In this document: in pieces, positions 1 to 64,000 of the stretch
Layout: each line of letters begins with the position of its first letter
How positions within the stretch are numbered: position 1 is the first letter of the stretch
Notes under the pieces: model-generated
Seen by the model: only the letters and a program-made list of their open reading frames with translations
What the model was told of the DNA's origin: nothing
The model's database searches: none
Translations under genes and position numbers: made by a program
Source: Chloranthus sessilifolius
Lineage: Eukaryota; Streptophyta; Magnoliopsida; Chloranthales; Chloranthaceae
Length of the DNA stretch: 64,000 nt
Direction of reading: 5' to 3'
Assembly: GCA_021018995.1 (NCBI GenBank)
Contig: CM037590.1
Coordinates: 41,108,287-41,172,286 of the forward strand

Positions 1-98
1 AACTCACCACCAAGTCTAAAGTGCTAAGAATGCATATGCAACCATTAAAAAATATGTATAAAATAACTCTCATCAAAAGATTAGCAGTACTCTAGTAC

Positions 99-2721
99 CT
101 GCGATGGCCTTCGACGACTTTAGCCATGTTACCGTCATATGTAGGAACAAATATATCACTCTCCAACGATACCAAATAATCTAATGCTGCCATCTGAGAT
201 GAGTGATTCTGAAAAAGCCTGAGATCTGACGGTTCCAAAAGTGTTTCCTTTCTCACCTATATCACCAAATAAAAACAATTGAAGAGAAGAAGAGGAAAAT
301 GGAGCTGTATTAATCCCAAGGGAATTACATCATTACAAGTAATATTCTTGAGCTTCCCAACACATACCAAATTTGGATAAGCTGATGACATACTAGCCAT
401 TCTCCTTTCTCCACCATAGATTTCTCCGGCAGCAATGTAAACACGAACATTACGATCAATATCCAACGCCCTCAGAATAAGAGCAGTTTCCTCTGGTGTC
501 AATGGACAAAGACCATCTTTCCTTTTAAGATCAGAGTTTATAACTTTCTCTTTCCACCATGGGTATGCATACCTGGCAATTAAACAAACATCAGTTACTC
601 AAAGTGTCCAAATTAGAATTGAGCATTACAATTATTAATTATATTTACAAAGTAACCGTCACAAACTGCTACTAACATACCTCATTCTTGTTAATTCCTC
701 CACCTCATCATCACTGCAACCATGAGTACAACCAGAAAAGGCCAACATGTCCATCTCATATCGTAGATGAAGAACAAGAAAAGGGCCATTCTGCCGTAAC
801 AAGTTGATGACTCTTCTACCTAACTCTTCTATCTGAGAAGTAAATCTAAGAGCACCAAAATTTACTCGGCATCGCAACTTCTGAATCTCTAAAGGTAGGC
901 CATTATTAGCAAGACGAGCATCGGTTTTATTCAAATGCACAATCTTGTACTTTTGTATCAAAGGAAGAATCTGTTTGCAATTGGAATATGATAATACTGT
1001 TGTTAGCTGCTTACTAATACACAGGAGACCAAGGAAAAACTCAAAAACTTTGGTGTGAGCTTCTACAGAACAGTGAATTCACCTGATGAAGGTAGTACGA
1101 AATGTTAGACCAACTAATTGGTGGCATCGAATGGAACATTCCTAGCTCCACTCTTCTCTTTAGCCTTGGTGGCAATTCTTTCAAAATCCGAACCTCGTCT
1201 CTCAAAGATGTAATGAAATGGTCCACATCAAATATGTCTTCAAACTCACTGCAATTTAAGCTAACATGATTAAGGCAATAATGGAAAAATAACATGCCAT
1301 TTTATTTAAAGCTTAGAAAAAATTGAGAATTTTGAAGAAAGAAGTTCTTATTGACCTACCTAGGGTCGGCCCAGAATGAGGTTTTGTCCAGCTCGGGTAC
1401 TATAAGGGTCACATTTAAATATCGTGCAATAGCAACCATGTCACAAATCTGTAGGGCAGGTGCAAAAGGGAGGCTCATTGAGCTAATATCTCAAATAACC
1501 CCATAAACAGGTACAAGAGTGGAAGGATAAAAAATAAAAAAAAAAATTTACACTAAACAAGAAAATAACATGATACTACCCACCGCTGCCCGCATCTGAT
1601 TAAGCCCACCATTGCAAGAAACCATGAGATAGCCGTTGTTCTTATATAACCCTAAAGATAACACATCACAAGTTTCAGATGATTAATGACAGAAGCCCTA
1701 CAAATTTATCAAGAACGGTAAAAACTTCCTGAATTATAAAGCAAAAGTGCCTAAATGGCCTGGCACATGATACTATATACCCAAGGCCTACTTAATAACA
1801 AAAATCTGAAAAAGAGAACAGAACTCAAAAGAAACAGAGCCATTAGCAACTCAATACAGTAAAAGGTTTCATATAATTAAGCCACTAATTAAATTTTTGC
1901 AACCCAAACTTATGCCATGAGTGCATAAGATCAGACATGACAGGAACAATGCCAACATTTTAAACAATGGGTGCCATACCCATCGTCCCCGACACTTCAA
2001 TTTCAACTGTAAAAGCCGCGCACAAAGATACTCATGTCATCATGCCCATGTAACATAGGCATTGACTCCTTTATTCAATAGATATCTCCAATAATAATAA
2101 TTAAATAAATGTGTATTTCCTCATGTTCTAAAGCATCTAAAAGCACTAATCTTGACATAACATCCATATTTTTTTATCAAATTGATCAACTTGTTTACAA
2201 CCATACAACCTCTAATTTTCTATGAATCCAGAAACAAAAAACACAGATTTTCAATTCTTTTTTGCCAAAAATTAAAACCACAGTTTTCTGTAAATTGACA
2301 TTTCCTAAGCAACAAAGAGCATTTCTTAAACTCATAAAAGAAGCAAATTTCAGCAGATTAAAAACTTCAATTTGCAAGTTTAGAACGTACTTTTCGGTGG
2401 AAGCGCAATCTTCTCTGCGATTGAAGACGAGGACTTCATCGCCAACAACGGTGAATCGGAGGGCGTAAAACAAGAAGGCCAGCCTTTCAAGACCCTTGGC
2501 CCCCACATCTCCCCCAACGCAGTTAACTGAACAACACAAGTCCAAAGCAACACAGTTGTCGTAGCCCTAATCATCCAAAGCTTCATTCTCGGCCGAGAAA
2601 CCATTGAAGACCCCTTCGATTTTTCGATCTTCACTTCTCCTGATGATTTCAACCCCATATTCCTCTTTCTCTCCCTCTCAATATCACAATCGCTTTCCTT
2701 AGATTTCTCTAATCTACACAT
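99..2721 (-). CDS. O-fucosyltransferase family protein (GDP-fucose protein O-fucosyltransferase-like), 5' seven exons, 3' end outside window
   Basis: Seven minus-strand exons can be read with GT/AG sites and consistent phase: 2721-2391, 1651-1584, 1448-1360, 1248-1083, 970-681, 572-368 and 256-99. They give about 435 residues, and the gene continues past base 1. The N-terminus starts MCRLEKSK (a second Met, at residue 22, is the alternative start). A single type II membrane anchor follows at roughly residues 47-70, typical of Golgi glycosyltransferases. Exon 2 encodes [11 protein letters not shown], the conserved nucleotide-sugar loop. Exon 4 encodes the [10 protein letters not shown] block. 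Exon 5 encodes [18 protein letters not shown], the HLR-x-E motif of the plant family. Exon 6 encodes [10 protein letters not shown] and exon 7 encodes [20 protein letters not shown]. The family is predicted to transfer fucose from GDP-fucose to protein or glycan acceptors in the secretory pathway; the acceptor here is unknown. I see no lesion. The family call is firm; the subfamily member is not determined. Confidence 0.93.
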
Positions 2722-3930
2722 CGTTTAATGTATCCCTCAAATTCTTCACTTTCCCCATACAATCAGATCCCAAATGCCATTAATAATTTAGATTTAGACT
2801 TCTAACAAGAATGCCGTTCGAAAAGACCATCAGATCAAACCGATCAATAGACACAGATAAAAACCACCTCCGTTCAGATCAATGCCGCAATCAATAAAAA
2901 AATTAAAACAAAAAAACTCTCGAAAATTAAAAAAAAAAAAATCGATTAATTCAATCAAAACCCAACACTAAATCTCTATCTTCAACTGCTTCCAGATCTA
3001 TAACTCACAAATCACCAACGAATAATAATTTTTTTGTTCTAATAACAAAAATAAAATTAAATACAAACTTCTCTCTATGTCTCAACAAAATTCTTCGCAT
3101 AAATTAAAATGAACTCGGAAAAGATCCCGGCAAAAACGGCCGGGAAAATGGACTGGAGGTCGCCGGGAAAGCGATGTCTTTTTTCAAAGAGAAGAAGGCA
3201 TTTGTTGTCGGTGGCGTATATACGCAAACGCAAAGGTGGAGCCGTACGACATTCGATCGGATTTGACCATGGTTAGTTAACTCGTGTTAATTTTTCTAAC
3301 CCGCGTTCGTAGAACAGGAGGAGAGAGAGCAATGAATGCCGGCCAGCGAATTAGCCAGTTAAGGCGGTCCCACCAGTCCGGAGCCCAACACGTGCCCGCC
3401 GATCAAGCCGTTCTTTTTTGTAAACGTGGCAATTCAGTACGGGGACGATGGTTGTGAACTAAATTCTGGGGTTGTCGGGAGACCGACAATATCTCGCGAG
3501 ATCGATAATTTCGGTGGGTAATTGATATTTTGCTATATTTAGTGGGGGTGATTTTGGTAAGAGACCGTAGATACGGTGACTTTAGCGGATATTTCGTGAC
3601 CTTGGTTCCGTTAGATTCTCGTGATACAGCTTGGGGTCTCCCTTCAGTTTGTCGGTTGCGCCGTTTGAGATGGATAACGGCGTTAAATTGTCAGAACGGT
3701 CAATTAAGAGGGACGTGAGGCTCAGTCCTCAGTTTTTTTTTTTTTTGTCAAAACAGTCCTCATTTTTTCAGGCCTGTTTTTCACACTCTAAATTAATCTC
3801 CAACGAAATCGATATGTTTGCACATGGTAAAATGGTGAAATGTACAAAGAATTTAGAGATGTTTACCGTTTGTTTACATCAAAAAAGTCAAATAAACATG
3901 TGGTTACTTTATTAAACCTACACAAAAAAA
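2722..3930. other. upstream region / probable 5' UTR and promoter of the O-fucosyltransferase gene
   Basis: No coding sequence is convincing here. Just upstream of the ATG on the minus strand the sequence is rich in GA and A runs, as expected for a plant leader. A TATA-like GTATATAC lies near 3213-3220 in minus orientation and is only a weak promoter candidate. From about 3400 onward there is unique GC-richer DNA, then AT-rich DNA leading into a MITE. Confidence 0.35.
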
Positions 3931-4059
3931 TCATTGATTGCTTTGAATCAGACGATGGAGATCTTGTTTCACTTCAATCTTCGACACAAAGGATCTTTAA
4001 GCCATGAACACACCATTAGACGATCAGTTTTCGATTTCAAGTGATACAAATATCAAAAA

Positions 4060-4757
4060 TGTTGAATAAGGTTTAATTCCAACCACCGGTGTTAATCGAT
4101 TGAAGTTGATAAATCAATCGATTAAGTTTGGAAAGTCGATTGATTGAGATTGGGAAGTCAATTGATTGACTGTTAAGCGGATTCAGATCTGCAAGTTTGA
4201 ATATGTGGCTATTTTGGAAGATTGCTTTAGTCAAAATATTTCCTAATGTGATTTGGAGATTTTTTGGAAGTGTTTTGCATACTTGCAAGTTTTAGGAGAT
4301 TTGTGAGTTATGTTTCCAAAAGGGGCTTAGAGCCTATTTACAGAAAGTTCCTCTAGGGCTCCAGAAAGAGTTTGGTGAAAATTTCATATGAGAATACTTT
4401 GAGTGAAAAAGTATTGAAGAATAGCTTGGGGATTGAAGATCCGATTAAAGCCGTTCTTGTGTCAGAATCATGATTATATTCCGACAAATCTTTTCTCTAT
4501 TATTTTAAGGATTACGTCTTTGGTTTAACAACAGATTTATTGTTGAAGATCGTATTAGATCTTGATTGAATTTGCACTAGAAAGAAGAGAGAGTGTGTGT
4601 TGTAAACGTTCATAAAATTAGTACATATACTCCCGTGGACGTAGCTCTCGATTGGGTGAACCACATAAATCTTTGTGTTGTGCGTATGATTATTTTTTGC
4701 CTGAATCTTCTTATTTTTCGGTATTCATCGTTCGCAGTGTAGGTAAAATTTCTAACA
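4060..4757 (+). repeat. 5' LTR of the copia element
   Basis: It starts TGTTGAATAAGG and ends CTAACA, immediately before the tRNA-iMet primer-binding site. Its first 120 bases contain four 22-bp units centred on a CAATCGATTG-type palindrome. It aligns throughout with 8786-9508. Confidence 0.88.
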
Positions 4758-4785
4758 AGTGGTATCAGAGCGAGGTTTATGTTAC

Positions 4786-7700
4786 AATGGCGATGAAGGT
4801 ATCGAATGCACGATTCGAGGTGGAGAAGTTTTCTGGAAAGAATAACTTCGCTTTGTGACAAGTCAAGGTCACAAATCTTCTTATCTAATAAGACATTGAT
4901 GATGCCCTACTTGAAAAAAAGATGGGGAAGAAGGCAGAAATGTCTGATGAAGAGTGGAACTCTATTGATAAGAGGGCCGTAAGCACTATCCGATTGTACT
5001 AGTCCGATGAAGTTCTGTATAATGTTCTTCATGAGAAGACGACCGTGGATCTGTGGAAGAAGATGGAATCTCTCTACATGACAAAGTCGTTGTCTAACAG
5101 ACTTTTCATGAAGAAGTAACTCTACACCCTTCGTATGAAGGCTGGTACGCGTATTCATGACCATTTAAATTCGTTTAATAAAATAGTTAGTGAACTATTG
5201 AGCTTTGAGGTGAAACTTGAAAAAAAAGATCTAACACTTCTCTTGCTCACCTCATTGTCACCATCTTATGAGCACCTTGTTACCACATTAATTTATGGTA
5301 AAGATACTATTGTCGTCGAAGAAGTGACTATTGCACTTCTTTCTGACAAATTGAGAAAACAGTCTGAATCTAACTCCGAATGAATTAGTCTCTTAAGCGA
5401 AATGGGTTGAAACCATGATCACAAAAGAGACAAATCTAGAGGATATAATAAATCAACGAGAGGAAACAACAAGTCTAAATCTAGGGGTGACAGAAAGGAT
5501 ATTAGCTGTTATTTCTGTAAACAATTTGGACATATTCACAAATATTGCAAGCAGAAATTGAATAATAATAAGGGTGATGAAGGGACTTTGCAACAAGCTA
5601 GTGTTGCTAAGTCAGATTTCAGTGAAGACCTATTGTATGTATTGTTAAGCTTCAGTCAGTTTGATGATAGATGGATCCTAGATTCAGGGGCATCGTATCA
5701 CATGTGTCCGTACAGGGATTGATTTGACTAGTATAAGGTAGCCAATGGTGGAATAATTTTGATGGAGAATGACAGTGTATATGAAGCAGTGGGTATCGGT
5801 TCGATCAGAATCAAGATGTTTGATGGCTATGTTCGCACTCTTACTGAGGTTAGGCATGTATCTGATCTGAAGAAAAATCTAATCTCGTTGGGGGCATTGG
5901 ATGAGACAGGATGCCGAGTCATTCTAGAATCTGGTAAACTAAAGGTTGTACGTGGTGCTATAATCTTGATGAAAGGTGAAAAGATGGGGAATCTGTATAC
6001 TTTAGTAAATAATATAATCAGCGACAGTGGTGTTGCGGCTATAAAAGATTCCAAGAACCTCTCAGATTTGTGGCACAAGAGGCTTGGTCACATGAGTGAA
6101 TGTGGGCTGACAGAGCTCATAAAGAATAAAACAATTTCTGAAATTCAAACTTGTAAACTGAATTTTTGTGAAGATTCCATCTTCGAAAAACAGAAGAAAG
6201 TTTGTTTCTCCACTGGAAAACATACTTCGAAGTGACTGATTGATTATATACATTCAGATGTATGGGGACCGGCTAAAGTCACTTCAGTAGGTAGAGCCAA
6301 CTATTTTTTATCATTTATAGATGACTACTCCAGGAAAGTTTGATTGTCGATTAAAATAAATCAAATGTCGAAATTCAGCAAAGGGCGAGTATGATTGAAA
6401 AGCGAGCATGAGTAAAGATTCTCAAATCAAATAATGGTGGGGAATACTTGTCATCAGAGTTTACAACTTATTATAAAAATCAAGAGATTGTTAGACACTT
6501 AATAGTTCCTAAAAATCCTCAGCAAAATGGTATAGTAGAAAGGATGAACAGAACACTATTAGAAAAAGCGCGGTGTATGTTGAACCATTCCGGCTTGAGT
6601 CATGGGTTCTGGACAGAGGCAGTAAACACAACATGTTACTTGGTCAACCGATCTCCTTCAGCGGCATTGAACTCGAAAACTGCAGATGAGGTTTGGTATG
6701 AAAGACACAGGAGCTACTCTCACTTGAGGGTATTTGGATGTGCGGCTTATGCATTGCTTCAGGGAAGTGAATGACTAAGTTAGATCCAAAATCTAAAAAG
6801 TGTGTCTTGATTGGCTATGGAGAAGGAGAATGAGTCAAGGGTTATCGTTTGTGGGATACACAATCTCACAAAGTGATAGTTGAAAGAGATGTTACTTTCA
6901 ACAAAGATGAGTTTTCGATAAAAAAAGCGGAAGACAAACCTCAGTCATCTGGTGAACCTCAGGTACAAGTTGATGTTGAGAGGTATGTGCAAGATGAGAA
7001 AGATAATAAAGACTTTGAGATAGAGCATGATGGCATAATTTCTCAATACTTGTAGTCCCAGGTACCAGTTCAGACTACCTTGAGAAGATCAGAGAGGATG
7101 AAGAAACGTCCTGAAAAGTTTAAGGACATGATTCCTTTAACACTTGCACTTATCACAGAGAATGGGGAACCAAGCACAGTTCTAGAAGCTCGGGTGGATA
7201 CAGATGCAGTAAAGTGAAAGTTAGCTATGGAAGAAAATTGGTAGTCACTTTTGAAGAATGAGACCTGAGATCTCATGAAACTTTCTAAAGGGAAGAGAGT
7301 CATCGGTTGTAAATGGGTCTTTCGAAAGAAAGAAGGTGATAAGAGTAAAACTCTAAAGTTTAAAGAAAGGCTAGTTGCAAAGGGGTTTTCTCATAAAGAG
7401 AGCATCGATTATAATAAGATATTCTCTCCGATTGCGAAACACACATCGATTCGCACATTGTTGGCGGTAGTTGCTCAGAAAGATCTCGAACTAGAACAGA
7501 TAGATGTGAAAACAGTTTTTCTCCATAGAGATTTTCAGGAAGAAATTTATATGAGACAGCCAGAAGGATTTAAAGAAGAAGAGTCAGAATCACTTGTTTA
7601 CAAATTAAAGAAATCCTTGTGTGATCTCAAGCAAGCACCCAGGCAGTGGTACAGGAAGTTTGATTCAGATATGTTGGGCATAAGATATCACAGGGGACAA

Positions 7701-8700
7701 TATGATTGTTGTGTCTATTAGAAAGAGTATGGTAAAGGGGAGAGAATCTTCCTAATTCTCTATATAGATGATATGCTGATAGCAACAAGAAGTAAGATTG
7801 AAATCAACAAGCTGAAGCAATCATTGAGCCAAAAATTTGAGATGAAGGATCTTGATTCTACAAATAAGATTCTAGGTATGGAAATCACGAGGGATCGTGA
7901 GAAGAAGAGGCTTTAGCTAACTTAAAGGACCTTTATCCCAAAGCTCATTGAGAAATATAATATGAGTGATGTCAAGTCTGTATCAACTCCTCTAGCATAG
8001 CATTTTAAACTCACAAAGAAGATGAGTCCGTCCACACATGAAGAAAGGGAATATATAAAAAATATTTTGTATGTAAATGCCGTTGGGAGTTTGATGTATG
8101 TCATAGAGAGTACACGTCCAGATTTAGCACAGGTCTTGAGTGTGGTTTACAAGTATATGTCGAATCCGGGTAAGAAACATTGGCTTACAGTGAAATAGAT
8201 ATTGAGATATCTGAAAGGTACAGCTGAACATGATTTGATATTTGAAGGTGGAGATACAAGCAAGTTGGATCTATACGGGTATGTCGATTTTAACTATGCT
8301 GGTGATCTTGATAGAATAAGGTCTACCACGGGATACATGTTCGTCTTGGCAGGTGGAGCGATCAGTTGGAAGTCTATGATTCAAGGGATAGTTGCGTTGT
8401 CAACTACAGAAGCCGAGTATATAGCGGCTACAGAAGCGACTAAGGAAGCCTCATGACTTAAAGGTTTGGTCAATGAATTTGGTGAGATTGATGAGAGCAC
8501 CGATATCTTCTGTGACAGTCAGAGTGTCATTCACCTAACAAAGAATCAGGTCTTTCATACTAGAACAAAACATATGGATGTTCGATATCATTTATCAGGG
8601 ATATGATAGAAGATGGAGAAATGTCGATTGAGAAGATCGATACGAAAGAGACCGCAGCGGACATATTGACCAAGCCGGTTACACAAAATAAGTTTAGGCA
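4786..8700 (+). pseudogene. gag-pol remnant of the copia element
   Basis: Recognisable parts in order: gag near 4786-5390 (FEVEKFSGKNNFAL opening), CCHC zinc knuckle near 5508-5555, aspartic protease with the DSGAS motif near 5670, GAG-pre-integrase near 6030-6230, integrase core to about 6770, reverse transcriptase about 7280-7900 including the YIDDM motif, and RNase H about 8200-8650. The coding region is broken in many places and cannot encode a polyprotein. The gag opening and RT text resemble the TNT1/Tork group, which is a family-level judgement. Confidence 0.85.
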
Positions 8701-8785
8701 TTGCCTAAACTTGATTAACATTTATCGAAGATGTTGATGCTCGTTGGGGCGGTGACGTGATTAGGAATGAAACCTTGGTGGAGAT

Positions 8786-9508
8786 TGTTGAATAAGGTTT
8801 AATCCCAACCACCGGTGTCAATCGATTGAGGTTGGTAAATCAATCGATTGAGTTTGGAAAGTCAATCGATTGAGATTGGGAAGTCAATCTATTGACTGTT
8901 GAGCGGATACAGATCCGCAAGTTTGAATATGTGGCTATTTTGGAAGATTGTTTTGTCCAAAATATTTCCTAATGTGGGTTGGAGATTTTTTGGAAGTGTT
9001 TTGAATACTTGCAAGTTTTAGGAGATTTGTGAGTTATGTTTCCAAAAGGAGCATAGAGCCTATTTATAGAAAGTTCCTCTAGGAATCCAGAGAGAGCTTA
9101 GTGAAAGTTTCATGTGAGAAAACTGTGAGAATACTTTGAGTGAAAAAGTATTGAAGAATAGCTTGGGAATTGAAGATCCGATTGAAGTTGTTCTTGTGTC
9201 AAAATTGTGATTATATTCCGACAGATCTCTTTTCTTTTATTTGAAGGACTGCGTCCTTGGTTTAACAACGAATTTGTTATTGAATATCGTGTTAAATCTT
9301 GATTGAGTTTGAACTAGAGAGAAGAGAGTGTGTGTGTGTGTTATAAACATTCATAAAATTAGTGCATATATTCCCGTGGACGTAGCCCTCAATTGGGTGA
9401 ACCACGTAAATCTTTGTGTTGTGCGCATGATTATTTTTTGTCTGAATATTCTTATTTTTCCGCATTCATCGTGATAGGGACTTCGTAGTGTGGGTAGAAT
9501 TCCTAATA
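8786..9508 (+). repeat. 3' LTR of the copia element
   Basis: It begins TGTTGAATAAGG after a purine tract and ends near CCTAATA, followed by an A-run that serves as the target-site duplication. It keeps the four 22-bp palindromic units more cleanly than the 5' copy and is slightly longer because of small length differences. Confidence 0.86.
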
Positions 9509-9665
9509 AAAAAAGTGACCTGAAAGTCACATTTGAGCGTGATGTATGTCATTTGATTTTAGGGGTAAATTTTTTTAATTGAAAATGATACATTCATGGT
9601 TTCAAGATTCCTTGTGTAAAAGATTGGAGTGAAAAACAATCTCCATCGTCTGATTTAAAGAAATA

Positions 9666-9960
9666 AATAATTTTTGGCATCAGTGTCTAGCAAAATTTTA
9701 TCGGTGCTAGCTAATTGCAATTCAAAATTATGCTATTGGAAATCATTTAACATAAATGAATAATACTTTTGAAACTTGTGCTACGTTTAAACATCATCTA
9801 CGTCTTCTCATTTGAAGGTCGAGATATATATTTTTTGGTGTACAAAATTGATATGATTCACTTTCTCTATTTAATTCAGTGCAGTTAACCATTAATTGAC
9901 TGAAATCAAACAACTTAATTAGAATTCCATTGTGTTGAATCAGAAGCTTAGAAATCGTAT
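9666..9960. other. AT-rich intergenic DNA, no feature seen
   Basis: I see no reading frame, RNA or clear repeat in this stretch between the foldback MITE arm and the CACTA-type MITE. Confidence 0.5.
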
Positions 9961-10135
9961 CACTACAAAAATAAGGTGTTTCAACGACACTTGGTGTTAA
10001 GACAATTTTTCATAGTGACAGGACTAATAGCGGCAGTTTTTGGTAGCGACAGGACTACTAGCAATAGTTTTTGGTAGCGACAGGACTAATAGCAGCAATT
10101 TTTGGCTGCCGCTAATAGTATTATTTTTTGTAATG
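9961..10135. mobile_element. CACTA-type MITE, TSD TAT
   Basis: It starts CACTACAAAAA and ends TTTTTTGTAATG, with a 3-bp duplication TAT on both sides (9958-9960 and 10136-10138). The interior repeats AGCGGCAGTTTTTGG-like words and the inverse TGCCGCTAATAGT. The terminal CACTA and 3-bp TSD are the hallmarks of CACTA/En-Spm derivatives. It is non-coding. Confidence 0.85.
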
Positions 10136-10138
10136 TAT

Positions 10139-10614
10139 TTTGTGTCAATATTTCGGCCTAATGATCCTTCAAATAAGATAGCTTAGATGGTGTTGAAAAA
10201 TGATGGAGGTCTCAAAATATAAAATCTTACATTTAAATGATTTGTAATTTCTCATAACTTTGAAATTGCAATTGAAATGGATGATTCTCTTCCAAGTAGC
10301 TAAGTTAAGATCATTACAGAAAATGAGTATATATTATATAAACGGCACGAGCAATAGATAGATGATTTGGCATCCGCATCACTTTTTGGAATGTGTGTCA
10401 TGCAAATTTAACATATGTCTTTTACGAAAATATTTTTAATGTAAAAGATTATAATGAATATCATATATAAAATTAATGGCTATCATAGAAATTTAACATA
10501 TCATTAATTTTAGATTGTCGATGGCAGCAACATTGAATCGAAAGATGCAGCTCATTTTTCACTTAGATTTTCACAAAATAATTATTAAGATTATGTATGC
10601 CAAATCACATGTAA
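10139..10614. other. intergenic AT-rich DNA
   Basis: No gene or structured repeat is visible between the two DNA-transposon derivatives. Confidence 0.5.
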
Positions 10615-11622
10615 GAGCATCTCCAGCAGAGAAGCTATCGCACTCGCCAAAGCTATTTTAGTTATCCAAATGCTAAACAATGAGCTCCAGTAGAGAAACT
10701 ATCCCACCCGCCAAAATAGATGTTTGCTACAGTAATAACTAAATTTAGTTATTACTGTAGCAGTAGCTAAATATTAAAATAATCTTTTGCTAAGGATAAC
10801 TCTCTTTTTCTCACCTCTCTTTCTTTCTTATCTAGTAGTAAAATAATAAAATAAGAATAAATTGAAACCGCGCCGAAACCCGAGAGTCCCGGACCGCACC
10901 GAACTGCACCAAAACCCAACACAAACCCAACCGAACTAAACCCCAATTCAGTTAGAGTTGGGTGGCTTGAAAGTGAAAAAAACTAAAAAAATACCCTAAA
11001 AAAATAAAAAAGTAGGTATTTTACCTACACCAAACCGCACTGAACCCCAATTCAGTTCGGTTTGGGTGGCTTGAAAGCGAAAAAAAAACCCGAAAAAAAA
11101 CCAAGAAAAACAAAAAAATAAAAAAAGTAGGTATTTTACCTACACCAAACCAAATTGGTTTCGGTTTCAAAAAAAAAAATTAAACCGAACCGAAACTTGA
11201 CACAAACCGAACCAAACCCCAATTCGGTTCGGTTTCGATTTGGGTGGTTTGAAGCCCTCAAAAAAAAAATAAGTAGGTATTTTACATACACTGAACTGAA
11301 CCAAATCAGTTTCGATTTTAGAAAAAAAAAAATTTGAACCGAACCAAATGGGTTTCGATTTGGTTTCTCTTTGGGGTGTACCAAACCAAACACCGAAAAT
11401 TTCGGGTTTGGTTCAATTCGGTATACCGAACTTGTATCCCTAAGTGTGGGTAATAAAATATAATAAAATAAGAATAAAAAATAATATTTTAAAGAAAGAA
11501 GGAATAGCTAAAATAGAGTGTCTACTAGAGTGATTTTTACTGTAATAATAACTAAGGTACTGTAGCAGTAGTTAAAGTGGTATTTAGGTTCCCAAATTTA
11601 GCTCTCCTTACTGGAAATGCTC
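10615..11622. mobile_element. non-autonomous PIF/Harbinger-like element, TSD TAA
   Basis: The left end GAGCATCTCCAGCAG is matched by the right end CTGGAAATGCTC as an imperfect terminal inverted repeat. Both are flanked by TAA (10612-10614 and 11623-11625), the TWA-type duplication of Harbinger elements. The arms repeat TTTAGTTATTACTGTAGCAG-like words in both orientations. The core (about 10865-11420) holds at least three irregular tandem copies of a roughly 120-130-bp unit built from AACCGAACC/GGTTCGGTTT words and the block GTAGGTATTTTACCTACAC, itself palindromic. No transposase is encoded. Confidence 0.72.
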
Positions 11623-11625
11623 TAA

Positions 11626-11907
11626 CAAACTATGATTCCATGTAAGACAGTTCTCAAAAAGTAAATGAGTGATAAGGGCGTTGGTGCTAATTAACTTTTT
11701 AGTAGTTACTATATTAAAATGCTAGTGAGCTAGCGTATCCAAAATTTTCAAAAAGTTAAAAGATTTTACCAGTTGGACAACTTTTTTTGTTTTATACGAA
11801 TTGGACAACTCGATCGGTAATAGTATTGGCATGGATGTCACATATGGCTTTAAAGTAAGTAGGCGCAGATTTTATCTTTGTCCAAGGCAGTAAGATTATG
11901 AATGAAA
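11626..11907. other. short intergenic stretch, nothing recognised
   Basis: No reading frame or repeat is evident between the Harbinger-like element and the left LTR of the minus-strand copia element. Confidence 0.4.
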
Positions 11908-12377
11908 GGTTGGATTTATCAATTTGACCATCCAAATATATCGCTTAGGATCTAGGCGCATAATCAATCAAAATAATAAACCGGCAATCCATAAATTAAA
12001 ACATATGTGCGCACTTTGAGTGTAAGCCATGAATGATGAGTTGCCGATCTTCAACGGTCTTCTCGCTCTCAATTCCTCCTAACACAATATGGATGCTTTT
12101 GCTAATAGGGAGGGTTGAAGTGTGTCGAGCAATATTTAAGACCAAGCATCCCTTATATTTATAGCCAAAGAGTCTTTTCCCACTAAAGACTTAAATTACT
12201 AATTATATTGTGATTAAAAATCACAATCATACCATCACTGTAAGACTTAACTATCAGTTGCTTATTTTCTTCAAATTCACCAAATTAGCAACTATTACAT
12301 CATAATATTGATCTTATACCATTCACTGGTCAACGGATTGACTATAGTGACAACCACCAAAATAGAAACTTCTAACA
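11908..12377 (-). repeat. 3' LTR of the old copia element
   Basis: On the minus strand it begins TGTTAGAAGTTTC and runs to about 11908. It matches 25203-25670 along its length, including the TATATTTATAG promoter-like block. Confidence 0.82.
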
Positions 12378-12800
12378 GTCTCCCACTTGGCCACATTATG
12401 TCAATAAACTCCGATTATCAAATGTTAGATTACTTTCTTTGAATGGAAAATCCTAATCAATCTCAATCAAAGCCTTTATAATCAGTCCAGTCCAGTGAGA
12501 ATTTCAACACAATCAATGTAGTAAATATATCATGTCGTCGATACATGATTGTTCATTAGTTACCGTATTAGAATTCACCACCGACATAGATTCCAACTAG
12601 TATGATTTCATATAAATTACAAGTTTACAAACTGAATGGTGATTATATGTAAACTCAATCTATTATTGGTCCTACTTTTATTGCTATCTATTGACACCAT
12701 ATGCTCCAAATTTTTATTTGCATAAAAATGGAAAAGCAAATAAAGAATTCTTATTTCTGAATCAATTTAAATAAATATATTTACTCTTATATATCCACTT

Positions 12801-15800
12801 TCAAAGGCTTTTAAAATTATCCTTTAATCTCATGCGTGCAACGTGCTCCGAAAAGAGCTTGGGAGGTAAGCCTTTAGTAAGAGGGTCAGCCAACATGAGT
12901 GTCGTATTAATATTTTCAACAGATACAATTTGATTCTGAACTTTTTCCCTTACAATAAGATATTTAATATCAATATATTTGGAACCTCCGCTAGTCTTGT
13001 TATTATTAGAGATGGCGATCGCAGCGAAATTGTCATATAATATTTTCAGTAGCCTTGAAATACTATCAACAATTCGAAGCCCCGAGAAAAATTTCTTAAC
13101 CATATCGCCTCACATGTTGCCTCAAAAAATATAACAAATTTTACTTCTATAGAAGACAAAGTAGTTAGTGTTTGTTTAACGCTCTTCCAAGATATAGGTC
13201 CACCTGCAAGTATAAATATATAATCCGATGTGGACCTACGAGTGTCTTGACACCCAGCATAGTCGGCATCTAAATAATCAATAACTTCAAGGTTATTCGA
13301 CCTTTTGTACGTGAGCATGCGTTCTTTTATCTCTTGTAAATGACGAAAAATCTTATTGGCTGCTTTCCAATTATCCAAATCAGGATTACATTGATACCTA
13401 CCAAGCATGCCAATTATATAAGCTATGTCGGGACAAGTGTAGACTTGTGCATACATGAGACTCCCAACTGCCGATATATAGAGAATTGTCTCCATCTGCT
13501 TTCTCTCTAAATCGATCATGAAACTCTAAAGTAAACTAAATTTCTCACCCTTAATGACAGGGGCAATTGTAGCGAAATAATTATGTATGTTGACCCTTTT
13601 GAGAACTTTATCAATATAAGTTCTTTGAGACAATCCCAATATGTCACGGGTTCTATCTCGACGAATCTCAATTCCTATCACGTAGGAAGCTTCACCAAGA
13701 TTTTTCATATCAAAACTCTTTAATAAAAAGTTTTTTGTCTTATGTAACATGCTCAAATTACTACTTGCAAATAATATATCATCAACATATAAAACAAGGA
13801 TGATAAACTTACTCCCACTAATTTTAAGACATATGCATTGATCCACAGTATTTTATTTAAAACTAAAATTTGAAATGGCTTCATGAAATTTTAAGTACCA
13901 TTGTCGAGATGTCTACTTTAAACAATATATAGACCTTTTGAGTCTACAAACTAATTGACTCTCTCCCTCAACCTAAAAACCTTCAGGTTGTGTCATAAAG
14001 ATATCTTTATGCAAGTCACCATTCAGAAAAGAAGTTTTAACATCCATTTGATGTAATTCTAAGTCAAAATGAGCTACTAATGCCATGACTATCCGAAAGA
14101 ATTCCTTTCTAGAGACAGGAAAAATATCTCTTTATAGTCTATTCTCTCCTTTTGAGTGAACCCTTTAGTGACTAACCTTGTCTTGTATCTTTCTACATTA
14201 CCTTTGGAGTCTTGTTTTTGTCTATATACCCATTTACAGCCTACACACTTAACTTCTTCAGATAACTCGCAAAGATCCCAGACCGAATTATATTTCATTG
14301 ATTCTAGCTCATCTTTCATAGCTTCGAGCCATTGAGTGGATTCGTCGCTCTTCATAGCTTGGTTAAAGGAAACAAGATCTGATTATTTTTTCAAAATCAT
14401 ACTCACTTTTATTGAGGTAGACAATATAGTCATAAAAAATGAGTAACTTCTTTACTCTCTCTGATCTACGCAATGATTGATCATTGGCGATCACCATGAG
14501 AGCAAGAGTCTCCTCAATGTGGTGTGTTTCAATAGGTATAGTCGCAAGTGCATCAACACTATCTTGAATGACAGGTGTTGGTGTCACATTTTTTTGGATA
14601 AAAAAGATAGGAATTATAACCCGATTCTCCTCAAAAATAATTTTCCTAGGCTCAACACTCCCACTGTTCTCACGATCCTCAAAGAATTTTACATATCGAG
14701 TCTCAACAATCCTAGTATTATGAGTGGGGCAGTACAATTTATAGCCTTTCGACCTATCTGGGTAACCAATGAAATGATAACTTATAGTTTTAGGATCTAA
14801 TTTTCCTAATTATGGATTATACACCTTTGCTTCAGCTAAACAGCCCTAAATGTGTAAATATCCTAAAATCGGTTTTCTTCCTACCCATAGCTCATAAGGA
14901 GTTTTGGAAACAACCTTACTAGGAACTCAATTTAGGATATATACCGCTATTTTCAAGGCTTCTCCCCACAAGAACATAGAAAACTTAGAGTTGCACAATA
15001 TGCTTCTCACCATATGCATAAGAGTACGATTTCGTCGCTCAGCTACACCGTTTTGTTCAGGTATTTCCGGCATGGTGTATTGAGCGATAATGTCATGCTC
15101 TTATAAATACATGACGAATGGTCATGAATTGCGACCTGCTTCAGAGTATCTACTATAGTATTCTTAGCCTCTATCAAATCTCACAATTTTAATCTTTGAA
15201 TTAAGTTATAACTCAACTTCAGCATTATAGATTTTAAACATATCCAAGGCCTTAGATTTTTTATGGATAAGAAATATATAACCAAAATGAGAATAATCAT
15301 CAGTGAAGGTAATAAAATACTTTGGACCATCAATAGCAGGAGTTGAAAATGATTCACAAATATCAGTGTCGACTATTTTTAGCAAACTCGTGCACCTGAT
15401 ACCTCTTTTTTTATTAGTCTTTGTGAGTTTTCCTTTAACGCAATCAACACAAGTATTGAAATAAGAGAAATCGAGCGCATCGATTATATCATCTTTAATT
15501 AACCTCTTCATTCTATCATTAGATATATGGCCTAAACGTTTATGCCATAAAATATATGAATTGTCGACTGCTCGTTTTCGTTTCTTACTAACTTTATCAT
15601 CTACATGTATAGAAACTAAAGATTGGGCGTAAGATGAATCTAAATTTAACTGATAAAGATTATCCACTAATGAGCCACCACCCACAATATTGGAATCAAA
15701 TAATAGAGTAAAAATATTATTTTCAAATTTAAATTCAAAACATAATGAATCTAATTTAAAAATTGAGATAAGGTTTCTAGTGATACTTTGAACATAAATA

Positions 15801-16689
15801 GTTTCTACTAAATCCAAAATGAATCCACTATCTAAAATAAGACGGAGAATCCCAATGGCCTCCACGTCTGCTTCTACTCTATTTTCGAGTTTAATGGTTC
15901 GTTCACCTTTACTTAGCTTCCTGCTAGATCAAAATCTCTACATTGAATTACTTATGTGAATAGTTACATCAGAATCTATCTACCAAGTATTACGTGAAGC
16001 ATCAATATAAAGTAATTCAAAACACACTAAGACTAGGTCATTACCTTTCTTAACTAGTCAATCTCTGTATTTTTTACAATTCTTCTTGATGTGTCCTTTC
16101 TTCTTACGGAAGTGGCACTTGATGCCAAAAGTAGATCCGCTAGCTTCTCCTTATTTGATTTTCGGTGGAGAAGCTTTCACGTTCTTTCCTTTATATGATC
16201 CCTTCTTTCTCTTGAAAATTTCTTTCGATGGTCTAGGAGCGGCATAATGAGCACTTTCAGGTTTTTCAGTCAAAGTCTTTCCTCTTCTTAGACACAGTGA
16301 AGTATTATAATTAATCTTGAACGGGGAAAATTATACAGGAAGAGAAGTCATAATGAAGTGAATAAAATAACCCTAAAAAAAATTCATGTTCATTTCTTTC
16401 AATTGAGTCACCATGCTACTCATTCTCATAATGTGCTCCCGTACGCTACTATGACCATCATATTTTATGGTTCTCATTTTAACAATAAGACTACTGGCAA
16501 GTTCCTTAGAAGTTTCCTGAAATTATTCCTGAATGGCTTGCATGTATTTCTTTGCATTGTGCGAGTCAGGAATACCTCCCCGGATCACATCAATAATAGA
16601 ATTCTTTATAATCATGAGGCTCATACAATTTGATTTATCCCATTTTTTCAAATCTGTATTATTCACTGTCAAATCCTCAGCTGAGGCAT
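12801..16689 (-). pseudogene. pol and gag remnants of the old copia element
   Basis: Read on the minus strand, the remnants include RNase H (about 12801-13500, with ADYAGCQDTRRST and AGGPISWKS), reverse transcriptase (about 13526-14355, with LYVDDILFA and CKWVYRQK), integrase and pre-integrase (about 14800-15870, with ILWHKRLGHIS), protease near 15850-16000, CCHC region near 16080-16140 and gag to 16689. Further gag and the start of the leader lie beyond the nested element (23546-23620 onward). Many breaks; no functional polyprotein. Confidence 0.83.
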
Positions 16690-18179
16690 TGATTGATTTT
16701 AAATATAACCCTTGCAAGTGCACAAGATCTATTGCAGTATGGCAAGAACAAGGCTGTCGAACCCACAGGGAAATGTGAATTTTAATTAATTCTTTCAGAG
16801 ATTTAAAAACGTCCCTAAGGAAGTACCAAAGGGCAGATTCAATTTTACCAAAATTTATCACACTTTTCCTAAATGCAAAAAAATAAATTAATCTAAACAA
16901 CTAATTACCGATTAATCTAAAATAATAATTAAATGAGATCAAGGAATATGTTACCCCAGATTTGTACCCCTTTTCTATCATTAAAACTCACAGTTTCATT
17001 AAAGCATCATTCACACCATCATTCATCTATAAAAATGATTCGAAATAAAATATGATCATCAATCCGGCATACCCTATCTAAAAACAATGACTCAGCCTAT
17101 CATCGCGATATGAGTCATGTAAGAAGCATAGCGTTTCTCATGATGTTTAGATCATAACAGTAAGTACATAATCGCTCTGTAGCCTAAATCAGTCTGCAGG
17201 TCCAGATCTAGCGATTATAGCCGTTGATACGCGCAATCAACGGTCATAACAAGCATTCAATATATTTTCAATAACACAAACTTTTAGTAAAACGATTCCA
17301 TGATGACAATAAATCGACTATGGTATTAATCATAAATAAGAGTACTTATCTGGGGATCGCATCTTCCCCGATCAACTAATTTAGCCGCTCATCTTTGGTG
17401 TCTGATCTCCTTGTTCATTCAAAGTCATTCCACTTTTTATTTCTTCCAAAAAATCTTTGGTTACAATGTCTTTTCTTAAATACAATCTATGAATGTAAAA
17501 GAAAGACAGTGCAAATCCTAAGTACAATCTACCCAGATCAATCCTAGAAGGAGAAAAGAAGAACCCTTGAAAAGATGTCAAGAGGAGTCTAAAATCAAAA
17601 ATAATAGTAATGAATAATAATCCTCTAAAAAATTCTCTCCAAAAAACTCTAAAAAAGAAAAGCCAAAACTAACTCTCTAATTATCTATCTCTAATTTCTC
17701 CTTTCTCGAAGTGTTTGATCCACTTTAAATAGAGCCGAAGTTTCCAGGCCGCAGAGGTGTTCCAACTCAAAAATTTAGGGTCGATGCATCGACCTCCCAG
17801 ATTTTTGTGAATTCCCGCCGAACTTCGCATCAGATACTGCTTCGGTATTTTAGCCATAACTTTCGGTCTCGAACTTGGATTGAGGCGATTCTTACGCCGT
17901 TGGAAAGCTGACAGAAATCTCTACAACTTTTGTGTTTTGACAATTTCATAATTCGGCTGTCTTGAAGGTCCAAATTGATCTGCAAGTCGCACCAAGTTCT
18001 CGATGACCGAAAGTTACAGTGTTTTGACATTATTTTCAGAATTCTTGGGCTGTTTTCTGCACTTGGCTTGTATTTACCTGAAACACTTCAAATCTAATAA
18101 TTCTTATCAGATAGTCTTCATCGGATAGCTAAATATAGGTATTTAGGGGTGAAATATCATCATATTTCACTACTCATCA
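16690..18179 (-). repeat. 3' LTR of the nested non-autonomous element
   Basis: Begins TGATTGATTTTAAAT and ends ACTCATCA on the plus strand (TG..CA ends). Compared with the other LTR it has one copy fewer of a palindromic GGTCGAT..ATCGACC module near 17780. Confidence 0.86.
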
Positions 18180-21100
18180 CACCCCCAAACCTACACTTTG
18201 CTAGTCCTCGAGCAAAGCAAACTAAAAAAAATAAATGCCACTTTCGTAGGGAGCACGATTGTACTTAGCGCATACAACAAGCCTTTAAACCCCTAGGTGA
18301 TCCCTAGTGGAGGAGTTGTGTCTCCTGAGGGTTTACAGTGAAGTTACCCACAAACTTCAATAAATTCCAAACCATCGGCAAAATTGAGTTTTCAAAACAT
18401 GATTTTTTATAACATATATATTATTCAAAAACAAAAACATTAATTGTTTCAATATGTGAATCATCAATCTTAAATATTAATGTCATGTCAATCATGCTAT
18501 TATCCATTCAAATTAATCTAATGCTCAAATCGTTAGATAACTCATCCATTCATGCTTACTCGTGAAGTGTGTGCATACCCAAACCAAAATTCATTCATCT
18601 CAGAACTAGTTCAAACGGGAAACCATCGGACCTGTTGTTTAGACTCAATCCTCACTTTAGGTATACTCTTGAAATAAAATCACTCCGATGATGGGTAAGT
18701 TTTCGCACACATGTGAGAGATCAATACAAAGCAAATAAAAAGGTCTCACATAATAAATGAAGCACGATGCAATCAATGAACAAAAATAAATCTTATAAGA
18801 AGATGCTTGTATATCCTAAGCATATCATATCAAGTGTCATAAGTATCACATATTCACTCTCTATAAGGCAGTTATCAATGCAAGATCAGATCATGAAGGT
18901 CTTTTTATAGGGTTGTAATGGGGCTCAGGAAAGGGTAAGAAAGAAAGGGAAGTTGGGATTCAAAATTTCTGAGAAATCGGAAAGGAAACACTTTTTTGAT
19001 TTTTCTATTTCTCTTATTTTTCTTTTCTAATCTCTCACTATTTTTCTCAACTTTCTTTTTCTTTTGAATTTCCTTTTCTTGAAACACCTCATATTTTTTA
19101 TTATTTTTCACAATTTTCTTTTTCTTTTTCTCCCCCCTTTTTCTTTTATATTTTTGTCATACACTCTCAGTAAACACCACAACTTAGTAACTTTTCACTT
19201 ACTCTCTTTTCGTTCACTCTCATCCCTCGTTCCTAATTTCTCAGAAATAAGAAGGGTAAAGCTGAATTTTCAGAAATGGTGAAGGGTTAAAGGTTAACGT
19301 GGCTTATCAAAGAATGTATAAAGGTAAATTTTTTCAATAGGCTCAAAGGGGTACTAGAAGGATAAATTTATATGAGGTGGGGCATTTAAGCACAAACGAG
19401 CCAAAGATGGCCTTCAATCATTTCCTTAAAAGATGGTAACCTTGCCTATTTGTCTTGAGTAGATATACAGTATGTTCTAACATAATGATATGAATTTGAT
19501 TTCATGCAAAGTCACAAGCCAAAGTAAAATGTATGAGATTATACAAAGTAATTCGTATTCAAAGAAAACTCCGAAGATTGTTTCCAAAATGATTGAAGGT
19601 CATCTTTGGCTCATAAAGCTCACTGGGTTTATACAAAGTGAGATTATACAAAGTAATTCGTATTCACTCATCAATGACGAGAAATTAACTCTAAAGCTCA
19701 CTCGGTTTAGTCTCCACTAAGAACCTAAGATTCAACATTTAAAACAGTTCATCGATTCTAAGTCTTAGCTTAGTATAAGTGTAAAAATTCTAAGCATGAA
19801 TATTAAAATTACTCACAAAATATCACATTAAGCTTCATTATCCTAGATACAAGCATTCAAAATCTGACATCGATATTCTCAAAATTAAATTTACATGCAT
19901 CATCAACTAAAGTTTGAAAACAATCGTAAAATAATGTGCATGATAACTTCAAAATAATTTTTTTTTTTTAAAAAAAAATATATATATATATAAGTGACGC
20001 AAAATAGATAACCATACCCCCAAACCTAAAGATTACAATGTCCTCATTGATTGAAATAAGTAGCTCACCCCCAAACCTATTGAAAAGTACCTCAACACAA
20101 AGATCAAGTGCAGAGAATATGTGCATCAAATTGGAACATGACCAAAAATTTATTGAAGGGAATATGGTTACACTATTTTAGGGAATTGAAAACAACCTAA
20201 ACTAAAAAAACTAATATGCTAAAAATAAATATTAAAAAAAATAAAATAAAATAAAACCTAAATCCTAAATTAAACATGAATCCAACTCTGTTAATCATTG
20301 TTAGGCGGACCCATCCACCTAGGTTCACTTAAATTTATGTTCTTAGGCACAGGGAATAATTTCTCCCAAAGATCAAGGAAAAATTGATGAGACACCGCCG
20401 ATTGTATGGATGGAGGCGGCGAGACGAAAGTAGGAGATGGAGATGGGGGGACGGTGACGGAACCACATCAATTATCTCGATATCAGTATCGATGCACAGT
20501 GTAGGAGATTTGGAACGTCTTACTTTCTTTCTAGATGGTTCTCCCCAGGAAGGAAGGATCATCGGATCGAGGTCGATGATTTTAACATTGCTAGGCGCAA
20601 AAGGGACCGTCCGATGAGAGCGGCGCTCCTGCTTTTTAGCAGTCTCCTCCATCCTTGATAATCGAGCTCTGGTAAGATAGAATCGACGAGCCATGAGAAA
20701 GGTGTGCAAGAGTTAATGGAAAGTGAGCGTAAGGGTGAATATAAAGGAAAAAATTATAGAGTTGGAGTAGGAGTGGAAAGAGGTGCCCCGCAAAAAAAAA
20801 AGAAACAATAAAAAGTGTGATTTACGCTCAAGGGATCCCAAGGACGAAAAAGTAAAACAATAAAAATAATATAAAAAAAAACAAAGAAGAATCCAAATAG
20901 GATTCGGTTCCGAAAAGTGGGGTCGATTAATCGACCCTAGGAAGTCGATGCATCGACCCTTGGGGGGTCGATTAAAGCAAAGATTTTCAATCGATTGACA
21001 CAAGCGCACAAATTTTTTATTTTTTTATTTTTTTAAATTAAAATTCAAATTTAAATTAAATTTAAATTTTTTTAATATTTTTTTTTAATTAAAATTTGAA

Positions 21101-22028
21101 TTTAAATTAAATTTAAAATTTTTTTTTTTTAATTAAAAATCGAATTTAAAATAAATTTTTTTTTAAAATTCAAATTTAAAATAAAGAATTTTTTATTTTT
21201 TTTTTAATTCGAATTTTAAAAATAAAAATTAAATTCGAAAATTAAAATATAAAATTTAAATTTCAAAACCTAAAGACAATCCTACAAAATCCTATAAAAT
21301 CTTACCTAAAAGAGAAAAAGAAGGGAGAGAATAGAAAGATTCCTACAAAGCCTAAAGCAAGTAGTCCCACAAAAATTAATAACTAGATTTTAGAAAATCC
21401 TACAAAATATCTAAAAGAGGAAAATAAGGAAAATAAACTCCTAAAAAATTTAAAATAAGAAATCCTAAAAATCTAAACTTCCTAAAAGAACACCATAAAA
21501 CTTACCTAAGAGAGAAAAATAAGGGGAAAAAAATTTCGATTTTTTTTTTTAATTAAAATTAAAATTCGAATTTAAATTAAATTTTATTTTAAATTTTATT
21601 TTTTTTAAAATTCGAATTTCAAAAATTAAAATTAAAAATTTAAATTTTAAACCTAATGGCAATCCTACAAAATCTTATCTAAAAGAGAAAAATAAGGGAA
21701 AGAATAAAAGATTCTTAAATTTTCTAAGAAAAGTATCCTAAAAATCTATACTTCCTAAAAAGACTCCTACAAAATCTAAAATAAGAAGCCTAAAAATTTC
21801 AACTTCCTAAAAGACTCCTACAAAATCTAAAATAAAAAGCCTAAAAATCTCAACTTTCTAAAAGACTCCTAAAAAAAAAAATACTTACCTAAGAGAGAAA
21901 AATAAGGGAAAGAAGATTTTGCAAAGCAAAAATCTAAAATTTGATTTTTTTTTTTAATCAAAACACAAAAATCCCTAATCGAATTAATCAAAATTTCGCC
22001 GATTTTCCTGGCAACGGCGCCAAAAACT
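18180..22028 (-). other. internal region of the non-autonomous element
   Basis: Contents: a long pyrimidine-rich tract (about 18980-19250); two extra internal copies of the purine-tract complement ACCCCCAAACCTA at 20016-20028 and 20067-20079 besides the terminal one at 18181; palindromic GGTCGATTAATCGACC and GTCGATGCATCGAC words near 20920-20990; very AT-rich AAATTTAAATTT-type DNA (21010-21260, 21540-21650); and irregular repeats of CCTACAAAATCT and AAAAGACTCC (21280-21880). No pol domain is present. Confidence 0.7.
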
Positions 22029-23540
22029 TGATCGATTTTAAATGTAACTCTTGCAAGTGCACAAGATCTATTGTAGTATGGCAAGAACAAGGGTGTCGAA
22101 CCCACAGGGAAATATGAATTTTAATTAATTCTTTCAGAGATTTAAAAATGTCCCTAAGGAAGTACCAAAGGGCAGATTCAATTTTACCAAAATTTATCAC
22201 ACTTTTTCTAAATGCAGAAAAATAAATTAATCTAAACAACTAATTACCGATGAATCTAAAATAATAATTAAATGAGATCAAGGAATATGCTACCCCAGAC
22301 TTATACCCCTTTTCTACCATTAAAACTCACAGTTTCATTAAAGTATCATTCACACCATCATTCATCTATAAAAATGATTCGAAATAAAATATGATCATTA
22401 ATCCGGCATACCCTATCTAAAAATAATGACTCATCCTATCATCGCGGTATGAGTCATGTAAGGAGCATAGTGTATCTCATGATGTTTAGATCATAACAGT
22501 AAGTACATAATCGCTCTGTAGCCTAGATCAGTCTGCAGGTCCAGATCTAGCGATTATAGTCGTTGATACGCGCAATCAACGGTCATAACAAGCATTCAAT
22601 ATATTGTCAATAACACAAACTTTTAGCAAAACGATTCCATGATGACAATAAATCGACTATGATATTAATCATAAATAAGAGTACTTATCTGGGGATCGCA
22701 TCTTCCCCGATCAACTAATTTAGCCGCTCATCTTTGGTGTATGATCTCCTTGTTCATTCAAAGCCATTCCACTTTTCATTTCTTCCAAAAAATCTTTGGT
22801 TATAATGCCTTTTCCTAAATACAATCTATGAATGTAAAAGAAAGACAGTACAAATCCTAAGTACAATCTACCCAGATCAATCCTAGAAGAAGGAGAAAAG
22901 AAGAACCCTTGAAAAGATGTCAAGAGAAGTCTAAAATAAAAAATAATAATAATGAATAATAATCCTCTAAAAAATTCTCTTCAAAAACTCTAAAAAAGAA
23001 AAGCCAAAACTAACTCTCTAATTATCTATCTCTAATTCCTCCTTTCTCGAAGTGTTTGATCCGCTTTAAATAGAGCCGAAGTTTCCTAGCTGCAGAGGTG
23101 TTCCAACTCAAAAATTTAGGGTTGATTAATCGACCCAATAGGGTCGATGCATCGACCTCCCAGATTTTCGTGAATTCCTGCCGAACTTTGCATCAGACAC
23201 TGCTTTGGTATTTTGGCCATAACTTTCTGTCCCGAACTCGGATTGAGGCGATTCTTGCGCCGTTGGAAAGCTGACAGAAAGCTCTACAACTTTTGTATTT
23301 GACAATTTCATAATTCGGCCGCCTTGAAGGTCCAAATTGATCTGCAAGTCACACAAGTTCTCGATGACCCAAAGTTACAGTGTTTTGACATTATTTTCAG
23401 AATTCTTGGGTTGTTTTCTGCACTTGGCTTGTATTTACCTGAAACACTTCAAATCTAATAATTATTATCAGATAGCCTTTATCGGATAGCTAAATGTAGG
23501 TATTTAGGGGTGAAATATCATCATATTTCACTACTCATCA
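22029..23540 (-). repeat. 5' LTR of the nested non-autonomous element
   Basis: Begins TGATCGATTTTAAATG, ends ACTCATCA, directly adjoining the GGCGCC-type primer-binding site at about 22004-22026. It aligns along its full length with 16690-18179. Confidence 0.86.
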
Positions 23541-25202
23541 GGTATCAGCGGTGAGTACCTTGGATTTATCAGATCGTATAGCATAGTCAAGATCCATGCA
23601 ACCTAAAATAATTGTAACTTGTTTCTTTCATTTGCCGTAATTTAAGTCACTCAAAAATTTAATTTCACCAATTATATGAGTAATAGAAGACTGGTTCAAT
23701 GCTGCATAATAATTAAAGGTTTTATTATGTTCACATACAACTATAGCAACAATCCATTCCACAAGGGTGTATTTAAAGTGATTTACTTATGGCAAGGAAT
23801 ATAATAAAGAAATAACTAAATTAATGTGATTTTATTGAGAAGTAATTTGTATCATTATGACCCTCCGTTGGGTCGAATCATAACACACTAGCCACTTTCT
23901 CAATTAATATTAATGATTGTAGTACTAATTGTATCGTTATGACCCTCCGTTGGGTCGAGTCGCAACATACTAGCAGTACCCACATACAAAATAGTGAATT
24001 CTATGACACAGCCATCACACAACATTAAGTGATTCATCGCCGTTGGGCAGAAGTAATCCCTTAAGTTGTGATGTTAACGTTTACTATACACTTTCACTGA
24101 ATTTGTAACATGGTCTTTTATAAAAATAAATCTCACTTTAAAAATCACAGCACTAGGTAAGATCATTACCGTTGGACAAAAGAATCATTCCAAGCCATAT
24201 TTTCTATATGGGTTTTATAATATTTTATATGGTCACAAAAGTGTTTAAATAATAATAATAAATAAGCCACTTAAGAGATACAAGTGATCAAATTTAGCCC
24301 GTGTTATGGATAAGTGCCAAAAAATTAATTATAATCATGAGCAGCATTATGTAAATATCAGCCTTGGTGCTGGAACACAATCTCCAATACTCAATCCTAA
24401 TTAAAAACACACAAATATATAATAATTATCCGATGAAAAATCATCAAAAGGACATCAGATCATAATAACTTTATAATAAAGAGCTCATTATAAAAAACAG
24501 ACCTCAAAAATCGATCTGAAATGTCCGAAAAAGTCAAAAATCATATATAATGTCCGAAAATCAGACTTATAGATAGCCTAGAATTGACCTGAAAGGAATA
24601 AAGAATAATACGGGTCAAAATAGGCCTTAAGGACAAACGAGTCATATCTAACGGGCCAAATCGGTTCATGAATCATGTGTCGGGTTGAGTGACTGACTAG
24701 GCCATGGGCTGAATCGGGTTATCGATCGGATCGAGTCACAAATCAGTTCAAATATGGGCCTTAATATGGGTCCATGGGTCGGGTCAAACATGCAAACTAT
24801 ATGGCAGGTCGGGTCACTGTGCTCAATAGACCCATTGTGCAAGAAAGGGAGACGCATATGTGGGTATCAGTAATCGTCTTCTCCAAACTAAAATAAAATA
24901 AAGGAACCAAAAACCTTCAAAACAAATAATAATAAAGGGCAAAGGGACCATCTTCAAAACATCAATGGAGTCAATAATGATGAAGGCTGGATAATCCGCC
25001 TGAGAGGTTCCTTGGAATCATGTATTTCATGAAGTCCCATCTAAAAAATATTAAATGAATTAATTATTGCGGATTACATACCCAAACCCAGTAAACCATG
25101 TGTGTACGTGGTAACGATGGTTCCCTTCCTTAAGGCTTAAGATATTAATATAGAACACAATGTTTTGATTGATCGCATTTCGATCGTGACTCTGATATCA
25201 AT
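23541..25202 (-). other. leader and gag start region of the old copia element
   Basis: Immediately beyond the nested element the copia gag resumes; its amino end reads MDLDYAIRSDKSKVL on the minus strand (about 23605). Upstream is about 1.5 kb of untranslated leader with a repeated block ATGACCCTCCGTTGGGTCGA (near 23857 and 23939) and related CCGTTGG words at about 24043 and 24170. Confidence 0.6.
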
Positions 25203-25670
25203 TGTTAGATTTTTCAATTTGACTATTTAAATATATGCCTTAGGATCTAAGCGCATGATTAATTAAAATAATAAGCTGACAATCCATAAATTAAAATATA
25301 TGCGCATAGCTTGTGTGTGAGTCATGAATGATGGGTTGCCGATCTTCAACAATCTTCTCGCGCTTAATTCCTCCTAACATAATGGGGATGTTTTTGTTAA
25401 TATGAAGGATTGAAGTGTATCGAGCAATCGTTGGGACCAAACATCCCTTATATTTATAGTCAAAGAGTCATTTCCTATTAAGGACTTAAATTACTAATTA
25501 TTATTATTAGAAATCATAATCATATCATAACTAAAAGGCTTAACTATCAGTTGCTTATTTTCTTCAAATTCACCGAATTAGCAACTATTACATTACAAGA
25601 TTGATCTTACACCATTAACTAGTCAACAGATTGGCCATATTGATGGCCATTAAAATAGAAACTTCTAACA
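25203..25670 (-). repeat. 5' LTR of the old copia element
   Basis: Bounded by TGTTAGAT on the left and TTCTAACA on the right (inverted TG..CA ends). The primer-binding site lies immediately left, as expected for a minus-strand element. Confidence 0.83.
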
Positions 25671-25697
25671 TGTAAAAGTTATATATATATATATATA

Positions 25698-26079
25698 GGA
25701 AAAGGCCTCCGTCCTCCATGGGAGGACGGTCACCATCCTCCAACCTTTCACGTGGAGCTCTATGTGGCACTCAAAACACTTCTTGGGTGTCACGTGGACC
25801 TTGGGTGTATTGCTTAGATCATCTTTGAAAAAACATTAAATTAAAAACTCATCTCTACCGTGTATATTTTGAATCGTGAAATGTGGACCAATGAAAATCA
25901 TTAAAGTTTGACTTGTGGGTTTAAAATTATTTTTTCGAATTTTTTTATTTTAATATTGATCTAAATTGTCCACCTGTGTTCCACATGGCACCCAAAAAAT
26001 ATTTTGGGTGTCACGTGGAGCTCCATGTGGATCTTAGAGGATGGTCACCGTCCTCTATTGGAGGACTTAATCGGCTCCC
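25698..26079. mobile_element. MITE inserted in a TA microsatellite
   Basis: The left arm (GGAAAAGGCCTCCGTCCTCC.., GAGGACGGTCACCATCCTC, CACGTGGAGCTC) is repeated inverted on the right (GAGCTCCATGTGG, GAGGATGGTCACCGTCCTC, TTAATCGGCTCCC). Both ends abut ATATATATA tracts. The arms carry CACGTGG words. Non-coding; superfamily uncertain (Mutator-like is possible). Confidence 0.7.
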
Positions 26080-26738
26080 ATATATATATTTGGAATGAAA
26101 AAGTTATATATTTATTGGAGCATAAACTACAGAAAAATGATACGACAATCTATGCACATACTAATTCCTCACTAATACAGGGGTTTTGAAACGGTTAGAT
26201 AGGTTCCTTTTTAAATAGGGAGGGGAATACGGGGTGGGAGCGGTATTGGGTGAGGCGGTATGGAGGTCGGTGTGGAAGTAGTTAATTAAATTAATTCTTT
26301 CCCTCAAACCCATAGATTTATAGATTAATAGAGGCCTTATCAGCATCAATAATTCTGTGGGGACCCCTAGAAATTTGATAGGATTTTATGGGTACAAGTG
26401 AGATGTAAACCATATAAAATGAGTTAGCATTAAGTACCCCACCGGTGCAGGAAGGACGGTGCATGGGTCAGGATTATAATCACTCGTACCGAGATAATCA
26501 AATATCAGGAGGTGCGCAGCTAAGCATGCAAATCAATAACAGCATGCTTTTGACTTTTTACTGATTCGGTGCTAAAAACATCCCTACATCTGAGGTTTGT
26601 GGAAAGAGAACAGCTCGTGCACAAAGGGTTGTACACAGGGAGTACCTAATACCAACTCATATATATATATATATAAGGTGGGTGGAAAGGGAACAGCTCG
26701 TGCACAAAGGGTTGTACACAGAGAGTACCTAATACCAC

Positions 26739-26794
<56 letters not shown>

Positions 26795-27504
26795 TCTTAA
26801 ATAGAGAGGTAAGTATATAAAGTTTTCTAAATCAATATTCAGTCAAAATACTCTAATCAATCAAATCTTTCTTAATATACTTGTAATGAGTTTCCTCAAA
26901 CAAAAAGATAGGACATCTCTCTCTCTCAATATTCTTCATTAACATAAATTGTAAAGTAAGTAATTGTAAAGTAAGTATAGAGGCACCGATCGATCACCAC
27001 TCGCACCATGTTAACCATGCACCACTTCCTTTAAATTCCCCATTTTAGATATCCTTTAAATTCGCACTCGTCTCCTCTAAATTCCCTTTTCTATGAATCT
27101 TCTTAGCTAATTTAGATGACAACTGACATATTAAAATATCCCGGTTGTATATATGCAAAACAAGTGAGCTTCACTTTTCACCCAAAATGGTAGGGAGCAC
27201 TTTCAACCTAATGGCTGTAAAGTGAACCTTATATCAGGTACATCCTCATCTTTCTAAACCTCATCAATACAAAAGACTTGATGCGATGACTATGATGCTT
27301 AGATTTATAGTATCGAAAAACAAAATAATATTTTTTTTATAATTTAAGCTTGGTCAGATGCTCTAAAAATAATGGCTAAAAGCATTTGACCCCTCTTAGC
27401 TAACTGATAACTATAAAAGCATTTGACCAAGGGTAAAGTGCACCACAAAGAAAACGGGCTTTGGAGAATTAGATGATAACTTTTCATTTTAGACAACTTT
27501 GACA
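26080..27504. repeat. intergenic DNA with a short tandem duplication and TA microsatellite
   Basis: A block of about 70 bp containing AACAGCTCGTGCACAAAGGG occurs twice (about 26598-26665 and 26683-26745), each copy ending in a (TA)n run; the second run extends to about 26790. The rest is AT-rich and non-coding. Confidence 0.6.
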
Positions 27505-28075
27505 CACTTGATGACCATCATAAGGATTATCTTTCAATACAATCTTCAATGTCAAAGATCTAAGCATCGTAGCCTTTGCATCAAGTGATGCACATGAAAA
27601 ATGGGTTAGTGACCACTACAAAAAACAAGTCTATTAGCGGCAGTCAAAAACTGCCGCTAATACCCTTTTCGCTAATAGTCTTTAATAATTTTTTGTTAAT
27701 AGCGGCAGTTTTTTACTCTCTAACAATCTGTTTTTTTGTAGTGGACCCTATACAAACTCATTTACCAAACTACCTTATTGCCTTAATATTTGTCACCTCT
27801 TATGAGGTGTCCCTCTAAATTCATTTATAGGAATCAAATGTGTAAAAAATAGCCTTAGAGGAGGAATATCATACGGTTAATTTTTCATTATAAGTGACAG
27901 ATTTTTAAAAAAGTGGCCTTAAAATCAAGTTTGAGTATGATGTGTTCCATGTCACTTTAGGCTACTTTTTTGGGATCTGACATCAGATGGTAGGCTTATG
28001 GTCTCAAGATACATTCTGTGGAAAATTAAAAGGAGAAAAGATCTTCATCGTCTTATTTCAAGCAATCATTGATGT
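27505..28075. repeat. foldback MITE copy containing a nested CACTA-type MITE
   Basis: The left arm has TCAATACAATCTTCAATGTC and AAAGATCTAAGC; the right arm has CTCAAGATACATTC and AAAGATCTTCATCGTC in the inverse sense. It belongs to the same foldback family as the copy around the first copia element. Confidence 0.5.
27614..27743. mobile_element. CACTA-type MITE, TSD GAC
   Basis: Starts CACTACAAAAAACAAG, ends TTTTTTTGTAGTG, and is flanked by GAC (27611-27613 and 27744-27746). The interior has AGCGGCAGTCAAAAACTGCC, a near-perfect inverted repeat. Confidence 0.9.
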
Positions 28076-29166
28076 TAAATGAGATTCAAACATAGGCGCT
28101 TTCAATAATAATGTAGGGGAGAACAGAGGTGCCCTATCTGATCTTGCTTCTATGTTAAAACCAGCCTAGAGTGCACGAACTTTTTCTGTCAAAACAGTGA
28201 AAGGTTAGAGAAGTACAATATCGCAGATTTTATGCTTATGAATAGTTGTGCACCTCACAACTATTGAGGATTTGTGTGATAGAGAGTCGTATGTGTTTCA
28301 TGTGATTTGTCACCTATGATCTTAGGATCTTTTTTTATATATATAAAAGATAGGATAAAAGCGATATCCATCATCTAATTCAATGCAATCAGATCCCATT
28401 TAAAATTAATAGTATGTTGGATTTGTGTGTGAAACGTTAAGTTTAGATGGTATTTGACGGCTTTAATTATATGATGAAAATTACTTTTCATCTCAATCTT
28501 TTACACTAAAGATTTTTAAATCATGGTCCACATATCAAATGATTATACATGTTAATCTCATACAACATGCATCTAAAAAGTTGACCCAAGTACGAAGTCG
28601 CCTGATGCTCAAGCCACTGGCAATGCTCCAAGTGAGTGGGGTATTACGCACTCTGTGAGTGCAGATTGTTAATATGTCCGCTATCAACTTTTTAACTACC
28701 TCTTTTAGTTTTTTACTTTATGAAATAATAATAAAATTCTCCGTAGGTATGTTATCTAGTCCTATGCATGGTGGTTGCTTTATGCATATAGATGAGAAGG
28801 ACGATGATCAAGACCATCAAACAAGTACATGTCCTTAAAATTATACATATTTGTGAAATCAATGGCTTCAAATGTGCGAAAAAATGAGAAGTAGAGTTAT
28901 ATTTGGTTTTACCATTCATGTTTGTTGTTAACTAGACAATTTTATATTTTGAATCTTTTTCTCCTTCACGTGGCATCAGATCTGATCATGTCCGCAACTC
29001 GCAATTAGGTAAGTTAGTGTTACCTGAGCTTTGTCCACGAAGAAAATACAAAGAGAGGTGAGTTTCAATCTAAAATGATTAGGAGATACCTGAATGAAAA
29101 TAATTCAAAAAACAAAAGGAGAACGCATCAAAGAGTAGGGGTGAAGACATCAAAGGCCATGATACA
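28076..29166. other. intergenic DNA with partial foldback MITE remnants
   Basis: Parts of the foldback family are visible near 28345-28400 (ATCCATCATCTAATTC) and 28480-28560 (CATCTCAATCTTTTACAC, ATCATGGTCCACATATCA). No gene seen. Confidence 0.4.
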
Positions 29167-29183
29167 TCAATGGCCATAAGTTT

Positions 29184-29617
29184 TTTTTTATTTGTTTGAT
29201 AACTTGGGTATCCGGTGCTCTTAGATCACCCGCCAAATCCCATGTTAGCACATGCGTACCCCAATTTAGTACATGATGTGAGTAAGCACGAGATACAAAT
29301 CCGTAGGATAGCCTCAAGGGGGGGAGGAGATTCATGGGCACTTTAGAAAACAATGCCTCAAAAATAAACTTTTTAGCAAAAATTAATTTGCTAAAAAGCG
29401 CTTTCACAGGTTAAAAAAATTTAAAACAGTGCTTTCACAGTTTTCTGAAGTTCTAAAATATGTGAAAGTACCGTTTTTCTAAAACGTTTGAAGTCGGGTC
29501 TTTTTTACTAAAAAGTTTGTTTTTGAGGCATATTTCTTTAATTATCCCGAGATTTCATACTCGGGTCTCCTGCTTTTAGAGACAGCACCTAGCCAACTGG
29601 CCTAATCCCTTGAGGTT
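29184..29617 (-). mobile_element. tRNA-derived SINE, minus strand, with a nested MITE
   Basis: A 17-bp target-site duplication (TCAATGRCCATAAGTTT) lies at 29167-29183 and 29618-29634. The minus-strand body starts ACCTCAAGGGATTAGG and has a box-A-like TAGGCCAGTTGG and a weaker box-B-like GACCCGAGTATG. It ends in an A-rich tail, seen as T-runs on the plus strand at 29184. Excluding the nested MITE the SINE is about 210 bp, a usual length for plant SINEs. Confidence 0.75.
29336..29548. mobile_element. Mutator-like MITE nested in the SINE
   Basis: Ends GGGCACTTTAG and TTAATTATCCC frame inverted arms containing GCCTCAAAAATAAACTTTTT and its complement. The flanking duplication GAGATTCAT / GAGATTTCAT is 9-10 bp, Mutator-like. 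Related copies form the nest at 30789-31390. Confidence 0.75.
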
Positions 29618-30629
29618 TCAATGACCATAAGTTTATAACAATATTTCTCCCCGTATTTGGATGTGGTGAACCAGCCAGTCCCACATCATTAACATAATTA
29701 AGGGTAATTAGAATTTTTTAAGTATTTAGTAATTACTTACCACATAAAAGCAGTTAGATACATCCTGTGATGCACTATTAATAAACATGCCAATCGTTTG
29801 ACCCTTTTTTAATGACTAATACCGTTTGAGCCAATGTCTTTTTCAGTGAATGGCACTTTTTACGGCTTTACATGCGTAAAGCCGTAAAAATGGGACACTG
29901 AGTGTAGTGCAATATGACTAAGGACAAAATTTACTTTTAAGAGCTTGAGAAGAGAAGTGATAGCAAAAGGGTTATGGCTTTATGGGCTCGTGCCACATTC
30001 TAGTAGAATGAAGTGAGGGGGACCCAAATCAAACCAACCGAATCCAAGGAAAAGGGCGTACGAAGATGGTGTTGTCTCTCTATTACGAGTCAAAGTTCGT
30101 ATTGTTTTGGAGAGTCAAAATTTGGTGGGGGAATTGCAAATCTAACACCGTCAATTTCAAGGTAGAAGAATGGTAGATAGGTATTCATCAAACAAAAAAA
30201 ATTTAATGCTAGATTGGTCGCGTCTAAAATAGTGCTAAGTCTCTGTCTGAACCTTGCAGCACAGCAACAGCAAAAAGTGAGAATTTTATTATATTTTTTT
30301 TGTAGACACATCACAGAAAATGGACATTAATCATACCCACTATGAAATGCAAGGTTAAAGACTGAAATTAGTGTCCTTTTCTAACTTTCTAATACTTGTC
30401 CGTTGGCTATGCCACTATTGGCAATTAGAAACAGATCGCACGTTTGATCTCACAAAAGGCCCTCATCTTACGCATTTAGAGGTCATCTTACTTGTTGCTA
30501 ACCTTGAATATATGTTTGATAGTTATTTAAAGAAGCACCTTTAACCATTTTTTGCAGTACACTTACACGGAATGGAGTACCTACATGATGGCCTCGTAGG
30601 CCTTCGTAGCGACGTCTAAGAACTGTTAC

Positions 30630-30758
30630 ACAAGCAACACGCTGTGGGCTTAAACACGTCGCCGAGTTTCCAACATTCAAACGTGCCCATAGCACAAATA
30701 ACACGCTATGGGACTTAAACACGTCGCTGAGCTTTCAACATTCCAACGTGCCCATAGC
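30630..30758. repeat. two-copy tandem repeat, 64-65 bp unit
   Basis: The units 30630-30693 and 30694-30758 both run from ACAARYAACACGCT through TTAAACACGTCGC to CGTGCCCATAGC, differing at few positions. GCTATGGG and CCCATAGC within each unit are self-complementary. Confidence 0.8.
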
Positions 30759-30788
30759 GGATCCTGCCTACACAAACATTGATATTTT

Positions 30789-31390
30789 TTAGGGCACTTT
30801 AGAAAATAATCTCTCAAAAATAAATTTTTTAGCAAAAAAGATCTGACTTCAAACGTTTTAGAAAAATTGTGCTTTCATAAATTTTGGAACTTCAAAAAAC
30901 TGTGAAAGCACTATTTCTTTTATTTTTTTTTTTAAAATGATATTTCAGAAAAAAACCTAACTTTAAATATTTTAGAAAATTGATGCTTTCACGGATTTTG
31001 GAATTTCAAAAAACCTTGAATGCATGATTTTTTGAAGTTTCAAAATCCGTGAGAACACCATTTTTCTAAAAGGTACTTTAAAAAACAATGCCTAAAAAAC
31101 AAACTTTTTAGTAAAAAAGACCTGACTTCAAACATTTTAGAAAAACGGTGCTTTCACGGATTTTGGAACTTCAGAATATCGTGAAAGTATTTTTTTTACA
31201 AATGTTTTAGAAAAAATAGTGCTTCCACAGTTTTTGAAATTCCAAAATCCGTAAAAACACCATTTTTCTAAAATGTTTGAAGTCGGATTTTTTTTGTTGA
31301 TTCTCTAATTATCCCTTTTCTAAAGCTTTTGAAGTCGAGTTTTTATTGCTAAAAAGTTTGTTTTTGAGACATGTTTCTTTAATTATCCGT
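30789..31390. repeat. nested cluster of Mutator-like MITEs
   Basis: At least two copies of the family at 29336-29548 are stacked: ends GGCACTTTAGAAAA at 30792 and TTTCTTTAATTATCC near 31378, plus an inner start AGGTACTTTAAAAAAC near 31072 and an inner end TCTAATTATCCC near 31304. Between them the words GCTTTCACGGATTTTGGAA and their complements recur many times. Confidence 0.6.
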
Positions 31391-31966
31391 ACTTTTTAAT
31401 AGATAGAAAAAATAAGAAATATGGCGTGAGGCAATCAAGCAATAAAAGTGCTAATCATATTTTGAAATGATGTGGGACCAAATCGTATTCATTGGAGGAA
31501 ATAAATTATTGGATCTATGCATTCTAATATGAGCTGTTGGCATGTTTTTTAATTAACGATCAATATTATATTGCATTGATAAAACGGTCTCAATCCTCTA
31601 ACACATTATTCTTTGGCTTAAATGTGCCAATATAATAGCTGCCATTTTGACTGCTTGGATTGACCAGGGATGTAAGACCATATGATAGTCATGGCCCTAT
31701 CTAATTACAAAAGTTTCAAATAATAGAGATTGGTAGATGATCATCATTATGATCATGTCCTATTTAGAGTTGGTTTTGTGACCCTTATATTATCATATAC
31801 TTACTTCTTGAATTTCTTTGCGATAATCCTTAATCATTGATCTCATACAAGCTACAAACTATTAAGTTACCTCTAGTTGCATTGGGAGCTTGTTTTGTAG
31901 ATTAAATATGTCTATGACTTTTGGCACAGTACTTCTTTATATACATAGGGTGCGAGGGAATAGATT

Positions 31967-32285
31967 TGATAAATATGTGCATCTAATTTAAAATCAATTG
32001 ATTTACCCACTCTAAATTTTAACACACCCCGCACGTGTTGGCGGGACTGAGCTAAATCACGTGGACAATTGAGTTGGGTGACGTGGAGTGGAGAAGAGCC
32101 TGCCTACTCTGATACCACATGGACAATTGAATTAGGTGACGTGGAATGGAGAAGGTTCTACTCTCATACCATGATAAATTTGTGCATCTAACTAAAAACT
32201 AATAGACTATGAGTGGAGGGGCCCAAGATATTATAACGGGAGAGACAAGGCTATGACTTATACGATGTGGGACTAAACTTGAACA
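31967..32285 (-). mobile_element. TRIM-type LTR element, minus strand
   Basis: Short LTRs of about 60-125 bp (TGTT..ATCA ends on the minus strand) flank a tiny interior with a primer-binding site like TGGTATSAGAG (initiator Met). Purine-rich GCGGGGTG precedes the second LTR. Flanks AGATT/AGTTT are a near-match duplication. Non-coding fossil with internal rearrangement; same family as 36803-37271. Confidence 0.6.
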
Positions 32286-32378
32286 AGTTTCTCGAAAGCT
32301 CTTTCCAAAATGGTATCCAAGCCATAGCCAAGGAGTCAAACTCAAGAGAGACTCCAGAGGGCCATATAGTTTTGAATG

Positions 32379-32735
32379 CTAAGGTTGCATATGGCATAAC
32401 TCTTTGTTAGCCCCTACTACAGTAGAGTTCATCTATTTTAGTTAGCTTTCTAACTCCCTGTAAAGGAGGATTTACCTGCTTTAGTAAAAACCTCCCTGCT
32501 CTATACTAACTCTCTACCAGAGCAAATAAAATCTGCTCTTATATGGAGTGAGTAGAGAGGATGGTAGTATTGCTGAACATGTAAATCCTGCTATGCAAAG
32601 AGTTATCAAGGAGAGGGATACCTACTAAAGTAGGTAGTAGGATGTTGGCAAATAGGATGGAACCTGCTAAAACAGGTGAACTCTCCTATAGCGGAGGCTA
32701 GGAGGGAGCTATGCCATTCGCAGTCATAACTCACC
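32379..32735. repeat. foldback element, copy 1
   Basis: The left arm ATGGCATAACTCTTTG..GAGTTCATCT..GGATTTACCTGC is repeated inverted on the right (GTAAATCCTGC..GTGAACTCTCC..GGAGCTATGCCAT). A second copy lies at 58545-58872 with the same internal words (CCTCCCTGCTCTMTACTAAC, AGAGCAAATAAAATCTGCTC). Confidence 0.65.
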
Positions 32736-33439
32736 GAAAGACCAAAACCATGCCTTAACTCATATTTGCGCTTCTAGATATATGTGCATCTCTTGTGGTT
32801 TGGCTTTGTTAAAAAGAAATTGACCCATATGTCACCCTTTGTGCGTAGTTTGGGTATTCCGATTCAAGGGTGTGTTTGGCATAGCTCTCCGGGTGTAAGA
32901 GCCACTTTGAGCTCCGACAAGGAGGTCTTAGGTCCGCAAAAATCCTGACTGTGACTCGAGATCTTTGACACCAAAGGTTTTTAGATCATGGGCCTCCTAT
33001 GGGAGGGTACACATCATGATTTCATGACACAGATGAGGATTCCATGTGGTCCAAGTCCTAAAATGTGACCTAAGTACGAATTCAGATGGCACATGGCGTC
33101 CTACTTGATAGTAATTCTTAGCAGACGGGACATCTTACCTATGGAAGTCGGTTTCTTACTCCTTTTAGCACTTTTTAAGATTTTGTTATTTTAAAAGAAC
33201 TTTTTCCTAATAAAATTTCATGAGCGACTTTTTTTTTTTGGGGTAATAAATCCTTTTTTCTCAATGGAAAAAAGTGGAGAAATTGGAAGAGAGAAGACCT
33301 GCATAGGGACTTAGCCTTCTCGTATAATCTCTGGCTAATCCCAATCGATCTGTATCGCATATAATCTCAGCTGATCCCAATCGATCTGGATCACTTGGGC
33401 CAAAACCAGTCCGGGTCGGATCAGCCGAGATTCGAAACA
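32736..33439. other. intergenic DNA, foldback remnant
   Basis: A partial foldback-family segment (about 32935-33080, GATCTTTGACACCAAAGG) and a small local repeat of TAATCTC..CCAATCGATCTG (33330-33390) are visible. No gene. Confidence 0.4.
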
Positions 33440-34016
33440 ATGGATTCAACTAAATTTTGATAGCACCTTTGGCATAAACGTTTTTGATCTCTCTAAGAAA
33501 TAGTCAATCACTACAGTTGAGAAGTAAAGATGATTAAATTAGGTGACTTAATTCGGCACCTCACCCATCCCAATCTATAACAAAGCGTAATCCGGCTCTT
33601 ATGTGTTGTTTTGACTAATTATCATTCGAAAAAAGAGAAATTTTAAAATAATATATACTATATAGTATCTAACGCTACACGTTCACTTTTCTAAAAGCTT
33701 TTATAACGACTCCATCCATCACCATATAATTATATAAGTAGGTAGACTTCCTAAATAAAAATATAGTCAAATGTTGTATTTGTTGGTTAATTTCTTTTCA
33801 ACATGTAAAATCAAGTTCCTGAAAGTTACTAATTAATAAGTACTAAATCTACCAAGCTTTTGGATGCTCTAGTGGACTATAGAAAGAGTATCTGACTCAC
33901 GACTTAAAATTTCCCAAGAATACCATCTACATTGTAAAGTGTTCAAATCATATTTTTTGACTTACCGAAACTATTTGAAGACATTAGATAAACAATAATT
34001 TGATGGTGTGGATCAA

Positions 34017-34230
34017 GATCAAAATTTTGGGTTTCGTTTCGGTTTCGGAGGGGACCGAAATCGAAAATTTGAACCGAAATTTCGACTGAAAATTTAAATT
34101 TCGGCCGATAATATCAATCCCATACAAAAATTTGACCAAAATTTCGGTCCAAATTATCATTTCAGTGAGGACCGAAACCGATAATTTGGACCAAAATTTC
34201 GATCATTTCGGCCGAAATTTTGATCCTTAG
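34017..34230. mobile_element. foldback MITE 'GGATCAAAATTTCGG' family, TSD TGTGGATCAA
   Basis: A perfect 10-bp duplication lies at 34007-34016 and 34231-34240. The ends GATCAAAATTTTGG and CCGAAATTTTGATC are inverted, and the whole body is built of ACCGAAATTT / AAATTTCGGT words, so it is nearly self-complementary. Confidence 0.85.
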
Positions 34231-34366
34231 TGTGGATCAATCACCACTCGAGTAGGGAAGTTTTCCCCCTTTTCTCTCAGTATAGATAAAGGGAGGGACA
34301 TGGTCAAGTCTAACTGGTTGAACTTGATTTTCTAATTAACCATTAATCTTATAACCATTCGATAGA

Positions 34367-34504
34367 CATAACAAAAAATAAGACTATTAGCGGTAGCCAA
34401 AAACTGCCGGTAATAGTCTTAATAGCCTTTAATAGTTTTTTCTTTTAATAGCGGCAATTTTTTGTTGCAAAAAATTGTCGCTAATAGTCCTATTTTTTGT
34501 AGTG
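34367..34504. mobile_element. CACTA-type MITE, TSD AGA
   Basis: Eroded left end CATAACAAAAAATAAG, intact right end TTTTTTGTAGTG, flanked by AGA (34364-34366 and 34505-34507). Shares AGCGGYA..AAACTGCCG interior with the other three copies. Confidence 0.85.
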
Positions 34505-34954
34505 AGAAGAGAATTTTGACTGCATGCCATCCTATAAAATTGGAAACTGTGAAAGTCAAGATTCTCTTCTACCCAACGACTGTAAAATTTGTTGAATACG
34601 AAATCAAGTTCAAGTAGTTGGACCTGACATTTCCCTATAAAAGGAATGCAAATGTCCACATTAGGCAATGATCAGGTTCAACTGGTTTAATCCAATTTAA
34701 TGTTCAACCATTGGATAGGGGAGACTCTTGATTAAATATTATCCAATAAAAATGAAAATTGTGAAAGTCCGGATTCTCAAATGGTTGCAAATATGGTTGA
34801 ATATAAAATCAGTTTCAACCAGTTAGACTTGACCATTGCCCATGCCACATTAGGATTGTATATAAGTAAATAGATAAATAAACAAAAAAAAACAAAAATG
34901 GCCACACAACGCCCATGTAAATTTATAAGAGACAATTTAGGTACTTTAATTAGT

Positions 34955-35352
34955 AATTAAACGAAGGTATTATGCAGTGAAAGTAGAATGTTTTATGGAC
35001 AATTTTGCAGCAGCTTATGTGGTGCGATGTGACTAGCTACACACGCAGTGGCGCCCAAGCATTGTAGCCAATTACGTCACACCACATACACTGCCTACAA
35101 AATTGTTTATAAAAATCTGTCCATATTTATAATTTTCCTTTAGTAAAACCACCTCAATATTCTTGTATATTCTTGTATTTACCAAAGGAAAATTATAAAT
35201 GTAGGATAGATTTGTTGACGACAAAGTGTAGGCGACTGATGTGGTGCGACATAATTAATTGCACTGACCTGCATTAATTGAGTTTCACCGCACTTATAAC
35301 CAATTACATCGGGCCACATCAGCCGCCTTCACTTTATATACATAAAATATGT
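34955..35352. repeat. two adjacent copies of a foldback MITE
   Basis: 34960-35115 has arms GCTTATGTGGTGCGATGTGA and its inverse TACGTCACACCACATACACTG. 35195-35352 has CTGATGTGGTGCGACATAAT and the inverse ATTACATCGGGCCACATCAG. The similar stem sequences mark them as the same family side by side. Confidence 0.65.
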
Positions 35353-35689
35353 CCTCCATATAATACTGTAATTTACCAAAAGTACTCATAAGGCATTCAA
35401 CTAGCGAGTTATATGGCAATCTCAATGAAATAAGTCTTCTCTGCTGCAAGGTCATCGTCGAGCTCCAACCTCAATGTCCTTTCACCTTTATACATGGGTG
35501 AACAGCTGAAAAATGTTTAGTAGACACGAAATAAATGAGGCTAGTTAAAATCTGGACCGTTCATTCTGATTAAGTAGTTCTTTATTAAGGTTGACAAAGG
35601 GCTCGTTTGTCTAGTTGGGGGACGGAAACGATAGCATTTAGCTGAAGATAAAGTGTGAAACTGAAATACTTATTTTGTAATGCATACTA

Positions 35690-36150
35690 GTATTTGCATC
35701 TGAAGATTTAGTCTCTGCAACTAGGGTTTCATACGTAAAACGTGCTGAATGCCTTGAATTAGCCGATGGCATAATCTTCCATACAACTACAGAGATCATT
35801 TTTGGATGAAACTGCAGAGATCATTTTTTGATGCAATCTTTCATACAACTGATTTTTTTATCATCACTCACTTATGAGACTGTCAGATTTTCATTCCCTG
35901 TGACACACATCCCTAAAATGTATTTGAGAAGGCCTTCTCATAGTACTCTTATAATCACAGTCATATTTGGAGATGTGTGCCTTGCCAAATGAACATCTGA
36001 TCATCTAATACCACCCATGATCTAGATCATTTGCGACGAAGATTGGGCCGGCAAAAATATCCACCGTCTGATTTTAGGTAGTTAACAATTTTGACATGTG
36101 AAAACCTTGGTTACTGAGACTAAAGCTTCACTTATTAAAATACGTGCTAT
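35690..36150. repeat. foldback MITE copy
   Basis: Arms GTATTTGCATCTGAAG..CAATCTTTCATACAAC.. and CACCGTCTGATTTTAGG..AAATACGTGCT are partly inverted relatives of the family around 3936 and 37910. Degraded. Confidence 0.4.
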
Positions 36151-36510
36151 CTTTCAGTAAATCGGAAAAGTAAATAGTCATGGGGATATATACTGTAATC
36201 TCAGGTTTTGTCTCTAGCTGTCACATGGGACGAGGATGCGTCATCCCACACGACATCTCGCCTTTCAACTAATAAACTTAATATATATATATATATATGG
36301 AACGAAACGTGACCCTTCTTTGAGATCTCTTTGACTCAACTTGTCTATTGTTCTCTCCTTTGCTTCTCGAGATCCCGTTAAAAAAAAATAGTAATAATGT
36401 AAGTGGAGGAAACATTTATTCATACAAATATAGTATTCTTCTCATGCATCAGCGAAGAGCCACTAGAAAGATTTCATTTAAGTCTCGCCACCCATCCCTA
36501 GAAGCGCCTT

Positions 36511-36802
36511 AAAGGCCCCTCACTGTTAGTTAATGGGTACCGGCATTTGCAATCGAATATTAAGGTGGGCAATCAGGGTTTCTCACTGTGAAAACTGTTA
36601 GACTGCTTTGAATCATGACCATGGATTCATTTTTCGTCCCAATCTTTCATACAATAGATCTTGAGATTATGGCCCACATATCAATCGGCCAGATATTGAT
36701 TCTATGTGGCACGCATCTACAAATTTGACTGCTATCATTGCATGACTTACCATTATGAGGTCACTTTGGAGATGTGTGTGTGGATGCGTGTGATGTGAAA
36801 TC
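36511..36802. repeat. partial foldback MITE
   Basis: GGGTACCGGCATTTGCAATC to TGATGTGAAATC resembles the left part of the element at 37910-38425, including CCCAATCTTTCATACAA and TGGCCCACATATC. The right part is interrupted by the TRIM element. Confidence 0.5.
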
Positions 36803-37271
36803 TGATAAAATTGGGTATCCATCTTAAAAGAGTAGAGGGGCCCAAGATATTACAAGAGAGTAATAAGGGGGGAGATAAGGCTACCGAAGTATGACTAAAC
36901 TTTAACACGCCCTCGCATATGTTGGCGGGACTAGGCTAAATCACGTGGACAATTAAACAGGGTGCCGTGGAGTGGAGAAAGGTCATTACAAAAATAAGGT
37001 GTTTTAGAGGTACCTGATGTTAAGGGCCGTAGCAGCAATTTTTGGTAGCAATAAGACTAGTAGCAACAATTTTTTGTTAACAACGACAGTTTTTGGCTAA
37101 TGCCAATAACCGTATTTTTTTAGTGGGTCTGTTCTAATGCTATGACAAAATTTAGGTATCTATCTCAAAACCAATTGATTATGAGTGGAGGAACCCAGGA
37201 TATTATAAGGGACTTATAAGGGGGGGGGAGACACAACTATGATTTACTTGATGTGGGACTAAAGTTCAACA
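36803..37271 (-). mobile_element. TRIM-type LTR element with nested CACTA-type MITE, TSD AAATC
   Basis: A perfect 5-bp duplication AAATC lies at 36798-36802 and 37272-37276. Two LTRs of about 120-130 bp (minus-strand ends TGTT..ATCA; words GATGTGGGACTAAA, GCCCAAGATATTA) surround a small interior containing GGCGGGACTRGGCTAAATCACG and a MITE. Non-coding fossil; same family as 31967-32285. Confidence 0.75.
36984..37125. mobile_element. CACTA-type MITE, TSD GGT
   Basis: Starts CATTACAAAAATAAGG, ends TTTTTTTAGTG, flanked by GGT (36981-36983 and 37126-37128). It sits inside the TRIM interior. Confidence 0.85.
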
Positions 37272-37385
37272 AAATCAGCATCTGCTTGTCTGATAAGTGG
37301 GTCGTGGTCTCAAGATCTATTTTGTGGTAGATTGGGAATAAAATCAGACTCTATCATCTGATTCAAGGCAGTAAATTTGAAGAGG

Positions 37386-39160
37386 TTGAGAAGAGAAGTG
37401 AACCCAAAAGGGTTATGGGCTCGTTGCGGTCTAGTAGAAAGAATTAATGAAATGAGGGGAGACCCAATGAAACCAACCAAATCAAAGGAAAATGGTGTAG
37501 GAAGATGGTAGTGTCTCTCTATTATGAGTTGAGTGGGTATACATGTTTTGGAGAGTGAATTGCAAATCTAAGACCGTGAATTTGAAGGTCCAACAATGCT
37601 ACATAGCCCACATCTAAAATAGAATAAATCTCTCTTCTGTCAATCTCAATTGAGCCTTCCAACACAAAAACAGCATAAAATGAGAATTTTATTTGCGTAC
37701 TTGTAGAGCACCTCATTTTTGTTAAAAATTTGGTGTGGAGGCACATCACAGAAAATGGGCATCATAACTAACTATGCAAATGCAAAGTATCCATCATCAT
37801 GAAGGTTAAAGACTGAAATTACTCTTCTTTTTCCAACTATCCCATATTTCTTGTTTTGCTATGCCAATATAGGCAAACTGAAACATAGTTCATTCCGCTT
37901 AGACAGTCATTGGTACTGTTTGGGTACCGGTATTTGCAACCAAATATTTGGTAAGGGTAACATGGGTCTTCCTATGTTAGAGCCATCGACTGTTTGAATC
38001 AGACAATGGCGATCATTTTTTATCCCAATCTTTCATATGATAGATTGAGATTGTGGCCCACCTATTAGACAGTCGGATGTTGATTCCATATGGCACTCAT
38101 CCCCAAAAGGGACCGTGATCATGGGCATACCTTTGGGATGTGTCATGTGTGTCACGTGGAATCAACATCTAACTGTCAAGCCTGTAGCACAATGAAATTA
38201 AAGGTTAACAATATTACAACCTCAAGGTCACAAGTTCGAGCCCAGCTTACCTATACAAAAAAATACATCTGACCGTCTAATAGGTGGGCCACAATATCAA
38301 GATTTATTGTGTGGAAGATTGGGACGAAAACAATCTGTATTGTCTAATGTAAAGCTAGAAGCGACTCTCACAGTGGAAAATGCCAGTTGCCCTTATTGAA
38401 TATTTGATTGCAAATACTACTACCCTACTTTTTTGATAGATCAAAAAATAAAAACAATAAAAAATAGCTTGACGCCCTAATTTTGAGCCATTTGGCACAT
38501 GTTTTGGAACACAATCCAAGCCATCAAAACATTAGCTCATATTTGAAATGAAGTGTGACCCAGAAATCATCTTCATTGGAGGATATGAATTATCCAATGA
38601 TTCCGATCTACACATTCTAATAGAAGCGGTTTACATGTTTTTTCTGTTAATAACTAATATTATATTATAATAATCAAATGGTCTCATGCCACTTATAGGC
38701 AATGATTCTTTGGCCTAAATGTGTCAACAATAACTATTATTTGGACTGGTTGGATTGATCAAAGATATAAGGCGGACAGTCAGGGCCCCTATCTGTGGTC
38801 AAAAGCTTCCAATAATAAAAGACTGTTACCTCATATGTCCTGTAGGGTTGATTTTGTGACTTTTCTTCATATATTTTGCTTTTTATGAATAATAGGGTGG
38901 TTGAAGGGACCCTACCAGGCTACCCTGTTTATTAGAAAAAAAAGAGAAGATTACATGCAATAATTCAAGCAAATCAAAGCTACAAAATATTATGTTTCAT
39001 CCACTACATTAGGTTTTGTTTGTTTTATTTAAAGGGGGCATTCAGGGTAGAGAACTAGAGATGATTTGGCTTATTTAGCGAGTTTGTTATGGAGATTAAT
39101 ATATGTACGAGGTTTCGCACAATATTTTTTTAGGTAGGGTGCGATAATTGAATAACTCCT
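37386..39160. repeat. duplicated block A' (second copy)
   Basis: Diverged copy of 29940-31960 in the same orientation. A foldback MITE (37910-38425) occupies its middle where the first copy has a different MITE nest. Confidence 0.72.
37910..38425. repeat. foldback MITE, fullest copy of its family
   Basis: Left arm GGGTACCGGTATTTGCAACC..AAATATTTGG and right arm GAATATTTGATTGCAAATAC..TACCC are inverted. Inside are inverted blocks CCACCTATTAGACAGTCGGA / GACCGTCTAATAGGTGGGCC and CACGTGGAATCAACATC / GATGTTGATTCCATATGG. A GTTCGAGCCC box-B-like word near 38235 hints at a small SINE fragment inside. Confidence 0.65.
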
Positions 39161-39512
39161 TATCTCTCTCTGTTTTTTCATGGGAATTCATTTCTGGTAT
39201 CGACAATAGAATTAGACAATCTCCACGGGGTCATCTTATACCATAAAAATTACACTTTTTTATCTCACACCATTAAAGTGTGACTTATCATTATGCCATG
39301 TGCCCTACATCTTTGATCAATTTAAATTGTCATGTACAGCATATAGCCATCCTTTATGTATTTAAGTCTAAGATTAGATTAAAAAATAATCTCCATATTC
39401 TATGAAAGATCTACGGGTGCAAAAAATTGACTGGTTATCATGTGATTGAATAAACCTATTAGCCATTCATTTATCGACACTTGTATCAATGATGAAGATC
39501 CTGGTTAGTGTC
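39161..39512. other. intergenic DNA left of the solo LTR
   Basis: No gene or well-defined repeat is visible; it ends with the GTGTC target site at 39508-39512. Confidence 0.4.
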
Positions 39513-41328
39513 TGTCACGACCCGAAATTCTACCCCATCCCGAGGGCCTAGAATTCCGAGTTATGACCCGCACATATCCCGGATATGCTAAGCGGACATA
39601 CACCTAATCAGAGTTCTCGCGCAATAATGGTTCCACGAGATCCATGAAAGCCAACATACCAAAGTGGAATATAAAATAATCATAAATGCTGAATAAGTGT
39701 AATAAAATCATAATCCGCCAATAAAATGATAATGAAAGTCGGAGACAAATCCGATAAAATAAACTATAAAATCCGCAATACTAGTATCAATAAAACTCAA
39801 TACCAAGTCCACAATGAATCGGCACTTTCGAATCAAGATCGCGACCGTAGTCCTCCCGATAATCGATGTAAGCCTCCAAAGGCTCCTGGTACTCAACGCC
39901 CGCGGAATCAATGAAATCAGCGTCGGCGAGATCTAGATGGCCGGCGTCTACTCCACTAGCGTAATCACCTGCAACTGTTAGATTATCGTGGGATGAGTTT
40001 ACTCAGTCACGTAAACTCAGTGGATACACCACCAATCCACCCCATACTACTCAGGTGCATTGTGGGTGCATCTTGTGAGTGATAAACATAATATCTCAAA
40101 GCAGATAACAAAAGGAAGACAAAATCACGCATATCGTAAAACTCATATCATAAATGCAAGACCATGATCTAGACACTCATATCCTCACGTGCCCTACCAT
40201 ATCTCATATCATATCATACCATGTATTATTATCATTTTTTACACGTCTGCACATCGCATGAGCGTAACTAACCTACTAGTGAACTCCTACACGACCTGTG
40301 GCAGCGTCGCGGCTCGAGCTACCATGGGAGGGTCAACATCGTATCATACCACCATATTATAACGCCTCAGATTATCATACTCATACTCCACCATCCAGCC
40401 AATGAGGAGACATAATGGCCAAAGTTACTCATAACATACTCATACTCATAATCTCTCTCAGAGATCCGTTCTGGCTGAAAGACGTTGTTGCCCTTACGAA
40501 GGTTACGCAAGGAACGGCACGTACAGAGACTTATATTCTAAATATTTTACTGGCCTATACAGAGATTTCTTATTATTATACTCGTATCATAACTTATCTT
40601 ATCTCATACTCATATTTTATTATACTCGTATACTTAATCCTATGACAAACTATAGTGAGGCAACCTTCCTAATTCACGCTTCCCAAGAAAAAGGTTTCGT
40701 AGTAACCTGGATGTACTGTATGATAGTTTATACTACCATAGAGGTTGCATCCGTACATGGACGTAATATTCGAGTTTCACGTGAGTAAAAGAAACCTTAC
40801 CACTAAAGGCCCAACGCCTTGGATTCTCATATCATATCTCATATCTTAATCTCTTATATTAAAACTCGGGGTGATAGGGTCACCGTATATGCAACCGTAT
40901 ACAAGATTACACTAAATTTGTACTCATCTGACTCGTCATGAGTCTCATTCCACCATGAGTTATAAGGCATGTGAATATGGTATATTCCTCGCTTCGAAAC
41001 CATCTCAGCGAATCACCACACTAAAACGTAGGCATGATATCATACACTCTCATACTCATGATCTAACATTTTCTTAACTCGTATAAATTGATTAAGTTGC
41101 AAATACAAAAGTATCACACATACAGAACGGTTTATACTTAGATTTTGATTATGCTTATATTTATGTTTATTTACATACCACACCAATATAATTATAGAAT
41201 AGAGTTATAAGTGTGATTTCGATAATCGTAAAAGTCAGAGTTCGATTTCATCAAGACATCGAAGTTCTAACACTTTGTATTATCGAAGAGGTCGCGTTGA
41301 AGCGATAAAATTGATATATATATATATA

Positions 41329-41415
41329 GGAAAATTTGCACTTTCGGCCCTATATGTTTGCGTATTTGCAGAAACGGCCCTATAGTTTCAACCGTTGCAT
41401 TAATGACCAGCTCCA
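41329..41415 (+). repeat. left terminal inverted repeat of the MULE
   Basis: It matches the reverse complement of 49305-49391 with one mismatch in the first 61 bases and several after that. Confidence 0.9.
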
Positions 41416-41620
41416 CTCCTAGCCGCCTCCGCCTACTCCACGTCAGCAGCGACTTATTTTAAATAATATAAAAAAAAAATTCCACCGCCTTTTAACATTA
41501 GTATAAAAGCAACTTTTACTTTCATTAGTTACTGTTACTTTTAAGTTTAACTTTTCTGAAAAAAACAAGAGAGCGGCGACAAAGCGGTAAAAGGTCACAA
41601 AGCTCACATAACAATTCCAG

Positions 41621-41953
41621 GTAATTTATTTTTTTTACATTTCAACACATTTAGTCATCCCCAATGTTTCCCACCTAATCCGATAACTTACCGATAATCT
41701 AAATTATCGGTCGATAATCTAAGTTATCGATCGATAATTTAAATTATCGATCGATAATTTAAGTTATCGGTCGATAACTTAGATTATCGACCGATAACTT
41801 AGATTATCGACCGATAACTTAGATTATCGACCGATAATTTATATTATCGACCGATATCTTAGATTATCGGTAAGTTATCGGTAGGTTAGGGGATTAGTAG
41901 TTTTTTCAAAATCACTTCTTTTGTTTATTAATTGCTTTTTATTTATATTGCAG
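41621..41953 (+). other. predicted 5' intron of the Ulp1 gene, holding palindrome array 1
   Basis: A donor CCAG|GTAATTTA at 41621 and an acceptor TATATTGCAG at 41953 bracket the array. The first ATG of the gene (41974) lies just after the acceptor. Splicing is inferred from the sites only. Confidence 0.55.
41681..41885. repeat. palindrome array 1 (20-bp unit, about 8 full units plus inverted flanks)
   Basis: Units start every 20 bp from 41706 to 41846. The GC-core block is ATCGRYCGAT and the spacer block is AAYTTAGATT or AATTTAAATT. The two outer flanks (CCGATAACTTACCGATAATC and its inverse) make the whole array one large imperfect palindrome. Confidence 0.92.
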
Positions 41954-43333
41954 TTCCTACTAAGTGATTGAAAATGACCATGACTTTAAAGTCCATCGGA
42001 AAATGTTCTGGAGTTGGTGTTAGGAAATTTTACATGCACTGTAACGAAGAGAGAAAGAAAATTTTAGATGATTCGGTATTCGGTCATCTATTTAGGATGA
42101 ATGAGAAATTAGGTTTCGTTGGAGACTTGGTTGACGCTATTTTAAGTTTTTGAAGAGAATATTTTCAAGGTCAAGAACACCAATGTACTCCCAAGAACCG
42201 ATCGATATAGCCTTGATTTTAGGCCTCAACATCTTGTTTAACTCGAGTCTGAGAAGGTTGCCGTAAAAGAGGAAACAACTATCCGATACAAATTCTTTCG
42301 GGGGAAGCCGGCGAAAAGATCTCGTATTGAAGAAATTATTGACAGTGCTGATTTATCCAATGATGAGTTTTGAAACTGTCATTATTATTTTCAGATGTTC
42401 TTTTTACTCCTGACACATACCGAAGTAGATACCAGTACTTAGACTTAGTAGATAACATTGAAGAGTTCAACAAGTTACCGTGGGGCGATAGTTTACAATA
42501 ATTTATTAGATAGTATATCAAAAGCGAAAAGTGGAGGGAAATGGCGAGAAGGTCGTAAAAGGCAATACAATATCTATGGATGCACTATCGCCTTCTGATT
42601 TGGGCGTTTGAGCACTTTCCGGTGATGCCACCGCCCTATTGGGCTTAAAGAACCATTTCCAAGGCTAATGAAATGGGAAGGCCCGAAATTCAGCCAGTAA
42701 CCTAATTTATATAGAAAAATTTCTTAAGTCTAAAGTGATTATAGAGCTTGAAGTTGAGAAGCACGAATTACAGATAAAATGGCTTCGATACTTTTTGATT
42801 CAAGAGAAATTGAAAAGAAGAAGGAAGAGACCAAGAAAGAGAAGAAGAGCCTAACTCAAGAAAATGTAGATGAATATGATGATATCCCAAGTCATCCAAC
42901 ACGAAGAAAGAGCCAAGAGCCGATTAGCCGAGATGAACAATGAGGATGACGAAGATTATAGCTACGATAACGATGATTTTGAAGTCGCTTGTACGCCAAC
43001 CAAAGGGCAAACAAGAAATTAGGCCCGAGCCAACAAGAGAGCTAGGCAACCGTGACCCGCACCTAACCAAAGAAGTGAGAGCTAAGAAAAGAATGCAAGA
43101 CTCTCGCATGGAAGTAAAAGAAATGAAAAAGAATTCGGCGTGCATTTACGTTACCGAAAAGGGCAAGCACTCACAATTGAACAACTAGGCAGAGATAAGA
43201 AGGCCTTACAAGAAGAAAATAAAGCCATACGGAAGGATCTTGATGCGGTCATCTCTCATTTAAGAAAGGTATCAAACCAAGACTTTCAATTTTAGAACAA
43301 AATCATTTCTTTACAACTTAATGCAAAATTAGC

Positions 43334-43586
43334 TGTACATTACCGGACGATATACATTATCGACCGATAATTTAAAGAGTCGATCGATAATGTACATTAC
43401 CGGACGTTATGTTACATTATTGGTCGATCATTTAAATTATCGGTCGATAATGTAAATTATCGATCGACAATGTATATTATCGATCGACAATGTATATTAT
43501 CGATCGATTACTTAAATTATCGGTCGATAATGCAGTTTTTTTTATTTTTTATTTTTTGTAATGTATATTTTTTTGCAATTATGCAG
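43334..43586 (+). other. predicted intron of the Ulp1 gene filled by palindrome array 2
   Basis: A donor-like GCT|GTACATT at 43334 and an acceptor TTATGCAG at 43586 bracket array 2, which occupies most of the intron. The pyrimidine-rich stretch before the acceptor is clear; the donor is weaker. Confidence 0.5.
43342..43528. repeat. palindrome array 2 (about 10 units)
   Basis: The GC-core blocks ATCGRYCGAY start every 20 bp from 43359 to 43519, with spacers such as AATGTAAATT and AATGTATATT that differ from those of the other arrays. One shorter 17-bp step occurs at the left end. Confidence 0.9.
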
Positions 43587-45280
43587 GATAATATTTTAAC
43601 CTCGGTGCTCTTTGACACCTTCGTTCCTTCACCCACTTACCCTCAATCAAAATCAAGCTCCTCAACCCACCACTCATCAACAAAGCCATCTCATCGCCCC
43701 AAAACCTCGCTCCTCAACAAAGCCATCATTCCAAAGGTTCCCCAAAACCAACGGTCCTCAACCAAGCCATCAGTCAAGTGCCCCAAAACCCTCGCTCATC
43801 CACCTACACAACAATCAACATTCAAAACCCGCCTCAACTTACAAATAAATCTCGCCATTAAACCTAGCCCCCAAAACCTCTCACTCCTCGACCTACTAAA
43901 CAACCCTTGGTTGATACGGGTGATGATGGTGCTCCTCTTCGGACCTTCTCGTGAGTCAGCATCACTAAAACAATTATAGTGAAACTATCATCTACCAAAA
44001 ATGAAGCCAAGGTTATGACTTGCGTGCTCGTAAGAAGAGAAAGTCCCCACCAAAGAAAGCATTAATAAAAAATGAAGATTGGTTGTAGAGGAGGAGGAGG
44101 AGGATGAGGCAATATCAATGGAGCAAAAGTATATGCTCGGTTTTGAATCGGGGAGAACGAGGACAATGTGATCGTCAATACTATCGGCCGGTGTTGAGAT
44201 CAGTTGCTCTTTGAAGGTTCTCAAAAGGGCCTTCGTGGCATGAAGTCATCGGCATTGAGAGTCCTTGAAGTTATAAATGATTCAATGTTTACGGCCAATG
44301 CCGACAAAAAGTTGGTTAAACCTGCGCCTACGTAAGGTTTCCAATATTTATTGGAAGCTCGTTTGTTTCTTTTTGTCTTTTCAATCACGACTCTTGATTA
44401 ACTTCTCTTTTGCCAATCGGACCTTGTTTATGGCGGGGAGAAAAATTTGAAAAATATATCGATAATGAAGGTATTGCTGCGCTCAGCGACCTCGATAGGT
44501 GGCAGGCCTATTGTGACGAATGGGATGTTCGTAACAATTCAAAGCCGATGGAACCACTATTGACAAATAATATCCGCGGAATTCACGCGATCGCGTGGAA
44601 GCATGCGTTTTGAATACTAAACTTCGCTTTATTTAACGTTAACGGCTTTTAAATAAAATTTATTATTTAAAATTTCGCTTTCGTTTATGTGTAGATTTAT
44701 CTTCCGATGCATAGCCAAAAACATAGCCATTGGGCATTGGCTATAATTTCATTAGTTGATCGAGAAATTAAGCTAATTGATCCAAAGAATGAGAGTGCTC
44801 AAAAAGGTTTGAAGCGCATAAAGAATGTCTATTGAATCACTTTCCGCGCCTTCTTTACACTATCGGTTTGAAGTCAGCTTTCGATCAACAGTGGAAGGTA
44901 TCGGCGTTCAACAGCGTCGTTCTCCCGATCCAAAAGAACGGTTGGGATTGCGGTGTATACATTTTGAAGTATATAGAATACTTCTCCCAACAGCGGCCTA
45001 TTGATTTCGACGATAAACATATGCAACAATTTAGAGCCGAAATCGGACATCGAATGTGCACGTTTGGGAAGAAAATTTAATATCTGTAATAAATTTTAGT
45101 GTTTTGTAAAGATATTTTTTGATGAAATTGTAAATTATTTAATTTTATTAATTTTTATTAACTTGTATAATTTTCATTATCGTTGTTATCAATTATTTAT
45201 CTTATTTGTATCACCTTGCATGATGTATCAATGGAGGCTTCCTCTCTTGAAGCAATTCCAATAGGCGGATGACTTATATC

Positions 45281-45640
45281 ATCGGCCGATAATTTAAATC
45301 ATCGTCCGATATCTTAAATTATCAGCCGATATTTTAAATAATCGGACGATAGCTTAAATTATTGGCCGATGATTTAAATTATCGGCCGATATCTTAAATC
45401 ATCGGGCGATGATTTAAACTATCGGCCGATATCTTAAATCATCGGGCGATGATTTAAATTATCGGCCGATATTTTAAACCATCGGCCGATAATTTAAATG
45501 ATCGCCCGATGATTTAAGATATCGGCCGATAATTTAAAACATCGGACGATATTTTAAACCATCGGCCGATAATTTAAATGATCGCCCGATGATTTAAGAT
45601 ATCGGCCGATAATTTAAATCATCGGCCGATGATTTAAGAT
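45281..45640. repeat. palindrome array 3 (18 units of exactly 20 bp)
   Basis: Eighteen consecutive units with no insertion or deletion fill 360 bp. Odd 10-mers are ATCGGCCGAT or one-change variants (ATCGGGCGAT, ATCGCCCGAT, ATCGGACGAT). Even 10-mers are AATTTAAATC-like or GATTTAAATT-like. It lies between the 3' ends of the two convergent MULE genes. Confidence 0.97.
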
Positions 45641-46005
45641 ATACCTTTCTGAATTGTGAAGTCTGATATCTTTGGTTTGGCTTTATGCCAATCACTAGTA
45701 AATTAGGGGCGAATTTGGAAACTTTCAAATCCTGTTTGAATGAATGAATGATTTATTAAGAAGCACAACAATATATTTTAGTCACAATTCCAAAAAAATA
45801 TATTAAAAGACATTGTAGATGTTGATCGCTCTTTTATTGAGGTTTAATCTGTTTATATTGAAGGAAAGAAAAAGAGAAAAAAAAAAATACTCTTCTATAA
45901 TGAAATCATTGGAAGCTCGATTGCCACTAGGTCTAATCTAATCTAAATCATTTTCAATCTCAACCTTTGATGTAATATAAGTTAATTTCAAATATTAACA
46001 AATTT

Positions 46006-48618
46006 TTACCTACGACGATTATGACCGTACTTGTTACAATTTTTACATTGTAGTGGTCGAACTTCCCCTTTAGATCTTGTTCTCCTTTTCTTCGGACGGC
46101 CGGCTTGACGTATTTTGTGGGAGGCAAAACTTGAATGTCTTTTATTTGCGAAGTCCATTGGCGCTTGTCAACGGTCGGGACAAAGTGTTCTTTATAAGTT
46201 TCCCTAAATAAGTCACTGGTAAACCAGTGTTCACAAAATTGGGGATCTCTCTTTCTGTTTTGCCGATAATGCGGCAATCGCATGTGAACATGGTAATCCA
46301 AGAATAGCCCAACGTGCATGTACATGTTCGCGATTCTAGATCGACAACCGTGAGTGTAATCACCACGTTTAACGAAATATATCACGACCATATGGTATGG
46401 CGTTTTTTGACGGCCCATCTGAATTTCTTTTATGTGTTTTTTACGCCATTGTTAACATGTGTCATTTATTTCCTTCCTCGGCAACGGAAGATAAAATTCG
46501 GCTACTTTTGTGCGAATAGTTTCTAACATGCTCACAATCGGTTCCTCCTCGCTATTTTCAACACTATTTATGCTTTCACTATATTAGTTGTCAACATATC
46601 ATAACGCCTCCCTTGAAATAAGCGCTGAAATGTTCACCAATTTCTTTAATCCATTTTGTACATTCCGGCGGGGCGTCGTCTTCTATTTTTCGCGTAATTC
46701 TTTTAAATTTTGCTTCTGAAAATGCACGGGCAGCAGCCCAAGAAAGCGGTCTAGAGATTGTATCCTCATATTTATCAAACCAATTTAGAGCGGTGTATAC
46801 TGAAAGGCATTAGGAAAAACTTTTTCTACTGCTTCCATCAAACCTTTCTGTCTGTCTGATATCAAAACAAACTGTTTTTCAAATTCACCGATTACACGTC
46901 TCCCTAATAGATCAAGAAACCATGTCCAATGGTCTTCATTTTCTTTCGGTACAACGCTATAGGAAATAAATGTCTATTCCCGTCTATCCCCGTAGCTATT
47001 AACAACACTCCCTTATATCGTCCACGCAAATGCGTTCCATCTACCGCAATTATTCTTCGTAAAGTATTGCGAAAGCTTCGAATGCAAGGTCCGAATGCCA
47101 CGAAGAATCTCTGAAATGCATTATCAGGCTCGAGACACAATTATCTCATATGTCCGGATCGACCAGAATTCGGCAACATATGACGGTAACATCTTAAATT
47201 GCTCCTCCCAACTACCTCGGATGTCATTCAATGCCATTTCTTTTCCTCTCCATGCTTTCCAAGAACCCTCGTTATCTATTTTTTTCAATATCAAAAATTA
47301 TTGAAGCAGGAGTCTCGTCAAAACCCTTTAATAGTTTATCTCTAACGAATGAAGCTATCCACGATGTCGTACATTGGCGATGTCCGCTTCCAAAAGCTGG
47401 CATTCCGCACGTGTGTTCCGGGTGGAAAGTTTTCACAGCAAACGTGTCTACGCCTACTAATTTCGATGCATGTATTCGCCAAGCACATCCTACTTCAACA
47501 CACCTCGCAGTTACTCGAAGAGGACTGGTTTTTATTGGTTTAATCTGAAAATTATTTGTCATCGCAAATTCTTTAAGAACTTTTTGAAATGATTTCTTAT
47601 TTCTAAACGCCTGACCAATGGTAATCGTTCCCCCTTCATACAGTTCCTCATCGTCTGAATCCATGTACTCCCCTTCCGAGTCATTAAGCTGATAGTCTTC
47701 GTCCACCAGAGGTTGATCAATTCCCCTATTAGTATAAACACGCGAAGTGGGAGACGGCGGGGCTTCATTATTTTCAGGATCACTATCACCGTCATCGACT
47801 GGATGGTTATTACGTGATTGGGATTGAGCCCATCGATGTACGCTTGGTTGATGTGCAGTTGTTTGGATTGATGTTAGCCGATGCGAGAACGTTTGATGTA
47901 TGAGAGGCTGTTCTGTTGAAGGCTCGATTATCGTTGGCTCCGAAGCTATTTGTTCGGAAGGCCATTGATATGGACTAAGGCCGACTAAAAACGTTTCCCA
48001 CTGATTTACCGAATCGAAGTTGAACTGAGATGTATCATGCATCGGATTCATTTGATGAGAATATCCTTGATCTTCATCGCCTTCACTCACTCATGAATGT
48101 CTGAATAGGGTTGCTCTGAAAGTTTACTGTAGGGGCGGAATCCTATATTTATATTTCTATCATCGTCGGCTATTATCGGTGCAACAATGTTCTCCTCTTC
48201 ATACCGTATTCCTTGATTTTCAATCAAATGTTCTGTTCCAACACCATGATCATCTTCGTTGGTTTCCTTAAACGGTTGAAATGTTTCTAAAGCGGCAAAA
48301 TTTACGCTGATGGTGACTAATGATTTTTCGATATAAATATTTATAACACCATCACCCATACGATATGCTCTAAATAAGTTTGTAAGATCATCAGAGTCAG
48401 TCAATTCGGCAAATACAAGCTCATTCCCTATGCGTAATGAAACAAAGAAATGTAATAGAATATTCTTCCTTAGTGTCCGATCGACTTTGTACATTTTCTC
48501 TATAAACTCAAAGAAATGATATATTCTCCGTGATGTTGACAATCCTCCGATGTCCTCCGTTGTAAGTATTATCTCTCACGCGTACGAAATCAAAATGGCA
48601 AAGAAGGGGAACATCCAT
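46006..48618 (-). pseudogene. MuDR-type MULE transposase gene, decayed
   Basis: Translation begins MDVPLLCHFDFVRVRDNTYN at 48618, just after a predicted intron, and continues into a PB1-like amino region (to about 48090). Next is the MuDR zinc-finger DNA-binding domain (about 47560-47330: GQAFRNKKSFQKVLKEFA.., RCVEVGCAWRIHASK, FHPEHTC). The DDE core follows, with the first Asp in IIAVDGTHLRGRYKG (about 47040) and the second in ISDRQKGL (about 46850). A SWIM zinc finger (CTCTLGYSWITMFTC, about 46300) and a carboxy-terminal CCHC-like knuckle (CKNCNKYGHNRR, about 46040) end at a stop at 46006. Several frameshifts and stops break it: one near 48090, others around 47270, 46900 and 46420. Domain order and length (about 870 residues) fit autonomous MULE transposases. 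Confidence 0.85.
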
Positions 48619-48624
48619 TTCAAC

Positions 48625-49144
48625 CTACAATATTTACAAAATTAAAATTAAAATTAGTTGTTTATAAAGAGTTATACTTGACTTAGCGCTACAATTGCTT
48701 AAAAATATTATTAAAAAAATTAAAGGAATGAAAACTTTAGAGTTTTTGTCAATCATAGGTTATCGCTCGATATCCTAAGATATATAGCCGATGGATGGAC
48801 TTTTAACGTAAACCATAATCCAAAAACAAAAAAAAAAACCTCTTAAGTTATCAGCCGATAACTTAAGATATCGACCGATATCTTAAGATATCGTTATCGG
48901 CCGACATCTTAAGTTATCGGCCGACATCTTAAGTTATCGGTAACATCTTAAGATATCGTCGATATCTTAAGATATCTCGATAACTTAAGATATCGACGGA
49001 AACTTAAGATATCGGTCGATATCTTAAGATATCGGTCGATATCTTAAGTTATCGACCGATATCTTAAGATATCTTGGACTTCCTACGATGTTGCGAGAAA
49101 TTTGGAAAACAATAACTTAAAAGATATTGTACTCGATATCTTAC
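48625..49144 (-). other. predicted 5' intron of the transposase gene, holding palindrome array 4
   Basis: On the minus strand a donor CTAG|GTAAGATATC at 49144 and an acceptor AATATTGTAG at 48625 bracket array 4. The ATG is six bases into the next exon. Inferred from splice-site sequence only. Confidence 0.55.
48841..49074. repeat. palindrome array 4 (about 11-12 units)
   Basis: Units alternate ATCGACCGAT or ATCGGCCGAC with ATCTTAAGAT or ATCTTAAGTT. Period is 20 bp with a few small indels in the middle. Many 20-bp windows are perfect palindromes. Two weaker units lie at 48760-48790. Confidence 0.92.
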
Positions 49145-49304
49145 CTAGCCTGTTGTATTCTCTATGTTATACGACCTTTAGTGGAATCTCGAAATCGCTT
49201 TCCAAGAGAGATAAAAATTGTTAAAAGATGGTACAAAAATTCTAGATTCAATGCTTGCATAGAGAAGCATATATATAGATATCTGACGTGCACCCGGCTA
49301 GGCT

Positions 49305-49391
49305 TGGAGCTGGCCATTTATGCAAGGATTGAAACTATAGGGCCGTTTCTGCAAATACGCAAACATATAGGGCCGAAAGTGCAAATTTCCC
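49305..49391 (-). repeat. right terminal inverted repeat of the MULE
   Basis: Reverse complement of 41329-41415; followed directly by the ATATATATA duplication. Confidence 0.9.
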
Positions 49392-50886
49392 ATATATATA
49401 TATAATAATTAGATAATTAAATTAAATAATATTTATACTTATTAAGTTATGATTTATCATGACCATCGATCGAAAGACTTTACAATATAATATACATAAG
49501 AACTTTGGTCATGATATTTAGAAAATAATCTTAAATTCGAATAGCCTTGATTCATTCAAAATTGAACCCGACTTGTTGCTCTATTTTGACCTCTAAAAAG
49601 TCAGATTCGTGAAATGGCTATTTCACACAAAGTTGTAAAGCTCGCTGTCTTCTTTCCAATGCCGCAAGAATCGCATTAATCCGAGGTCGGAATAAAAAGT
49701 TATGACCAAAATACCAAGACAGGTGCATCAATGGTCGCGAGGTCGGGTTCATGGACGTGAATTCGGGTTCGTAGCCGCAAGTTCGGACCCGAAACTTTAA
49801 GTTGGTGCAATCTATTATTTATGTAAATAAAATAAAAATATAATTTAACTTTTGGGCTTAATTAATTTTAAATAAATAATAATATAAACTTGCAACAATA
49901 ATATATATTATTATAGTCTTAGTAGAAGGATAAATTTATACTATATAGATTTAGAAATAAATAATATCAATATGATATTATGCCAATTAAGTCAATCTAT
50001 CAAATTTATAAGTATTAAAATTTAATTAATTTTACGTATAAAAGAAAAAGTAAACATATTAAATATACAGCCCTAATATAAGGTAGAATATTAATGGCTC
50101 AAACAACAGGGATTTTTGCAAAGAAAAGAGAAATAAGATAACCCAATTTACAAAATATATTACTTTCAAGCGAAAGCATACATTAAATATATAAATCTAT
50201 TAATTTATAAGATATTTGGATTTAAATAAGATTTTAAACCCGTCGATCTTGTGATCGAGCGCATCTCTACGGAAAATCTGAGAAAAACGAGATAGATTGA
50301 TGGGTACCCACCTCTTGAAGCGTGAGCGGAATATCAACGGCGATTCGGGTTGAAAAAGGTCGATTCGCAAGGCATCGGCACCGCTAGGTCTCGAGAGAGA
50401 GTAATTTGTTATTATTGAGAGGAGAGACCTGGTAACGTTTTATTTATAATGGTATAAAATTTTAGGTCAACTCTAATTAACACTTTTCGTGGGAGATTTA
50501 ATAGAATAGGAGATTTTTACATGGAATAAGAATTCATACGTAACTTGGATAGCTTGAGAAAAGGTTTCGTTCCAGCGTTTTGCATAAGCACCAAACCAAT
50601 TGGTGTTTCTCTCCCGAAATTACAATTATACCCTTTGACTTGCTTGATTAGTTAAAATGGGTATAACTTTTTATATTCTTGTCAGAAATCGTCAAATTAT
50701 ATATCGTTGGAATCGTATCGATGAGCACTTCGCAATGAGTCTAATTTTGATATGGGAAAAATTAGAAATTTTCTATTTTAAAAGGTGGGTTTCGATTCTG
50801 ATGTGGAGCGTTAGCACAGTACATAGTGTGGTGCATCATCTAACACCGTTAAAATAAAATCTAAAAATCTGGGTTGTTATAGTGTC

Positions 50887-51089
50887 ACTGTGTCACTTAT
50901 ACAGAATTGATGACCTGATCATCATTGTTAGTGACCTTAGCAATCCCTTAATACAAGCTCTTCCCACAATTAGTGTAATCTCCTTTTCTTTGTCTTTTTT
51001 GTTTAAAAAAATTAGGCAAACTGGGCTTAAAAGATTGAACCCGAGCCATAAGTGTGCTGGCTTGCCATAGAAATAATCTAAATTTTTAT
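50887..51089. other. intergenic DNA with a possible SINE remnant
   Basis: On the minus strand GGCTCGGGTTCAATC near 51035 resembles a box B with flanking tRNA-like text; too degraded for a firm call. Confidence 0.3.
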
Positions 51090-52531
51090 TGCCATAAAAC
51101 TTTTTCGTCTCTCTGAAAAAGCTCAACCACATAAGAAGTGATGCTCATGAAAGTGGTTGATTCAGTTCGGCACCTCACCCATCCCTATCCTCTATTGCAA
51201 AATTCTTTGAATTAATTAAACTTTTTTGAATAGCAGCCTTTTGAATTTTTTGCTAAATGTTCGTTTGATTTGACAATTTTTTGAATTTTTTCTCAAACTA
51301 TTTCAGATTTGATGAAATATTTTGAATGTATATCATTGTAATACATACTTTAATTATAATTCGTATTATCTTTCGATAATTGTAAATTATTAATACATGT
51401 AAACTCTGAAATGTTTTATGATCCGTGATTTTTTTTTTTTTGAAATTTTCTTGTATTTATCAAAATTAAATTGAACTGACAACTCACCGAATGATTGCCG
51501 AATTCGAACTTGATTACTATGTCGCTATTTATAACCAAAGGTAATCTGGCTTGATTCTATGTGTTATTTTGACCAATTATCACTAAAAAAAGAAAATAAG
51601 AAGTAAACTACAATATCTAATGCTACATTTTTTCTGCCAGCTTTTGATAACGACTCCATCCATTACCATATAATTATATAAGTAGGTAGACTTCCTAAAT
51701 AAAAGATATATTAAAATGGTGTATTAAGATTATTTCTTTAGTTGCTAATTTAATAAAAGGAAGCTCAATAGGTCTTTAGAAAGTGACTGGTACTTATGAT
51801 GTGAGGGTGTTGCATTTTTCCGAGGACTTAGTCGAGTGCTCTAAAGAGATCGGATAGCCCATTAAATAAATAAGAGGTATGTCAGAGAATCTTTTTTATA
51901 TGATGTTATATGATGTTGATGTATGTTGTTGATTCTGGTTACTCTTAGGAGGAGTAAGTAGCATCATACTCCACATTTAAAATCTAACATGGTGTCTAAA
52001 TAATTTTATGCCATTAAAATTAAAACTTTTATTTTGCATCATTGTGATTTATCACTATATATGTCATGTGGTGTACATCATCTATCATTGGAACATGTCT
52101 TAACCCAAAGAAACATGCCCTACAAATGAATGTGACTATTTGATTGATGAACTTTAATTTCAACAATTAAAGTCGAAAATAACGGTTGATGGTTTAAATC
52201 TCCTTAAAACACTATTTTTGGGTCACTTGCACTTCAATGTATGATCTACTATTTTGATGGTATGGATCACTCACATCTTAAATCATTGATGGTGTAAGAT
52301 CATTGACACACCATTTGGTGTTCAAATGACGAACAGGGGTGTCAGGTTCAACTGAAATAACCACCTCCTTAATATATGTAAAAGTAAATAAATAAATAAA
52401 TAAATAAATTTTGCTAAATTGTGATAGCAAATCAACTTTTAACGTTCATTTTTCATATAGTTGACTCTATTATCTGTACAATTTTATATGACTTATTTAA
52501 TGTTCTTTTTAAAAGTGTTGTGATCATCGAG

Positions 52532-52571
52532 CCACTTCTTTGTGTCACCCGATCATGTGATCGAGTGACAC
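52532..52571. repeat. hairpin-forming inverted repeat
   Basis: GTGTCACCCGATCA and TGATCGAGTGACAC can pair with one bulge. A diverged relative of the region lies about 190 bp downstream (near 52730). Too isolated to assign to a family. Confidence 0.5.
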
Positions 52572-53397
52572 GTGGTGCTCAGCTAAAGCGGGACCAAGTA
52601 AGTTGCATGGCCCTTAGTACCAGGTTACCCTAAATTTAAATGAGCAAATTGTCACCATTAATCGTACAATTTCATCTATTGTTTTATTTTTATTTTTTAT
52701 AATAGTTATAATCATCAAGCCGCTCTTTTATATGGCACTCAAATTATATAATTAGATGTCACATGACAATAAACTAATATAGGACGAGGTAAGTTACTTC
52801 ATGATTGATACAGGGACATTTATCTTTAAATTTATAAATTTATAGAAGACAATTGGGGTGTTTTAGTAAAACCACCTCCTTAATTAGTATACACATGTAT
52901 TTACCAAGTGTAAGCTAAAGGCATTCCATTAGCCAATCATATGGAAATCTTAATAAAATATGTCCCCTGCAAGGTCTTTGTCAAGCGAGACCCAAATACG
53001 CTTTTAGGCATTTAACATTTTAGTATAGATGAACGGCTAAAAATTGTCGTAATAACCTAATAACCGGAGCTAGTTAAAATCTGGACGGTTAATTTTGTTT
53101 CCATTGGATTGTGACAAAAACGCATGTCTCGTTGGGGGACCCTAACCAAAGCAGTTGACGGAAAGAAATGTGAGAAAGGGAATACTTATTATTTTTGTAA
53201 TTTCGAAAACTAATAAGTGATGGGGATCCACAGTAATATTAGTTTTGTCTCTAGTTGTCACTTGGCACAAAGCTGCGTCATCTACCATCGACGGGCCGAC
53301 ATCTCTCTTTTCAACTATCTAAATTTAAATTTAAAAAACTGATAGCTATATTTAGTGAAGATTCTTCCACTGCAATTAATGGTTCCACATCTAACTA

Positions 53398-53710
53398 AGT
53401 TGACTGCCTTGAAATTGATGACGGAGATCGTCTTTGTTCTTAATCCTTTCTTCCACTTATATTTTTTTTAAAGTTAGTTTTTTTAGATCTTTGACTTGTA
53501 ACCACCTATCAAAAGGTGAGTGTTGATTTCACGTGACGTACATCCATGATCTCAGTGTAGCATGAGTAGTATCTTGAGTCACTTTTAAGAAAGTATTCTA
53601 CATGAAATCAATATTTGAGTGTCTGATTGATAGTTCATGATCTCAAAATTATTTTGTGGATGGTTGCGACCGAAAAAAAAAATTTGTAATCTTATTCAAG
53701 GCAGCAGTTG
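53398..53710. repeat. foldback MITE copy
   Basis: Left arm GACTGCCTTGAAATTGATG and right arm AATCTTATTCAAGGCAGCAG are inverted. Inner blocks GTTGATTTCACGTGACGTAC and CTACATGAAATCAATATTTG are also inverted. Confidence 0.55.
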
Positions 53711-54610
53711 ATAGCACTAATGGTAGATCCATCAGTTGCTCGACCCCAAAAAATGGCAATCCATGAAAAAGGGGATACAATAATGAGTTGACCTCAAATA
53801 GCAAACAAGGATTAAATGTCGGTTTTGATATTGGTTTTGGGGCTTACCGAAACTGAAAATTTGATCAAAATTTCGGTATTTTGTCCAAAGTTTTAGCACC
53901 CAGATATTTTCGGTCCTAAACATATATATTTTGTTTGGTAAAAAGTGAAAATATAGCAAGAGTTTAGGTGAAAATAGCAAGAGTTTAGCTAATAATATAA
54001 TAAGATTTTAGCTTTTAGCCCATAATAATAAGTGTTTAGCCGATAATATAATAAAATTTTATCGAGAGTTTTACAAGTGTTTAACATTTAGCTGATAAGA
54101 TTAATAGTTTAGCAAATATTTAATCGCTTATAGCAAAATTTTAGCCGAAAATATAACTTCTCATAAAAAGTGTTGATAACCTAAAGTTACCGTTTTGGGC
54201 AAGCCCAAAACTACTATAACAGCCTACAATTTGAGACCAACAATTACGTGGCCCGATACAAGTTGATGGCCAGACTTGCATTGCTGGGACTCATTGCCCT
54301 TGCATCGGGTCACGTAAGCAGGCCATTGAAAGAGATGCTCTTTGAGGCCCAACACATACCACTGTCCATGAAAAAATGCAAAGAAACGCGACCCTTCCTT
54401 TAGATCTCTGACTCACTTCTCTGTTATTCGTTCTCGACTATCTTCTCGAGATCCCCGTCAAAATGAAAAAAGCATAAAAGTAATAAGAAAACATTTATTC
54501 GCACAAATATGTATTCTTCTCATTCATCAATCAGGAATCACTAGAAAGTTTTCATTATTTAAGTCTCACCACCCATCCCTAGAAGCGCCTTAATTGCCTA
54601 CCACCGCACT

Positions 54611-55049
54611 TCTAGTTAAATCTAATCAATCCTGGTGATCCAGTGCCAGTCCTTCCGTACTGTAGAAAATGGTGCGGTAATGGAACTTTCCAATCTTAAA
54701 CCAGTCATGCGTTGGCCTGGCCTACTTCGAAGATGGTCAAAGTCCATGAATCACATTGATCCAACCATCATGGATATTTAGTCGTAGCACATGCCATCGT
54801 GATCGATCAGACCTTTCCACATGTCGGGGTACAATTATGCCTATTACAATCGAGCTAAAATCTGTGATGATCAAATTAATCAATTTAGCTTCCAGCTGTT
54901 CAAAGAATTTTCATGCAACAGATAGAAAAAGTTGTTGCTGATAATGATATCAGCCGTCCATTTCAAAAGTCAAGATCAGATACAATAAAGAAGTAGTACA
55001 CCACTCATTGGGTGGCATAGAAGTGCACATGGTGATGCAGTGTGGCATC
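54611..55049. other. unique-looking intergenic DNA
   Basis: Slightly GC-richer than its surroundings. No reading frame longer than about 60 codons, and none with a recognisable product. Confidence 0.4.
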
Positions 55050-55582
55050 TAGGGCTGTCAAGGGACTGGGCTAGGGCCGAGCCTCCCTAAAATTAAACTT
55101 GGCCGTAACTTTTGATATGCCCAGTCCTAGCCCTAACTTAGGTGAGTTGAAGCGAGCTTCGAGCTTTATTAGTTATGGCTATTTTTTAATACTTCATATA
55201 TAACAAATTTGGTTATAAATTTTTTTCATTAAAAATAAAGAAAAATGTTTCAAACGAGAAAATAGAAAATTTTAAGATCTCTCTTTATAAATATTAAATT
55301 TATTAAAATAGTGTTACAATTATCTACTCCAAAAATCTAATGGAAATATTGACTATTTTAATAATTTGATTGTAAATAATATTATATATATATATATTAA
55401 AAGAGACTGATGGGCCGGTCGGGCTTTTACATGTCAAGCCATTACCTGGCCCGACAGACAACGGGCATTTGGTTTCTAGGCCCTAGCCCTGCCCATTATA
55501 CCTCATTTTTAAGCCCTAGTCATAAGATTTTAGGGTCAGGCTAGGCAGGTTACGGGCCAGCCGGGCCCTATTGGCAACCTTA
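55050..55582. mobile_element. hAT-type MITE
   Basis: Ends TAGGGCTGTCAAGGGACTGG and CCCTATTGGCAACCTTA form imperfect inverted repeats of the common plant hAT-MITE type. Eight-bp flanks GTGGCATC (55042-55049) and GAAGCATC (55583-55590) match at 6 of 8. The interior is rich in GGGCCGG/CCGGCCC words. Confidence 0.65.
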
Positions 55583-55739
55583 GAAGCATCGCTTTCTTGC
55601 AAGATCCAAGATGATGAAATTTACATTTTATTTTAATGTGCCCAGCCGATCGGGAAGGATGACAAGAGCATTCATGTGGCGCCCAACCCAACAACCAAAA
55701 AGATCCAATATTCTAACTAGGCCAATCCAAATCCTGGAG

Positions 55740-55902
55740 CAAGGATCAAATTTTCGGGTTTCGTTTCGGTTTCGGAGGGGACCGAAACCGAAAATTTGGT
55801 CGAAAATTTCAATCTCATACGAAAAATGACCGAAATTTCGATCCCAAATTATCGTTTTGGTGGGGACCAAAACCGATAATTTCGGTCGAAATTTTGATCT
55901 TC
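55740..55902. mobile_element. foldback MITE 'GGATCAAAATTTCGG' family, TSD TCCTGGAG
   Basis: An 8-bp duplication TCCTGGAG lies at 55732-55739 and 55903-55910. Ends CAAGGATCAAATTTTCGG and CGAAATTTTGATCTTC are inverted. Same family as 34017-34230. Confidence 0.8.
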
Positions 55903-56007
55903 TCCTGGAGATCCTACATTTAAATTAAAGTATATTAATCACATGGATAGGGTCTTCTTCCAGTCAGGGCTCTCATTCATTGAATCTATTTACTTCGATC
56001 AAAGCGT

Positions 56008-56598
56008 TAGGGGTGTAAACGGGGTGGGGTTGGGGTTGGGTCAGCCTAGCGGGTTTTTTCAGACCCAACCTGCTAAGCGTCAAGTTCGGATTTAAGTGCT
56101 CAACCTATCGAGTTAGACCGGGTTGATTAGAATAGGTCATGTTCAAGTTAGCATAAACCCTGCCTCGGTACCTGTTTACTAGAAGATGATATATTTTTCA
56201 ATTGGTCCAAGTCAGGTCCTCAAGTAATTAATATATAGAATCCAAACCTTAAATACAGTTAAATAAAGTTTAGAGGCTAACACAGATCAAAATTTTGGCC
56301 GAAATGACCAAAATTTCGGCTGGAATTTTCAGTTTCAATCCCCACTGAAAAGATAATTTGGACCGAAATTTCGGTCATTTTTGTATGAGACCCAAATTTT
56401 GACAAAATTTTGGTTTTGATCCCCTTCGAAACCATAATGATACCTGAAATTTTGATCCTTGGAGGCTAACATGTCGAGTTAAGGTTCAAGTCAAGATTTA
56501 AAAGTTAACAGGTCAAATTTTAATTCAAATCAAGTGGTTAATAGGTTGGGTTCAAATTGGCCATAAATCCAATCGGATCAAACCCATTTGCAGCCTTA
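56008..56598. mobile_element. hAT-like MITE with a nested foldback MITE
   Basis: Ends TAGGGGTGTAAACGG and GCAGCCTTA, with inner inverse words GGTTGGGTC / ATCAAACCCATTTG, resemble hAT MITEs. The flanking duplication is not preserved. A second MITE occupies its middle. Confidence 0.5.
56283..56461. mobile_element. foldback MITE 'GGATCAAAATTTCGG' family, TSD GAGGCTAACA
   Basis: A perfect 10-bp duplication GAGGCTAACA lies at 56273-56282 and 56462-56471. Ends CAGATCAAAATTTTGGCC and TGAAATTTTGATCCTTG are inverted. Confidence 0.88.
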
Positions 56599-57177
56599 AA
56601 TAACATGAGATGCATATATAAAGATCCCCATGCAATTTCTTTCAAGGTCCCCACGCGGTGCGCGACTCACTCTCAGGGGTTCTGTCAATCGCTAGATACC
56701 AACTTTTTAGGTACGTAAGTACGATTGAAAGAAAATAAACAATTGCATTGGGAGTTGGGACCCACTCCCACCCAACGGATAAATTTTTAAAATGTCGGCA
56801 AGACAGTGAGCTAGAGGATCAGGGTTCGGTGGTTCACCACAAATTGAATTGACGGCTGCAAATGTTTCTAGACTTGTAGTTTAGATTAGATCTACAAAAT
56901 AATGTTATGCCCCCGTCCTTGTCAATCGACAACATGGTGACTGCTAAACCTATGCTCCTTAATTGGCTCATTGAATGGGTACACCGAACCATTTCGCAAA
57001 TCAATCAAGCAAAGTTGCTGATTGATTAATACTAACTATTGTATTTTATAACAAAGTTTTAACAAGTTTCGGAAGATTTAAATCTAAGACCTTATGAGTT
57101 TTAAATTTTACAGCCACTCATATGATCGTCTGTGTCCCTTTTATTGAATGCAAGTTTATATTATAAAATTAATAACA
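56599..57177. other. intergenic DNA, nothing recognised
   Basis: No gene or repeat that I can support between the hAT-like MITE and the MULE-type element. Confidence 0.4.
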
Positions 57178-57186
57178 TAAATTCAA

Positions 57187-58134
57187 GGGTTTATTGTAAA
57201 TACCCCTCATGCTATGCTGAAATTACATAAAGCCCCTCCAATTATGCCTATTTATACTACACCCCTTAATTTTATGTTTCCCTTATATATAAACCCTTGC
57301 CGTTAAACGGCAATTAAGTAGGTGTCATTTTTTATATTAAATGATGCTTTTGTCCTTATTGAACGGTATTTACGAAATTGTTATTATATTTTTTTCAATT
57401 TTGACCACATTTTTAATGGTGGATAAGTATCGGATTTTGCCCAAAATTTTTGGGTGGAACATGATTGATCTCCTATAAGTTGCAGTGTTACCAGATTTTC
57501 AGGTTAGGTGCCACATGGCGCTCACTTGGCTCATGAGTAGTGTGTCACCCAATTTTCGAGTTGGGTGCCACATAGCGCTCACTTAGCCCGTAAGTAAAGC
57601 TAAAATGCTATCCCGTTGGTAGGATCCCAATCCTATATATATATATAAAGGAGTCCCTCCATCAATACCATAATATTGAACGTTGTGCAAGGGCCCCGGA
57701 TCACATGCCACATGGCATATGATAAAGAAAATCATGTTTTGGGATTTCACGCGACATGGCATGTGATCTATAAAAAATAAAAATTGAGTGACATGATTTT
57801 TCCTTTTAAAGTTCACACCAACCCAGCCAAGACCCGATCCATAAGCCAATCTGGTGACACACTACCCACGAGCTAAGTCAGACCTTGTGGCACCCAACCC
57901 GAAAATTGGGTGACATTGCAACTTAGAAGAGATAAGTATTGTTCCACTCAATAGAGTTGGGCAAGATCCAATATTTATCCATCATTAAAAAGGCGATCAA
58001 AGTTGAGAAAACTACAATGACAATGACGCCTAATTTAGGGGGGATATGTAAAGGAAACATAAAAGTAGGAGTGCATACCTAGAGAGTTTTTATGCAATTT
58101 CAGCATAACACAGGAGGTTATTTGCAAAAAACTC
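57187..58134. mobile_element. non-autonomous MULE with long inverted arms, TSD TAAATTCAA
   Basis: A perfect 9-bp duplication TAAATTCAA lies at 57178-57186 and 58135-58143. Arms of more than 300 bp are inverted copies: TATGCTGAAATTACATAA against the complement of TTATGCAATTTCAGCATA, TTTTTAATGGTGGATAAGTA, AAGTTGCARTGTYACC, and TTTTCRGGTTRGGTGCCACA. The short centre includes a TA run. Non-coding. Length and TSD are Mutator-type. Confidence 0.85.
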
Positions 58135-58544
58135 TAAATTCAAACTCATTTTATCCCAAGCGAATTGGGTTCGCTTGATAGTAGCTAATTGTGAATTGCA
58201 ACCCATAATTTGAATCAAGCGAACTAACGAACTAAAATACCTTTGGACTAAACCAGGAAGAGAAAAAAAATTAGAAAATGGTGAATAGGATTAAGTTTGA
58301 TTCCACAGTTTTAGGAGGCTTTGTATAATCCAGGTAAAGATAGAGGATACTTACTGGTGAATGAGACCCTAACCCGTGTGGTCAGAGATGTCTGATCACC
58401 ATCATTTGGTTTATCCTTTTGATGTATTTAACATGAATGACAAAAACTGGATTGTGCCACAGTACCATTGTCGGATGTTCACCCAACGGTGGTGATCCAA
58501 TAGATTGCCATCGTATATGATAATGAGAAGGGTGAATCATAGAA

Positions 58545-58872
58545 GCATTCCCCTCATAGCAGAGTTCACCTGCTTTAGTTGGATTCCATTCTCTTTTCTA
58601 ACTCTTTACAAATGAGGATTTACCTCCTCTAATAGCAACCTCCCTGCTCTCTACTAACTTCCCACCAGAGCAAATAAAATCTGCTCTAACAAGAAGTAGA
58701 GAGGAGGGTAGAACTGGTGTATAGGTAAATCTTGTATAAAATTTTGCTATGTAAGGAGTTATCAAGGAGAAGGGATACCTGCTAAAGCAAGTAGCATGAA
58801 GTTAGCAAAGAGGATGGGAACCTGCTAAACCAAGTGAGCTTTTTGTTTTGACAGGCTGGCAGAGCTATGCCA
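58545..58872. repeat. foldback element, copy 2
   Basis: Matches 32379-32735 over most of its length, including GAGCAAATAAAATCTGCTCT, GTTATCAAGGAGA and AGAGCTATGCCATTC. Left end poorly preserved. Confidence 0.6.
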
Positions 58873-60063
58873 TTCACAACCTTAATGAACATGATAGTTT
58901 GGAGGATGATCTAATTAAGCATCAAGCATATATCCTTGACCAGGGTGCACAATCGAGTCGAGTCAGGCATATTGACCTATCAGGCAACCAAGTGGAATCC
59001 CTCACCAAATCTAAGGAAACCCATCAAGCTCTCCTGGTCTGAAAATGAAAGTGTTAAGTTCGGATGGGAATATTTTTGACAAATGGAACAACATCTAAGA
59101 CTTATTTGATCGATCATCTCCCACAAATAAGCAACCACTCAGATCAAGAGTTGGGAGGGTCAAGAGTAGAACTACTCTTTACCTTAGTTAAAGGTACTCT
59201 TCGAGTTAAAAATATAAAAATCAAAATAAATAAATAAAGGAAAAGAAGAGCAAAAGAAAAAAAATGCTGAAACTAAAGGTGCTTAGAAAAATGAACATTT
59301 TACTGCAAGTCGCACATTGAAACCATCTTCTAAACAACAGAAAATGCATATTCCACTTACGGGTTAATGTGTCGCCACCGACATTGGCTGTGGCTTGGAA
59401 GCGCCAACAGAATCTATCAAAAGTTGACATTTACAGATGTCCCGCCCCTTGAAAATATGTGAAAATTTTGACAAAATTCTCTCCCAAAAAAGGTACCACT
59501 TCATTAAATGGCCCCAATTAGAAAGCCTTGTTCATAGCCTCCATGCTTCCCCACACTTTGTGTTCCTCAGTTTGACTTGCTCAGCCAAGTTTTCGAAAAA
59601 TTAGGCATAAAAAGCTTGAAACCGAGTGCTACATTTTTGGACATCAGAAGTTTACATTGCTCCTGATTTAGATGGTTACAACTCATAATTCACATCGGTT
59701 GGAAAATTATCATCAATTAGAACTCAAGAAGCTGCTTTACATTGGTTAGAAAATTATCATCAATTAGAAAAATTCCAGCTTTGCCCATTTTGTTGATACA
59801 TGGCCATGAATTCCTCATCCACTGATTATTAAGAAAAAAGAATAATTTATATAATTATACTTTCTAAATATATGAGAACCGTTACACAAATTTTTAAGAG
59901 GGGGATTAAAACCTCTTAATGAAAAATCCATCTGTTATGATTGATGCCTATATAAGCACAGCATGGTCTAGGGAGAAATACACCTTGGATGGTACCCTTG
60001 ATGGATCAGACGAGCTCTGTAAGCGCCCACAAATCTAGCAACATGATCACCCTGTTGATCACG
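58873..60063. other. 3' flank of the peptidase gene
   Basis: Contains the probable 3' untranslated region just left of 60064. A partial tandem repeat of GAAAATTATCATCAATTAGA occurs at about 59701 and 59748. No other gene seen. Confidence 0.45.
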
Positions 60064-63840
<3,777 letters not shown>

Positions 63841-64000
63841 CTGCAGATTGTGCTACAAAATTAGATTCCGATGCAAATCATAATGATTGCTCCGTAAATA
63901 TCTAGCAGAAATATTTGAAGTCAAAAAAATAGATTCAACTAGCCATCAAAGAGATGAGAAAGACAAAGGCATCTGCAGCATAAAATATCGAGTTTATAGC

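Follow-up and report, generated by a model that had tools for sequence, protein, structure and literature searches.

The closest described systems are the VANDAL transposons of Arabidopsis. Their VANC proteins carry DUF1985, bind the motifs of their own family and strip methylation, and VANC21 and VANC6 are both described as acting via tandem-repeated short motifs in noncoding DNA (PMC5735166). The VANC21 motifs are reported from introns, intergenic stretches and the region ahead of the transposase gene, with a dynamic repeat number (PMC5735166). VANC genes that bear an Ulp1 domain act likewise, according to a review (PMC13317346). A 9-bp target-site duplication is common to VANDAL and many other MULE clades. 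A published clade table lists SWIM and CCHC zinc motifs as a feature of the VANDAL clade, and PMD/DUF genes in many plant MULE clades (PMC6446971). The initial annotation of the locus described here knew of no MULE with internal arrays of its design, which is wrong for the general kind since VANDAL has noncoding short-motif arrays (PMC5735166).

The window, a 64,000-nucleotide stretch of Chloranthus sessilifolius contig CM037590.1, contains a Mutator-like element with TIRs of approximately 100 bp (Table 1). The family to which it belongs is a very abundant DNA transposon of the 2.17-Gb genome. Target-site duplications of 9 bp were found at other copies, with 9/9 matching bases in 16 of 17 and 8/9 in the remaining copy (L009); a slip of up to 2 bases was allowed at the 3' boundary, and a few of the duplications fall within simple runs of TA or A. 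Besides a transposase, the element encodes, in convergent orientation, a DUF1985 region with an Ulp1 (C48) protease domain after it. Elsewhere in the window, palindromic repeats of 22 bp (at 4114 and 8817) are unrelated; by eye they appear to lie in the LTR pair of a copia-type element.

Table 1 Features of the element, in window positions.
Feature	Position	Strand	Remarks
Mutator-like element	41329..49391	.	8.06 kb; TIRs; end-to-end alignment with 16 other near-full copies
5' TIR	41329..41425	+	103/111 bp match the opposite end; alignment takes in a few flanking TA bases
Array 1	41681..41885	.	period search; perhaps within a 5'-UTR intron (gene 1)
Gene 1 N-terminal part, DUF1985 / plant mobile domain	41974..42690	+	frame broken in window copy
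Array 2	43336..43534	.	period search; within gene 1, possibly intronic
Proline/serine-rich coding tandem repeat of gene 1	43673..43790	+	units about 42-44 bp
Gene 1 C-terminal part, Ulp1 protease (Peptidase_C48)	44700..45080	+	Pfam 1.6e-10 in one frame; 3.9e-16 in stitched pieces
Array 3	45274..45645	.	period search; flanked by the 3' ends of both convergent genes
MuDR-type transposase gene	45960..48630	-	frame broken in window copy; DBD_Tnp_Mut 6.6e-14
Lone extra unit	48755..48790	.	near array 4
Array 4	48841..49078	.	period search; upstream of transposase gene
3' TIR	49295..49391	-	same end-versus-end alignment as 5' TIR

A period search recovered four arrays with a repeat period of 20 or 60, at 41690-41869, 43334-43532, 45274-45637 and 48841-49073, close to where the initial annotation had placed them inside one MULE (41681-41885, 43342-43528, 45281-45640 and 48841-49074). 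Three of them (arrays 1, 3 and 4) are outside coding DNA, and array 2 lies inside gene 1. Each repeat unit reads ATCG-NN-CGAT-NNN-N-TA-N-NNN, as a rule exactly 20 bp long, with ATCG..CGAT and the central TA as its invariable parts. In the window copy there are 8, 9, 18 and 8 GC-block centres in arrays 1-4 respectively, and arrays 1 and 3 keep a unit spacing of exactly 20 bp from end to end, with some other spacings in arrays 2 and 4. Near-perfect dyads (at least 8/9 pairs) number 7, 3, 10 and 11 in arrays 1-4, against means of 0.32, 0.21, 0.52 and 0.20 and maxima of 3, 4, 3 and 2 in 500 dinucleotide shuffles per array; array 2 taken alone, with 3 dyads, is not above its top shuffle (4). The unit had been read as two alternating self-complementary 10-mers. 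The 20-bp unit and its dyads hold, but the two dyad centres per period amount to one fact, since any self-complementary unit repeated in tandem necessarily produces them, and the GC block is often imperfect, with a self-complementary central dinucleotide in 20/41 units.

Every one of the 21 near-full-length copies examined has the four arrays, always in the same positions, and so does one copy of an 82%-identical subfamily. Each place has its own flavour of AT block, kept over the near-full copies and in the subfamily copy: in array 4, for example, all 114 blocks scored (17 copies) read CTTAAG. The shared places and place-specific flavours indicate that the arrays are old and inherited, as opposed to chance captures. 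Successive exact centres no more than 65 bp apart (n = 560) are separated by 20, 40 or 60 bp in 539 cases, and by exactly 20 bp in 498. Constancy varies strongly with position across 688 internal units, at 90-98% for ATCG..CGAT, 99% for the central TA and 47-85% for the other positions. Units have been gained and lost between copies, as counts in the 21 copies reveal, the longest unbroken run being 3-14 units in array 1, 7-16 in array 2, 5-20 in array 3 and 2-14 in array 4. A two-unit pattern occurs 6753 times in the genome and its reversed control not at all. It had been asked whether the arrays occur in all copies, at the same four places and nowhere else. This was the case at the loci opened, few of the 6753 pattern sites: 20 of the 40 scored array-1 loci were fetched and all 20 lie within this element, and both pattern loci fetched are element members.

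Differences between copies fall mainly on CHG sites. This suggests methylation-linked sequencing errors, and the broken reading frames of the copies are therefore unreliable. The stitched N-terminal pieces of gene 1 from the window copy gave no Pfam match. DUF1985 was detected in the corresponding open frames of L019 (2.2e-9, 37.8 bits) and L016 (1.3e-10, 41.8 bits), both above the curated cut-off of 35.1 bits; when most of the L019 frame was searched against PDB, nothing matched up to E 0.1. DUF1985 and C48 are on the same strand and in that order, with the array-2 region between them. The DUF1985 protein apparently carries a C-terminal Ulp1 SUMO-protease domain, although the two could be separate products. 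The MULE domain of the transposase scored 8.3e-4 in one frame (under the cut-off) and 8.1e-12 in stitched pieces. By regular-expression match, the SWIM pattern is present in 11/18 copies and the CCHC pattern in 6/18, with both absent from the window copy.

Array 1 may sit in a 5'-UTR intron, with a GT near 41621 and an AG near 41953; exact matches to these splice-like sequences were found in 16/18 copies (5') and 17/18 copies (3'). At array 2, an AG-like end (TTATGCAG, with GATAAT following the boundary) is present in 13/18 copies. In the window copy, array 2 has at least one stop in every frame, but an open frame (43371-43979) covers most of it and runs on into gene 1, so array 2 is no more than a possible intron. 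The proposal that period-driven stops in all frames force an intron here was dropped, as this frame is open through most of the array.

CpG decay in array 1 is 0.3%, lower than in any other region that holds at least two CpG sites. For arrays 2-4 the values are 1.7, 3.2 and 3.6%, compared with 6.1-6.5% in coding DNA and 0-2.9% in other noncoding element DNA. As they are not under the other noncoding element DNA, decay does not single out arrays 2-4, and this sequence-based support for an anti-silencing function is clear in array 1 only. A further, indirect hint at loss of methylation is the low discordance at CAG/CTG sites close to both element ends.

We propose, with a probability of roughly 55%, that a VANC-type anti-silencing system targets the arrays, which would offer it an unusual dyad-symmetric and phased site. 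This reading is favoured by the placement of the arrays, their changing unit number, the uneven conservation within the motif and the motif-free TIRs of the window copy. The second gene would produce the DUF1985 protein, apparently with its C-terminal Ulp1 domain, which probably binds CGAT-NNN-NTAN-NNN-ATCG sites as a dimer. Such sites would follow one another in 20-bp steps, roughly two turns of the helix, next to and within the two genes, and dense occupancy of the arrays could keep promoters and introns clear of CG methylation and RNA-directed silencing. The transposase would then be made and the family could spread, with host genes left untouched. Three other DUF1985 genes, from two families (L043 and L044 in one, L045 in another), have no large array in the 1.9, 1.6 and 1.7 kb upstream covered by the fetched pieces (3.0, 2.0 and 1.9 kb respectively), so that arrays elsewhere in these elements would be missed; L043 has only a 26-bp repeat of fewer than 3 copies, and L044 and L045 have none. 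These genes count against the VANC-type reading, as do the non-palindromic, one-way VANC21 motif and the presence of PMD/DUF genes in many MULE clades.

Binding by a host transcription factor or chromatin protein is unlikely. The arrays would then be enhancers, insulators or nucleosome-free spacers, in line with their location beside and inside genes, their strict phasing and conserved core, and GATAA-like half-sites resemble known plant motifs. However, host sites are expected elsewhere too, whereas every array-1 locus (20/20) and pattern locus (2/2) fetched was in the element, and a protein of the family itself would be a simpler partner. A more elaborate version of the VANC-type reading, which we regard as decidedly speculative, has the DUF1985-Ulp1 dimer coat the phased, two-sided arrays and so tether a SUMO protease to introns and promoters of the element, by which silencing factors would be locally deSUMOylated. 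Its novelty would be a sequence-addressed deSUMOylation form of anti-silencing, at a palindromic site that reads alike on both strands.

It is improbable that the arrays are internal transposase-binding sites of the subterminal-repeat type, aiding assembly of the transposition complex. The element does encode a MuDR-type DNA-binding domain, and binding arrays near the ends occur in other DNA transposons. However, arrays 2 and 3 sit 2-4 kb inside, the arrays follow gene boundaries as opposed to the ends, and both 110-bp ends of the window copy, TIRs included, are without ATCG, CGAT or a longer motif, on which ground transposase sites were rejected. Among the options raised initially, an ordered array bound by a dimeric protein is the best, with the DUF1985-Ulp1 product as the likeliest candidate binder and the transposase, which had also been suggested, a less likely one.

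A structural or RNA device, whether cruciforms or transcript hairpins that feed or evade small-RNA pathways, is very improbable and was rejected. In array 3 the two arms show 86% complementarity over 183 nt, but this follows from any self-complementary repeat, and the order of units is no more hairpin-like than when permuted (mean z of 0.32, 0.44, 0.65 and -0.07 from 17, 15, 14 and 13 arrays for arrays 1-4), so that unit order lends no support to the hairpin-RNA device of the initial annotation. Within arrays, no covariation of variable positions was seen across the dyads (0/20 position pairs, with 3/20 at p<0.05 when shuffled across arrays); dyad symmetry is therefore not independently proven to be selected. 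Neutral satellite-like expansion or captured satellite DNA without function, also raised at the outset, can be dismissed as scarcely credible: unit number does vary widely over the 21 copies, as expected of tandem repeats, but conservation is very uneven inside one unit, the phase is strict, and the shared places, flavours and subfamily inheritance contradict capture.

With thousands of sites built on one invariant core (ATCG-NN-CGAT plus TA), phased at 20 bp and grouped in four orthologous arrays per copy, this family would allow direct tests of VANC-type specificity, dimerisation and cooperativity. If the VANC-type reading is true, an arms-race system has shaped a very abundant DNA transposon family with clear TIRs and an Ulp1 domain.

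To our knowledge, no internal arrays are known from the ULP1-bearing MULEs of melon, grapevine and rice. These resemble the present element in having an Ulp1 protease gene in a MULE (PMC13317346). Kaonashi / KIU elements have an Ulp1 domain on a VANC-like gene, as the present element apparently does, and are said to recognise motifs in the noncoding regions of their own group; they are described as non-TIR MULEs, whereas the element here has TIRs (PMC13317346). VANDAL6 / VANC6 has a motif specific to its family (AGTTGTCC / AGTTGTAC), set in noncoding tandem repeats and different from the VANC21 motif; it is not palindromic, and its sequence is unrelated to the array unit (PMC5735166). The likeness to VANDAL21 (Hiun) / VANC21 extends to a DUF1985 gene beside a MULE transposase, short-motif arrays in similar places, mostly noncoding here, and a dynamic repeat number (PMC5735166). 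In contrast to the clear TIRs of approximately 100 bp seen here, those of VANDAL are described as degenerate (PMC10398659), and the VANC21 motif, YAGTATTAY, is non-palindromic and given in one orientation, as opposed to a 20-bp self-complementary phased unit (PMC5735166). Family-specific noncoding motif arrays are already known from VANDAL, and it is the two-sided palindromic unit that is unusual here.

The window comes from a 2.17-Gb genome (C7:41108287-41172286) and has a G+C content of 35.6%. The Mutator-like element that carries the arrays has terminal inverted repeats (TIRs) of ~100 bp, identical at 103 of 111 positions in an alignment that extends into the flanking TA bases. Allowing the 3' boundary to slip by up to 2 bases, and with several copies lying in simple runs, the 9-bp flanking duplication is perfect in 16 of 17 other copies and matches at 8 of 9 bases in the remaining one. 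DUF1985 was detected over its curated cut-off in gene 1 of two copies (2.2e-9 in L019, 1.3e-10 in L016); the window copy's own stitched gene 1 pieces gave no DUF1985 match. Transposase patterns were found in 11/18 (SWIM) and 6/18 (CCHC) copies, the window copy having neither.

Features of the window discussed in the text
Feature	Position	Strand	Remarks
Mutator-like element	41329-49391		home of all four arrays
Array 3	45274-45645		between 3' ends of gene 1 and transposase gene
Array 4	48841-49078		upstream of transposase gene
Gene 1, N-terminal region		+	DUF1985 and related plant mobile domain (PMD); from open frames of copies L019, L016
Gene 1, proline/serine-rich coding repeat			between DUF1985 and Peptidase_C48 parts
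Gene 1, C-terminal part		+	Ulp1 protease, Peptidase_C48; 1.6e-10 single frame, 3.9e-16 stitched pieces
MuDR-type transposase		-	convergent with gene 1
Retrotransposon, copia-type by eye	4080-4170 and 8815-8890		LTR-like ends

A genome search with array 1 gave 1538 first-look candidates, of which 40 were scored (95 matching pieces) and 20 loci retrieved. Sixteen of these are near-full elements whose aligned pieces show 88-95% identity; one (L018) is a deletion derivative, another (L023) aligns over the first 2.2 kb only, and two (L025, L028) start with the element, sequence having been retrieved on the wrong side. The transposase query yielded 1574 first-look candidates; all 40 scored were 98-100% identical, and four copies picked from them align with the element end to end. 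The initial annotation had asked whether the arrays lie at the same four places in all copies and nowhere outside related Mutator-like elements. Within the loci retrieved this was the case: four arrays are present in 21/21 near-full copies, the window included, and all 20 array-1 loci retrieved, together with both loci picked by the two-unit pattern alone, are family members. The largest unbroken run spans 3-14, 7-16, 5-20 and 2-14 units in arrays 1 to 4, the shortest being in L040 (3 units in array 1) and in L016 and L040 (2 in array 4). Genome-wide, the two-unit pattern occurs 6753 times, versus 0 for a reversed control, and among the ~100 matches listed (all on C1) clusters are mostly paired at element spacings of 1.8-3.6 kb.

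The two pattern loci are diverged members: L041, at 82% identity, has the full set of four; L042, at 76% identity across element positions 1497-7033, has arrays 2 and 3, the sole arrays expected there. Scored in 17 copies for pairs exactly 20 bp apart, the AT block is place-specific: CTTAAG in 114/114 for array 4; TTAA in 193/194, with CTTAAG in just 2, for array 3; TGTA/TACA in 52/115 for array 2; and TTAGA/TCTAA in 69/134 for array 1. The array 2 type also occurs in array 2 of L041 and of L042, and together these patterns indicate that the arrays are orthologous and predate the subfamily split. Some L042 units have TTAGCG or CGCTAA where TTATCG or CGATAA is expected, which may mean that the recognised half-site has shifted in a diverged subfamily. 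In the deletion derivative L018 (element part 186-4844) the junction connects array 3 with array 4 (element 4143 to 7526), with loss of the transposase, and the L023 match ends inside array 2 (element 2158); arrays seem to be recombination points.

Unit conservation was analysed across 22 sequences in 688 internal units; a chain had to have at least 4 centres, its end units were excluded, and units that had been missed were added in register. Constancy per position is 90-98% in the two half-sites, ATCG and CGAT, and 99% for the AT block's central TA, compared with 47-85% at the remaining positions; neither the central TA nor the GC block's outer A/T had served to find the units. Among 560 exact centres that follow one another within 65 bp (18 sequences), 498 lie at exactly 20 bp, 28 at 40 and 13 at 60. 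As neutral tandem repeats would vary equally at every position, we infer that core and phase are under constraint. The unit is its own reverse complement, so two dyad centres per period follow of necessity. Within arrays, covariation across the dyads was found for 0/20 position pairs (3/20 at p < 0.05 with shuffling across arrays, reflecting between-array differences), and selection on symmetry itself is thus not independently indicated.

Array 1 lies directly before the gene 1 start and is bracketed by the splice-like CAG|GTAATT and TTGCAG|TTCC (exact in 16/18 and 17/18 copies), so that it is possibly within a 5'-UTR intron. Array 2, within gene 1, has at least one stop per frame in the window copy; a single frame is nevertheless open over 43371-43979, spanning most of the array, which leaves an intron likely rather than proven. 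This 202-codon frame runs from the array interior into the proline-rich part, a similar one exists in L009, and a portion of array 2 might be translated. For VANC21, target repeats are reported upstream of VANA21 and within introns of both VANC21 and VANB21 (PMC5735166).

Across the alignment of 17 copies, change of CpG to TG/CA reaches 6.1-6.5% in coding DNA, 0-2.9% in non-array noncoding DNA and 0.3, 1.7, 3.2 and 3.6% in arrays 1 to 4; only array 1 differs from other noncoding DNA, since the rates of arrays 2-4 are not below it. Measured against each region's other transitions, CpG decay is more than 2-fold outside the arrays, save in one single-CpG-site region. For arrays 1 to 4 the ratios are 0.07, 0.6, 1.5 and 1.1; here misaligned units inflate the comparison figure. 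An alignment-free count found 1309/1376 CpG places of units intact. Among the window's copy (41974-48630) and copies L009-L027, the differences from copy to copy consist of short scrambles that cluster at CAG/CTG and CCG within coding DNA; such scrambles at CHG sites look like base-calling errors at methylated cytosines. Discordance at CAG/CTG is 26.7% for the 97 coding sites versus 7.0% for the 19 noncoding ones (p 2.5e-8), with 0-4% at 12 terminal (two regions) and 4-37% at 7 internal noncoding sites; at CCG it is 14.5% versus 3.7%. These differences look like methylation-linked base-calling errors remaining in the assembly. Frameshifts would then be no proof of dead genes, and a methylated repeat of this genome may seem to have a broken frame when it has none. 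On the same reading, the element body would be CHG-methylated and its ends free of it, in agreement with the CMT-type body methylation described for VANDAL (PMC10398659).

Palindromic repeats also occur elsewhere in the window. Both LTR-like ends of the copia-type element carry 22-bp tandem repeats based on the palindrome TCAATCGATTGA, which makes it a second, unrelated element with regulatory-looking palindromic repeats, and a short tandem repeat at 20922-20975 contains the palindrome GTCGATTAATCGAC.

We favour, with a probability of roughly 0.55, the reading that the arrays are targets of VANC-type targeting, named after the DUF1985-bearing anti-silencing proteins of Arabidopsis VANDAL elements. 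The DUF1985 product would bind the arrays of family members and keep adjoining promoters and introns clear of silencing marks, as PMC5735166 describes for VANC21 and VANC6 in their own families; both binding and demethylation are inferred. A dimer reading CGAT-NNN-NTAN-NNN-ATCG at every second helical turn would account for core, symmetry and phase, and the Ulp1 part might, speculatively, act on SUMO-modified silencing proteins. Several points count against VANC-type targeting. PMD genes occur in many plant MULE clades (PMC6446971), and VANC21 sites are not palindromic (PMC5735166), in contrast to the dyad-symmetric unit here. The main rival, that the arrays bind a host factor, is unlikely, and transposase binding sites are more doubtful still. 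Genome-wide, DUF1985 gave 4046 first-look candidates; all 150 that were scored passed the cut-off, and many of them have open frames. For a single plant this is a very large reservoir of VANC-like genes. The retrieved pieces of three of these other genes (two families; of 150 scored) held no large array, a further point against VANC-type targeting.

The combination of a phased unit of dyad symmetry with real TIRs and an Ulp1 domain may be new; no counterpart was found in the literature surveyed, and work on eudicot VANC evolution, outside that survey, could hold something similar. Arabidopsis VANDAL elements have family-specific motif arrays in the noncoding DNA of a DUF1985-bearing MULE, an arrangement of the same kind as that described here.
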